Source: Siphonodentalium dalli
Taxonomy: Eukaryota; Mollusca; Scaphopoda; Gadilida; Siphonodentaliidae
NCBI GenBank assembly: GCA_032622095.1
Contig: CP136063.1
Coordinates: forward strand, 84,049,980-84,113,979
DNA length: 64,000 nt
Direction: 5' to 3'
Below the pieces are notes generated by a model, which saw only the letters and a list, made by a program, of their open reading frames with translations, did no database searches and had not been told where the DNA came from. Shown here piece after piece: positions 1 to 64,000 of the stretch. The translations under genes and the position numbers were made by a program. Position 1 is the first letter of the stretch, and every line of letters starts with the position of its first letter.

Positions 1-167
1 CTGAATTGCTATGATGCGGATAGGGCAAAATTATGCCGCTACGAAAAAGTACCGTTATTTTTTCTAATGTTGTCATTTTCGTGGTGTTTTGCTAACCGAG
101 CGGTTTGAGAAAAAACCAGTGTTTGTATGAAACATTCAAGAGCATATTTATTTTAAAATATATATAA

Positions 168-371
168 CTAGAAGGTGACCCGACTTCGTCCGGGCTATTC
201 AAAAACCAAATTTCAAGTCGATAGCTCCACCCGTTTCCGAGATCTGGTCTGCGCATGCGCGAAGCTGGCGTAGCACGGGCTCGGCGACCCGATAAAATTC
301 GTATCAGGGGCAAGATACATTCACATACCAAATTTCAAGTCGATAGCTCCACCCGTTTCCGAGATATATAT
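168..371 (-). mobile_element. Helitron-like fragment, 3' end
   Basis: Read on the minus strand, this piece ends in a short GC hairpin (AGCCCGGACGAAGTCGGG on that strand), a few bases, then CTAG followed by T. That is the Helitron 3' layout (hairpin, CTRR, insertion between A and T). The body carries the 'CAAATTTCAAGTCGATAGC' sequence shared with the complete elements at 2152-2699 and 23484-24167. The 5' part is lost near position 371, where different repeat sequence begins. No Rep/helicase coding sequence is present. Confidence 0.55.
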
Positions 372-692
372 ATTGCCCAATGTCATTTGCGGATACCTCG
401 ACCGGTGATGAGTTAACGCGACATCGGCCGGTTAAGAGTTAAACGCGATCACGTCACGATCTGTTGACGGCGTAATATATTTGCGGAATGTTTTTCGATG
501 AGCGCTATATCGAATCGATTTGTGAGCACCGAACTGAAATATATTAGCGCAAAACGGCGTAAAAACAGATTTGACCTCGGCACGTGAAAAGTTGACCTCG
601 GATCTGAAAATTAATATGCCTATGCCACTTCCCGACCGATAGTAACCTCACATACGAAGTTTCATCGAAATCGGGTCGGCCGTTTTCGAGTC
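372..692 (-). mobile_element. Truncated Helitron-like element (5' portion)
   Basis: This block is similar to the 5' half of the element at 1357-2151: compare the stretch around 'GAATCGATTTGTGAGCACC' and 'GTAAAAACAGATTTGACC' with 1900-1975. It stops abruptly at 692, where the CTAG end of the next element starts, so it has been cut by that insertion or by recombination. It is non-coding. Confidence 0.45.
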
Positions 693-1356
693 CTAGAAGG
701 TGACCCGATTTGACCAGTCCAAAACACTGCCCGGACAAAAGTACCCGACAAACGTGCCCGTCGAAATCCATCCGGTTTTACCCGATTTGACCTTGAATTG
801 ATCATTTTGAAGGTCAAGGCCTGGTCGGGGTCACGATTGGACCCGTCCAAAACAATCAGTGGACAAAAGTAACCTCACGTATCAAATTTCGTCGAAATCC
901 CATAAAAATTGGCGATTTGACCTTGAAGTTACCCGATTTCAAGGTCACGTCGCACGGCCAATTGAATATGCTTATGAGACTCGCCATAAGAAAGTACCCC
1001 CACATACCAAGTTTCATCGAAATCCCGTGATATACGGGCGTTTGACCTTGAAATGACCCTATTTCAAGGTCAATGTCACGTCGCACGGGCAAATTAATAG
1101 GCTCATGTCACACCTCGGCCGAAAGTACCCCCACATACCAAGTTTCATCAAAATCCCGAGATATTCGGGCGTTTGACCTTGAAATTACCCGATTTCAAGG
1201 TCAATGTCACGTCGCACGGACAAATTAATAGGCCTATGCCAGTTCTCGGCCGAAAATACCCCCACATACCGAGTTTCATCGAAATCGGTTGAGCCGTTTT
1301 CGAGTCCATCGCGAACACACAGACACACAGACAGATCTTCCAAAATATATAATAGA
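693..1356 (-). mobile_element. Non-autonomous Helitron-like element
   Basis: On the minus strand the element begins TCTATTATATATTTTGG and ends with a hairpin plus CTAG (693-696), both Helitron-type termini. Its interior is about three copies of a ~125-131 bp unit. Each unit holds 'TACCAAGTTTCATC' and an inverted pair TGACCTTGA ... TCAAGGTCA. A (CA)n-rich tract lies near the 5' end. It has no coding capacity. The 5' terminus at 1355-1356 abuts the CTAG of the next element with no base between. Confidence 0.6.
918..1203. repeat. Three inverted TGACCTTGA / TCAAGGTCA pairs
   Basis: Pairs are at 918-926/939-947, 1043-1051/1064-1072 and 1174-1182/1195-1203, each separated by exactly 12 bases. TCAAGGTCA is the extended half-site bound by monomeric nuclear receptors such as ERR and SF-1. 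The pairs also form hairpin stems. They belong to the internal tandem unit of a Helitron-like element, so regulatory use is only a possibility. Confidence 0.7.
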
Positions 1357-2151
1357 CTAGAAGGTGACCCGACTTCGTCCGGGCTTTGACCTTGAATTGA
1401 CCATTTTGAAGGTCAATGTCAGGTGGGGGTCAAACACCAACACCACAAAAATGGTGGAAATCGGCCCAGCGGATACCGGGAAATCGGCCCAGCAGATACC
1501 GAGATACCCTATGCATCAAATTTCGTCCGTAAAAATCCGCCAGTTTTACCCGATTTTATTTCCACTCAAGTATATAAACGCGCCTCATATACACACGCTC
1601 ATAAATTATCAAGTTTCAACGTAAAGATAAATTACCATCGGTGCCCGAGATATCGCCAAGACGTCTGAAACAGTCAAATGCATCGGCCGGTTAAGCGTTA
1701 ACGTGATCTAACGTTATGACCTCTAACGACGTCATAGAAGTTACGCATTGTTTTTATCCTGATGGAAGATAGTACCACTTCTTCTTGATAATTGAGGCAG
1801 ATAACTAAAACGGATACATACGCATTATATATCGTTGGAAAGAGGAAACACGAAAGATTCTCACAGTGTCATTATTATGACTGGCATTTTATTATTCGCG
1901 CTGTTTCGAATCGATTTGTAAGCACCGAACTCAAATGAAAGTCCCGTAACACAGCGTAAAAACAGATTTGACCGCGGCACGTGAAAAGTTGACCTCGGAT
2001 CTGAAAATTGATAGGCCCATGCCACCCCCCGGCCGAAAACACCCCCACATACCAAGTTTCATCGAAATCGGCTCGGTCGTTTTCGAGTCCATCGCGATCA
2101 CACACACACACACACACAGACACACACAGATCTTCCAAAATATATAATAGA
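1357..2151 (-). mobile_element. Non-autonomous Helitron-like element
   Basis: CTAG at 1357-1360 is followed (plus strand) by a ACCCGACTTCGTCCGGG hairpin, the minus-strand 3' end. The minus-strand 5' end TCTATTATATATTTTGG lies at 2150-2151. A (CA)n tract at about 2098-2125 lies next to the 5' end. The interior has no coding ORF; apparent ORFs on both strands come from simple sequence. It sits head-to-tail between two other elements with zero-base junctions. Confidence 0.6.
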
Positions 2152-2699
2152 CTAGCCGATGAGCCCGACGTTGTCCGGGCTATTCAAAAACCAAATTTCA
2201 AGTCGATAGCTCTACCCAGCCCGACGATTTCAAGTCGATAGCTCTACCCGTTTCCGAGATCTGGTCTGCGCATGCGCGAAGCTGGCGTCGCACGGGCTCG
2301 GCGACCCGATAAAATTCGTATCCGGGGCAAGATACATTCACATAGCAAATTTCAAGTCGATAGCTCCACCCGTTTCCTAGATCTCGTCTGCGCATGCGCG
2401 AAGCTGGTGTCGCACGGGCTCGGCGACCCGATAAAATTCGTATCCGGGGCAAGATACATTCACATAGCAAATTTAAAGTCGATAGCTCCACCCGTTTCCG
2501 AGATCTCGTCTGCGCATGCGCGAAGCAGGCGCCACACGGGCTCGCCAATACGACAACGTCCACCGCCTGGTCAAACTATACATCCACGTACCAAGTTTCG
2601 TCCCGATCGGTCGAGAATCGTAGATTTGTATAAATGACAGACAGACAGACAAACAAACAAACATACATACAGACAGAGGTCTTCAAAATATATATGAGA
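2152..2699 (-). mobile_element. Non-autonomous Helitron-like element with 122-bp internal repeats
   Basis: Flanks on the plus strand read A then CTAG ... GA then T, which on the minus strand is A-TC...CTAG-T, the Helitron target-site pattern. The 3' hairpin is GCCCG(8-base loop)CGGGC, seven bases from CTAG. The interior repeats a 122-bp unit containing 'CTGCGCATGCGCGAAGCTGG', with starts near 2258, 2380 and 2502. The 5' side has an (ACAG/ACAAAC)n tract. Because 122 is not a multiple of three, the ORFs it creates on both strands are accidental. A second full copy is at 23484-24167. Confidence 0.65.
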
Positions 2700-2700
2700 T

Positions 2701-3065
2701 AATGCCTGCGCTGGTGCTTCTAAAACGACGTGAATATATAACCATCTTGAATATAGTCGATTTTCAACAACTAATACAACCGGTATTAAAAATGTTTCGC
2801 AATAAATATATTTTTGAATATTTGATACGCATAATGGCTTTTCTTGTATATGTTCAGATTATTGGAACACTGCGAAAAAGACAAATAAACAAAATATAAC
2901 GGTACTTTTTGTTAATAGCATCATTTTGCCCTAACAGCATATCAATTCAGCAGGACCCAACCGCATCATTGCACATTAGCATGACCACTTGACCAGGGGT
3001 GTAATATCGCATGTATATATGTGGAAAGCTTATAGGCGCGCCGCTTGCGATATTGTTCGGATAAC
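2701..3065. other. Intergenic stretch, nothing recognised
   Basis: AT-rich sequence between the Helitron array and the 19-bp tandem array. I see no ORF with coding character and no clear repeat. Confidence 0.5.
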
Positions 3066-3069
3066 TCCA

Positions 3070-3500
3070 GCTAAATTTTGTGATATTTCGCGGTTAATAT
3101 TTAGAGGATATTATTTGGTTTGTGTGATATTAGGCCAGATATCAGCCCGATAACCTCATATCAGCCCGATAACCTCATATCAGCCCGATAACCTCATATC
3201 AGCCCGATAACCTCATATCAGCCCGATAACCTCATATCAGCCCGATAACCTCATATCAGCCCGATAACCTCATATCAGCCCGATAACCTCATATCAGCCC
3301 GATAACCTCATATCAGCCCGATAACCTCATATCAGCCCGATAACCTCATATCAGCCCGATAACCTCATATCAGCCCGATAACCTCATATCAGCCCGATAA
3401 CCTCATATCAGCCCGATAACCTCATATCAGCCCGATAACCTCATGTGAGATTACCGAGGGCTGATATCAGACCAATACTATCAAACCAACCAAGTAATAT
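3070..3500. mobile_element. Small dispersed element hosting the 19-bp array
   Basis: The flanks of the 19-bp array ('TTTGGTTTGTGTGATATTAGG' type on the left, 'ATCAAACCAACCAAGTAAT' on the right) are roughly inverted to one another. They match, in the same orientation, the unexpanded locus at about 26070-26190. The array therefore seems to have grown inside a MITE-like element. Confidence 0.4.
3141..3444. repeat. 19-bp tandem repeat, 16 copies
   Basis: The unit ATCAGCCCGATAACCTCAT is repeated 16 times over 304 bases with no visible difference between copies. It is not a CRISPR array: there are no spacers. Perfect homogeneity suggests very recent expansion. A related locus at 26100-26150 has only one or two diverged copies. 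Confidence 0.95.
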
Positions 3501-4435
3501 ACTATGTATTAATTATATTATGGTGAATTTGTTACGGAAATATTATATAATTGTTAACGTATAAATTGTTTGTATAAATTGTTTTTTGTATATATGTATA
3601 TATGTTTGGCTATGTTCCAACTAAAATGTTGGCTTTGCAAATAAACAATAAATTAGATCGCCTCTCAGTAACAGTGTAATATCGACAACTCTTTCAAATG
3701 AGTGACGTCACAAAAATCTATGTCTACACGTTATCATGTATAGATATTAAGTTATGAAATTATTTAGCAGTGTGATATAATCACGGCATGCATGTCGTGA
3801 AAACATATTACTCGGATTTGTGATATCGTAAAACTATATTGCTCCTATTGGTGATGTCGTAAAATGGCACTACTCGGTTTAAAGGCACGGGTGGCGTTCG
3901 TTGCAGAAATATTCATATTTGTTCAAATCGCCACCAACAGAAGGAATATTAAAATATATATAATTTTGTTCATATGCCAAACATAATCAGCGCGTTAATA
4001 GTATAATGTCGTCAAGACGTACGATGGTGGACGTGATCAACAGCCTGCCCGTGTTACAAAAGTTGTGCCTCTGTTTACACAACACAGCGCAATTATATTG
4101 GTTAATCACACAAAAATGATATAAACGCTCTTTATTGTTTCCATATCAGGAAAACAGTAACAAATAACTCTCTTTATGTTTACCATATCCGGATCTAAAC
4201 AAAAGCCAGGGAACGTAACGTGTTTTGCTTTTGTTTACATATCAAAGGGAAAACAATTGACAATAACGTACTGTTTATGCCCTAGTTCTGCATGGTATAA
4301 GAACAAAGTGTGTCTATATGTTCAGGCCATGCGCACGGGTGTAGATATCAAACAATATGTGATCCTCCGTAGGATAGGGTATCATATAATTTGTGATCCT
4401 CGTCTCAGGAGTCACTCGTGGCTCAATGAAGGCAG

Positions 4436-4516
4436 GATCATATATCAAAATGAGAGGATATGGTGACCCCATGAAAAGGGGATCACCATATCCTCTCATT
4501 TTGATATGTGATCCTA
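4436..4516. repeat. Near-perfect palindrome (hairpin)
   Basis: The arms read 'GGATCATATATCAAAATGAG' and its complement and meet around 4474-4478. The motif GATCCT recurs at 4361-4516, hinting at a small foldback element with several GATC-flanked pieces. The mirror copy lies at about 63108-63190. Confidence 0.85.
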
Positions 4517-4785
4517 AAATAAGAAAATATTTTTATTAACTAAATAACGGAGATATTTGAAGAAGTGTTTTTGACGAAATAACGGAAATATTTGAAGAAG
4601 TGTTTTAAAGATATAACACAAGGAGTGTTTTAAAGATACCACTTGTTCTGGTTGGGACTGTATAAATTTGTATTTATTATTTAGGGTATCTATTGATCAA
4701 TATTACGTCTCCTGAATTATACACAATTTGAAGGTTCAAATGAGCATACTTATATACGTTCAAACTATCGATAATTCGTTTCCAG

Positions 4786-4952
4786 CACCACCGTCGTATA
4801 GCGAATGCGTGGAAAGACTGGGAGTACCTGGGGCGGAAGATGACGATGACGCGAAGCCCTGCCTTGACAACGAAGATTCTGTCGACGGAAAAAACCAGTA
4901 CACCATGGGCCAGAAGGATTTTGAGCCCGTGTATCCGTTCTATAATTATTAG
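4786..4952 (+). CDS. Candidate last coding exon of an alpha-arrestin (arrestin-domain protein)
   Basis: A TTTCCAG acceptor precedes an open frame beginning mid-codon and ending in TAG at 4950. The predicted tail has PPSYSECVERLG (a PPxY motif), an acidic run EDDDD, and ends FEPVYPFYNY. In alpha-arrestins the C-terminal tail after the two arrestin folds carries PPxY motifs that recruit NEDD4-family ubiquitin ligases, and invertebrate members often end in FxPxYPxY. This assignment rests on those motifs only. Upstream exons are not visible and would lie before the window. The copy in the right arm differs by one Leu/Arg change and keeps the frame open, which supports real coding. Confidence 0.45.
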
Positions 4953-5140
4953 GCAAACGAGGAGAGATACATATACTTGAATCATCTTTATTATCGGGTT
5001 CCGAAATTTCTTCGAAATGGATCAATTGTTCCTTGTTAGCCTATATGCCTGATGTGGTATCAATAATGAGCGTGTGTGTCACTTCTGTGCGAACAATTGA
5101 AAACAGCTGGAAAATACATTCGCGCAGTACTATTTTTCGC

Positions 5141-5189
5141 TCAGTTTTGAATTCGCGCACCTATAGCTGCGCGAATTCAAAAACTGAGA
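5141..5189. repeat. Hairpin with GCGCGAATTC stem
   Basis: A ~20-bp stem, CTCAGTTTTGAATTCGCGCA and its near-complement, surrounds an 8-base loop. It shares the 'GTACTATTTTTCGCTCAG' segment with the hairpin at 5597-5660, so the two are related insertions. Confidence 0.75.
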
Positions 5190-5596
5190 AAACTATTTTC
5201 GTATTATTTCTGTGATATTTTCCTATATCTTGGAGCTGATGACAGTTACGACTCTTAGTCATTGCGGGAGATAGCATACATGTATGTGTATATTAAACAC
5301 CATCGCGGTGGATTTACATCGTGTAGTTAATATAACACAATAGTAACTACATACATCATAATGTTGTGGCGACCTGGACTATTACTATTTCTTATACAAG
5401 CATTTCAACAATACCTATGTTACCACGATGTGTCGCTTGAATTGTGAATGGTCTTGATGGCGGTTAGCCGAATGTATATATATGCATACATGTTTCGACA
5501 TAATTGTCTATTCAACCGCTCATTATATATGTGAACTCAGCAACATAGCGCTCTTTTATTTCATATGGACTGTGGTTTAGATTAAACTTGGGAGTC

Positions 5597-5660
5597 GTAC
5601 TATTTTTCGCTCAGTTTTAAATTCGCGCACCGATGTTTGCGCGAAAAATAGTACTGCGCC
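5597..5660. repeat. Hairpin with GTACTATTTTTCGC stem
   Basis: A 14-bp stem (5597-5610 with 5640-5654) surrounds a loop containing TTAAATTCGCGCA. It is related to the hairpin at 5141-5189. Both are mirrored in the right arm near 61945-62010 and 62415-62480. Confidence 0.7.
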
Positions 5661-5779
5661 AATTTAAATACGAATAAGGTATGCAAATACATATTCTAAC
5701 TTAAGCGCTGTCAATATCGCAATAAAGGCGCACCCCAATATACCACCTATTCTGATCGGTACGGTAGATCGATATTTTT

Positions 5780-5950
5780 CTTAAATACATATTATGGACT
5801 TGTTCGGGTTCGTGAAACTGATAAGTTAGTATTCAGGTGCTATGCCAACTGGAGGAATGTAGCATTCTACTAACATCGCCGAAAATCTTAAGTAAATCAA
5901 CCGTACCACTCCATAGAAAACATTGTCTGAACTACGCTAAACATTTACTA
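5780..5950. repeat. Dispersed repeat, copy 1
   Basis: The sequence from 'ATATTATGGACTTG' through 'TAGCATTCTACTAACATCGC' to 'CATAGAAAAC' recurs in the same orientation at about 51228-51385, and in inverted form in the right arm at about 61660-61800. It is non-coding, and the family is not recognised. Confidence 0.7.
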
Positions 5951-6027
5951 CTCGAATCGGACGCTTCTGTCGGCGATAAACTAACAAAAACGATTTCGCC
6001 ATATGCAGTCACTGCATTTAATTAATA

Positions 6028-6300
6028 CTAGCAGGGTTACCCGGCATTGCCCATGTTAAAGTGGTGTGAAACCCTCTGCATGCTGTGGATATTTGTTGGG
6101 AATAGAGAATACTCAAAGTGTTACACGTATTCTCACAAATTGTATATTCAAATAGCATCACACAACATGATTCTTACACAGTCATTGAATATAAGTAGTG
6201 GCTCAACTTGTCGATTGTCATTTTGTTTATCGCGATTCATCCATTCCACTAATAAAGAAGTATTTAGTTATTTACAACTGCGTATACTTCAGACGTTGTA
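6028..6300 (-). mobile_element. Helitron-like element, 3' end (5' end unresolved)
   Basis: On the minus strand the sequence reads GGGCAATGCCGGGTAACCCTG then CTAG then T, a hairpin followed by a Helitron-type CTAG end. The family differs from those at 168-2699. The body extends toward higher coordinates, but I could not find a convincing TC 5' end. The mirrored copy is at 61554-61557 on the plus strand. Confidence 0.45.
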
Positions 6301-7109
6301 ACAAGACACATGAACATCATAAACACATTAGTTCCAAAAATTAAAAGACGACAATTGGGTTTAACATCGAAATGCATCAATGGATTAGACTAAGAGTTTG
6401 AGGACAACTGGCTATCATATCTCCTTGAAGATACAGATGTTTTAAAGAAATATCCAGGTGCCCCTCTGTTCATGGTGCAAAATATTGGCAAAACATTCTC
6501 AATTTAAATGAAATGTTGCTATGCATGTATATACCATTTTGTTATTTTGTGTACATAACTTAACGACCTGCGAGAAATCTATATCCCAAAGTATTACTGG
6601 GAAAAACCTAACAAAAATAAATTCTACAGAATGTTGTCACTGCTAAATATTAGTATATTGAAAAGAGTAAGCAATTTCTTAAAATTGGCCTTTAAAAAGT
6701 TACCATGACGTTAGTATTATATTATACTATATATAAAATAAATATATATGACTTATATACCATTCAAGAAACATATTCCTGAATGTATTAGCTGTATTTG
6801 CCTTTATTATTAATACCATACAATATGATGGAATAATTTTTGATGTACATACATGTTTGTGTTGTATATATGTATATACGTTGTAGCATGTTGCAATGTC
6901 GATGTTGACTTTGCAAATAAACAATTCAACTAAAAAAAAAAGCTAATTGTTCAAGTGACTTAGTTGTATCACCATTTGTCGAGATTGTGAAATTTGAACG
7001 CCAATGATATGGATATGGCCTGGGGGATGACAATATATGACTTTGGTGGATATCGGCGAATAGCAATGGTGTCAATGCTGGTGCATCTCCTCCCGACATC
7101 CATGACCCA

Positions 7110-8250
7110 AACGACCCCAAATGTGATTTAATTCATCGTATCATTAGAGAAGAACGTGTATGGATTTTGTGGAAATTATTATATATAAGTTTGGTGGTAA
7201 TCGGCAACTAAACAAATTCTTATCATTGTTATGACCCCCCCCCCCCCCCCCCCCCACCACCACCACCACCACCAGTTTGGCGTCTTTATGTCACACGATT
7301 ATATTCCTCGTATCACGGAGAAGAATAATATATCAATTTGGTGGAAATCTGTATACAAACTCGTATCAATTTAGGGTCACCATAAATTTGGCGTATCTAA
7401 ACCACACGCTTAGATTCCTCGTATCACGGAAAAGATTATGTATAAATCTGGTGGAAATCGGCGCTAAACATATTGTTTATCATGTTTTGTCCATCTCATC
7501 CGCTATGCACCCCTGACTCGAATGGCACCCCTTGTGACATCCTTAACCCACACAATTAGACTCCTGATATTATGGAGATAATCGGCGTGTGTATCAATTT
7601 GTGGAAATTGGCGCTAAAATATTGTGTATCAATGTTGGTGCCCCTCTCCCTTTCGGTGCACCCCTGACTTGAATGACGCCACTTTTGACCGATTTAAGCC
7701 ACTCCATTATACTCCTCATACCATGGGGATGATATTGTATAAGTTTGCTTGGATTCGGCGACTAAACCCATTATTATCAAATTGAGTGTCCACCCCCCCC
7801 CCCAATCTCTCATCCAACCGACACCAATTTGACGTCTTTAAATCAAACAATTAGATTCCTTTTATCATGGAGTAGAATATATATCAATTTGGTGGACGGC
7901 GGTGCTAAAATGAGTTTGATAAATTTTGGTGCCCCACTCCCCTTCTGTGCATCCCTTACTCGAACGGCGCCAGTTTTGACATATTTAAACCACACCATTA
8001 GATTTCTCATATCATGGGGATGATTATATATAAGTTTGGTGGCAATCGGCGACAAATTTTTCTTCTGCCCCTCCCCTTTTTCTGCCCCTGACAACAACGG
8101 CGTCACTTTAGCAAATTCTAACCCGCACCATTATCTTTCTCGTAAAATGTTACCCCTAGTAGACCCCTTTGGTGCCATCTAGATGGTCCCCAGTGAATTT
8201 CTATAGAACACAGACAGACAGACAGACATTCGCAAATATAGATATAGATA
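7110..8250. repeat. Degenerate tandem array, ~115-155 bp units
   Basis: At least seven diverged units recur, each with a 'GGCGTCTTTAAACCACAC'-like segment, then 'TCGTATCATGGAG', 'TATCAATTTGGTGG', and a pyrimidine-rich tract. Start points are near 7277, 7391, 7530, 7687, 7832, 7977 and 8107. Poly-C runs (7237-7255, 7792-7802) and a (CAC)n tract are embedded. The array ends in (ACAG)n at 8210-8225 and TAGATA repeats, a tail like those of the Helitron-type elements here. It is non-coding. Confidence 0.7.
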
Positions 8251-8999
8251 TCAGAATGGTGGTGTGTGTTGTCAATTTAGATATAATATTTGTAAAAAAT
8301 AACTACTTTGAACAAGATTATTCTCCATTTCTATTTGATCACCCTACCTGAGTGTTTCGCATCACTTTAAATACCTCCTTCCAAATTAAGTCGACACAAT
8401 TTAATCTTATACAGGGCCTGGAACCTACGTCATAAAACAAAGTTTTTCACCGAAAAATGGCGGCTGCTCGGTGCGACTCGAAGTGGGTATTTATCGTTTT
8501 TGCAAACTATGTACATAAACCACTAAACAAATCATTGCTTATGAGCTGTAAAACATTGTTTGCTAGCTCACAGTCATCTATACCGAGATATATATGTAAC
8601 GGTTGTAAAGATTATCGCGTTCAGGTGGTTTCCGTCACCAATTTTCGAGGCATGTTTCAGAGTTTTGAAATGGTAACGCTTACATTGGCTTTTAAAACTG
8701 GAATTGTGACATAAATGGTAACGCCTACATATAATCAACATTTGATTCCAAAATCGGCAATTTGGCTGAATTCTTTCAATTGCCGAATATCACAATTAGT
8801 TTTAGGACCAGTGAGTAGTGTATGCCTCACAGTTAATGGAACTTATGGAAGCGCAAGAGTGTAATTCTTCCCTTGCTAGGGTCTATTCTCATTGCACACG
8901 CGCGTGCGATTAATCGCAGCGTTTTTTAAGGTGCGTGTTAACATAACACAGGGCGATTCGTGATCAATTACCTTCCCCAAACAACCACGTCCTATTCGT

Positions 9000-9655
9000 G
9001 ACCAATCATCTTATGCAATCAACCTCGTCATCGAGATAGCCGTTACAGAGAATGGCATGGTTCACTCGGTCACATATACTATCCGGGTACAGTCATTCTC
9101 ATAACTGATGGGCGATAAAATAATAAATGAAGTACGGAAAGGAAATGGCTTGGAAAGAAGTTTCCAACGTATCGCTAGCATCAGTGGTGATTTTTGTAGA
9201 ATTTTCAGTCGAATTATATTACCTGTCAGTCTCGCGCAACACTGTACCCAAGATTGTGAATATATAGATTGATAGTAATGTGCCGTTTAGCATGTGCGAT
9301 CACTGATGATAAGCCGCCAATGGCGATCAAATTGAAATCAATCGCTCATGCATGCGAACAGCGTCCTGGCGACAGAATTCGACCTGAAACGTTGCGTGTG
9401 TGACTCTTAAGGTCTAATTCTGAGTCCCATCACTTATTCTATTTGAATGGTGGTTCGTCAATTATAGTACCGCGTTGTCGCTGTTGCCAGCGGCTATACA
9501 AATGAGCACTCGATGATGGAGGAGGGGGTCTGAAAAAAAACGTTCATACACAGGGTTGAACATAAAAATCCCTCCCAACCATGGGTCTACCATCCTCCCT
9601 ACATGCAAATCTATTTGTTTTTCTCCCAACAAATTGGGGTCTCATCCCCTCTTTC
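9000..9655. other. Interior stretch, nothing recognised
   Basis: Unique-looking AT-rich sequence between the left TIR and the A-B-A element. No supported ORF or repeat was seen. Confidence 0.4.
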
Positions 9656-9661
9656 CCCATA

Positions 9662-11685
9662 ATTATACTTCCATATTTTAATATGGAAGTATATTGTTAT
9701 TCAATTTATTATTTTTTTCCAATATTATTTATTATACTAAGCAATTTTATAACCCTTATATCTCAGGAAGTATGAGAGATAGAGCGCTGGATTTTGGTAT
9801 GTTTATAGCCCTATGATAGTTGTAGTGCATCGGGCTATATAGGATTTTGTCCTAACTTGATTTGCAGAGTTATCTCCCTTTATGTGTAAAACTGGGGGTT
9901 GCAGTATCTCGAAAAGTATGAACAGCAGCAACTTGAAATTTGGACCGTATGTACAACTCAGTAGGCCCTATTGTGTCCATGTTTTACAATTTATGTCCGA
10001 GCTTTCCCTACAGAGTTGTCGCCCATGATTCGCAAAATTCGATTTATTTCATATCCTGTGTCCGCCTATAACATTCAAGGTAGCCAGATAAGAGGGCTTC
10101 TATGCAGTTACTTATTAGCAACTTGCTATGAAAATAAGTTTTGAACAGGAACGGACTTATATTTTTGGGGTTTGGGTGGGGGCAAAATTTTCGAAATATT
10201 TTTTTTCGATGATTTCAACTACTTTTACTGTCGTGTATCTATAGGACGTACTAATGATCCTCATGAAAGAATTTTGGAAATCGGTTCAGAATTGACCAAG
10301 TTATAACCAATCGAAAATTGTATTCATACATCAATTGAGGAGAAAGTGCTTGTCACTCTATCTCCTCCTAGACGACGCACATAAACTGGATTTGGTTTAT
10401 GTGAGCGTGTTATACATAGAGAGAACACGAGTTGGTAAAATTTTGACCAAGATCGAGTGAAATTTGTCCGCACTAGGGATGGGGTCAAAATTGATAATTT
10501 TTTTGTTGTCTCCGATTTGAACCAAAATTGTTGTGAAGTATCTATAATGTGTATTGAGGGCCATTATGAGTGAATTTTGTGAATCGGTTGCCAAATGTAG
10601 AAATTGTGGCCCCTTCCTTTTTTTCAAGTTTACAGAAAATGCACTATGAATTTAAATTTCTTCAACCGATCGTCACGTGTTTAGTGTCATTCGATGGGGA
10701 ATTTCCAGTACTTCAAAACGATTACCTACTTGTGGTATTACGACGATGGAGGCCAGAGATATTCGAAAAGTATGTACTGAACAACATACATATTGGCCTA
10801 CATAGTAGAATATCACCACAGTACCTTACCAGAACCCTACTAAATATTAAAGGGACATCAAATACGAACACAATGACGCAAAAATTAGCTCGATATCGCG
10901 AAAATTGGCCGAGATATGGCGAATTTTCTATCCGCGTCACCAAATTTCGAGGCATGGGTGGGGGTCACACCAGAACGCTCCAACTGAACACAGAAATGTC
11001 AATAAACCATACTATCAACATTCCAATCAATTTTGTGCGATTCCCTTATTATACTTCCATATTTTAATATGGAAGTATATTGTTATTCAATTTATTATTT
11101 TTTTCCAATATTATTTATTATACTAAGCAATTTTATAACCCTTATATCTCAGGAAGTATGAGAGATAGAGCGCTGGATTTTGGTATGTTTATAGCCCTAT
11201 GATAGTTGTAGTGCATCGGGCTATATAGGATTTTGTCCTAACTTGATTTGCAGAGTTATCTCCCTTTATGTGTAAAACTGGGGGTTGCAGTATCTCGAAA
11301 AGTATGAACAGCAGCAACTTGAAATTTGGACCGTATGTACAACTCAGTAGGCCCTATTGTGTCCATGTTTTACAATTTATGTCCGAGCTTTCCCTACAGA
11401 GTTGTCGCCCATGATTCGCAAAATTCGATTTATTTCATATCCTGTGTCCGCCTATAACATTCAAGGTAGCCAGATAAGAGGGCTTCTATGCAGTTACTTA
11501 TTAGCAACTTGCTATGAAAATAAGTTTTGAACAGGAACGGACTTATATTTTTGGGGTTTGGGTGGGGGCAAAATTTTCGAAATATTTTTTTTCGATGATT
11601 TCAACTACTTTTACTGTCGTGTATCTATAGGACGTACTAATGATCCTCATGAAAGAATTTTGGAAATCGGTTCAGAATTGACCAA
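9662..11685 (+). mobile_element. A-B-A direct-repeat element, copy 1
   Basis: Two 638-bp direct repeats (9662-10299 and 11048-11685), apparently identical with no indels, enclose a 748-bp spacer. Each A repeat opens with a hairpin TATACTTCCAT...ATGGAAGTATA and contains GTTATCTCCCTTTAT and 'GACCGTATGTACA'. The spacer ends with 'CACCAAATTTCGAGGCATGG'. The same landmarks in the same order, but diverged in sequence, make up 46637-50167. No convincing ORF is present; the 165-codon frame at 10570-11067 has no coding character. Confidence 0.75.
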
Positions 11686-11689
11686 TGTT

Positions 11690-13020
11690 ATGTTAGGCGG
11701 ACAACAAATCGAATATTAAATAATTTGGCTAATGAAGGAGCATGGGAGAGGATGAAGCATAACCGGGGCGGCGACGAAACCATGCTGGGTAATACCAGGT
11801 CGGGGAGGTGAGACCAGGCCGAGGGTGGTGAGACCAGGCTGATCGGTGGCGGATGTAAACGGCAGATTTAGCACACAAAAAACAAAAAACAAAAAAAAAA
11901 CAAGTCCAGCGGTATAATATTTTTGTTGCATATTCCGAATGGGGAGAGTGGTGCGGACCGAATTTTACCACTGGCAAGTTTTTTGTCCCAATCGTTACCG
12001 GTCTACGGCATGTACAAGAAAATTACCTATTTTTGGCGCCAAATCCAAACGGGCTAATTGGTGAGCAAGGTTAATGCAGGAGCAGGTACTGCGGTATCGC
12101 GTAGGTAGGCCCCCAAAGTGTGATAGCTCTGCTATAATAGCAAACTGTCAAACAGCGAGTGACCTTCCGGTCGGTTCAGACTTTTTGTAAATTCCAACGA
12201 AAATCAAAGGGGGAAAAATTGTCTAAAAATCAAACATCGAGACAAAAAAATTTTGAATAGTGGATATGATAGATAGTACCCAAACGCAACTTATCGATGT
12301 CTGCTTAATTTGCGCTAAGGTACCAGGTTTACTAGTGGCGAGGCTTTATAATGTTAACAAGTATATTTAAGTGCTGTATCACTAAGCTATTTTTCTCGCC
12401 AAATCCGACCGGGTTAATGACGGAGCAATGTAATGCAGGAGCCGGTTCGTTGATATATTGTTGGTAACATCCTAAAGTTTGACCGCTCTACTTACAAAGC
12501 AAACCGACCAACGGAAAGCTCGTGTTCAGGTGGGTGCATATTGGCAATTTCCAACAAAAATCAAAAGTTAAAAAATTCTTGAAAAAAATAAAATATGGAG
12601 ATAAAATTTTGCTGACGAGTGGATGTGATAGGGGATATCAACGCCCAAAACTGGTGCGATTGCTTAAGTTTCAGAACAAAGGATCCACTCGTGGCGACGA
12701 TATATAGCGTAATGCGTAGTACATGCATAGGAACACAGCCTACATCGATATATGGCAAAAGTCGAAATTCAAGCAGGCTAATGAAGGAGTGAGTCAAATG
12801 CGTGAGCATGTGCCTCAGTTTACCATATATACATCCTGGAAGTTTGACTGTTGTGTAAAAGCAATCCGTCTAACGGAGAACGTGCATCGGTTGGTCGAGG
12901 CTTTTGGCAACTTCAAGTAAATCTTGCAAAGAAATACATGAAGAAATCGAGATAAAGCAAATTGGATGTGGTCGGTACTATCCACGTGCAAATTCGATGA
13001 TTTTTTGTTACTTTTCAAAT
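11690..13020. repeat. Degenerate ~360-bp tandem array
   Basis: Units share 'CGCCAAATCC..ACGGGCTAAT..G.GAGCAA.G.TAATGCAGGAGC', an interrupted motif, and 'TTTGACCGCTCTACT'-type segments. Landmarks are at about 12036, 12396 and 12761, with a partial unit near 11720. A diverged inverted piece of the same repeat occurs at 43900-44170. It is non-coding. Confidence 0.6.
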
Positions 13021-13099
13021 GAATGCGCAATGAGTTAATCAGGATTAAGTGACCGATAGATATTACATGTATTCACTTATCATGTAGAAAAATACTCCC

Positions 13100-13490
13100 G
13101 ATGACTGTATACACATAGGAAAATTAATGTGAAGGGTTAACAATATGATTATCTCTTTAAATAACAAGTTTTGAAATAGTTTTGTGGGTACAAAATAATA
13201 AATATGAATTGAAGACCCATGTCCAGTAAGACTTCTATCAGCTAATGTTGAATTTTTTCGAATATTTTATTATGAGATGTTAATTGGGACAAGTTCTTGA
13301 TTTATTTTTAGAACAGCCCTGGTCACTGGTAACAGTAACCACTATTGTTCGTTAGCTAAACAACCACACATTATTAGACCAGAAGATATTCGAAATGAAA
13401 TCAATAATAACAATAGAATCATTTCCGGACAGAATTCTTGACTCATATTTAATATTTTATGCCCTGATAACTATATAACACATTAAGAAT
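13100..13490. repeat. Dispersed repeat (copy at 28160-28670)
   Basis: Shared landmarks in order are 'AATAAATATGAATTGAAGAC', 'TTCGAATATTTTATTATGA', 'AACAGTAACCACTATTGTTC' and 'GAATCATTTCCGGACA'. The second copy carries an extra ~160 bp in its middle. No ORF is visible. The family is not recognised. Confidence 0.75.
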
Positions 13491-13504
13491 AGGGCTATAG
13501 ATAT

Positions 13505-13890
13505 GTGTAGATCAGGGTTAGGCTTAATGTTAACGTTATGGTCAGGATATGGTTTATAAATTGGGTTAGAATTGTGGATATTGTTAATGATAAAATTGTG
13601 ACGGTGTCAGTTATGCAAAGGATTTGGTTGTGGTTACGCTTGTATGTATGACTAAACTCATTGAAAGAGTTATGGTAATGGTCCAAGGTACGGCTATGGA
13701 TATGGTTTGCATGAGGGCAATGTATTTGGTAAGGGTATTTTATTGGGTTAGAGTTAAGTGCTGTGGATAGGGCTGTGGAAATGGTTATGATTATGGATTG
13801 GCTACCAATATTAGGGTTATGGAGTGGTTTATGTGTAAGGATTGGATAGGGTTGGGTAGATGATTAAATTATGGATGGTGATCGGGGATG
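13505..13890 (+). repeat. Degenerate G/T-rich GGTTA-type repeat
   Basis: The plus strand is strongly G/T-biased, with many variants of GGTTAGGG and GGTTATGG but no regular period. It looks like an old, mutated telomere-like or simple repeat. The opposite-strand ORF here is an artefact of the composition. Confidence 0.55.
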
Positions 13891-14572
13891 GGGAATTTAT
13901 ATGGAAGTATCAAAATTCTGCAGGCCAGAATTTTAACCCTCTAGTTTGTACTTGATATCATGTGTTTGAGTACAAATGTTTTAAATGAGCTTTATTCAGA
14001 AAGACGATTTTTGTCAGACCTAGCTAACTATAAGGTAACACGTTGAAAGATCTAATTCAACCACTTGAATCGTACACTTTTGATAATCTTGAGTGATAAT
14101 AACAAATATATACATAAAACTCCTGTAATCTGGGTTGTGATCGTACTATATAGTGTTATATACGTTTCAAGTTGGAATAAAATATGCATATTTATGCCCA
14201 ACTACATGGAATTGAACCCTCTATTTCTAATTATAATTAACTAGATATAATTGTGTCCTCAAAACTTATGTCATGTTGATGGCATGGCTCGTTATACTCA
14301 ACTTATACCTGAGTAAATCTAACTGAGGAAAATTTAAGTTAATGTGTCAGCATATATAGGCCTGTATGTGGTCACCCCCAACCGAAAGTACTTTATCATC
14401 CTCCAACCTACTCTAGACCTGTGTATGAATGTGTTCGTCAGATCCCCACCCCTATTGGGGGAACTCTTAGCAGTGGGAGGAAGGAATGCCATCGAACACA
14501 CATATAGAGCCGCTCGACCTTAAAAAACGCTGCGATTAATCGCACGCGCGTGTGCAATGAGAATAGACCCTA

Positions 14573-15284
14573 AGATCCCCCGAATATTGCCGAGGCGAAT
14601 CTGTATACATCGGCTCAAAAGTAGACTGCTTCACTTGTATTATGGCAGGCTAATTAATACGTTTTTCACGGAATTACTATCACAAGACATAAATGAATAA
14701 AATAATAAGTAATTATATGACCTGTATATATCAATATTATTATAGGGAATAAGAAAAAATGTCATTCTGGTTGATGCATCATATATAATTATAGGCTAAA
14801 ATAAACCAACGTTTGATAAATGAATAAATCGCAATATCGCCACTGCTTGAGTTGAACCAGGAAGGAGCTTTTAAGTTGTATTATTCAATTTTTGTTTCAA
14901 ATTCAAATGTTTCTGAAATTAATAAAAGAAAAAACTGTTAATTAATAGAAATTAATTAAAATCACAAGCTCGCAAAGTCGCACTCTCGTAGTAGTTACAC
15001 AACATCGTCAAACTGAAATACTTCGCACAGTTTTTATGAACCCTACTCTAAAATAGTTTTTGAATGTCGTGGTGTTAGTCAGTTAGTCAGTTAGTTCTGA
15101 CTGATTTCCCCCAGAGACAAACGCAACGTTATTCTAACGCCGTGTTATGTTCTGTGCTATTCAGGATATCCCTCCCTTTTCCGGAGGATGTTAGCGGGAA
15201 TCTTCGGGGGATCTTAGCGAGGGAAGTAGCATTAAATTCACATGTATTTAATTATTATTGAAATTTGTTTTGCCGGCAACCATT
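14573..15284. other. Interior of candidate transposon, nothing recognised
   Basis: AT-rich sequence right of the nested element. A short 'AGTTAGTC' repeat lies near 15075. No coding ORF was seen. Confidence 0.4.
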
Positions 15285-15385
15285 CATACTCGCTCGTAGA
15301 TCATGCCATGAATCTCTACTATGGATACCGCCCGTTCGCCATATAGTAGAGATTCGTGTCATGATCTAACTCGCTCGTTGATATT
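15285..15385. repeat. Imperfect hairpin
   Basis: 'CTCGCTCGTAGATCATG' with 'AATCTCTACTAT' on the left pairs with 'ATAGTAGAGATT' and 'CATGATCTAACTCGCTCG' on the right around a GC-rich loop. Confidence 0.7.
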
Positions 15386-15574
15386 TGATAAGTAAATAGA
15401 ACAACTTAAAACTAATTAATGGGTACTATAGGCCTACGCCATTTTCAATAAACTCCCGATAATAACAACAATCTAATATATATAATCTAATATTATATAA
15501 ACAAATAAGTAATTTGAGTAGAAGATGTATTCTGTAAACGATCAGGTTAATAAGTTATCCTAAAATCAAAGTTA

Positions 15575-15955
15575 AAGCTAATCAATCCGATTCGATGGTC
15601 CCCCATATCATCAGATTCCAACAACAAATATTTTTTTAAATGCCCGCTTCAGTTATCAGAATCGGTTAAACAACCAAAACTAATGCTAACTACAGTCAAA
15701 TATAGTATAAAATTGGCCTAAACCTGTTATTTTTCAACATTTTGTCGGTTTGTCAAATATCTGACAAAAAAGCTACTTGATTTTCGAGTTAACCATCTTC
15801 ATCCGCAAATTTGGTCAGAGGCAGTCTACTCGTCGACTTTTACTGGGCCACTATATATTCCAGGTGGTGAAAAATAATAGATTTAAAAAATCGATATCTG
15901 ACCATTCTGAGCTTTGATTGGTGGGTTCCTCGACTCAAATAAAATATTATTTACC
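15575..15955 (-). repeat. Repeat block shared (inverted) with 33345-33785
   Basis: The block covers the last ~25 codons of the ORF at 15883-16296 and ~300 bp downstream of it. Landmarks are 'GGAACCCACCAATCAAAGC', 'TGACAAACCG' and 'GATAACTGAAGCGG' on the minus strand. The counterpart at 33345-33785 runs on the plus strand. The (GTT)n in this copy has about two units, against about fourteen in the other. Confidence 0.75.
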
Positions 15956-16296
15956 CCCGAAGCCAAATAAATAGTAACAAGCTTGAAAAATTCCAGCGGC
16001 ACATCTTGAAGATCACACCGACTTAGTTCTTTCAACACGATTGGGATAAGACTAATCATTTCGTTCTCCGGATCACTCTCAACAGGGAACAACCGGACGC
16101 GAGTCTTCTTTTTAGTCGATGTTGGAGACCGTTTAACCCTCTTCCTGTCTGATCTTGGGGTTCGCGGAGTTCTGAGTTTTTCTGGAGTGTTATATATAAA
16201 TCTCGAACACACTGGACTCACATTCGGTCGTATACATATTCTCCGACGCTTGGTCGCTGGCGAGAATATAAGTTGTCCTCTTCTCTTAGACGACAC
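15883..16296 (-). CDS. Unrecognised basic, possibly nuclear protein, 3' exon
   Basis: A 137-codon open frame ends in TAA. The first third is rich in Lys/Arg with SSKRRG, KRRR and RSDRKRVKR clusters and TP/SP dipeptides, as in a nuclear or DNA-binding tail. The second half looks globular (LIPIVLKELSRCDLQDVPLE). There is no in-frame ATG; the frame closes upstream at a TAG (16327-16329), so this is probably a spliced 3' exon or a decayed gene. Its 3' end is repeated in a frameshifted copy at 33345, so it may belong to the DNA transposon around it rather than to a host gene. I do not recognise the family. Confidence 0.35.
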   Translation of the reverse strand: MSSKRRGQLIFSPATKRRRICIRPNVSPVCSRFIYNTPEKLRTPRTPRSDRKRVKRSPTSTKKKTRVRLFPVESDPENEMISLIPIVLKELSRCDLQDVPLEFFKLVTIYLASGVNNILFESRNPPIKAQNGQISIF

Positions 16297-16511
16297 AACA
16301 TGCCTCTTTTTGTTGTATTTTTTCTTCTATTCAACTTTAAGTTGGTTTTTTCCTTGTATATATCATTTTTGTCTGCAAAAGTATTCAATAAACGGACTAT
16401 CCAGTTTATATAAGAAAATTTAATATATAATGTTAAACATAACCAAACTAAATGAATATCCAGCCACAGGAACCATATTATGTTCACAATTCACTATATA
16501 ACCTGCTATAG

Positions 16512-16733
16512 TTAATATATATGTGACCAATTAGTTTTTGGGACTTGAGTACCTAACCATACTTTATGATTATTGACTGATGGTGGGACAGGGTGTTTGA
16601 AAATGTATTTATCCGTTACATATATCCCGATGTTTTGGTTTTGGATTGCGAATATAATTGATGCGTGACCAGATTGTTTGACAACGAAGGTTCCTGGACC
16701 GAATAACACATTCAATTCATTATCAATAAACAT
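16512..16733 (-). CDS. Unrecognised small ORF next to the basic ORF
   Basis: A 73-codon frame with ATG and TAA on the same strand as, and 215 bp upstream of, the 15883-16296 ORF. The composition is balanced and protein-like (FGPGTFVVKQSG, KHPVPPSVNNHKVWLGTQVP). It could be an exon of the same gene. At this length a chance ORF is quite possible, and no family was recognised. Confidence 0.2.
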   Translation of the reverse strand: MFIDNELNVLFGPGTFVVKQSGHASIIFAIQNQNIGIYVTDKYIFKHPVPPSVNNHKVWLGTQVPKTNWSHIY

Positions 16734-16739
16734 GGGTAA

Positions 16740-17590
16740 ACAATGAATGTTAGTAATAGAATATAATTAAAGAAATCTTTATTGCATGATAATGTTTTAA
16801 CGACAACTATCAGACGAAACTGGAAATATGAACATATTAACATGGATTTAACCGACGGAAATAGAATGGAATAACAAAGTAGTACTACAATGAATATGGA
16901 ATAAGAGAACGAATGACAGTAGATACACTTAATTAAACTAACGAATATACAACGAGAACGTAAAAACAATGATTATGCCATGAATTTATGCTCGTCTTTA
17001 TATATAGTATTATCAAATAGTATATTGGCATCTCTATAACAGCCATTTGTGTATAGTAACGCATTTAACTGAGTGTGTATATGTGAACACGATCGTTAAT
17101 AGTTCATCTACCGGATTATACGGATGGTGACTCAATTCTGAGTGCAAACAGGCCAATATTATGTGAGCGTTAACGCGATGTGGGCGTTACCATTAATAGA
17201 CAAATTCATACAAATTCTTTGTGTCTTAAGAAATTTACAAACAAACCACGGGAAAGTTAATATTTTGTTATTGATTCAAATTTTAACATTTAAAATATCC
17301 CGAAACTCAATGTATACGGTTTTAAAATGAGTTTAGGGCGCGGAGAACATGAAATGTTGGCGTTAACACCTGCACGAAAATAGGAAATCGGACGCGATTT
17401 TGAATTGCGAATGCGAAATTCTCATTATAAGCAATTCTTTCCGATTTTCGGTTTCTGTATTTGTCGAGATTTGCAGGTGGCATAGCTCCTTTGCTTATAA
17501 TATTACATCGAAATCGATTGTATTTATTTAAAAAACGATGTCGAAGTAGCGAGTCGAACTTTATTTACAGTTATTTTGATGTAGGGTTAC
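16740..17590. other. Right interior of candidate transposon, nothing recognised
   Basis: AT-rich sequence without a supported ORF or clear repeat up to the right TIR at 17599. Confidence 0.4.
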
Positions 17591-17990
17591 CCTTCCGGTG
17601 ACGTAGGTTCCAGGCCCTGTTATAAGCAGACGGTGACGTGAGCGACACGAGCGGTGCGAATTATGTGCCATTCACAGCACAACGGCCCGTTGGTTGCGAA
17701 CGGTGCGAACAAAGAGTCAAGAATAGGATTTGCTCTATAATTGAGCGAAGCGATCCGGGCACTCGAGTGTTTTCGGCTTTTTCAACGACGGAGGTAGACG
17801 AAGTCACCGGATATTTTACTTTCTTCTTTCTGATGTTGTGCGTTGCATGTATTTGGTGGGATGTAAGTTCGTCTGTATGTATTGTATGAGAGTTTAAAAA
17901 AAAAAAAAATTATTATTACATCTATTTATAATTTGTGTTACAACTATGGGTGTATGTCTTTTGTTAGCTCTTCAATACTGGAGGAAATAA

Positions 17991-17991
<1 letters not shown>

Positions 17992-18022
<31 letters not shown>
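17992..18022. repeat. (TA)n microsatellite
   Basis: An uninterrupted alternating TA run of about 31 bases. A 13-base A run lies just upstream at about 17896-17908. Confidence 0.95.
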
Positions 18023-18025
<3 letters not shown>

Positions 18026-18122
18026 CTAGCGTAGTGCAAAAGCATCAAGCATTGATAATTATACACTTTACAGTGCAGTCCGGATCAAAATTATACCCAA
18101 AAACGCACATCGGTACCACGAT

Positions 18123-18285
18123 AAAAACAACATGTTCCCAGTTTATTCGACCGGATCAGTTGATTATTCATAGTTTTGGAGCTTCATCTTTCAAATAGTA
18201 TATAATATGGAATATGTTGTATACATATATAATGTGATCTGGTGATTCGAAAATTAAGTGGGCCTTTAAATTGTCATTTTAATTT
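18123..18285 (-). repeat. Dispersed repeat (inverted copy at 59893-60030)
   Basis: On the minus strand, 'TTTAAAGGCCCACTTA', 'CAGATCACAT', 'CCATATTATATACTATTTGA' and 'AACATGTTGTTTTT' occur in the same order as at 59893-60030. 'AAAGACCCACTTAATTT' near 31395 may be a third fragment. Confidence 0.7.
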
Positions 18286-18437
18286 TTATTATATATATTT
18301 CTTTATTTCCTCCATTAATGAAGAGCTCACAGAGATATACATGTAACATATACACAGTTCAAAAGAAAAAGACAAGAAAAGCACAAATCATACAAGACGG
18401 AGCATAATAATACAGTCATATGAAATACAGAGTATTA

Positions 18438-19416
18438 AAGTTACCCTCACACCATAGCGTATGCTGAAACCTATGAGTTGCGTGTAAAAAATATTTGTAT
18501 ACGCACCAAACACAAGCGAAATCAACAATTTTGTCAATTTTGTAACCTATTCTACCTATGGGTTGCGTGTGGGTTGCGTGTGGGTTGCGAACTGAACTTA
18601 TGATCCCCCAATATCTGCTATCACCGGCATAGGAGTTGCGTGCGAGTTGCGTGTGAGTTCCGTGCAGAACTTACGAGTTTCGTTTGAGTTGCGTTCAAAA
18701 CTTACAAGTTGCGTTTGACCTGCGTGCTAATGCGTGGTATTTGCGACCAGATTAAACTGATATCCAATAACAGCAAGAGGTAGTTCCATGTTGTCACCTC
18801 GGAGGTCCACCAACAACTGACACGGATCTAGAAAAGGCCCACTATTTATACCATTTCTCAACACGCATGTAGTACGCAACTAACACGCAACTCACACGCA
18901 ACTAATATGTTGGATACGCAGGGCATAGGTTGGGGATACGCTGGGAATAAGCACAATAGGTTGGGGCTACGCAACACACGCAACAGGATCACAACAGGCA
19001 CGCAACACGATCGCAAAATGATCGCAACAGGCACGCAACACGATCGCAACATGTACGCAACACATTCGCAACATGTACGGTACCAAAACCTGGCCAGATA
19101 CCACAAATTTGGACCTGCGATCACCTGCGTTAATAACTTATGAGTTGCGTACCTGTTGCGATCGTGTTGCGCGCTTAGCGTACCTGTTGCGTCCCTGTTG
19201 CGTATAAATTGATCGCAGGCATTCGCAGAGAATTATTGAACATGTTCCAAATTTCGAACTTACTCTGCGTGTGTCTGCGATCACCTGCGTGCTTGTTGCG
19301 TACTTCAAACCTATAAAACTTATTAGTTGCGTGTGAGTTGCGTTCGGAACTTATGACCACTATTTTGTATTCGCAACCATACGCAACTGGTGATCGCTAT
19401 GGTGTGAGGGTAACTT
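18438..19416. mobile_element. 979-bp TIR element filled with GTTGCG / CGCAAC motifs
   Basis: A perfect 22-bp inverted repeat, starting AAGTTACCCTCACACC, bounds the element (18438-18459 and 19395-19416), with TTAA overlapping each edge. Inside, GTTGCG on the plus strand dominates 18470-18730. Its complement CGCAAC dominates 18860-19080, GTTGCG returns at 19140-19345, and CGCAAC ends the element. The result is alternating-orientation blocks able to fold extensively. There is no coding ORF. Confidence 0.7.
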
Positions 19417-19544
19417 AAGACAACGCATCGCTCTTGTTATGTACAATATGTATATGATAACGAGATCGCACACCCAATCACACGTGCAGCGTATTCGCAG
19501 CACTCAGACATGTATCTGCGGATCCGCTATGCGCATATACACCT

Positions 19545-19935
<391 letters not shown>

Positions 19936-20379
19936 ACAACACCCCGTGACAGTTCACGCTCTTTTACATAGTTATAGGTTTGCTTGAGATCCCGCCATTC
20001 AACGCATAGGTTTACCTATTTTATTGAGTGATTTCGACCTCATAAAAGTTCTGTACAGAGTTCAACGCCAAATCATGCATCATTGCTGAAGCGTGCATGT
20101 GTTAGGCGAAGGCCGAAGTGCTAGCTGTTGGCTATAACTGGAGCTTGGCCATGTAAAATATCCTGTCAAAGATTTGACACCATCGTACTGTATGCCTTCC
20201 AAAGTAAATGTGTGTGGTGCACCATGAAAGAAACGAAACACACGGGCTCGTCGATGATTGAATAAAGTTCGCCAGGTAATTTTGTTAGATGAAGAAGTAC
20301 TAGTTCATCATCATCGAGTTCATCTGTCCAGAGGTAAAACAATAAGCCAAATTTGTCAATTAGCTGGTACCACATACCA

Positions 20380-22754
20380 TGTCGAAGGATGCATAATGTG
20401 ATTACAGTAAATTAGAGCATGCTTAATTACGTCATGGTGAATCATATTGCATAACATACATACAGTATGTTCACATGTATGTACAGCTGTGGCAGCTACT
20501 AATTGTGCAACTGTGAAAAGGGCACCCTTTCTATCTGGGTAAATGCGACAGCATCGCCACAAAAGGGACATTTGCAGCAAAAATATTATGTATTTTCCCG
20601 AAACGAAGAAGGGATGGGTCATTATCAATGTTGCGCTTCCAGTCGAGTTCACGTTTGTTATTAACTTCAGTTTTGAGTATACGGGACCATTCTGATTTTG
20701 TTGGAAACATGCCGCGATAGGAGAATTGGTACAAGTATTGAACAATGTTATATGACATGAGAATACGTTCAATATCGGAGAAGAACGAGTTCGGGTTGAC
20801 GTACTCCCCAGAGAGATGCGAGTGTAATCTTAAGGTGAAGATTTCTTTGCACGCTTTGGTATGTCATAATCGACAAAGACTACCAAAGAGGCTGAGTTTA
20901 CGAGCATCTATGGTTGAGCAGATAGAGCCTAAGCCCATAAGACCAGATACGATGTCAGTTCTAGCTCTCACCGGCAATGCTTGAATTCGCTTCAAACAAA
21001 ATCGGTGAATTTTCTCGAGATCTGATATGTTTGCTTGAGACATACCGCAAAGGAATTATGTCCCATACAAGCCTTTTGGCAACACAATTGATTCATATAT
21101 GATTGCACAACTTGATGGTGTGATACCACCAGCATAGAGCCCGGCGTTGCTCAAAAGAAAGTATGTAGATCGGATTTTATCTACTACCACTTCAACAAAT
21201 TCCTTTACAAAATTGACTTTACTAATGTGAATATCCAAATGTGTGATTTCATCAGTTTCGGATACAATTCCATCCCCAAGATACCATTTTCGATTTAAGG
21301 CACCGTTTTGACGTACGTTTTCGTTGAATACATGCAATGACTTTGGTTTTCTTTGGGTTATACATGAATCTCCACTTTTGGCTGTAAGATCAGCATATAT
21401 CTAATAGGTGCTGTATACCATAGTTCGATAGCGACAGCAACGTCATGTCATCCGCCTGGGTGGGAGAGGAACAATTTGTGGAGATAAGCCGGAGACCACA
21501 GTTGGACGCCTCGATTTCATATAGTAACTCGTTGATGTACAACATGTAGAATAAAGGGGACAGTATTCCACCTTGTCTTGTTCCTTGTGTAATTTGAGAA
21601 GCAAGCCATCAATCCAAACTGTGTCAAAGGCCTTTTGAACATCTATGAAGCAAGAAAAAAACTTGTTCTTTTGTTCACTGGTATAACTTATACTTTCGTG
21701 TAACACATATGACGACATCAAGCAACTGACCTCTTTTTGAAACCCGTTTTGAAGTAGGTGTACTTTGATTAGATTCGGTGTGTTACGTTCCATGCGACAT
21801 AATATTACCTTTTCTAATGTCTTATACACGACTGGGAGAAGGGTTATTGCTCGATAGTTATAAAAATGTGATTTCGGCTTATCTCCACCCTTATAGAGAG
21901 ACACCATCATGCCTTTTTTTGCCATCTGAGGTATGTGTTGAAGTTCTATCATATTGCTGAGAACATAAGATATACATTTATGTAATGACCCCCCCCCCCC
22001 CCGTATATTATATGCTCATAGCAGATCATATCTGGTCCCGGGGCTTTGCCCAAGTTCATTGATTTGAGTTCAGATATGAGCTCATGTACTGATACGGGAT
22101 AGAGAAGCCGTTTGTCAGATGCAGTACCGACATTACACCCATGTGTGTTAGAAGCAATATCATCAACAGAATTAGTGACATAATCGTAATGAGCTGCATC
22201 AAATGTGGTAGATTCAAGAGGGTGATATAACATTTCATAATAATCGGCCCATGCATTTGTGATTTCTTCCGGGTTTCTAAGCGTGACATTATTGACTTCA
22301 AACAAGTTGTTAGTTTGCGCCCTACAGTTGGACTTCCGTTGATTAAAAAGTTGGAAAAACTGCCCCTGGTTAAGTTCGGCTGCATGATCGACCATTTCAT
22401 TTTGGCTACAACGAAATCTGATGCACATTTGGCTACTTTATAATTCGTGTAAGATGAATTTGTGTGCCCCCTAGGGCGACCTTCCGCGGTCCATATCCGT
22501 CTAAAGCTCTGCATTTCACTATGAAGAGATTTTAGACGTTCGTTCCAAAACGGTTTAACGTGTGGTTTTGAGGATTTTGTTGGAACAAAACTCTTAGACG
22601 CAGAATCGATAGCTTTGACGACATTCGAGTAATAAGTGTCTAGACTTGCGTCGTCCGGGTTTTCGCCATAAAGTTCCATGGGTGAGACTAATTGCTTGAT
22701 ATATTCTCGGTCTATGTTGTCTGTGAAAGTACTCCACCCAGTGCACGACCACAT
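20380..22754 (-). mobile_element. Decayed non-LTR retrotransposon (LINE), 5'-truncated
   Basis: The order on the minus strand is: the linker after the endonuclease (22754-22440), RT start motif GKAPGPDMICYEHI (near 22040), fingers 'NYRAITLLPVVYKTLEKVI', palm 'FIDVQKAFDTVW' (near 21620), a QADD catalytic box (near 21450), the post-RT region 'WYLGDGIVSETDEITHLDIH' (21300), and a C-terminal part with a CPFC zinc-type pair (near 20560). Frames change several times and poly-C at 21990 breaks the RT. The endonuclease end is missing, and a palindrome (22847-22971) lies just beyond. The clade is not assigned. Confidence 0.8.
21443..22754 (-). pseudogene. LINE reverse transcriptase (ORF2) remnant
   Basis: The enzyme would copy the element's RNA at a nicked target. 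Its conserved blocks are split over at least three frames, so no functional protein is possible. The usual F/YADD box reads QADD, preceded by sequence in another frame from the fingers domain. No intact domain extends beyond about 170 residues. Confidence 0.75.
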
Positions 22755-22846
22755 CTTTGGGGTACTTTACTTTTTGGGTAATTTCTGTTCTCGCTATAGT
22801 AGTATGAACCTATTAGTTATGCTGTATATAGAGAAGATCTATAACT

Positions 22847-22971
22847 CGTCCCCAGTTTATAGCGGAATTTACAAAATTAATCCAGTAAATTATGTCTGGA
22901 CCGAGCCTTTGGCGAGGTCCAGACCTAATTTACTGGACGAGTTTTGTAAATTCTGCTATAAACTGGGGACG
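22847..22971. repeat. Long hairpin (MITE-like)
   Basis: Arms of about 56 bp starting CGTCCCCAGTTTATAGC pair with few mismatches around a short GC-rich centre (CCTTTGGCGAGG). It lies at the truncated 5' end of the LINE. Confidence 0.85.
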
Positions 22972-23483
22972 AATTGTTGATACTTTTTATTACATGATTC
23001 AAAATCTCGACAAAACATACTTAAATCAACAAATGGGACGCGAAACTAACATCGGCTTCTGTAAGGCACGCGATGACGTTTCACGTAACTATGCGTTGTT
23101 TGCCCATGTAAAGAAATAGTCCCAGATAAATAAAGACTCTTTGGCGTATTAATGGCGTATATATAACTTTTCAAACTCTTCATTCATTAAGGGTTGATTG
23201 AAAAATATTGGAAGCTATAGTATTTTGAGAGGAAGCGTGCGGATGTAAACAAACGACACAACGGAAGTCAAAGATCACCTGGCACTATTTCCTGTTATTA
23301 AACGAACGTTTGATATCACAATTTATAGAATGGGTTTATTAAATGGAATAAGGGTAATAAATAGTTATCTCAACCGGAGAATGAATATCCGAAAGAAAAG
23401 TACACATATCCCGAACGAACATATGAGATATCAAAGAAAAACAAGCAGTGGTACACATATACATGGTACCGGTATATATAATA

Positions 23484-24167
23484 CTAGCCGATGAGCCCGA
23501 CGTTGTCCGGGCTATTCAAAAACCAAATTTCAAGTCGATAGCTCTACCCAGCCCGACGTTGTCCGGGCTATTCAAAAACCAAATTTCAAGTCGATAGCGC
23601 CACCCGTTTCCGAGATCTCGTCTGCGCATGCACGAAGCTGGCGTCGCACGGACTCGGCGACCCGATAAAATTCGTATCCGGGGCAAGATACATTCACAGA
23701 GCAAATTTCAAGTCGATAGCTCCACCCGTTTCCGAGATCTCGTCTGCGCATGCACGAAGTTGGCGTTCCACGGGCTCGGCGACCCGATAAAATTCGTATT
23801 CGGTGCAAGATACATTCACATACCAAATTTCAAGTCGATAGCTCCACCCGTTTCCGAGATCTCGTCTGCGCATCTGCGAAGCTGGCGTCACATGGGCTCG
23901 GCGTCCCGATGAAATTCGTATCCGGGGCAAGATACATTCACATAGCAAATTTTAAGTCGATAGCTCCACCCGTTTCCGAGATCTCGTCTGCGCATGCGCG
24001 AAGCGGGCGCCGCACGGGCTCGCCAATACGACAAGGTCGACCGCCTGGTCAAACTACACACACGTACCAAGTTTAGTCCCGATCGGTCGAGAATCGTAGA
24101 TTTGTATCAATGACAGACAAACATACAGACAGACAAACAAACAGAGGTCTTCAAAATATATATGAGA
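23484..24167 (-). mobile_element. Non-autonomous Helitron-like element, second copy
   Basis: Same family as 2152-2699. CTAG at 23484-23487 is preceded by A, and the GA end (24166-24167) is followed by T. A GCCCG...CGGGC hairpin lies next to CTAG, with four 122-bp units containing CTGCGCATGC and an (ACAG/ACAAAC)n tract near the 5' end. It has one more internal unit than the first copy, so unit number varies between insertions. Confidence 0.65.
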
Positions 24168-24169
24168 TA

Positions 24170-24690
24170 CTCAATTTGACTAACATTTTAGATGTAGGTT
24201 TACCAATTTCTCCACCCACCACCACCCACCCCCACCCCACCCCAATGCGTTCATTGGCAATATGCGGATTACTAAATTTACAAAACTCAACCAGCGGACG
24301 ATCATTACGTATTGTCAACGGCGTCCAGCAAATACATTTATACCATATGAAGAACATACTAACACGGAACGCTCTTTTCTGTTCCATGTCGTGCAAATGG
24401 GTGTTTTTTGTTTGGCACCCAAACATGTACATCGTGTTCAAAGATGTATTTTTTTGTACTTTAGTGGGTCTTTCTGTGACATATAATGGTCGCAGAAAGG
24501 TCAAGTATTTATCGGCCTATTTCGATACAGGGAAAACACATACATATCATTCGGTTTTATTTTATCTGAGAGGTCAGTAAAAATTTCTGTCGCATATTAC
24601 ATACATTAATTATATACTTCATTGTTCGATATCAATCATATTCAGTAACTTTGTCTATGTCCTCTCGTATCCGTGGTCAATATAAATGTA
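24170..24690. other. Intergenic stretch, nothing recognised
   Basis: Contains a short C/A-rich run near 24210-24245. A long frame (24110-24580) begins inside the Helitron tail and shows no family features. Confidence 0.35.
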
Positions 24691-24717
24691 GCCTATAACG
24701 GTGTAAGTTATTACACA

Positions 24718-24955
24718 GTGTTGTGTACAGTGTGTGTTTCTTGTACGAGTCAATGTTGTGGTGAAAAGTCCAATATGAATTAACCACAACCTGGACGAAT
24801 ACAAGAAAACACATGTTGTGCACAACATTGTACAGTATATGTATACATGTGTTTTTCTTGTACGAGTCAAGGTTGTGATGAAAAGTCCAATATCACTTTT
24901 ATCCACAACCTGGACGAATACAAGAAAACACATGCTGTACACAGCATTGTAGTGA
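24718..24955. repeat. Two tandem hairpins (~125-bp unit)
   Basis: Each unit reads 'TGTGT..TTCTTGTACGAGTCAA.GTTGTG.TGAAAAGTCCAATAT', then 'CCACAACCTGGACGAATACAAGAAAACACA', so each folds on itself. Both are flanked by variants of 'ACAACATTGTACA'. A hairpin element has been duplicated head-to-tail. Confidence 0.8.
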
Positions 24956-25021
24956 CATTTTTATTATACAATTGTGTGTTTATCCAAATAACGTCACCCG
25001 GAGTCCCGATAACTTTTATAA

Positions 25022-25100
25022 ATATCATTTTGGACTCGCTTCGAGTCCAATATGACTTTCGGGAGTCCAATATGACATTCGGGAGTACAATATGACTTTT
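25022..25100. repeat. Short tandem repeat, ~20-bp unit
   Basis: Variants of GAGTCCAATATGACTTTCGG occur about three times. 'AAAGTCCAATAT' also occurs in the neighbouring hairpins, so this may be a derivative of them. Confidence 0.7.
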
Positions 25101-25551
25101 TCCCGGACTATCATGTGGCGGCTTTTGCCCAATCGGAAATGGTGTTAGTTAAGGGATGGACAATAATCCGTAATTATTGGATATTCACATGGTTTCTAGA
25201 GGTACTGTGGTGGTGCAAAGTTTTTTGACTCTCAATTCTTGTCTGGTTTTATAAATATTCCATTTGGTCATTTTATCTGAGAACGTCAGCAACAATTTTT
25301 GTCGCATATTGCATATTTAATTCATTGTTTGATATAATTTGGCCCATATTGGGTAATTAGTCATACACTACAATCTATTCAGTAAATGTCTATATTCTCG
25401 CGCATTCGTAACCAAAATATATAACGTTTTGTCATACTTCACAATTAACCGTAATAACTGTTGGATATTCACATGGTTTAGAGATTGCCTAAGCTACATT
25501 AAGCTATGAGCCAAATTCCGGTGGCCTGTACGTTTTTTTTGGTGAAATTGA

Positions 25552-25755
25552 CACGTGACTTCCGCTTAGCAACTGTCTGGAGAGTGTAAAATTGCGGATT
25601 CGGAAGTTGACAAACGAGATGAAAATAAATTTGTCAATTCCGAAGAATTCCCATGTGATTTAGGCATAATAGTTTCATTCAGAACAATTTCGTTAGTTAG
25701 CTTAATGAAAACCAGCGAAGACGTCATGGCACGGTTCACGACGTCATTTACGTCA
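25552..25755. promoter_or_regulatory. Possible promoter-like cluster: E-box/ETS and three ACGTCA sites
   Basis: CACGTGACTTCCG at 25552-25564 joins an E-box to an ETS-type CTTCCG. Three ACGTCA (CRE half) sites stand at 25721, 25741 and 25750. Short ORFs start nearby on both strands (plus 25705, minus 25766), neither recognised. Motif clustering is seen; promoter function is a guess. Confidence 0.25.
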
Positions 25756-25984
25756 TGTTGGCTCAACTTGGCTGTGTGGGGACAGAATCAAGACAATACT
25801 TGTCATGTCGTCTCCACCGGGGCCATTGCATGCTGTTACATAAATTATTCTTTGCGTTATGTCGCCGATGAAAAACTAATTCGGGACACAGCGTGTGTTG
25901 TTGCTCCACTACGTGTCACGTATGAATCATATTATCGTGTTACGACATCACCAAGTGTCCTAAGTCTGCCTCACTGTTAAATGA

Positions 25985-26190
25985 TGTGCAGATATCGATT
26001 TTTTGTGACGTCACTCATCTGAAAGAGTTGTCCATCTTACATTGTTACTAAGAGGCGATCTAATTAATAATAGAATTCTACTGTGTTGGCTTGATAGTAT
26101 AATCCTGATATCAGCCAGAGGTAACCTGATATCAGCCTTCGACAATCGGGCCTATTGTCAAACCAACCAAGTATTATCAACTAAATAATA
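25985..26190. repeat. Dispersed repeat block related to 3450-3730
   Basis: 'TTTTTGTGACGTCACTCATC' followed by 'GAAAGAGTTGTCCATC' and 'AAGAGGCGATCTAATTA' is the reverse complement of 3655-3720. The adjacent 'CTGATATCAGCC..GGTAACCT' and 'TCAAACCAACCAAGTA' match the flanks of the 19-bp array in direct orientation. Confidence 0.65.
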
Positions 26191-26799
26191 AATTCATCAT
26201 GATTTCCGATAAAAAAAAACACGTGGGCCATGCTTGCGTTGTTACTAATATAAGTAAATTAATATCAAGCCTTCGGGCATTGTTGTAAACATAAATCACG
26301 TGTATTTTAGCTAACGAAGTTTCCACACATATACCACATACATATTCAGATAAAGATATACTGGACACACGAAGCGACACTAATGTATTTTACAATTTAT
26401 CTCGGTGCATTGCGCGCTGAGGGATAGTTGACCTTTTGTTATACTGGACGTCTGGTGCTGTGTATATATACACAACTGTAATGCATGTTTCTGTTATTGA
26501 CGTTCTTCGTGTTGAATAAAGGGGTAATGTACGCCCATTAATATATATCGATGGCCAGTTGTCAACTTTCAAAACATGAAATGTTCACAGGTTTTGAATA
26601 TTGTCAGCCCAGAAAAAAATCCAATGATAGCCTCTTATAAAGAGCGTCAATGTTTCGTACGCCCATAACCGGCTACGACCCCCCCCCCCCCCCGACAACA
26701 ATCCCAGGCATGGGGTAGAGCCCCGCCCCTCCATGACACCACTCAGTGTATGCTGTTATAACTATATCCATTTAGTATAAAATTGTTTAATTTGCAACA

Positions 26800-27150
26800 T
26801 ATCCTCGCGCAAATATGCACATACTCGATCTATAATGTGAAATAGGTACATCATGTGATTATTTGATTCTGAAATAGCAGATAATGGACTCATATCCGTT
26901 ATTTCGTTTTATGGCGCGGTCCAGAGAGAAAATACATGTTAAAGAGCGAACACCTGAAAAGTCGTGAGTTAGCTTATTTGTGTCATTATCCGCACATATT
27001 CTGCCTAGAATCGCCTCATTATGAATCGATAATGTGACTAAAGTGCTCTCACTTTCAGTACATTATCGACTCAAAATGAGGCGTTCTAAGCAGATTATCT
27101 ACATAAAACAAGTTATATTATAAGCATATTTGTGCGGATTTTCGAGAGAA
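26800..27150. mobile_element. Foldback MITE with long internal hairpin
   Basis: The centre at 27000-27105 folds as 'CTAGAATCGCCTCATTATGAA' against 'AAAATGAGGCGTTCTAAG'. The outer ends ('CGCAAATATGCACATA' and the complement of 'ATGCTTATAATA') are loosely inverted. A second copy at 60453-60657 is cut by the scaffold gap at the start of the hairpin. Confidence 0.7.
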
Positions 27151-27429
27151 CAGGCTGTTAATTTGAGGCTGGAATATTATGGATAATCATATAAGCTCAG
27201 CGCTTCGAAGAGAATTAGTCACTCCAAGTCAACCATCCCATCTCTCTTGACTTAGGCTTCCATTTACATAATACAGTGCGCTTTACTATGCCATATATAC
27301 TGCAACCCATAATTGCGCTGTTTACGCCCGTCTTCAAATACAGAAACTCTCAACACTTGTTATCCACTTGCGCAAAATTTTAATTACTTTTTTTGCTAAC
27401 AGACCTGAACAGACCAAATAAATCACTTT

Positions 27430-27900
27430 ATTAGTCGAAGCAAGCCTGAGTTTAGTGTGGCTGTCATTTGTAGAATGAGGTCCCCAGAGGGTGAATTTAG
27501 TGACGCTATCCCGCACGGTGCGCTAGCGTCACCAAATTCACCATCTGGTGACCTCATTATGCATGGTCTCATCTGCTATGGGAGACATAAACTCAGAATG
27601 GTCCCAAATGGTGAATATAGTGATGTAGATCCATTGGGAACCTCGATTATGCAATGTGTTATCTGCCAACTTGGGGATATAGAGAAACTAAACTTGTAAA
27701 AGAAATAGAATCTTTGTGAAGAAGTTTCTAGAAATTTGATAATATACTTTCCAAAGAAGATGAGGCCTAAGCAAAAAGAGGTTATCAGGGGGTGAATTTA
27801 GTTATGCTAGCCCGCTATGCGGGATAGCGTCACTAAATTCACCCTCTGGTGACCACATTCTACAAATGACAAGCACACTAAACCCAGACTTGCGTCTATA
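27430..27900. mobile_element. TIR MITE (~470 bp) with nested palindromes
   Basis: Ends of about 75 bp are inverted ('GTTTAGTGTGGCTGTCATTT' on the left, 'AAATGACAAGCACACTAAAC' on the right). Each end contains a further hairpin pairing GGTGAATTTAGTGACGC with its complement around CCCGCACGGTGCG or CCCGCTATGCGGG. No ORF was seen. Confidence 0.8.
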
Positions 27901-28159
27901 AGCCAATCAAAGCACCTCCTGTCATCAAGTGTACAATTCCAATATCGTCACATTTTACTTTGATCTCTTTGCGCATTATTTGAACAGCCGGCATGACACA
28001 ATTTGCATTTTAGAAGCATGTCCTTTGGCACGGATTAGCATCAGAGTTCTCATTTAAAGCCACTTGCATGATATTAAAAAATCTTACATTTGAAGTTGGG
28101 ATATCTACTCAAGAACTGACAAGTCTGCAAACATATAATCTAAAACATAAAATTAAAGA

Positions 28160-28670
28160 TGGTTTATCTCTTTAGATAAAAAAAATTTAATAGTTGCGTG
28201 GGTATCAAATAATAAATATGAATTGAAGACCCCGGTCCGGAAAGGCTTCTATCAATTAATAATGATTTTATTTCGAATATTTTATTATGAAATGAGATGA
28301 TTAAATGGGACACTTTATTGTTCTATTTTTAGAACAGACCATTCAGGCGATACCATATAGCGATGAAGATCATTAGGCTGTTCCCATAGCAGCGTTCCGA
28401 ACGTTTAATATCCCAGATTGATTGTTTGTATTGTTTTATTCCATAGTTATAAGCGATACTGCGTCTAATTAAGGTTTATTTGTGACAAAATTACGCAATC
28501 AAATTTCTGGTCTCTGTTAACAGTAACCACTATTGTTCGTTAGCTGAACAACCGCAAGTTTTTAGACCAGAACATATTCGACATATAATCAATAATAATC
28601 GATAGAAGCATTTCCGGACAACAGTTTTCGATTCATATCTAATGTTTTATACCCAGTATATAGCTGTACA
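28160..28670. repeat. Dispersed repeat, copy 2 of the 13100-13490 family
   Basis: Same orientation and order of landmarks as copy 1, with about 160 extra bases (around 28340-28500) between 'TTTTTAGAACAG' and 'AACAGTAACCACTATTG'. Confidence 0.75.
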
Positions 28671-28679
28671 GAACATGTT

Positions 28680-29690
28680 TACAAAGAGATAGACCATCTT
28701 TAACATGGAAATATACGTGGAACATTATAAGTTATTGTGGTAGATTGACGGTAACATGGTGTGACTTTGATGTCTTGGAGTTTATATTCAACCGAGTCGA
28801 GAAGCGACGAGGTGAACACAGGCTCCAAGCCGTCAATGTTACACCATGTTACCCAATCTCTACCTGATCGCACCAGTCATACTTCCTTTCTGACTCTGTA
28901 ACCGGATGGGTACTGGTCTGGTTTCTATATTTAGCGTGGAGTTTTCCAGCAAAAATGGCGAAAACCGATCGCTCGAAAGTCTAATTTTCTATGTGCTTTG
29001 AGAACAATTCCCGCACTAAAAACTTAATGACAGAATGGAGGATCAGAGCGTATATCGGTGACGATTTTCGCAAGCTACAAGTCAAAATCGCAGCAAAATA
29101 GACCTGCCACGCGTATTGTCGTGACATTGTCGTCCATGCGAGTTTATACGTTTGTGTTGATAAAATAATCGGAGAACCATGCAAATCACACCGTTTCGAA
29201 ATATAGTTCTTTGCTTCTAGTGGGACTTTCCAAACTAAAGGTACGAAATTACACAAATTTTAATCGATATTTTGTGTGTTTAACAAGGGCAGCATGTTGC
29301 TCTGTTCGCTTAGTTTATATCTTAATATCGCGGAAGTCCACCAAATGTGGGGAAAATGTCGCCGATGGCAGCGGTCTTACCGAGTTATCAAGGGAGGTAA
29401 ATCCTGCACGGACAGCCTTGGTCATTCTTTAGAAATTTGACATTTATTCCGACCTGACTGGTTTGGAATATGGAAATTTGTTTTTCAATAAATATGAGAT
29501 ATACGTGATATACGTGATTTATTTTGGGTGCATGGTTCATAAAACAATTACGCTTCTAATGATGTATAATAACTTATGATACTTATCGTTGAGAGTGTCT
29601 TGGAGGCGAGAATCTGTATAATAACAGAGTCTGTCCGAGTTGGAGCAAAGCGAATTTCTTAATCAGATCCACATTCACTCATCTATACCG
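28680..29690. other. Stretch with no supported gene
   Basis: A ~70-bp weak inverted repeat around 28740-28850 ('TTGACGGTAACATGGTGT' against 'ACACCATGTTACC') is present. Short frames on both strands (28981-29256 -, 29211-29432 +) have no recognisable features. Confidence 0.4.
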
Positions 29691-29695
29691 CAGCT

Positions 29696-30310
29696 ATGTC
29701 CAGTGATGAATTTGTCACCCCTGAACATGAATCAGTGAGACTCGGCATTCCAAAATTAAATGAAATTGTTCCCAATGCCTCAATTCACAAACAGATAAAT
29801 GACATTAAAACCAAATTGAAAGAAAGCCACATAGAGAATTATAAAACTGATATTTTCAACGATGACAAATGTTCGGGCGCGAATAAGTTAAGGACGTACC
29901 GTGTAGTCAAACAACATTATACACAGGAACCTTATCTTAATATTGTCCAGAATATCGACACAAAAATTATGTTTTGTAAACTAAGAATTAGTAATCATAA
30001 CTTGGAAATTGAAAAGGGTTGCCATAAACAGCCAAAAGTGTCACTTGATGAAATAATTTGTAGGAAATGTAACATGGAGGTTGAGAATGAAGAACACTTC
30101 CTTATGCGCTGCAACACATATGATAAGATGCGTAAACACTTCTTTTATGAGATAGGGATGATGAGTGATAAATTTATTGGATTGAATGAAGGCCAAAAAT
30201 TCCAATACATAATGCAAAATAACGAGCCTCATACATGCAACATAATCTGCAACATGGTCCGGACATTTTTCAAAGAAAGGTCAGATTCTGCTGATATAAT
30301 AATTAAATAG
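29696..30310 (+). pseudogene. LINE ORF2 C-terminal domain fragment
   Basis: A 204-codon uninterrupted frame contains 'NKLRTYRVVKQHYTQEPYL', 'CKLRISNHNLEIEKG' and a zinc-type CX2CX8HX4C (CRKCNMEVENEEHFLMRC). This arrangement is known from the C-termini of invertebrate non-LTR retrotransposons, downstream of the RT. No RT precedes it, so it is a 5'-truncated insertion whose remaining frame is still open and probably young. It is followed by AT-rich sequence ending near 30420. It has no separate host role. Confidence 0.75.
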
Positions 30311-30612
30311 TTACTGCAGTTATATGTATTATGTTGAATCATTGTTGACATTGTTATATATATTTCTTATTTTGACATCGGTCTCGTGTGGACGTTTTAT
30401 GTCATTAAACTATCTATCGAAGGAGTAAAACATAACAGCCGGCATGCGTCAGACCTGCATGCGCTCATAACCGGAGTTCTTTTGAACCATTTTTAGACGG
30501 GATACTACAACTTGAGGAGTAATACTATCTCTCCTAATCTATATATGAGGCGCTTATGAAGCAGATACTATTGTTGTGTATTTTGAACCAGTTTGTCGAT
30601 ATATATATATAA

Positions 30613-30962
30613 CTAGCTGATGTGCCCGACTTCGTCCGGGCTATTTAGGGATTTCTTTGCCAGAAACATGTCTGTATGAGCGAAGTCAAGGACACGATCG
30701 CACGTGAAATTGGACCCGACCAAATTGTGCCCGGGATCAAAGAAGGCCTACGTACAAATTTGAGTCGGATCGTTCGAGCCCCAGAAACATGCCTATTTGA
30801 GCGTATATGAGCGAGGTCAAGGATACGGTCGCACGTGAAATTGGAACCGCCCATATTGTTCCCTGGATCAAAGTAGACATACATACCAAATTTGAGTCTG
30901 ATATGTCGAGCAGTTTCCGAGTCAATAACACGCATGCATACATACATACATACATACATACA
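30613..30962 (-). mobile_element. Helitron-like element, third variant
   Basis: CTAG at 30613-30616 is preceded by A, with the CCCGACTTCGTCCGGG hairpin next to it. Two internal units share 'CCAGAAACATG', 'GAGCGAGGTCAAGGA' and 'CGCACGTGAAATTGGA'. The minus-strand 5' side ends in a (CATA)n tract that runs straight into the SINE tail, so the 5' terminus is not separable. Confidence 0.55.
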
Positions 30963-31283
30963 TCGATTGTTTGATTGATTGGAGTTTAATGTCGCTTTCA
31001 GCAACTATGGCCATGTCACGACATTGCCAGTTTTAGTGGTGGGGAAAATCCGAACACGGCTAATCTAACAGTGATTTCAATGGCTGATATAGTAACTCGT
31101 CGACAATGTGTGGCAAACCACCGGCCATCGGCGAGTAACTGGCAACTCCATCAGAAAACGATTTAGAGTTACAATGTCCATGATGGAAACATGTTGATTT
31201 CAACCCTCATCGCCAGAGCTCCATGGAGGGCGAGACGGCTTGGAGTTGTATCCCTAACCGACTGAGCCACCGATTCCCAGCGA
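30955..31283 (-). mobile_element. tRNA-derived SINE
   Basis: On the minus strand, a pol III A-box-like TGGCTCAGTCGGTTAGGG (31252-31269) is followed by a B-box-like GGTTGAAATC (31196-31205). Then come about 230 bp of unrelated body and a tail 'TTAAACTCCAATCAATC' ending in (TATG)n at 30937-30962. Head, body and tail order fits a tRNA-type SINE. The A-to-B spacing is somewhat longer than in a tRNA, and it is not a functional tRNA gene. Confidence 0.65.
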
Positions 31284-31739
31284 TTAAGCAGATGGTGGGT
31301 TGTGAGTAGTTGATCAACTGTGGGACAGCAATGGGAAAGCCGAGTACGCGGCAAACAAACACGATATCTGGTTTTCGGTTGTTTAAGGTGTTTAAAGACC
31401 CACTTAATTTATAAAATGTATTTTCAATGGAAGGGGAATAACTCAAAAAGGCCCTGACCGCATCTCCTCTAGTTGCCTGATCACGGAAAGGGGGATGTCC
31501 GGAGGCAAATTTGTCTCAGACGAAAATTGCCCAACACCATGGAGTTGTGTTTTGTCGTCCTGGAGTATTTACTCGTGCATGGGTACCGAAATTATATCGT
31601 GAAAATGACTTGCTCCAGTTCTGTTGTCAGAATTTTAACAAATCTTATTCTGACAATGACGACTTAGTTTATATAAGTCGGACTTACATACTGGCGAAGA
31701 GTGTATTCTCGTCCTGCTAGGTCAAAACCGACATTCGAC

Positions 31740-33000
31740 AACTTACATGAGGTGACTTGCCCGATCGCCCATGGATACAGCGGGTATTCGCTGCATGATA
31801 CGATGTCCCTTTCCGTGGTCAGGCAGTAGGGTCGGTGCGGTCGGTGCCTTTTTGGATTTTGCGTACCGGACAATACTGGCCAAAAGTTAGGGGTTATCGG
31901 TGGCGTTTTGCTCGAGCTATCGACTTGGGATTGGAACTTTGGTACATGCAGGTCCATTCTGCACGATAGTGCATGCCCCATATCGCTCGGACCCCTAGGG
32001 GGGTGCGGTCGGCGAGTGTTATTTTCTGCGTTTTTGTGTACATTTATAGCGAATTTTGACAACAGCTTATGGGTTAATTCATTCACTTCCGCTACAGCTA
32101 GCGACTTGTCCGATCGCCCATGGATACATAGGGGTATTCGCTGCATGATATGATGTCCTTTACGTGGTCAGACAGCCAGATGAGGTGCGGTCGGTTCCTT
32201 TTTGGATTTTGCGTACCGGACGGAACAGGGCGCAAGTTATGGGTTAACGGTGCCGTTTCCGCTCGAGCTATTCGCTTCATGACATGATGTCCCTTTCCGT
32301 GGTCAGGCAGCCAGATGAGGTGCGGTCGGTTCCTTTTTTGGATTTTGCGTACCGAACGGAACAGGGCGCGAGTTATGGGTTAACGGTGCCGTTTCCACTC
32401 GAGCTATTCGCTTCATGATATGTCCCTTTCCGTGGTCAGGCAGCTAGATGAGGTGCGGTCGGTGCCTTTTTTTTTTTGCGTACCTGACGGAACCGGCCGC
32501 AAGTTGCCGTTTCCGCTCAATATATCGACTTGCGGATTGGAAATTTGGTATAAACAGGTCTTTTCTGCACGATAGTACATGTCCCATCTCGGTCGACCCC
32601 TGGGGAGGTGCGATCGGCGGGCGTTATTTTAGGCGTTCTTGCGTACTTCATAGCGAATTCGACAGCAGCGTATATTCACTTCCGATGCACCTAGCGACTT
32701 GCCCGGGCGCAGAGGGGTATTCGCTGCTAATATGATATCCCTTCCCGTGGTCAGGACGCTAAGGGGTGCGCGGTCAGTGCCTTTTTTGGGCCGCAAGTTA
32801 GGCGTTAATGGTGCCGTTTCTGCTCGAGCTATCGACTTGGGGATTGGGAACTTTGGTACACACATGTCTATTATGCACGATAGTGCATGCCCATCTCGCT
32901 CGGGTCCATGGGGAGGTGCGGTCGGGTGCTACCCGGTGCGGTCGGGGCTGTTGGGTGCGGTCGGGGGCTGTCTGGTGCTGTGGGGTGCGGTCGGCTTTCA
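31740..33000. repeat. Complex degenerate tandem array
   Basis: Modules recur in order: 'TTCGCTGCATGATA.GATGTCC', 'CGTGGTCAGGCAG', 'GAGGTGCGGTCGGT.CCTTTTT', 'GTTAACGGTGCCGTTTC.GCTCGAG', 'GGAACTTTGGTA' and 'CACGATAGTGCATGCCC'. Starts are near 31755, 32102, 32275, 32405 and 32695, with lengths varying as modules drop out. It ends in GGTGCGGTCGGG-type short repeats (32915-32995). It is non-coding; frames on both strands are incidental. Confidence 0.75.
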
Positions 33001-33344
33001 GTAGGACCAGACAACCCGTAAGAATGCTCAATACCTGTAAAATAGATCACGAGAATAATGAATTAACTATTTGACACCATAAAACGACCATCTGTACTTG
33101 TTTTAAACATGAAAATAATTAGGTTGGACCCATGACTCCATGCGCCCGTTTATAAAAGGTTTTGGTAGCCAGATATTGACATCCAAAAGAGAAAGTTTCA
33201 GCACCTTTTGAATTGTTCTCACCCTAGCAAGAATTACAATGATCGTCCATAAGCGGCAGAATCTACTTTGGCATGAAATGTCAAATCGGACCCGTGGATC
33301 TTTAAAGATGCATTATCCGAATTAACGCTCGCAAATTAATATTT

Positions 33345-33693
33345 CCTTGGCTTCGGGAGTAAAAATATATGATTCTAGTCGTGGAACCCACCCATCAAAG
33401 CTCAGAATGATCAGACATCGATGTTTGTAATCTATTATTTTTCACCACCGATAATTTCAGGTGGCCCAGTAAACAGTCGACGAGAAGACTGTCTCTGACC
33501 AAATTACGGATGAAGATGGATAACTCTAAAATCAAGTGGCTTTTTTGTGTCAGATATTTGACAAACCAGCAAAATTTCTTTGAACAAAATGTTGATAAAT
33601 AACAGGTTTTGGGCAATTTTATACTATAGTTGACTGTGGATAACATTTGTGGGCAATTACTCGATTCTGATAACTGAAGCGGCATTTTAAATA

Positions 33694-33736
<43 letters not shown>

Positions 33737-33785
33737 GGAATATGATGATAAGGGGACCATCGAATCGGATTGAGTACCTTTAATT
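33345..33785 (+). repeat. Inverted copy of the 15575-15955 repeat, with (GTT)n expansion
   Basis: It matches the 3' end of the ORF at 15883-16296 and its downstream sequence. The coding part has lost one base relative to that ORF, so it is not functional. (GTT)n at 33695-33737 has about 14 units. The left homology limit is near 33345, just before 'TTGGCTTCGGGAGTAAA'. Confidence 0.75.
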
Positions 33786-33928
33786 GAAAAACAAAATATT
33801 TTTTACACAAAAGCAGTGACATCTAAACAGGAAATCGTTGGTATCTATGAATGGAGAGGTAAACCAGACCATGCGGACACATATGCCCGACCCATGTGGT
33901 CTGCTCGTTAGGCGTGAATAACGTTGAA

Positions 33929-34192
33929 ATGCGAAAGAATGCGCCAATCGATTCCATGCGCCCAAGAGATTTTTACCCTGAATTAATAGACGACGACAAG
34001 CGTGATATAATCTACCAGCATTTAAACCTATACCTGGTCCCACATGACTCGGGTAAGTGCTTTGACACGCGCATAGCACCACGCTTTGTTTGCGTCTGTT
34101 TCCAATCGAAGAACTGTACGCAGAATCCAAGTCCTCGCCCATTGGCGAGGGCTGCCAGCGACCAGAAAGTCTGCTGCGCTTTCAAAGAATAA
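33929..34192 (+). CDS. Unrecognised Cys-rich protein, probable exon
   Basis: An 87-codon frame from ATG to TAA; it is open further 5' to about 33896, so the true start may be a splice acceptor such as CTCGTTAG at 33910. The N-terminal half is hydrophilic (MRKNAPIDSMRPRDFYPE, DDDKRD). The C-terminal half has seven cysteines including CVC and CC (GKCFDTRIAPRFVCVC, QKVCC), as in secreted disulfide-rich proteins. A strong donor-like GGGTAAGT at 34051 offers an alternative end after 'VPHDSG'. The minus strand also has a long frame here, but it is less protein-like. The family is unknown. Confidence 0.35.
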   Translation: MRKNAPIDSMRPRDFYPELIDDDKRDIIYQHLNLYLVPHDSGKCFDTRIAPRFVCVCFQSKNCTQNPSPRPLARAASDQKVCCAFKE

Positions 34193-34194
34193 TT

Positions 34195-34815
34195 GATCAG
34201 AAAGTACAATAAGATAGTTCATAGTATTGCTATTCCACCATCAATTGTGTATCTTCTAATGGAGGGTGGGGATTACGAAGCGGGTCGATATTCACAGAAA
34301 TATTTGGTTAAGCGTCGGTTGAATATTCTTAGTAGCGTAAGCAACGTCGTCTGGTGTTCATTAATTCGTTGTTTATTATATTGGAATATTATTGGATTGA
34401 AACAGTTCTTATAATTTTAGTAGCCCACACGATAAGGTAAGCATGGATTGTCAATATCACGATAGCTTAGAACAACACTGCCTCATTTCTCTTGGATATT
34501 ATATTGAAATGAATTAAGGGGGTGTCAACTTGTCAAGTGACTGAATAGGGAGTTCCATTCAAATAACCAGAGAAAAAATTAAAGATTTGGCATTATTTAT
34601 AGCAGTGAATTCATACGGTATTGAAAACAATAGATATTTATCTGGCGGTCGGCTTGGAAACTGTTCCACTATAATTTGGATTGTACATATTTTTGAATTT
34701 TCTACTAATTTTTAAAAGAATGTCAGGTTTTGTAATTATATAAAACAAATTCAAAAATAAATTTATAGCAAAAAACATAATTTACCTAGCCCACCCGCCA
34801 TTTAAATGTTATGAC
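34195..34815. other. Intergenic stretch, nothing recognised
   Basis: AT-rich sequence between the Cys-rich exon and the next MITE. Confidence 0.35.
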
Positions 34816-34818
34816 TAT

Positions 34819-35095
34819 TTAACTCTGTCTATGCTAAATACTCATTGACGACTAGTTCCCTTGGGACATGTTCAGATAATAAGATATTTGAACATTTCCC
34901 ATGATCGTTTGTTGAACTTATTATCTGAACATTTCCCACCAATGAATATGAATAATTCTGCTCTGGTATTATCTTTTTTCTGTCTATCGTCTGCTTTTAT
35001 TACCTGAATACCCCTCCAAATTAATAATAAACCATTCGAATGTACACTGTTATAACTGAATGGGATAATCTATTTAGTATAGACAATGCTAATAA
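34819..35095 (-). mobile_element. TTAA-type MITE
   Basis: The left edge TTAA-CTCTGTCTATGCTAAATAC and right edge 'TTTAGTATAGACAATGCTAA' are the family's inverted ends. The centre has the diagnostic hairpin 'GTTCAGATAATAAG...CTTATTATCTGAAC'. TTAA duplication with CCCTTT-like ends is typical of piggyBac-type elements. Other members are at 35192-35832, 42935-43229, 54785-54945 and 55554-56552. Confidence 0.65.
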
Positions 35096-35191
35096 TATGT
35101 CTGCTTTAAACCCCGGACAACTGCTTCATATATAACTTTTACTCCGGAGATAGTTTTGAAATACTCAATCAAAATTGGTGCCTTGATCTCC

Positions 35192-35832
35192 TTAACCTTT
35201 CTATGATAAATGGATTCTCCCATCAAGTTAAAAAAGTGTACGTCGGAATGGACCATTATTGATTTGGAGGGATGTACATGTAATATAAGAAGAAGACAGA
35301 TAATAAATGGGCAGAATTAGTCGTATTTATTAACCCTTTACCCAACAAACCGGCCAAAACCGGCCAAATAAAGCTTCAACAGCCTACAATATCTTCGGTC
35401 TGTCTCAATAGAACCATACAAATATGGATATCATTGGAATCGGCTCCTTGACCACATTGTGATAGTTACAGTTATGCCCTGTGCCAATGCATTCTCTTAT
35501 ATATGCGAGTCGACCATAGGTCGCCTCGCATATATAAGAGAATGCATTGGCCTAAAAAAAATCATTTTTTAACACTTTTTACCATTTTTTCTTACATTCT
35601 TTAACAATTTTATAATTTTTAATGTGTTAAGCCAATGCATTCTCTTATATATGCGAGGCGACCTATGGTCGACTCGCATATATAAGAGAATGCATTGGCA
35701 CAGGGCCCTTCAGATAGTAACTTAATTCAACAACCGCGCGACCTATATGGTCATTTGTTGAACTTATTATCAGAACATTTCAGACGGGATAACTACTCAC
35801 CAACGAGTGTTTAGTATATACAGGTTTAATGG
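35192..35832 (+). mobile_element. TTAA-type MITE interrupted by other sequence
   Basis: The 5' part (35192-35335) starts TTAACCTTTCTATGATAAATGG. The 3' part (35750-35832) has 'TTGAACTTATTATC', 'GGGATAACTACTC' and 'GTTTAGTATATACAGGTTTAA'. Roughly 400 bp between them, including the nested palindrome, appears to be inserted. Confidence 0.6.
35476..35706. mobile_element. Doubly nested palindrome (231 bp)
   Basis: The outer 76-bp arms (35476-35551 and 35631-35706) are exact reverse complements. Each arm is also a hairpin: a 26-bp perfect stem beginning CCAATGCATTCTC continues past one mismatch into CGACC-ATA-GGTCG. The AT-rich spacer between arms has ACATTCTTTAACAATTTT-type sequence. Exact symmetry of both levels indicates a very young or gene-converted insertion. 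Confidence 0.9.
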
Positions 35833-36089
35833 AATAATATCTCATTCGAATACAACTTTATCAATTAGCTATAGGTTATCGGCCGCAATAAGTAGAACGC
35901 TGCCCCCATCATACGTAACAACAGTCGGCCAATAAGTGAAAAACACGGCCAATAAGTAGAAAGGCGGTCAATAAGTTAACTTAAATAACGTCATATGTAT
36001 TTAGCTCGATCGGCAAAGAATACTGAGTCGATGGAAGATAGATTACAGTTGCTTTCGGATGAATTACGGTACGGACTGTCACTGATCTT

Positions 36090-37760
36090 GAGAGTAAATA
36101 TACAATACACTACAATAATTAATTTGTATAGCGCTCAATATTATGAGTACATATTCAACAGCGCTTTACACTACATCGAGCTCATTGCCTACTCAGCATA
36201 ATACATGTACATGCACATATATCTAGGAATTAAATGCTACATCAAAGAGATATGTTTTGAGGCCGGTCTTAAACTTGTTTAAATCAGTGAATATTTTCAA
36301 GTTAGGTGGAATGCTATTCCATAGATGTGGACCTGCAAATGAAAATGCCCTATCGCCAAACGTTTTCTGTTTGTTGAAAGGAATGTACAAAGGCATACTA
36401 CTATCAGATCGTAATTCATATGTACACACATTTCTGTCTTTGGTCATATCCTGTATATACAATGGTGACATGTTATTACGAGATTTGAATACAAGCAAAA
36501 TAATTTTGAACATGATTCGATACTCCACTGGCAGCCAGTGTAATTGCTTGAGAACTGGAGTTATATGTTCATGCCGAGGAGTGTATGATACAACTCGCGC
36601 CGCAGCATTTAGCACTTTTTGCAGGCGATCACACTGGTAATCCGGTAGTCCATACAGTAAAGAATTACAGAAATCTAAGTGTGACGTGACAAAAGCATGG
36701 ACCAATGTCTTAGTTGAGTCTACATCGAGGTATTGTCTAATTTGTCGGATTTTGTATAAACCTCTGAACGCCTTCTTACACATATTAGAGATATGGTTAT
36801 CCATTGTCATGTTTGTGTCAAAATACGATCCCAGGTTGCGAACATGCAGTGTCCTTTGTTGGTATGTCGGCGTCTCCCACATGAATTGAACTGATGTTGA
36901 CTTTCTGAAGTTGTTGTCGAGAACCAATGATTATGAATTCAGTCTTATCGTCATTTATCATGAGTCGGTTGGTAATCATCCACGCTCTAATGTCCACAAT
37001 ACAGTTCTCCACAATTTGACGGGCTTTAGTTTCGCCTCTCTCTGTCGGTCGAAATGAAAAGTAGATTTGGGTATCATCTGCATATCCGTGAACATCGGGG
37101 AGGTGACTTTCAACAACTGAGACAACTTCCTTGTGGAACTCCGCACTCGATGGGGACATTTGTAGACTTTGAGCCATTAATGGATATTTGCTGTGATCGG
37201 TTCGCGAGGTAAGATTTCAACCAGATAGCTGCAGTGCCGCGAACACCAAAGTCAGATTGTAGAGTATCTAAAAGAATATCATGGCGGACGGTGTCGAAAG
37301 CAGCGCTCAAATCTAGTAGCACAAGCAGAGTGACCTTTCTTGTTTCCATGCTGCAGAGAATATCATTTTTGGACTTTAAGCAGCGCGGTTTCAGTTGAAT
37401 GGTGTTGACGGAAAGCAGAAGTGTTTATTGGAAGAGGTGCATGTTGTTCGCTGTGCCGAATGAGTTGGTCTATCACTGCCTTTTCACACAATTTAGAAAT
37501 GAGGATATAGGTTGCTGACGGGTCGGAAGTTCTTGAAAACAAGGTCAGCACCGGATTTCTTGAGAAGAGGGTGAACTATGGCTGTTTTCCAGCTACTGGG
37601 AACATGTCCTTGGCTTAATGATAGGTTTATCAACTGGGTGATGATAGGTACCAGGGAGTCACATTTCTTGAATAGCGTTGTTGGTATATAGGATCGAGTT
37701 CACGAGATGCATTTGAAGAGCGTTTGATGATTTTAACGACGTCGTCATGTGGATGAACTA
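36090..37760 (-). mobile_element. L2/CR1-like LINE, 5'-truncated and frameshifted
   Basis: In order on the minus strand: 'ELDPI' (37690), 'VPSSWKTAIVHPLLKKSG' (37590), 'FRQHHSTETALLKV', palm 'LLVLLDLSAAFDTV' (37320), 'CGVPQGS', 'YADDTQIYFSF' (37080) and the post-RT domain with 'LDFCNSLLYGLP', 'LHWLPVEYRI' and 'FGDRAFSFAGPHLWNSIP', ending at a stop at 36223. The 3' UTR has 'GTAAAGCGC' and 'GAGCGCTATACAA', typical of this LINE group. A deletion between CGVPQGS and YADD and several frame changes inactivate it. Confidence 0.85.
36223..36927 (-). pseudogene. LINE ORF2 C-terminal part (open 234 codons)
   Basis: This is the longest intact piece of the L2-like LINE, covering the thumb and post-RT region. 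It begins downstream of the catalytic YADD, which lies in a different frame (36818-37177). It cannot make an active reverse transcriptase alone. Confidence 0.8.
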
Positions 37761-37956
37761 CATGTATCCGTATCAATACCAATCCCAGTGGAAACAGACA
37801 ATACTGTGAAATCACTGCATGTTCTTCACAAAGTTCACAAGAATAAAATTGCTGGAATAATTGTTAATTTATTAATGCACACAATGCTATTTATCTATGT
37901 TAATATTTTCATCCTGTGAAACAACACTTTCCAATGTTGCTAATTAATAAAATACT

Positions 37957-38084
37957 TATTAGTTGGTTGTTTCCACATTGACCGAAATATGAGGCCTCGG
38001 TCTGTCGTATTAGCCTTCGGCCTGTGGCCAATACGACAGACCTCGACCTCATAACTCGGCCAATATGGAAACAACCAATTAATA
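37957..38084. repeat. Long hairpin (MITE-like)
   Basis: Arms of about 60 bp, 'TTAGTTGGTTGTTTCCA...CTGTCGTATT' and its near-complement, meet at a GCCTTCGGCC centre. Confidence 0.85.
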
Positions 38085-38089
38085 ACATA

Positions 38090-39050
38090 TATTAGATCAT
38101 ATATGAATACCTTGAAAATAATCAAACAGAACATGAACAATGATAGGTTGATAATCCTCATGCAGTGTTCACGTGCGGTCGTTTTCTCTGTTGGCATCCA
38201 TCATAATACGGCGCAAACACTTTTTTAAATTTTAAATCACGTTGACTCAATAAATCAGACTCATTGTATTGTAGATCAGCAATGATTTCCATACAACAAA
38301 CAATTTGTGTGTGCATTCATTCTATAGTATGGCCCATAACAAGATATATGTGTAAACAATTCGTATTATCTCACGATAGCTGACAAAACAAAATGAAATG
38401 GCGGAATTTTTTTTTTTTTTGTCATCACGAATGAGATAATTACCATATCCAACAAAAAAGAACCGATGTTCTGTTTATTATATGCTCCGCTCAGTCGGCC
38501 CATGGCTCAACTCGAATGAAGAGTAAAACAGTGCAAATCCGTATACCCAAGCTGAATCATGGTAATGAGATTATGCATAAAAAATAGTTCCATTTTTTTT
38601 CAGACAGATTGGTTGAGGGATAAAGGGGCTAACACCAATGTATGTTGGAAAAAAAAAAAATTTGATCACATATATTACAATTTTTCAACATGAGCACTCC
38701 GGGCCTTTTAGTTTTTTTTAATTAATTCATCTATACTGAATTACTTTTAATTGTAGCGCGGATGAATACGAGTGAGATATCGATATCTCACTAGACGAAT
38801 AACGGTATTTAATACCACTGTTTCAAGGGTAGCTTGGCACATAATAAAACATGTAATCTGCAAAATGAGAAACAAATTGTTGCATACTGAAATTTCAGAA
38901 TGGGCATAAAGATAAATGTACAACTATTTACAAGGGCAGTTAAACTTAGAGATTATATTCATGATACTGAGCTGCGGATTTGATCTCGTCCAAGGGGGTT
39001 CAATTCAAACATTTCAAACAATACATAATTCCATTTTAACACTGTATTAA
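38090..39050. other. Intergenic stretch with a few short palindromes
   Basis: AT-rich. A perfect GTGAGATATCGATATCTCAC palindrome lies near 38780. Poly-T and poly-A runs occur. No supported ORF was seen. Confidence 0.4.
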
Positions 39051-39237
39051 ATTACAATACAATAATATCCCGAAAGGTAATGGTCCATTAGATTTAAAAC
39101 ACTGATAAATATACAATTTTCGAAGAACATGCCCATCGATAGACGTAAACATTTCAAACACTACCTACAATTACAATAATATCCCGAAAGGCCATGGTCC
39201 ATTGGATTTCAAAAACTGATAAATATACAATTTTATC
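39050..39237. repeat. Direct duplication, ~65 bp
   Basis: 'TTACAATA..ATAATATCCCGAAAGG' to 'GATAAATATACAATTTT' appears at about 39052-39120 and again at 39172-39235. Confidence 0.8.
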
Positions 39238-39239
39238 GG

Positions 39240-42200
39240 CAACTGACGTTCTCCAGCAACGACGCTACTGAACCACAGTGTCTAACTCATTAGTTGTTTT
39301 GAGCTCGTTATCAGCTCGAAAATCACACATGATTTTCCCATGCAAACGAACCGGAGCCCGTCAGTTTTGTAAATGTAAGGGTAGGAGCTGTTGAAAGGAA
39401 ACGAGTCGGAGACCACCATGACAACTCGTATTTCTAAAATGCATGCTTAGAACAAAAACGGCAGATCATATTGATTATATATAAACGCGATTGGACAGTA
39501 TGTTGATGGTATATCACAATTATCGTAAGTATCATGGCTTATCTTGTCTTTCTTCATCTCAAAACTGATGCCGAAGTTGGAATTTACGGATTTCAAGGCA
39601 AAATCTGGCTGATCGCCTCATTATATGGACAAACCCGGAAGCATCTATCAATCATCTTATAACTGTAGGTTCTGTATACATTCATCTCAATCCGAACAAA
39701 TGGAGCGAAAGTATCTCGCCAAAACGACTTCCATCGACAGCGTAAGTTTTCAACCATAACACTGGCACTCCCATGATTGATTTCCAACTGGAATCTCACA
39801 GGCATTCTGAATTTACCAGTAGTCTTTTTACTTTAAACATATTTTATTTGTATATCGAATAATACAAAAGGGATTGGGGACAAGTTACAAAACTTACCAG
39901 TAGTCTTTGAATGGCTAGCGGCCTGAGGGGGGAACAGGATCCACCATGTTTCGGTCCGGTGTGACAACATTTTGTTTAATCTCAACCTGAAAATTACAAA
40001 TCCTAGCATTTAGATTGGCCTCGAGCTTTCCAAAGTGTTGGACTTTTCCCAACTGCACGCGATGACATCCCAAAGGTTGGAAGATTTCCAACTGATAGCC
40101 ATTTCATCCAAAAATTTGACCTAAAGTAGGAAAATATGCAAATGTTGGTCTAAATACAACAAATTGCCCACTAATACATTGTTGGAAAACCAAACTACGA
40201 GAACAATTTCAACCTGGTGAAAATTTTCCAACCAATGTTTGCCAGGAATGAAATCTCCAACTACTGAATTTTTTGTACCTGAGTTGCGGCTGGTGTTTCT
40301 ATGAACACCATAGCTAAATACGCATGCAGTACCAAGTAACATCATAGGATGATCAGTTAACCAAGGTGCCTGTTTACATGTTTTCGATGCGCCGCAATAT
40401 CGATTCGTTCGCGCTGTGTGTTTCTGGTATATTTCTAAGCCTGTTCTCCTGAAAATAAACTCATATTGAACTTATTTCACATACACATGTTAATAAGCCC
40501 ATATCGGCATTATATGAATCTGAATTACGCTTATGAACGTAAATCGACTTACCATATTCACGCTCTTTATAATGTGTTTTCACTGTGGCCCTCGCCATAA
40601 AATTGAATAACATGTCCACTGTGGGCTTATTTCATTATCAAATAATTCCAATTATGACACTACATGTGTAAATATTTAATTCTATTATGAACCTATTTGC
40701 ACGAGGATATGTTGATTTTTCTCAAATAGGTTCATAATCGTCCTATAATATTCATGTAGCGTCGGTAGCTTCTAAAAGGTTGTACCTCAGGAAAATCAAA
40801 TTGTTCAGGAGATACAAAAAAAAACTATTTATCTAGGGAACAATAATTTGTATCTGCAACTAACTTTGCACAATAACCTCATATCACAGTTGTTATAATA
40901 TTTGTCACTTTCATATTCAATTATTTTCTAATTGATGAGAAAACGTGATGTTATGGTGTTATACGACTTTTGGAAGAAAATTACAGGAATCTTGCTCGTA
41001 CGACCTTTGACGTGTGACAGTTTGTTTTAACGATTCTCGCGGCCTCGTTAGTCCCTGTCACCCAGAACAATGAGGACACGCACTCCTGCAATTCTTCTTC
41101 AAAACAATACAATAAGAATTATCCTACCATGCAGCTAGGAACGGTTTCGAGAATAAATTATACGACATTTTGGAATTAACGATAATTTTCGTTGCGAACC
41201 CATATACGACATTTTAGACCACGAATTTCCCTGGAAAAAAAAAATTGTATCTTTTCTCGAAATATTGACAAGTTATCTGACGAATCTATGTAATCGAACC
41301 CGTAGATTCCGAAAATGCAATAAAAGGTTCGCGTCAAATGGCAGGTACGACCTTTCAAAAGCCCACCGACGATAGGTTCATATTGGAGTATTTGATTCTG
41401 AAATAAAGAGAGGATGGTCGAAAAGATCGAGTGGTCTTTTCCTTCACCCCACGATTTGTTAATTTGAGGATATCTGAACATAGAAAATCGTCATATCCGA
41501 ACGCTGCAAAATTTTAATTCAATGTTGTATGGGGTAGAGCCCACGAGCTTTAATACGGGATGTGGGGGGTGCCCTCGGTGTCCCTTTAAGTTGGATGTTT
41601 GAGTAGTTGCTGAGCGAGTCGTATATATGGTGCGCTGACACGAGGAACGGGGCCCGTGTTATATGGTTAAAATGGTGTTAGTTGTATTAGTTATGCCCGA
41701 GTACTCTCCAAACAAGCATTCTGAAAATTCAAGGACTTTCTCGGCATATAAACATGTGTGTTGTACCCCCCCCCCCCCCCCCCGCAAATCATACATTTTT
41801 GCGTCGACAGTTTATGGCAATACTATGTTACTATGTTAAGAGAGCTTTTGCATTAGCTGTAACGTGTTGTTTAGATTTTTCTCTCTCCCTCCCATCCTCC
41901 CCTGGGCACGGACGTAGATGGAAGCATGTATTGAGAAAATAATGATATATACAGTGTTTGGTAGACTTTAATAGCTGATAATATATGTGAATGGTATTAA
42001 CAACAGATATATGCACGTTTTTGTATGGTTTTTTTGTGTTGGTATTTTCGTTATTTTGATTAAAATTTTATATGTACATATTGGACAGTAACAGTGTGTT
42101 CTGATCCGTTCCTGACTCCCGAAGAAAGGAAAGAACGGCAAACGGGCCGAACATATGTGGGTATGCCCTTCCCAAACTCGTGAAATTTCGAGTTGGGACC

Positions 42201-42410
42201 TTCACCTACAGTGAATTACATTATTAATGAACAGATAATAACTAAGAAATATATTCCCCGCGTTATTTTTTCTACTTTAAAAGGTATAAGGTTCCCTGTC
42301 AAAACTTCAAAAAGTTCCCAGGTTTTGTACTGGTGGAATATGATCTCTACGGGCGTTAGCCAGAGTATAGATTCATGGCATGATCTAGAGAACAGGCTGA
42401 TCAGGGAGTC
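39240..42410. other. Long stretch without a supported gene
   Basis: Mostly unique AT-rich sequence upstream of the alpha-arrestin promoter. It has a poly-C run (41767-41783), a short hairpin at 40700-40733 (ATTATGAACCTATTT and complement) and several short frames without recognisable features. Confidence 0.4.
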
Positions 42411-42414
42411 AAGT

Positions 42415-42422
42415 TGACGTCA
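42415..42422. promoter_or_regulatory. Consensus CRE (TGACGTCA)
   Basis: A perfect 8-bp CREB/ATF palindrome 175 bp upstream of the alpha-arrestin ATG. A half site TGACGT follows at about 42449 and another near 42544. Confidence 0.5.
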
Positions 42423-42514
42423 TATCCTAAGTTCTCAGTCGGCTCTCCTGACGTACATGCATCTCACCTCCGTCTTCTCTTATTTGTGTTGCAGATTCAC
42501 TATAGACGTTAAAC

Positions 42515-42531
42515 CACGTGGATATCACGTG
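42515..42531. promoter_or_regulatory. Carbohydrate response element (two E-boxes, N5 spacing)
   Basis: CACGTG at 42515-42520 and CACGTG at 42526-42531 are separated by GATAT. Two E-boxes five bases apart is the binding layout of MondoA/ChREBP with Mlx, the glucose-sensing factors that drive the mammalian alpha-arrestin TXNIP. It stands 66 bp before the start codon of an alpha-arrestin exon. The sequence match is direct; function is inferred. If the AG at 42493-42494 is a real splice acceptor, the site would lie in a 5' UTR exon. Confidence 0.6.
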
Positions 42532-42596
42532 ATGTGTTTTTCTTGACGTGATGCGGAAATTCGATATTTGGCCTGTTTAATACAGCTCAGAACGCC

Positions 42597-42714
42597 ATGG
42601 GGAAGGAGGATAGTATCGAAATCATGCACAGTGGGCTAGGGAAGGTACTACGCCCTGGCCAATCCATAGAAGGCACCGCATTTGTGACACTCAAAGACGA
42701 AACGAAAGTCAAAG
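42597..42714 (+). CDS. First coding exon of an alpha-arrestin (arrestin-domain protein)
   Basis: ATG opens 39 codons plus one base, ending at a consensus donor AAAG|GTGAGT. The peptide begins MGKEDSIEIMHSGLGKVLRP and continues GQSIEGTAFVTLKDETKVKG. 'G.VL.PG..IEG...V.L......VKG' is the opening of the arrestin N-fold, in which two beta-strands flank a P-G turn. Alpha-arrestins are cytosolic adaptors that link membrane cargo to NEDD4-type ligases; the TXNIP branch also limits glucose uptake. The codons are well balanced, unlike the surrounding AT-rich DNA. A pyrimidine-rich TTATTTGTGTTGCAG precedes 42495 and may be an upstream acceptor. Further exons were not found; a MITE-filled intron follows. 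Confidence 0.6.
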
Positions 42715-42729
42715 GTGAGTATCGACTAC

Positions 42730-42938
42730 ATAATTACCAAGACCGATTTTTTTATCAACTCATATTTCGTTGATTATTTTTCAAATGTATTGATTATAAT
42801 AATGTGATACATTGATGGAAAGAGCTCTAAGAGCTCTTTCCATCAATGTATCACATTATTATAATCAATAAATTTGAAAAATGATCAAAGGAAATATGGG
42901 TTGATACAAAAAATCGGACTTGGCACTGAAAGGGTTAA
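42730..42938. mobile_element. TTAA palindromic MITE in the arrestin intron
   Basis: A near-complete palindrome centred on GAGCTCTAAGAGCTC, with ends 'ACCGATTTTT.TATCAA' and 'TTGATACAAAAAATCGG', closing with CTTGGCACTGAAAGGG and TTAA (42935-42938). The left TTAACCCTTTCAG end is eroded. A better-preserved copy is at 59592-59841. Confidence 0.75.
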
Positions 42939-43229
42939 CTCTTTCTATACTGACTGGATTCTCCCATCAATCATAAAAGTATACATTTGAATGGTCTATC
43001 ATTCATTTGGAGGGGTTTTCATGTATAATGGTCTATCATTCATTTGGATGGGTTTTTATGTAGTAAAGTCAGACGACAGACAGAAAAGAAGATAATACAA
43101 TGGCAGAATGATTCATATTCATTGGTTGGAAATGTTCAGATAATAAGTATGGTCGTTTGTTTAGGTTATTATCTTAACATTTCCTAAGGGAACTACTCGT
43201 CAATGTGTATTTAGTATAGACCGGGTTAA
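42935..43229 (+). mobile_element. TTAA-type MITE sharing its target with the previous one
   Basis: It starts TTAACTCTTTCTATACTGACTGG and ends 'TTTAGTATAGACCGGGTTAA' (TTAA at 43226-43229). It has the family hairpin around 43135-43185 and a ~39-bp internal duplication around 42995-43070. Its left TTAA is also the right TTAA of the element at 42730-42938. Confidence 0.7.
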
Positions 43230-43381
43230 CCATGAATAGTTCTAACATTAGAGATTTATTGAGATAAATTCCCAACTGGAACGTAGTTTGTGTAACATGC
43301 TGTGAAAAGTAAAAACGTGAAAATAAAAAATAAAACATTTAAACGCAAAATCCAGAAATGAAAATGTAAGAACATTTAAAA

Positions 43382-43870
43382 CTAGAGGTCAGATTCCATG
43401 GAATCAGATATACTTCCATGGTATTCCATCCCATCCCATCCCGACCTGACCTTGGTCTTCAAAATGGTCAATCGAAGGTCAAATCGGGTAAAACAGACGG
43501 ATTTCCACGAAATTTGATACCTAGGGCTACTTTTGTCCGGGGAGTCTTTTGGGCGGATCAAGTCGTGACCCCGACCTGACATTGACCTTCGAAATGGTCA
43601 GTTCAAGGTCAAATCGGGTAAAACGAACGGATTTCGACGAAATTTGATACCAAGGAAAACTTTTGTCCGGGGAGTGTTTTGGACAGGTAAAATCGTGACA
43701 ATAGGTTACTTTTATAGTAAAGCGGACATATAGTATATCGGTGAGCATATTCATGCATTTGCCTTGCTTCTTGATAAGTCCGTTTGAATTTGCGTCTTGA
43801 AGAGAGGGTTTGAATTTGAGTAATATATATCACCCGTTACAACGTTATACTCTACCAGGGTTAAACCGTC
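43382..43870 (-). mobile_element. Helitron-like element with a different 3' hairpin
   Basis: On the minus strand, GATTCCATGGAATC (a perfect hairpin) is followed by TGACCT, CTAG (43382-43385) and T. The body holds AAGGTCA-containing units related to 700-850 and 1380-1440 ('AAGGTCAAATCGGGTAAAAC' here, inverted there). The 5' limit is not defined. Confidence 0.45.
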
Positions 43871-43899
43871 CAATCTAAATCATTAAAAAGTGTACTAAT

Positions 43900-44170
43900 C
43901 TTGCGTTTAGATACTACTTATCACATCAAGTCGTCGAAAAGTTTTTATCTCAATATCAGATTTTCGGAGTAATTTTCCCCATGTGATCTTCGGTGGAATT
44001 TGCCAAATCTGAACCCACCCGACACAAACACTCCCTTGAGCAGGTTGCGTTTATAGTAGAGCGGTCAAATTTTGAAGGCATACCGACAGTATACCGACTT
44101 ACATGCTCCTACATTAGCCCGTTTGGATTTGGGGCTAAAAACTCGGCTAGTGAGTAAACCGTTCCATCTG
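43900..44170 (-). repeat. Diverged inverted copy of the 11690-13020 repeat
   Basis: 'TTTATAGTAGAGCGGTCAAA' and 'TAGCCCGTTTGGATTTGG' are the reverse complement of 'TTTGACCGCTCTACT' and 'CCAAATCCAAACGGGCTA' in that array. Confidence 0.6.
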
Positions 44171-44174
44171 AAAA

Positions 44175-45380
44175 TTAGAAAAACGCCCTCTGGATGCGTA
44201 CCGTACTACATGTATGTGGATATACGATAAAACCTTTATCACAGTTACTGCCATAAATTAAAGTACCAAATAGAAGGTTTTAATTTATAAACCTGTATAC
44301 TAATATAAAGACTCGAGTTATAAAATAATTACCAAATGGCCGACAAACATATCTCAAATAAAAGCACTAAACACAAATACATAGTCATATATACACGTAT
44401 TTAGACGGATAATGCTATTGAAAAGTGTCACAAATTTACCGAAATTACATATATCGGGATGGATGAACCTGACTTATTCGAATGTAGTTTAGGTAGAGTT
44501 ACACGTTATAATTATGTTCTCCTTGTGGTATGCATATACGACAGTCCATTTCTGAGCCTGAAGCTGAATAAAGTTTTTACACTTGAGGTAGTCTGTCCAT
44601 GGTGACTGGTGAGCAACGGCTCTACAATCTAAATTTATATTTTTACGAATATTTTGATCACCAAAATGGGACATAGGCGAATGTATTTTATTTGAAGTTC
44701 TATCATGCTCGCGAACGTTCTAGAAAGATCACAAAAACGTCGCTATACATGTGTATCAGGCGTCAAGAATTAAATATAATTCAGAAACATATTCATTGAG
44801 GATAAACAATTAATGCTGTGAATGCACGATATGTCGATACAAACGTTTATACCAATTGTACGGATTATCTATTATCGCGAACCTTTTCACTGCTCGTATG
44901 AGTTTGTATAAATTTTGGGTTCAAAGTGACTTAGTCGGACAGGTGCGTAACACCCTGTACCATCAGAAGTAGGCCAGCCATGACGAAGGCAATTCTATTT
45001 TAAAGAGCGCGGATTTGGGATAACTGCATTGTGTGAGAACGTAATTGATTCGCGTACATCTATATGCATTTTAGTATGTTGCTTTCCCGAGTAATGGTGC
45101 CTTTTCTGTGCACATATATAGCACCAAAGTGAACATACGCCTTCTCACCAGCAAAATGATAAATAGCCGATGTGTTGAAATGGTAGTATACCATAAACAT
45201 ATATAGCATGTCGAGCTTGTAAACTAGACGGATATTCTTGTGAATATTCGGGTATGAATGCGCGTATTTTACCATTTAATATGTTATTGCAAGTCTTCGC
45301 AGTCATGCATAAGTTCATAATACCAAGTTAACAATCATTATTCACACACAAACATATATATGTCGTATGTCGTTCAACGT
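44175..45380. other. Stretch without a supported gene
   Basis: Two minus-strand frames (44489-44674 and 45060-45275) share a faint N-I-x-K-N-I pattern and similar ends, but both are near chance length. No repeat was recognised. Confidence 0.35.
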
Positions 45381-45382
45381 AA

Positions 45383-45652
45383 TTTTTTTTTTTTTTTTTT
45401 TTTTTTTTAACCCGGGGCTATTGCGGACCACTCATATCGGCTGGAGCACCCCGAAAGAGGTGACCCACCCTTACGAGATGGTCAAATTGCCTTTCGGGGT
45501 CAGTCCCCGCTAAAGCGGAAGTCCGTCAGTCAGTCACGACCACTTGTCCTCCTCAGGCTGCGAACCCACACCGTGGAAGTCCCGTCCGATGGCCAGCCAT
45601 CGTCGGGGACGTATCTCACAGCACGGGCTCGAGCCAAAGGCCGAGAAGCGAT
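45383..45652 (-). mobile_element. SINE-like retroposon with a U2 snRNA-like head and poly(A) tail
   Basis: On the minus strand the element starts ATCGCTTCTCGGCCTTTGGC, which equals the 5' end of U2 snRNA except for one missing T. It continues with ~220 bp of GC-rich, non-U2 sequence and ends in a 26-base poly(A) (plus-strand T run 45383-45408). GC content contrasts sharply with its surroundings. No clear target-site duplication was seen, so the 5' limit could lie further out and the U2 match could be internal. Confidence 0.5.
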
Positions 45653-45654
45653 CG

Positions 45655-46636
45655 AATGATCACCCATTTCGCAACAGCGAAATAGCGTATGATGACATTA
45701 AACTCTCTTTGCTCGCGGCCTATATCGCGATTTCCCCAACAGTTTAAGGTGTTTTATTTCACTAATAGATATGGTAGCATTCTGGGAATGATATATACAT
45801 GGCAGCTTATACCTACACATTCCATATACAATTCGCTTAATTTTGGTGTGATTCATATTCTTGAATACACGCAGGTGGTGAATTAGTCGGCGCTTTAAGA
45901 CATGTTTGTGTATATTTTCCGATTAGCGGACGTACGTACGACGTCGTTGTCGGACTCTTCCTAAGTTATAACACTTTGCATTACGTCTCGTCCAATTAAT
46001 GCGAAATATGCAATCAACGATCTTAACAAACCGGCAATAAAGTCATACATTTTCACTCGTGCCATATACAGATGATAAAGAGACAGTTTTTAATTGGTCA
46101 GATCTAAATTCAACAAACGTATGCTATATACCAGATGGGAATTTAATACCAAACCTTAGATAGTTACGTTCGGAAATTATGATACCAAAATTAGCGACTT
46201 AGGGGCGGCAAGGTTGGGGTGTCGGACGGGACACGCTGACTCCCATTCAGTTAATTTGAATATATCTTATATTAAAATGGTTTACGGTCGCGTGAACGGA
46301 TAGAAAATAGTTTCAATTCAATTGAGAACTGCAAGCGAAAGTCCGCGCATCAGACGGATTGTGCTTTCTGAAAACGTGGTCCATGCGGAGAAGTGTTATA
46401 ACATTATACGACGGACACCACAGTTATGTTAATTCTAAAACTAATGAATTTAGAGCGTTTTTTGGACTCAAAATATGTCAATTTTAAGCCGCATCGTGAT
46501 AAAACTGCAGAATTACGGCCGATTGACAAGACAGACAGCCGACATTGTTTTGAGTGATTACCCATTAGCCAATATAACAATTAACGCAGTGTGCCGAACA
46601 GGAATGGCTGTTGAATATATCATCAGTGGTCATTGG
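45655..46636. other. Intergenic stretch, nothing recognised
   Basis: Unique AT-rich sequence. A short frame at 46475-46735 runs into the A repeat and is not supported. Confidence 0.35.
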
Positions 46637-49600
46637 TGTAAAAATATATGTCCAACCCTGTCAAATTTTCTTCCTTGGACTAAGCTGACAACGGTCAATA
46701 CGACTACAAAAACCAAATGCAGTTATCTGGAATAATACAGGAGGACAACAGAGTACAATAAAATAGAGGTTTGCCAACTATGGGCGGTAACTCTTCAGGG
46801 AAAGCGCGGACACAAGTTTTTATGCCCGTGGGCAGTAGTGCATATCGAGATGTGCATACGGTCTAATTTTCGATGCTCTGCTTCTTATAATTTCCGAGAT
46901 AATAAAGTGACATTTTTTCAAATAAAGGGAGATAACTCCTCGGTGAAAGCGCGGACAAAATCGTTATGGGCCATATGGTTAGAACTCATGTACCCCAACC
47001 TACTTACCAAGTTTTGGTGTCCTACTTCTTGTACTATTCGAGTAATAGTGATTACAAAAGTGTCAAGTATAATAATAATAACAATGAAAAATAATCGCAA
47101 AAGGGCCATAACTCCGCCAAGAAACATTGGGCGGAAATCCTGATACCATTATATTTAGTAAACCTTCGATGCCTACTTTCGCTAGAGATTTCGCGTTCCT
47201 ACTGCAATCAGTTTCTGAGTATTTCGAAATAAACGGAAAACGACCTCAGTAGAAAAACAATATACTTCCTTGGTTACACCATGGAAGTATAATAATAGGG
47301 CGAATCTTGAGCTGAAAACATCGTAGTTTAGGGACGGAAAATAGGAAGTAGGATGATTATATCACGTCCTTACCATGTTTATGTTGATCTCAAGTGATTG
47401 CAAGTGACCCCACCCCTGCCTCGAAATTGGGTGACGGGATTGGGAAATTGTCAACCCAGGCTCAAAATGCGAATTTTGAAGACCCGTAACTCCGTTATTT
47501 TCCAATGGATTTAAAAATTGTTTTCAGTTTTGTGATCTGCTGCTCACATATATTGTATGGAATGCATTTCATCTGAATCGGAGACGAAAAACATTTCGGT
47601 TATTGGAAAGCATATGGGCCCAAGTTCAAACTTTGAGGGTCCAAATCTCCGCCATTTTCCAACGGATCTGAGATCTGTTTTCAGCGTCGTGATAAGTTTG
47701 TAGGGTAGATGTTATATTCCAAGTTTCATCTGATTCGGAGACTAAATAAAATATTGAACCATAAACCACCCCTCCCCAGAACCACAATACTGAACCGAGA
47801 CTGGCAAAATTTGGCTCACACCGAGCACTAGATAGTCTGGATACTTAGAAGTGTGTCACTATTTGCAATGATTGTCCGTTTTAAAGGAGATAGGGCGACA
47901 ACCCGATTGTCCCCCCCCCCAAAAAAATTTGAGGGCCCACAACTCTGGTATTTCTACTCAGATTTCAATTTTTTTTTCGCGGTATTTGATCAGCTTTACA
48001 CAGTGAAGCCATACACAGAAATAGACGAGATTCGTAACGAATTTTTTTTTTTAATTTGGCACCCCCATCCTATTGTAAAAATATATGTCCAACCCTGTCA
48101 AATTTTCTTCCTTGGACTAAGCTGACAACGGTCAATACGACTACAAAAACCAAATGCAGTTATCTGGAATAATACAGGAGGACAACAGAGTACAATAAAA
48201 TAGAGGTTTGCCAACTATGGGCGGTAACTCTTCAGGGAAAGCGCGGACACAAGTTTTTATGCCCGTGGGCAGTAGTGCATATCGAGATGTGCATAAGGTC
48301 TAATTTTCGATGCTCTGCTTCTTATAATTTCCCAGATAATAAAGTGACATTTTTTCAAATAAAGGGAGATAACTCCTCGGTGAAAGCGCGGACAAAATCG
48401 TTATGGGCCATATGGTTAGAACTCATGTACCCCAACCTACTTACCAAGTTTTGGTGTCCTACTTCTTGTACTATTCGAGTAATAGTGATTACAAAAGTGT
48501 CAAGTATAATAATAATAACAATGAAAAATAATCGCAAAAGGGCCATAACTCCGCCAAGAAACATTGGGCGGAAATCCTGATACCATTATATTTAGTAAAC
48601 CTTCGATGCCTACATTCGCTAGAGATTTCGCGTTCCTACTGCAATCAGTTTCTGAGTATTTCGAAATAAACGGAAAACGACCTCAGTAGAAAAACAATAT
48701 ACTTCCTTGGTTACACCATGGAAGTATAATAATAGGGCGAATCTTGAGCTGAAAACATCGTAGTTTAGGGACGGAAAATAGGAAGTAGGATGATTATATC
48801 ACGTCCTTACCATGTTTATGTTGATCTCAAGTGATTGCAAGTGACCCCACCCCTGCCTCGAAATTGGGTGACGGGATTGGGAAATTGTCAACCCAGGCTC
48901 AAAATGCGAATTTTGAAGACCCGTAACTCCGTTATTTTCCAATGGATTTAAAAATTGTTTTCAGTTTTGTGATCTGCTGCTCACATATATTGTATGGAAT
49001 GCATTTCATCTGAATCGGAGACGAAAAACATTTCGGTTATTGGAAAGCATATGGGCCCAAGTTCAAACTTTGAGGGTCCAAATCTCCGCCATTTTCCAAC
49101 GGATCTGAGATCTGTTTTCAGCGTCGTGATAAGTTTGTAGGGTAGATGTTATATTCCAAGTTTCATCTGATTCGGAGACTAAATAAAATATTGAACCATA
49201 AACCACCCCTCCCCAGAACCACAATACTGAACCGAGACTGGCAAAATTTGGCTCACACCGAGCACTAGATAGTCTGGATACTTAGAAGTGTGTCACTATT
49301 TGCAATGATTGTCCGTTTTAAAGGAGATAGGGCGACAACCCGATTGTCCCCCCCAAAAAAAATTTGAGGGCCCACAACTCTGGTATTTCTACTCAGATTT
49401 CAATTTTTTTTCGCGGTATTTGATCAGCTTTACACAGTGAAGCCATACACAGAAATAGACGAGATTCGTAACGAATTTTTTTTTTTTAATTTGGCACCCC
49501 CATCCTATTGTAAAAATATATGTCCAACCCTGTCAAATTTTCTTCCTTGGACTAAGCTGACAACGGTCAATACGACTACAAAAACCAAATGCAGTTATCT

Positions 49601-50167
49601 GGAATAATACAGGAGGACAACAGAGTACAATAAAATAGAGGTTTGCCAACTATGGGCGGTAACTCTTCAGGGAAAGCGCGGACACAAGTTTTTATGCCCG
49701 TGGGCAGTAGTGCATATCGAGATGTGCATACGGTCTAATTTTCGATGCTCTGCTTCTTATAATTTCCGAGATAATAAAGTGACATTTTTTCAAATAAAGG
49801 GAGATAACTCCTCGGTGAAAGCGCGGACAAAATCGTTATGGGCCATATGGTTAGAACTCATGTACCCCAACCTACTTACCAAGTTTTGGTGTCCTACTTC
49901 TTGTACTATTCGAGTAATAGTGATTACAAAAGTGTCAAGTATAATAATAATAACAATGAAAAATAATCGCAAAAGGGCCATAACTCCGCCAAGAAACATT
50001 GGGCGGAAATCCTGATACCATTATATTTAGTAAACCTTCGATGCCTACATTCGCTAGAGATTTCGCGTTCCTACTGCAATCAGTTTCTGAGTATTTCGAA
50101 ATAAACGGAAAACGACCTCAGTAGAAAAACAATATACTTCCTTGGTTACACCATGGAAGTATAATAA
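46637..50167 (-). mobile_element. A-B-A-B-A direct-repeat element, copy 2
   Basis: Three 659-bp A repeats (46637-47295, 48074-48732, 49509-50167) alternate with two B segments (778 and 776 bp). They are nearly identical; differences are mainly in poly-C and poly-T lengths. Each A, read on the minus strand, opens with TTATTATACTTCCATGG hairpinning to CCAAGGAAGTATA. It contains GTTATCTCCCTTTAT, 'GACCGTATGCACA' and 'GTCCGCGCTTTCCCT'. B ends with 'CACCCAATTTCGAGGCAGGG'. These are the landmarks of 9662-11685 in the same order. No coding frame is convincing; the 101-codon frame present in every A reflects the repeat. Confidence 0.8.
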
Positions 50168-50204
50168 CACAAGGGGATAGGGGTAGATCGCCTTGGTGAC
50201 ATGT

Positions 50205-50325
50205 ACATTACAATTTCAGCCTGTCGTCATGACAGGCGCATTATAATTTCAGTCTGTAATTATGACAGGTGCATTATAATTTCAGCCTGTAATTATGACA
50301 GGTGCATTATAATTTCAGCCTGTCG
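50205..50325. repeat. 33-bp tandem repeat, ~3.5 copies
   Basis: The unit contains CATTATAATTTCAGCCTGT and a small palindrome CCTGTAATTATGACAGG. The multiple-of-three period creates an 11-residue repeating frame with no known meaning. Confidence 0.9.
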
Positions 50326-50398
50326 GTTCATTCATATCTTCGGTCTGTCAACATATTGTCAAAGTAAATACCCAATGTGTTGGAAAGTGTCATCATTC

Positions 50399-50753
50399 TT
50401 AAGGTGGTACTGTACACTAAATCCGGCCATTTATGGAACCATCTCATTTTATACTCAAGATAATATATGCAACAAATGAATGAATTTGAGACATAGATAA
50501 TGCAAAAATAGACTCAAGGGTCTATGAATGATGCAAACAACATGGTAATTATAATAAAAATGAATTTATGGCTGGAGTAATAAATTCATTTTTGTTATAA
50601 TTACCATGTTGTTTGTATCGTTCATACGGTAAGTGAGTGTATTTTGCACTCATCCATGGCTCAAATTTATTCATTTGTTGCATATATTCTGTTGAGTATA
50701 AAATGAGATGGTCCCAAAAATGGCCAGATTTAGAATACAGGACCCCTTTAAAA
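50399..50753. mobile_element. Foldback MITE, copy 1
   Basis: Inverted arms of about 170 bp: 'CTAAATCCGGCCATTTATGG', 'AACCATCTCATTTTATACTC', 'CAACATGGTAATTATAA' and complements, meeting at 'TGGCTGGAGTAATAAATTCA'. Another copy is at 51386-51645. Confidence 0.85.
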
Positions 50754-51227
50754 GACTAGTATCACATTCCTGTATACTACAAAACTTTTACCATGTTAAG
50801 CATAATAATGCCTATTATTGCACATTTCTATTCTCATATGACTTCATACCCTAGATTAATCTTATGAACTCCCATAGAATAATGGTTGCTTTTGGCACTT
50901 CATCAACTAAATATAATGTCTGTCATAATGGCAGGACAAAACATTTCAACATGTCATATTAAACATTTTCGGTAGGATACAACATGTCAACTACCATGAC
51001 ATGCCAGTTATTTCAAAGTTACTCTAGAGGATTTAGGGGTGGTCCAATTGAGAAGTTTGTTCTCTCTGTAGGTTATATTTTGGAAAACCTTCGTAATAGC
51101 GAATCTTCGGAATAGAGACATGTCCCCATTTTGGACATTGTAATCAGAAGTGAACCTCATTTTTGTTGCATATGAATTATATTTTGGATATATTCTATCT
51201 TTATCCAATGGATATCTCCCAGTCTTA

Positions 51228-51385
51228 AAGACATATTATGGACTTGCTCGAGTGCTTAAAACTGATAAGTTAGTACGCTATGCCAGCCTGTGGAATGTAG
51301 CATTCTACTAACATCGCCGAAAATTTCAAAGAATTCGACCATACCTCTCCATAGAAAACGCCGTCTAAACAACGCTGAATTGTCA
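51228..51385. repeat. Dispersed repeat, copy 2 of the 5780-5950 family
   Basis: Direct match to 5780-5950 ('ATTATGGACTTG', 'AACTGATAAGTTAGTA', 'TAGCATTCTACTAACATCGC', 'CATAGAAAAC'). It is cut at 51385 by the following foldback MITE. Confidence 0.75.
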
Positions 51386-51645
51386 ATATTTGTGCAACAA
51401 ATGAATGAATTTGAGACATGGATGAGTGCAAAATACATTCATTTACCGTATTAACAATACAAACATGGTAATTATAATGAAAATGCATTTATGACTGGAG
51501 TCATATATTAATTTTCTTTATAATTATCATGTTGCTTACATCGTTCATGGAGCACATGAGTGTATTTTGATCTAATCCATGGCTTAAATTAATTCATTTG
51601 CGTATATTCTGTTGAGTATAAAATGAGATGGTCTCATATAAAAGA
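51386..51645. mobile_element. Foldback MITE, copy 2
   Basis: Shorter, more diverged version of 50399-50753: 'GCAACAAATGAATGAATTTG', 'ATGGTAATTATAATGAAAAT' and their inverted partners, ending 'AAAATGAGATGGTC'. Confidence 0.8.
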
Positions 51646-51732
51646 AGATGACATATAAATAACACTGCAGAAGGAGTCCTATTTATTGAGGGAAATGTTT
51701 AGAAAATAAGTTCACAATGGTCGTTTATTGAA

Positions 51733-53678
51733 CTTATTATCTGAACATTTCCTATGGGATAACTACTCATCAATGATGCTTTAGTATAGAAAGGGTTAAA
51801 CTTATTATCTGAACATTTCCTATGTGGTAAATACTCATCAATGATGCTTTAGTATATAAAGGGTTAAACTAATTATCTGAACAATTCCTATGGGATAACT
51901 ACTCATCAATGATGCCTTAGTATAGAAATGGTTAAACTTATTATCTGAACATTTCATATGGGATAACTTACTCATCAATGATGCTTCAGTATAGAAAGGG
52001 TTAAACTCATTATCTGAACATTTCCTATGGGGTAACTACTCATCAAAGATACTTTAGTATAGAAAGGGTTAAACTTATTATCTGAACATTTCCTATCGGA
52101 TAACTACTCATCAATGATGCTTTAGTATAGAAAGGGTTAAACTTATTATCTGAACATTTCCTATGGGATAACTTACTCATCAATGATTCTTTAGTATAGA
52201 AAGGGTTAAACTCATTATCTGAACATTTCCTATGGGGTAACTACTCATCAATGATGCTTTAGTATAGAAAGGGTTAAACTAATTATCTGAACAATTCCTA
52301 TGGGATAACTACTCATCAATGATGCCTTAGTATAGAAAGGGTTAAACTTATTATCTGAACATTTCCTATGGGATAACTTACTCATCAATGATGCTTTAGT
52401 ATAGAAAGGGTTAAACTCATTATCTGAACATTTCCTATGGGGGTAACTACTCATCAAAGATACTTTAGTATAGAAAGGGTTAAACTTATTATCTGAACAT
52501 TTCCTATCGGATAACTACTCATCAATGATGCTTTAGTATATAAAGGGTTAAACTTATTATCTGAACATTTCCTATGGGATAACTTACTCATCAATGATGC
52601 TTTAGTATAGAAAGGGTTAAACTCATTATCTGAACATTTCCTATGGGGTAACTACTCATCAAAGATACTTTAGTATAGAAAGGGTTAAACTTATTATCTG
52701 AACATTTCCTATCGGATAACTACTCATCAATGATGCTTTAGTATAGAAAGGGTTAAACTAATTATCTGAACATTTCCTATGGGATAACGATGCTTTAGTA
52801 TAGAAAGGGTTAAACTTATTATCTGAACATTTCCTATGGGGTAACTACTCATCACAGATACTTTAGTATAGAAAGGGTTAAACTCATTATCTGAACATTT
52901 CCTATAGGGTAACTACTCATCAAAGATACTTTAGTATAGAAATGGTTAAACTTATTATCTGAACATTTCCTATGGATAACTACTCAGCAATGATGCTTTA
53001 GTATAGAAAGGGTTAAACTAATTATCTGAACATTTCCTATGGGATAACTACTCATCAATGATGCTTTAGTATAGAAAGGGTTAAACTTATTATCTGAACA
53101 TTTCCTATGGGATAACTTACTCATCAATGATGCTTTAGTATAGAAATGGTTAAACTTATTATCTGAACATTTCCTATGGGGTAACTACTCATCAAAGATA
53201 CTTTAGTATAGAAAGGGTTAAACTTATTATCTGAACATTTCCTATGGATAACTACTCAGCAATGATGCTTTAGTATAGAAAGGGTTAAACTTATTATCTG
53301 AACATTTCCTATGGATAACTACTCAGCAATGATGCTTTAGTATAGAAAGGGTTAAACTCATTATCTGAACATTTCCTATCGGATAACTACTCAGCAATGA
53401 TGCTTTAGTATAGAAAGGGTTAAACTTATTATCTGAACATTTCCTATGGGATAACTTACTCATCAATGATGCTTTAGTATAGAAAGGGTTAAATTTATTA
53501 TCTGAACATTTCCTATGGATAACTATTCATCAATGATGCTTTAGAATAGAAAGGGTTAAACTTATTAGCTGAATATTTCCTATGGGATAACTACTCATTA
53601 ATGATGCTTTAGTATAGAAATGGTTGAACTTATTATCTGAACATTTCATCAATGATGCTTTAGTATAGAACGGGTTAA
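51733..53678 (+). repeat. 68-bp satellite, ~28 copies, derived from a TTAA MITE end
   Basis: The unit runs CTTATTATCTGAACATTTCC, TATGGGATAACTACTCATCA, ATGATGCTTTAGTATAGAAA, GGGTTAAA. This is the terminal ~68 bp of the TTAA MITEs (compare 43155-43229 and 56480-56552). Variants (CTTATT/CTCATT/CTAATT; GGGATAACTAC/GGGGTAACTAC/CGGATAAC; ATGATGC/AAGATAC) recur in a three-unit order, a higher-order structure. The last unit ends in TTAA at 53675-53678. Confidence 0.9.
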
Positions 53679-53679
53679 T

Positions 53680-54077
53680 CTGGTGATAAACTAGTAATTC
53701 TTCTGATGTTAGTTTTCAGACTGAAACATCACATTTCAGCTGATACTAACATATCAAAGTGTTTGAGGTTACTATTCAGAAAGTATATGATTGCATGGGC
53801 GATCACGCTAAGTATAATATGTTCACGCTTTTTGTCACGTTCCGGTGATCAAAAGAGGTCGTCACATACATGAAATACTTTTGAAAAGGGAATGCGAGCA
53901 AAAATTTTACTTTGAAATGAAAATGAAAATCCCCCTAATAAGTATTGATTATTACCACATGTACTAACAACATATAAATTGGTCACGGAACATGACCAAT
54001 TACTAAGGTTGATTGAGGATCACGAATATCTTTAATCGATTATCAATGGAATGTCCTCTTAGTTTCATCCGTTCTAA
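53680..54077. other. Intergenic stretch, nothing recognised
   Basis: AT-rich spacer between the satellite and the next MITE, containing a short palindrome 'TTGGTCACGGAACATGACCAA' near 53980. Confidence 0.4.
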
Positions 54078-54632
54078 GGGTGAGTTTACATTGCTGTTGA
54101 TCTGTATACAGATCTGTGTGAAGTCACGTGTCGCATATTACTGTCATCTCAAAATGATTACTGATAATGAACGCGCGCTCATCAGTACTCTGGTAATTGA
54201 CAATTCACCATGAGTCGTGTCAGTTTAGGCCAGACAAAAAAATTAATCAACTATCAGCAGACCAAAGCAGTTCAATCTTACACCAGTTGATAATGGTTCG
54301 AAGAACGAATGAAAGGCACATGAGAACAACTCATATATGAATACACAATACACAACAGTCTACATGTACACAAATAGAAATAGGGCTACTTCATCTACCA
54401 GTACACAGGTTCTCGCTTACACAGTGTGAAATGCATGGGTTGAAACAATTAATGAAATAAGATTTGCCTGTCGCAATGCCTCGGTGTTAACCGTGACTTA
54501 TAACAACACGATTTTTGCTCACACGATCGAATACCGTTTTCTTTCTGTGTGCATTTCTATATCAACCCGTTTACACTAGTATGCGTGCAGAACTGTATAC
54601 AGATCTACAGCAATGTAAACCAAACCTAAACA
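54078..54632. mobile_element. TIR MITE (~555 bp)
   Basis: Ends of ~38 bp are inverted: 'GTTTACATTGCTGTTGATC' and TGTATACAGATCTG on the left, 'CAGAACTGTATACAGATCTA' and 'CAGCAATGTAAAC' on the right. The interior shows no ORF of note. Confidence 0.65.
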
Positions 54633-54784
54633 TTGTCCTGATATCATAACTTCAAGTGTCACAAAAATAACCAATTCAATATGTATACCACGACCAGGAT
54701 ACTCCAGTTTCCGCGATATAAACGCGTTGCGATAACAGTATCAATGTTTACCATCGGTCACAGGAAGATGACTGTCGTGCCTGT

Positions 54785-54945
54785 ATATAACCCTTTCTGT
54801 ACAGAATGGATTATCCCATTAAGTTATAAAAGTATACATTGTAATGGTCTCTTATTAACATGGAGGGGTACATGTGTACAGAAAAGTCCTATTTGGTGCA
54901 GGGAAATGTTCATATAATAAGTTCAACTACCTATGGTCATTTTTC
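54785..54945 (+). mobile_element. TTAA-type MITE, 5' part
   Basis: 'ATAACCCTTTCTGTACAGAATGG', 'CCCATTAAGTTATAAAAGTA' and 'GGAAATGTTCATATAATAAG' match the left half of the family. The 3' half is missing. Confidence 0.6.
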
Positions 54946-54949
54946 ACTT

Positions 54950-55550
54950 TAATTCATTAAATATATATTTAATAATATATATTTTATTTTTTTGTTAGCT
55001 TTATGTTTAAAGTTATAATTCTTTTTTTGTAAATGTTAATATAAATCATAAAGTACATGTAATTATTTCTATCAGTTGTTAATGTCAGAAGATCACATAC
55101 AAATTTGAAAATTAATTCATATATACATTGTATATGCTTAAGGGATGTGCTTTCCTTAAAGTAGAAATACGTCTAGCACCTCACTTCAACACGAATTTGA
55201 ATGTCAACATATATGACAGAAACAGAAATAAAACAAATCAATACTTTGTCACTTACCAGTATATCTAAGTAAGTGGCTTACAGCAACAAATTTAAAGTTA
55301 TGGAATCCAAATGTTATGTTTCAATCATATTTATGTTGTTTGGATAACAGATATTGATTTATTATTTTTTAAAGCTATATTTTAAATGATATATTGCTGC
55401 AACAATATTATTGTATATGACTTATTAAGTGTCTTGAATAAATTTTTGGATTGAATTGCCGGATCCAGATTTCAAGGGGTAGGGGGGTGGTACCATTTTT
55501 TCATAATCACCAATCCGTCGATAACAAGACTGTCGCATGTTGAAACCAGA
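54950..55550. other. Intergenic stretch, nothing recognised
   Basis: Very AT-rich sequence with no supported ORF. Confidence 0.4.
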
Positions 55551-55553
55551 AAT

Positions 55554-56552
55554 TTAATCCTTTATATACTAAACGGTTTCTCCCATTCAGTTATAAAATT
55601 ATACATCTGAACGGTTTATTATTCAGTTGGGGGATGATAAAGATATATGAATAAGTACAGAAGGAATCCTGTTATTGGTTGAAATGTTCAGATAATAAGT
55701 TCAACGACTGACCTTTTGGGTCTGTTTCATAACGGGGGTACGACAACCTGGGCCGATGTGACGGTCTAGTGGTAAGTGAGATTGGATAGATCTTCAGTAG
55801 ATAACTTTAATATTGATGTGGCACCACATGTATCAAACAGCAATGGTGACAGCAACAATAGTATATAAAAATTATAAATATATAAATATATGTCTGGATG
55901 TAAGTGAATACAGTCGAGAACTGTGTAAATATGGAAATCGCATGGTGAAAAACCCATGTAAAACTCCGAAGAGCGATTACCCCATACAGCTTCTGATATA
56001 TCGTTCCCATGACTCCCCTTTCTTCCCAACTCACACACACAATTTTATATCATCATTGGAAAGCCTTGCTGAAACTCATTAACATACCAGAGGTCAGAGG
56101 AAAGTTAACATACCAGGCTGTGATGGACAAGGCAGAGATCAGAGGAATGCTAATTAATGTTGTGTAATAACAAATAAGACCTTCCAACTGACCAGACATT
56201 TCGAAGGTTAAACAGTGAGTCTAAGAGATATCGAAGGTAAATTCCGTGCGACCAGGGATGTTACTGGTACAGTAATGCTCTAAGTAATCGACTTCTTAAC
56301 CACAGCATAATTATGGGTAACTTTTCAGGATTTAGTCGAAAATATGGCTTTCCGACGAATGGCAACAAGCCATATTTCCGACTAAATCCTGAAACGTTAC
56401 CCATAATTCTGCTGTGGTTAAGAAGTCGATTACTTAGAGCATTACTGTAGGTGGGGGTATATTACGTATCAGGTCGTTTGTTGGACTTATTATCTCAACA
56501 TTTCCTACGGGATAACTACTCGTCAATGAGTATTTAGTATAGAAAGTGTTAA
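55554..56552 (+). mobile_element. TTAA-type MITE split by a ~750-bp insertion
   Basis: The left part (55554-55715) starts TTAATCCTTTATATACTAAACG and runs to 'GTTCAGATAATAAGTTCAAC'. The right part (56465-56552) has 'GGACTTATTATCTCAACATT' and ends 'TTTAGTATAGAAAGTGTTAA'. The insertion between includes the hairpin at 56269-56449. Confidence 0.6.
56269..56449. repeat. Long hairpin (~80-bp arms)
   Basis: 'ACAGTAATGCTCTAAGTAAT' through 'GACTAAATCCTGAAA' and their complements pair almost perfectly around GACGAATGGCAAC. It is a young MITE-like foldback. Confidence 0.85.
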
Positions 56553-56554
56553 AA

Positions 56555-57330
56555 CCGAAGCTAACAATCGTTGTCTTGGCTTCATGCAATTCAAAGACTC
56601 AGGAAACCAGTGGACACATATTTGTGCGTGGGTGGCCGTGTTTACTTAGAAACGAATTCGCTATTGAAATTCATACAATCGTGATCGACCGGGGTGCATG
56701 CCGATATAGTTAAACCCGGCTCCATTCAAGCGACGGGGATCGTTTCAGTCCCATTGATTGTACACTTCGCATTTTGTACGAACTATTTGTGTTTCAAAGT
56801 GCTTATTGTGCATGACTAATCGAATAGTTGTTGCGTCCCAGTTTCAAAGTTTACCTGATAATCAATGGACATTTCCACAGCTGTCCATCATATAATCATT
56901 AGCAGATTATTATACATTCTGCCAATCAGCGACTGAACCGGTGTAGTGCAATGCTTTCACTTTCTTAATCTATAGAACATGACAGGATTTTGAGAATAGA
57001 GATTATATACAAAAGATCGCAGAATGAGTAGGAACACACATAATTATTTATATAATATACCAAAATATCCAGAGTCCCCGACCAACATGGCCTATGGTCA
57101 TCATCATTATTATCATCATCATCGTCGTCGTCATCATCATGATAATCATTATTCTTTAATAATTTTTATCATATTTTATAATTTTTCTTACATTCCTTAA
57201 AAAAATTATAATTTTTTAAATAATTTGTTCTTACATTCTATAACAATTATTATCATTTTGTCTTATATTCTTTAACAATTTTTTTTGGAAAACAAATTCT
57301 TTAACAGACTTAAGAAAAGCCCCAAGTCTA
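56555..57330. other. Intergenic stretch with an (ATC)n tract
   Basis: (ATC)n/(GTC)n simple repeat at about 57098-57140, followed by AT-rich sequence with 'ACATTCTTTAACAATTTT' echoes of the spacer at 35560-35625. No ORF was seen. Confidence 0.45.
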
Positions 57331-57334
57331 ACGA

Positions 57335-57478
57335 TTAAAGACGACGCCAGTCTGGTTTGACACCAAAGATAGCGGGACTGTCATAGTCCAATATTGTTGG
57401 TGACATAAATGCAATATTACCAACGTTCTCTTTATGCTTGAAGTCCGATGACGACACATCGTACCGGACGCATGGCAT
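57335..57478 (-). CDS. Unrecognised candidate terminal exon
   Basis: A 47-codon frame (ATG at 57476-57478, TAA at 57335-57337) with protein-like composition: MPCVRYDVSSSDF, NIAFMSPTILDYDSP, FGVKPDWRRL. An AG just upstream (after 'ACAACATC', near 57483) could be a splice acceptor giving a last exon, but its pyrimidine tract is poor. It is too short to exclude chance, and the family was not recognised. Confidence 0.25.
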   Translation of the reverse strand: MPCVRYDVSSSDFKHKENVGNIAFMSPTILDYDSPAIFGVKPDWRRL

Positions 57479-57499
57479 GTAAGCTGATGTTGTATTTCA

Positions 57500-58230
57500 G
57501 CATCAGTTAATTCATCATACGATCAGCGATTTTAAACAATAGTTTTCCTTTCACCGGGCTTCATTGGGAAGCGATTATACACGGACCAGCCTTGTGTAAA
57601 TACTGTGACGAGATGCAAATTGCAAGCAATGAGCCACGTTGTGGTTCACAATGATAATCATGAAGATTCGCGAATAACATGAATCTGATCAGCATGAACT
57701 TTGATACATCGATCAATAATAATCGATACATAATTGCAAACACATTTTTGTTTTCGAATTGTCATCACAGTTAAAGGGACCCAAGGCCTTCGCAGTGGGT
57801 AAATGTGCTAAAATTATAAAATTGTCAGTATATTATTTACATGTTAAAGGCGTATTAAGGGATCCAGAAATTTAAGTCTCCAGTTTACAAAATAACACAA
57901 TTGGAACAAGAGGTGGCACTTAATAAACACAATGAATGATAAGGGCAAGAACAAATATTATTTTATTTTACTTATTTACTCATTTATCTTTTGTAAGAAA
58001 GTGGCATCATATCTGTCTATTATCTGACAATCGGATATCGATTAAATGTCAAATAACATGCATGCGTTCAACATGTTATTCAGCGGTGTTGCATTCAATT
58101 ATATTCCACATCTTGTAACTGAAAGTCTGGAACCCTAAATACATCTTTAAATGTCCGTGAAATATTTGTAATCGCCGTGCTGTTTTCCCGCACCCACATT
58201 ATGTTATTAATTCATGTTCCGTATTACCAT
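57500..58230. other. Intergenic stretch, nothing recognised
   Basis: AT-rich with no repeat or coding exon I can support. Confidence 0.4.
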
Positions 58231-58234
58231 GTAT

Positions 58235-58325
58235 TAGGGTCCTGCGAATATTCGATATTCGATTCGATATTCGATTCGATTTCCTGAACTCGATTCGATC
58301 AAAATCTCCAATTCGCAGGACCCTA
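58235..58325. mobile_element. 91-bp hAT-type MITE
   Basis: Perfect 15-bp TIRs TAGGGTCCTGCGAAT (58235-58249 and inverted at 58311-58325). Flanks are CCATGTAT (58227-58234) and CCATGTAG (58326-58333), an 8-bp target duplication with one mismatch, as hAT elements make. The core repeats ATTCGATATTCGATTCGAT. Confidence 0.8.
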
Positions 58326-58670
58326 CCATGTAGTATTGGTTATTGGAATAAAAGTATCAAACAAACAAGACACTAACACGAAGAAGAACATGAAGAAATA
58401 GATCAAATGGTTCTTATATTAATTACTGGCAGTTTTCCAACCAAGAAATTTCGTGTGTTGAAAGCATTGTTATGTAAATAAAACTGTTACAGTGATTTGT
58501 TAACAAACATCTCTAATAGTAAGTTCCAATATTTGAGTCTAAATCTTCACTAATTTCGTGGTTCGATTTCACAGTCAGTGACTTCCAGTTCGGGTTCGAA
58601 AGAATGTTGGGTATATCCTTCATGTAAGAATATAAGAAACCACGCACCACCCGGCATTCTCAATATGTGT

Positions 58671-58838
58671 TGGGGTTAGGGTTACGGCTAGGGTTAGTGT
58701 TAGGGTTATGGTTAGGGTTAGGGCTAGGGCTATGGCTATGGTTAGGGTTATGGTTAGTGTTAGGGTTAGGGTTAGGGTTAGGGCTAGGGTTAGGGTTAGG
58801 GTTAGGGCTAAGGTTAGGGTTAGAGTTAGGGTTAGTGT
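58671..58838 (+). repeat. Interstitial TTAGGG-like repeat
   Basis: About 28 hexamers of GGTTAG with variants (GGCTAG, GTTATG, GTTAGT). TTAGGG is the animal telomere unit. The degeneracy and the unique flanks make this an internal tract, not a chromosome end. Poly-Leu/Gly frames here are artefacts. Confidence 0.9.
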
Positions 58839-58839
58839 A

Positions 58840-59590
58840 TTCTTACACGAAGGACATACCGGTAGTTACGTTAAATTTAACAGGTGGTACATATGGCAAG
58901 ACATATGCACTATAAATGCGAATGGCCGGTATTTCTGATGCGATCGAAATTCGAATGGTCTTTATTTGTCGGTTTGTTTGACGACTAAGGCCTGCTTTAT
59001 AAGTGTTTGCGAACGAAGATATGCTATGCAATGCCTGTGTAGGTTACACTGGTGTAAATACATTTCGGAGTGACATCTATTATATACGAGAGAATACAAT
59101 AGACACTGGGCCCTGGTTGGTCAATAGCCTTGTGTGCTTTTTGCAAATCATCACACCTCTTCCCTATTATTTCCCATAGGTAAAAATAGCCATTGGCACA
59201 AGAATTAACCCTTTTAGTGAAGTTTGAATTTTGTGGTGTTGCCTAAAATATGACATCACTTTTTAGTGCGGTTCTGACATCAGTTACGAAAATAAAGATT
59301 TTAAGGCGAATTCCCTGCTAGACGGGCATTTTTTTTGCATAAAAAGTTTCCGCAGATGTCGATCTTTTAGATTTGAAGAAAATTTTGGACCCAGGATTTA
59401 TAATGTAAACAGTATATGCTAAAATGTTTGCACTGAGGCCTATGGAAAACATTTACACCATTATATCCTGTACAGAACATGCGTCATGCACATGTTCGGG
59501 ATACAGGAAACACATTAAACCAATTCCGGTATTCCATATATTTTCATTGTCCGACGATCGCCTCGCACAAAAATATCACACAAAAGTTCC
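58840..59590. other. Intergenic stretch, nothing recognised
   Basis: AT-rich with no supported ORF. Confidence 0.4.
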
Positions 59591-59591
59591 A

Positions 59592-59841
59592 TTAACCCTT
59601 TCAGTGCCAGTCCGATTTTTGTATCACCCATATTTCCTTGATCATTTTTCAAATTTATTGATTATAATAATGTGATACATTGATGGAAAGAGCATTGATT
59701 ATAATAATGTGATACATTGATGGAAAGAGCTCTTAGAGCTCTTTCCATCAATGTATCACATTATTATAATCAATAAATTTGAAAAATGATCCAGGAAATA
59801 TGGGTTGATACAAAAATCGGACTTGGCACTGAAAGGGTTAA
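59592..59841. mobile_element. TTAA palindromic MITE, well-preserved copy
   Basis: TTAA (59592-59595) then CCCTTTCAGTGCCAGTCCG on the left; the complement and TTAA (59838-59841) on the right. The whole element folds around GAGCTCTTAGAGCTC. The left arm carries an extra 37-bp direct duplication (59657-59693 and 59694-59730) absent from the right arm. TTAA plus a CCCT start is piggyBac-like. Confidence 0.85.
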
Positions 59842-59892
59842 TAGGACTCTTTATATGCCAAGGCTTATGTGAGCTCAATTGTTATACTATTT

Positions 59893-60030
59893 AAAGGCCC
59901 ACTTATTTTTTGAACCCCCAGATCACATATATAAAATATATGCCATATTATATACTATTTGAAAGAGGATTCTCCAAAACATTGTATTATCAACTTATCC
60001 GGTGTAATAAACTGTTAACATGTTGTTTTT
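59893..60030 (+). repeat. Dispersed repeat (inverted copy at 18123-18285)
   Basis: 'TTTAAAGGCCCACTTA', 'CAGATCACATATAT', 'CCATATTATATACTATTTGA' and 'AACATGTTGTTTTTGTTGAG' match the minus strand of 18123-18285. Confidence 0.7.
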
Positions 60031-60452
60031 GTTGAGTTACTGACGTGTTTTTTTCATTTGGATTGTAGTTCAAATTGAATTATATTTCAATGCTAAATCT
60101 TAAAGATAGAGTTATACCCCTACCATTGAAAATACGTTTTTAGTTTGAATTCTGGTGCATTCTGGGAGCCAAAGGGGGGAAAACTTTATATGATTTCAGC
60201 TGTTTTCTATTTCTCTATGGGCCTCACCGTGAAGTCACTACAAACGGCAAGGTGAATCTTCTCTCGATATCAAAACAAACAATATAGCGTAACGAACATC
60301 ATGAGGAATGTGCGTTTCTCGTGATTTCCGTTTGAACGGGAACTTGTAGTTCGCAACCAGCCTATTATCAACTAATGGCTGGCCTTATGGGACAAGTAAA
60401 CCAAGCCATAATGACAATAGAAATGTAGAGAAAAATCGCATGTGTGACTGTA

Positions 60453-60657
60453 ACATATCCTCGCGGAAATACGCACATAATCGACTTATAATGTGAAATA
60501 GGTACAAAATGTGATTATTTGATTCTGAAATAAGCAGATAATGGACTCTTACCGTTATTTAGTTTCATGGCGCGGGCCACATTGAAAACACCTGTTTAGG
60601 AGCGTACCCCTGAAAATTCATGAGTTGGCTTATTTGTGTCATTCCGCGCACATAATC
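60453..60657 (+). mobile_element. Foldback MITE cut by the gap
   Basis: Matches 26796-27000 ('ACATATCCTCGCG', 'ATAATGTGAAATAGGTAC', 'GTGATTATTTGATTCTGAAA', 'TGGCTTATTTGTGTCATT') and stops at the N run, where the other copy enters its long hairpin. Confidence 0.8.
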
Positions 60658-60757
60658 NNNNNNNNNNNNNNNNNNNNNNNNNNNNNNNNNNNNNNNNNNN
60701 NNNNNNNNNNNNNNNNNNNNNNNNNNNNNNNNNNNNNNNNNNNNNNNNNNNNNNNNN
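60658..60757. other. Assembly gap, exactly 100 N
   Basis: A run of exactly 100 N is a conventional gap of unknown size. Sequence before it is a truncated foldback MITE. Sequence after it starts the inverted copy of 3625-6838. Frames drawn across it are meaningless. Confidence 0.99.
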
Positions 60758-61399
60758 GAATTATTCCATCATATTGTATGGTATTAATAATAAAGGCAAA
60801 TATACAGCTAATACATTCAGGAATATGTTTCTTGAATGGTATATAAGTCATATATATTTATTTTATATATTGTATAATATAATACTAACGTCATGGTAAC
60901 TTTTTAAAGGCCAATTTTAAGAAATTGCTCACTCTTTTCAATATACTAATATTTAGCAGTGACAACATTCTGTAGAATTTATTTTTGTTAGGTTTTTCCC
61001 AGTAATACTTTGGGATATAGATTTCTCGCAGGTCGTTAAGTTCTGTACACAAAATAACAAAATGGTTATACATGCATAGTAACATTTCATTTAAATTGAG
61101 AATGTTTTGCCAATATTTTGCACCATGAACAGAGGGGCACCTGGATATTTCTTTAAAACATCTGTATCTTCAAGGAGATATGATAGCCAGGTGTCCTCAA
61201 ACTCTTAATCTAATCCATTGATGCATTTCGATGTTAAACCCAATTGTCGTCTTTTAAGTTTTGGAACTAATGTGTTTATGATGTTCATGTGTCATGTTAC
61301 AACGTCTGAAGTATACGCAGTTGTAAATAACTAAATACTTCTTTATTAGTGGAATGGATGAATCGCGATAAACAAAATGACAATCGACAAGTTGAGCCA

Positions 61400-61557
61400 C
61401 TACTTATATTCCATGACTGTGTAATAATCATGTTTTGTGATGCTATTTGTGAGAATACGTGTAACACTTTGAGTATTCTCTATTCCCAACAAATATCCAC
61501 AGCATGCAGAGGGTTTCACACCACGTTAACCTGGGCAATGCCGGGTAACCCTGCTAG
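61400..61557 (+). mobile_element. Helitron-like 3' end (mirror of 6028)
   Basis: 'GGGCAATGCCGGGTAACCCTG' hairpin, CTAG at 61554-61557, then T. It is the same element as at 6028 but on the plus strand because the arm is inverted. Confidence 0.45.
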
Positions 61558-62670
61558 TATTAATTAAATGCAGTGACTGCATATGGCGAAATCGTTTTTG
61601 TTAGTTTATCGCCGACAGAAGCGTCCGATTCGAGTAGTAAATGTTTAGCGTAGTTCAGACAATGTTTTCTATGGAGTGGTACGGTCGATTTACTTAAGAT
61701 TTTCGGCGATGTTAGTAGAATCCTACATTCCTCCAGTTGGCATAGCACCTGAATACTAACTTATCAGTTTCACGAACCCGAACAAGTCCATAATATGTAT
61801 TTAAGATAGGTTGATAAATACAAAAAATATCGATCTACCATACCGATCAGATTAGGTGGTATATTGGGGCGCGCCTTTATTGCGATATTGACAGCGCTTA
61901 AGTTAGAATATGTATTTGCATACCTTACTCGTATTTAAATTGGCGCAGTACTATTTTTCGCGCAAACATCGGTGCGCGAATTTAAAACTGAGCGAAAAAT
62001 AGTACGACTCCCAAGTTTAATCTAAACCACAGTCCATATGAAATAAAAGAGCGCTATGTTGCTGAGTTCACTTATATAATGAGCGGTTGAATAGACAATT
62101 ATGTCGAAACATGTATGCATATATTTACATTCGGCTAACCGCCATCAAGACCATTCACAATTCAAGCGACACATCGTGGTAACATAGGTATTGTTGAAAT
62201 GCTTGTATAAGAAATAGTAATAGTCCAGGTCGCCACAACATTATGATGTATGTAGTTACTATTGTATTCTATTAACTACACGATGTAAATCCACCGCAAT
62301 GGTGTTTAATATACACATACATGTATACTATCTCCCGCAATGACTAAGAGTCGTAACTGTCACCAGCTTCAAGATATAGGAAAATATCACAGAAATAATA
62401 CGAAAATAGTTTTCTCAGTTTTTGAATTCGCGCAGCTAGGTGCGCGAATTCAAAACTGAGCGAAAAATAGTACTGCGCGAATTTAAATACGAGTAAGATA
62501 TATGTATTTTCCAGCTGTTTTCAATTGTTCGCACAGAAGTGACACAAACGCTCATTATTGCTACCACATCAGGCATATATAGGCTAACAAGGAACAATTG
62601 ATCCATTTCGAAGAAATTTCGGAACCCGATAATAATGATGATTCAAGTATATGTATCGCTCCTCGTTTGC

Positions 62671-62837
62671 CTAATAATTATAGAACGGATACACGGGCTC
62701 AAAATCCTTCTGGCCCATGGTGTACTGGTTTTTTCCGTCGACAGAATCTTCGTTGTCAAGGCAGGGCTTCGCGTCATCGTCATCTTCCGCCCCAGGTACT
62801 CCCCGTCTTTCCACGCATTCGCTATACGACGGTGGTG
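62671..62837 (-). CDS. Candidate last exon of an alpha-arrestin, right-arm copy
   Basis: Mirror of 4786-4952: acceptor TTTCCAG, PPSYSECVERRG (PPxY), EDDDD, and FEPVYPFYNY followed by a stop at 62671-62673. One residue differs from the left copy (Arg for Leu). Conservation of frame, splice site and stop in both copies supports coding. Its strand is opposite to that of the arrestin first exon at 42597, so as assembled the two cannot belong to one transcript. Confidence 0.45.
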
Positions 62838-64000
62838 CTGGAAACGAATTATCGATAGTTTGAACGTATATAAGTATGCTCATTTGAACCTTCAAATTGT
62901 GTGTAATTCAGGAGACGTAATATTGATCAATAGATACACTAAATAATAAATACAAATTTATACAGTCCCAATCAGAACAAGTGGTATCTTTAAAACACTT
63001 CTTGTGTTCTATCTTTAAAACACTTCTTCAAATATTTCCGTTATTTTGTCAAAAACACTTCTTCAAATATCTCCGTTATTTAGTTAATAAATATATTTTC
63101 TTATTTTAGGATCACATATCAAAATGAGAGGATATGGTGATCCCCTTTTCATGGGATCACCATATCCTCTCAGTTTGATATATAATCCTGCCTTCATTGA
63201 TCCACGAGTGCATGACTCCTGAGACGAGGATCACATATTATATGATACCCTATCCTACGGAGGATCACATATTGTTTGATATCTACACCCGTGCGCATGG
63301 CCTGAACATAGACACACTTTGTTCTTATACCATGCAGAAATAGGACATAAACAGAATGTTATTGTCAATTGTTTTCCCTTTGATATGTAAACAAAAGCAA
63401 AACACGTTACGTTTCCTGGCTTTTGTTTAGATCCGGATATGGTAAACATAAAGAGAGTTATTTGTTACTGTTTTCCTGATATGGAAACAATAAAGAGCGT
63501 TTATATCATGTTTGTGTGATTAACCAATATAATTGCGCTGTGTTGTGTAAACAGAGGCACAACTTCTGTAACACGGGCAGGCTGTTGATCACGTCCACCA
63601 TTGTACGTCTTGACGACATTATACTATTTACGCGCTGATTATGTTTGGCATATGAACAAAATTATATATATTTTAATATTCCTTCTGTTGGTGGCGATTT
63701 GAACAAATATGAATATTTCTGCAACGAACGCCGCCCGTGCCTTTAAACCGAGTAGTGCCATTTTAAGACATCACCAATAGGAGTAATATAGTTTTACGAT
63801 ATCACAAATCCGAGTAATATGTTTTCACGACATGTATGCCGTGATTATATCACACTGCTAAATAATTTCATAACTTGATATCTATACATGATAATGTGTA
63901 GACATAGATTTTTGTGACGTCACTCAGTTGAAAGAGTTGTCGATATTACACTGTTACTGAGAGGCGATCTAATTTATTGTTTATTTGCAAAGCCAACATT

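Follow-up and report, generated by a model that had tools for sequence, protein, structure and literature searches.

The two tandem-repeat loci in a 64,000-nucleotide stretch of the genome of the scaphopod Siphonodentalium dalli (GCA_032622095.1, contig CP136063.1, positions 84,049,980 to 84,113,979 of the forward strand; referred to here as the window) are very probably non-autonomous Helentrons (HINEs), rolling-circle transposons that in this case have a single 3′ terminus but repeat the 5′ one. Both kinds of terminus can be read directly, as can the presence of only one 3′ end beside several 5′ ends, a large genome-wide set of copies and homogeneity within arrays; insertion is between Ts, with no target duplication visible outside a microsatellite.

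The two window loci and their termini

Locus 1 lies on the minus strand. An A-B-A-B-A arrangement had been proposed for positions 46637–50167 and is real: A measures 659 bp, the periods are 1437 and 1435 bp, and the three A copies are 99–100% identical, with three substitutions that are common to all of them and absent from the other A copies compared. Read from its 5′ end at 50167, the element comprises a first full array unit (A+B, 1435 bp, 48733–50167), a second full unit (A+B, 1437 bp, 47296–48732) and an innermost partial unit (A, 659 bp, 46637–47295) that is joined to P, the single-copy 3′ part of the element (43382–46636; blastn of the left flanks of nine loci). The preliminary description had overlooked P and placed the end of the element at 46637; locus 1 goes on through P to a CTAG end at 43382, and the whole HINE occupies 43382–50167, its ends being set by the positions at which shared sequence stops in seven copies with the same P. 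An insertion is present at about 45.4–45.65 kb, in which ARAGORN finds no tRNA.

The 5′ end of locus 1 reads TTATTATACTTCC and bears, 3–4 nt from the end, a 13-bp subTIR (TATACTTCCATGG) with its complement, the two forming a TATACTTCC hairpin. The outermost hairpin lies at 50133–50163, with a second 5′ terminus copy at 48698–48728 and an innermost one at 47261–47291. At the opposite end, a 13-bp 3′ subTIR that reads CCATGGAAGTATA on the element strand (43409–43421), the inverted match of the 5′ subTIR, is 27 nt from the CTAG end, and a palindrome (GATTCCATGGAATC, 43392–43405) ends 10 nt before it; CTAG is then followed by TT. The 5′ hairpin folds as a single DNA strand with a z score of −5.3, none of 200 shuffles being as good, and in the lowest-energy DNA fold of the 3′ end it is the subTIR that pairs with the palindrome, not the palindrome with itself. 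Inside the unit there is a (TTA)4 microsatellite (49942–49953, with further copies at 48507–48518 and 47070–47081), whose position in the unit is the insertion site in related arrays.

Locus 2, a HINE of a second family on the plus strand (9663–13944), is an A-B-A array with a period of 1386 bp and repeat copies (9657–10304 and 11043–11691) that are 99.5% identical, in agreement with the layout first described. Its outer 5′ subTIR and complement form a hairpin at 9664–9693, with a second 5′ terminus copy at 11050–11079; as single-stranded DNA this hairpin gives a z score of −7.3, again with 0 of 200 shuffles as good. The 3′ subTIR (13899–13911) matches the 5′ subTIR at 12 of 13 bases, and a 3′ hairpin with a stem of 9 (AAAATTCTG/CAGAATTTT, 13912–13934) ends 10 nt before the CTAG end at 13944, where the sequence runs ATATGGAAGTATC, stem of 9, 10 nt, CTAG, TT. 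The two loci align in opposite orientation at 64% over 489 columns (E 5e-40), which bears out their earlier reading as two diverged families.

The same ends recur in the other copies. The far end of P reads (A)ACTAGAGGTCAGATTCCATGGAATCAGATATACTTCCATGG in all of them, with one change in L017, and on the other strand this is the 3′ end: subTIR CCATGGAAGTATA, palindrome GATTCCATGGAATC, 10 nt, CTAG and TT. The hairpin is present at each unit start read, and the outermost 5′ ends are TTATTATACTTCC in seven of nine loci and AATTATACTTCC in two. TT follows CTAG in all eight pieces read, as it does in locus 2, and stands directly after 1,116 of 1,129 exact 3′ ends genome-wide, where base composition would give about 1 in 10 (estimated from the 38% G+C of the window). 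Because the available text of PMC4067079 counts Ts at the end as part of the element, the TT may be terminus as much as target. The HINE flanks compared have no target duplication in common, and nested insertions compared with the empty unit have none outside (TTA)n, a short one being possible inside it.

In the accessible portions of PMC4067079 and PMC7492417, Helentrons and HINEs are recognized by subTIRs, a complement at the 5′ subTIR, a 3′ palindrome and insertion at TT. The elements described here agree with what is expected of the class: subTIRs of about 11–15 bp with the 5′ one 2–4 nt from the end, an inverted complement or a palindrome beside the 5′ subTIR, and a palindrome 8–35 nt from the 3′ end. 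Insertion at TT agrees as well, if the TT is read as target as much as terminus. The elements had been thought to fit no known class; their termini are those of a Helentron or HINE. A Helitron in the orientation assigned by the preliminary description was rejected, as the palindrome and CTAG are at the other end.

Element layout and genome-wide occurrence

A genome search with A, in which 40 of 2,348 candidates were scored, gave at least 41 matches, and ten stretches were drawn from these loci. The flank of the innermost A was compared in nine independent loci, the window included; L010 and L012 belong to the arrays of L011 and L013, whose far ends they form, and each array was counted once. 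Sequence is shared beyond the innermost A in all nine loci, and the element is therefore P-A-(B-A)n, with a polarity opposite to that first assigned. Seven of the nine have the same P as the window over up to 3.4 kb (L011 was compared over 1.9 kb), and the remaining two (L013 and L014) have a second P, which resembles the first at 88–90% over ~960 bp in the part distant from A but differs from it close to A. The array meets P at unit position 779 in the seven loci and at 921 in the two. In seven loci the ends of the 659-bp A are constant; more informative is that the hairpin-side end is the same across the copies read. A and B are not modules. The boundary of A is simply where the array meets P, and, as this junction differs between the subfamilies, the leading partial unit marks the founder. 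That both window loci begin and end with A had been held to call for a special cause, but the A(BA)n layout arises automatically in any tandem array with a fractional copy.

Exactly one 3′ end is present in each of the eight pieces that reach it, alongside one to four hairpins, and every unit read begins with a 5′ terminus. Read directly, n is 0 in L017, 1 in L009, L014, L015, L016 and L018, and 2 in the window. Exact matches genome-wide number 10,157 for the 5′ hairpin versus 1,129 for the 3′ end (0 for the backward controls), a ratio distinct from the mean n, as the hairpin pattern fits several subfamilies and loop types and the 3′ pattern one exact variant. With up to 2 mismatches, the genome holds 168 B-A junctions of the 1437-type, and the P-A junction of the subtype in the window occurs 22 times. 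One hundred of the 168, all exact, fall into 16 clusters of 1 to 40 (13, 10, 10, 9, 5 and 40, followed by three pairs and seven single junctions), where the size of the cluster at C6:213.84 Mb is to be read as at least that number, among the B-A junctions listed. The P-A and listed B-A junctions place copies across C1–C8. At C1:1–351 kb, the hairpins are all on one strand among the matches listed, and six exact 3′ ends have the same orientation as the hairpins, each coming after hairpins by coordinates. In having more than one 5′ end for a single 3′ end, the arrays agree with the plant type of multi-5′-end Helitron array. Across the genome, array forms with n of 0, 1, 2, about 10 and about 40 occur, with fixed ends, and the earlier suggestion of a mobile, multimerizing element without visible coding sequence is supported.

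A candidate autonomous Helentron and nested insertions

The Helitron_like_N domain has at least 151 matches in the genome and none in 14 control genomes, and one group of these matches scores ~90 bits, in frames of 1.8–2.9 kaa. An intact frame at C1:214414089–214422248 contains OTU (5.5e-10), DUF6570, Helitron_like_N (1.7e-23) and PIF1 (4e-29) matches, with an Exo_endo_phos match (E 0.0038) that at 17.5 bits is below the Pfam cut-off of 24.5 bits. The Helentron that carries this frame sits in the TTA microsatellite of an array unit, and a copy at C1:169.47 Mb is 99% identical to it over the 9.4 kb compared. Its 3′ end at C1:214432328 has the same design as the HINE ends (ACATGGAAGTGT, an AATTGC/GCAATT hairpin, TTCTAG, TT); its 5′ end was not met within 14 kb upstream. 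Downstream of the Helentrons at C1:214.4 and C1:169.5 Mb, 3′ ends lie at a distance of 22–28 kb. For C1:214.4 Mb this 3′ end was rejected as the Helentron's own, since it is that of the HINE around it, and the inserted element stops at C1:214432328. The 3′ region of the Helentron aligns with a nested HINE at C1:42261 at 78% over 1,284 columns, and this DNA similarity to one nested HINE, together with the design of the 3′ end, suggests a possible Helentron–HINE partnership.

Six hairpins of other types lie 211–223 bp after a TTGG-type hairpin in the pieces read from C1, each of them inside the (TTA)n of the unit, and the empty site for these insertions is the uninterrupted unit of the same array. 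Two of the six (at 1859 and 24170) may represent one duplicated insertion, their first units being identical. The element at C1:214.40–214.43 Mb ends in TTCTAG followed by TTATTATTATTATTATACTGG, which is the rest of the unit's (TTA)n site, and the 3′ flank of the HINE at L065 is the same (TTA)n site; four more hairpin pairs with such spacing are present, from their coordinates, at C1:332–345 kb. These observations go part of the way to showing that the (TTA)n some 210–225 bp inside certain unit types is itself a target and that arrays gather nested Helentrons.

Growth of the arrays and relation to known elements

Units within an array are closely similar. On C1, seven 1746-bp units are 100% identical to one another, as are six 1389-bp units, and four 1242-bp units are 99.8–100% identical; the C1 unit types differ from one another by ~10–43% where they can be aligned. 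For the 1437-type (19 units at 8 loci), substitutions amount to 0.26% within arrays (31 pairs, 3 arrays) compared with 0.70% between loci (140 pairs), and 0 of 2000 label shuffles were as extreme. The array at C4:40.55 Mb has 0.02% substitutions inside. The largest array read (C4:140.65–140.71 Mb) has 0.50% inside against 0.71% to other loci and holds shortened units, which indicates that it is older or mixed. In some arrays the exact period is constant, and it differs from one such array to another, with 1435 bp eight times, 1438 bp eight times (two arrays) and 1434 bp eight times. One substitution is common to both A copies of L018.

By analogy with the rolling-circle transposition of Helitrons, a Helentron-type Rep-helicase would be expected to nick a 5′ terminus, copy the strand as far as the 3′ palindrome and insert the product at TT. 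Where several 5′ termini are present, nicking any one of them would give products with fewer units, so that one long array could seed copies with n of 0, 1, 2 and so on. With less certainty, the arrays may grow mainly by rolling-circle copying of a circle that keeps the 5′ end and has lost the 3′ terminator, which in the available part of PMC12628747 is the proposal of Xiong and others for plant Helitrons; unequal exchange would afterwards keep or alter the number of units. Unequal exchange could also make and homogenize arrays, and for bursts from terminator-less circles as against such exchange our analysis suggests a chance that is about even or somewhat better.

An account that keeps the same HINE identity, but in which arrays lengthen after insertion through unequal crossing-over or replication slippage alone, with no part for rolling-circle copying of terminator-less circles, is a serious possibility that we place appreciably short of an even chance. 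It accommodates the homogeneity within arrays and also the C4:140 Mb array, where periods are mixed and shortened units recur. The matches shared at P-A and B-A junctions are no more than short ones, which we read as the kind that slippage or template switching leaves. It sits less well with the small, dispersed copies that have clean transposon ends and n of 1 or 2, which indicate that n varies between transposed copies, and with the 1,746-bp units identical to the base and the exact constant periods, which look like single bursts, although recent exchange could match them.

A passively carried satellite or telomere-associated repeat is very unlikely: long homogeneous arrays do exist, and contig C1 begins with one, but arrays lead into P and a transposon 3′ end, short copies are numerous and scattered, and TTAGGG repeats in 1 of 13 contig-end pieces (the start of C3) indicate that ordinary telomeres exist. 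The C1 array was also considered as a telomere substitute and rejected, given that C3 starts with TTAGGG and that the C1 array is ordinary and runs off the contig.

The reading put forward in the preliminary description, of a terminal-direct-repeat element (LTR, TRIM or other) with A as the repeats, is already refuted for the copies examined and has hardly any probability left in general. The constant 659-bp ends of A in seven loci, the A-B-A copies and one single-A copy are what it would predict, yet P adjoins the first A in 9/9 loci, the first A runs on into 3.3 kb of element-specific sequence instead of bounding the element, and the A boundary varies by subfamily (779 versus 921). The accompanying statement that this is not an LTR element does stand, as there are no TG..CA ends, the sequence continues past A in every one of the nine loci, and the ends present are a 5′ subTIR and a 3′ palindrome with CTAG. 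Tandem pseudo-LTR copies of a Penelope-like element or retrozyme, with a ribozyme and spread by reverse transcription, are extremely improbable and were rejected, for while a fixed end on one side and a partial unit ahead of the full ones recall 5′-truncated tandem retro-copies, both ends are fixed and HINE-like, the 5′ ends lack the variation that truncation predicts, the first A runs into shared P, and a search of the window found no Rfam family at gathering score, with 0 matches for hammerhead ribozymes.

The HINE reading connects these elements with several described systems. Plant Helitron arrays with multiple 5′ ends and a single 3′ end are said to have been treated by Xiong, Dooner and Du in 2016, and the Pearl elements of bivalves, reportedly, by Gaffney in 2003. 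In the accessible text of PMC12628747 and PMC6591975, the plant arrays have this same architecture, multiple 5′ ends with a single 3′ end, and have been attributed to the same process, in which rolling-circle copying continues once the 3′ terminator has been lost; they are, however, mostly centromeric, partly decayed and truncated, whereas the arrays described here belong to Helentrons, and their copies are young, dispersed and intact at the ends. The non-canonical FoHeli Helitrons of Fusarium likewise have duplicated 5′ termini that are transposed with the duplication, but duplicate only the first 31–85 nt according to the part of PMC5148889 available, in contrast to units of 1.2–1.75 kb repeated up to dozens of times.

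Among animals, the portions of PMC4067079 available to us cover HINEs and Helentrons of mites, mosquitoes and Drosophila (DINE-1), which share with the present elements subTIRs of 12–15 bp near both ends, a complement or palindrome at the 5′ subTIR, a 3′ palindrome, and TT insertion. Those elements make no target duplication, and the present ones have none visible outside (TTA)n. Their autonomous partner has a Rep-helicase-endonuclease and an OTU protease, where the endonuclease match here is below the cut-off, and the tandem repeats of those HINEs are central, between single-copy ends, whereas the unit repeated here starts with the 5′ end. Cg_HINE of the Pacific oyster is also similar, in that, within the available text of PMC7492417, non-autonomous Helentrons carry and spread satellite-like arrays and have the order subTIR, complementary repeat, 3′ subTIR, palindrome. 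Its monomers are central, 140–180 bp long and mostly present in up to 5 copies, unlike the units of 1.2–1.75 kb described here, each with a 5′ terminus. Bivalve Pearl elements are Helentron-like and have short tandem arrays, with central repeats of ~160 bp in the accessible parts of PMC7492417 and PMC11136912. A literature search that covered subscription literature thinly found no description of such a layout for an animal. Elements with more than one 5′ end but a single 3′ end (in plants, and in Fusarium over 31–85 nt) and central HINE satellites (in oysters) are already known; the present case differs in being a Helentron whose repeated unit of 1.2–1.75 kb contains the 5′ end, whose dispersed copies are young and which inserts into units of its own. 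We regard it as a Helentron variant and not as a new class.

If Helentrons transpose by rolling circle, concatemers are to be expected, and the searchable literature offers few clear examples in which the ends are intact. This one assembly holds copies that have a single 3′ end, near-identical units and between zero and about forty additional 5′ ends, together with an intact Helentron frame, so that sequence alone allows a test of when, and in what order, arrays grew. We tentatively propose, as an idea that is more likely to fail than to hold, that the Helentron turns its own replication start into satellites: each transposition could leave a new run of 5′ ends copied from a terminator-less circle, any of these ends could start a further copy, and the TTA site in certain unit types would draw in more Helentrons. 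If this is true, the arrays would be growth centers with many start sites and their own landing places, and an autonomous copy landing in an array would give that array an enzyme of its own. The arrays described here also provide a direct route from a transposon terminus to long-period satellite DNA.

Repeats and an added segment within the locus 1 element

Close to its 3' end, P, the single-copy 3' part of the non-autonomous Helentron (HINE) at locus 1, contains degenerate tandem repeats of ~130 bp each (window 43440-43699), which in related copies are adjoined by a GTCT-like microsatellite. In oyster HINEs, a microsatellite of this kind is reported close to the 5' end (PMC7492417). The window's P also carries ~266 bp at 45385-45653, at a place that is empty in the other compared copies of the same P. 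This segment, a T run followed by G+C-richer sequence, is SINE-like in look; ARAGORN detected zero tRNA genes within it.

Flanking sequence, the C4 array and contig ends

Approximately 3-4 copies of a 33-bp tandem repeat (window 50197-50323) immediately adjoin the locus 1 element on its 5' side. A MITE-like fold-back with 118-nt arms (84%) lies at 50399-50751, with a 47-nt inverted repeat (94%) nested between these arms. At its outer end, the 66-kb array on contig C4 (stretch L010 and C4:140648443-140653973) has units that are shortened, with periods of 1365, and broken; its inner end differs in this respect. Contig C2 starts with a short-period satellite, TAGTTAGTCTT...GTACGCGTAGTAT (stretch L050), and contig C3 with telomere repeats of TTAGGG type.

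Helentrons and possible canonical Helitrons in the genome

Tandem repeats of ~174 bp lie behind a Helentron reading frame (L064:8459-9512), and the region that holds them is present in a second Helentron copy too. The genomic matches listed for Helitron_like_N divide into two groups: a strong one (about 160-216 bits), in which frames are near 1.6 kaa long, and a weak one (about 90 bits), in which they span 1.8-2.9 kaa. These two groupings of score and frame length suggest that canonical Helitrons and Helentrons are present side by side in this genome.
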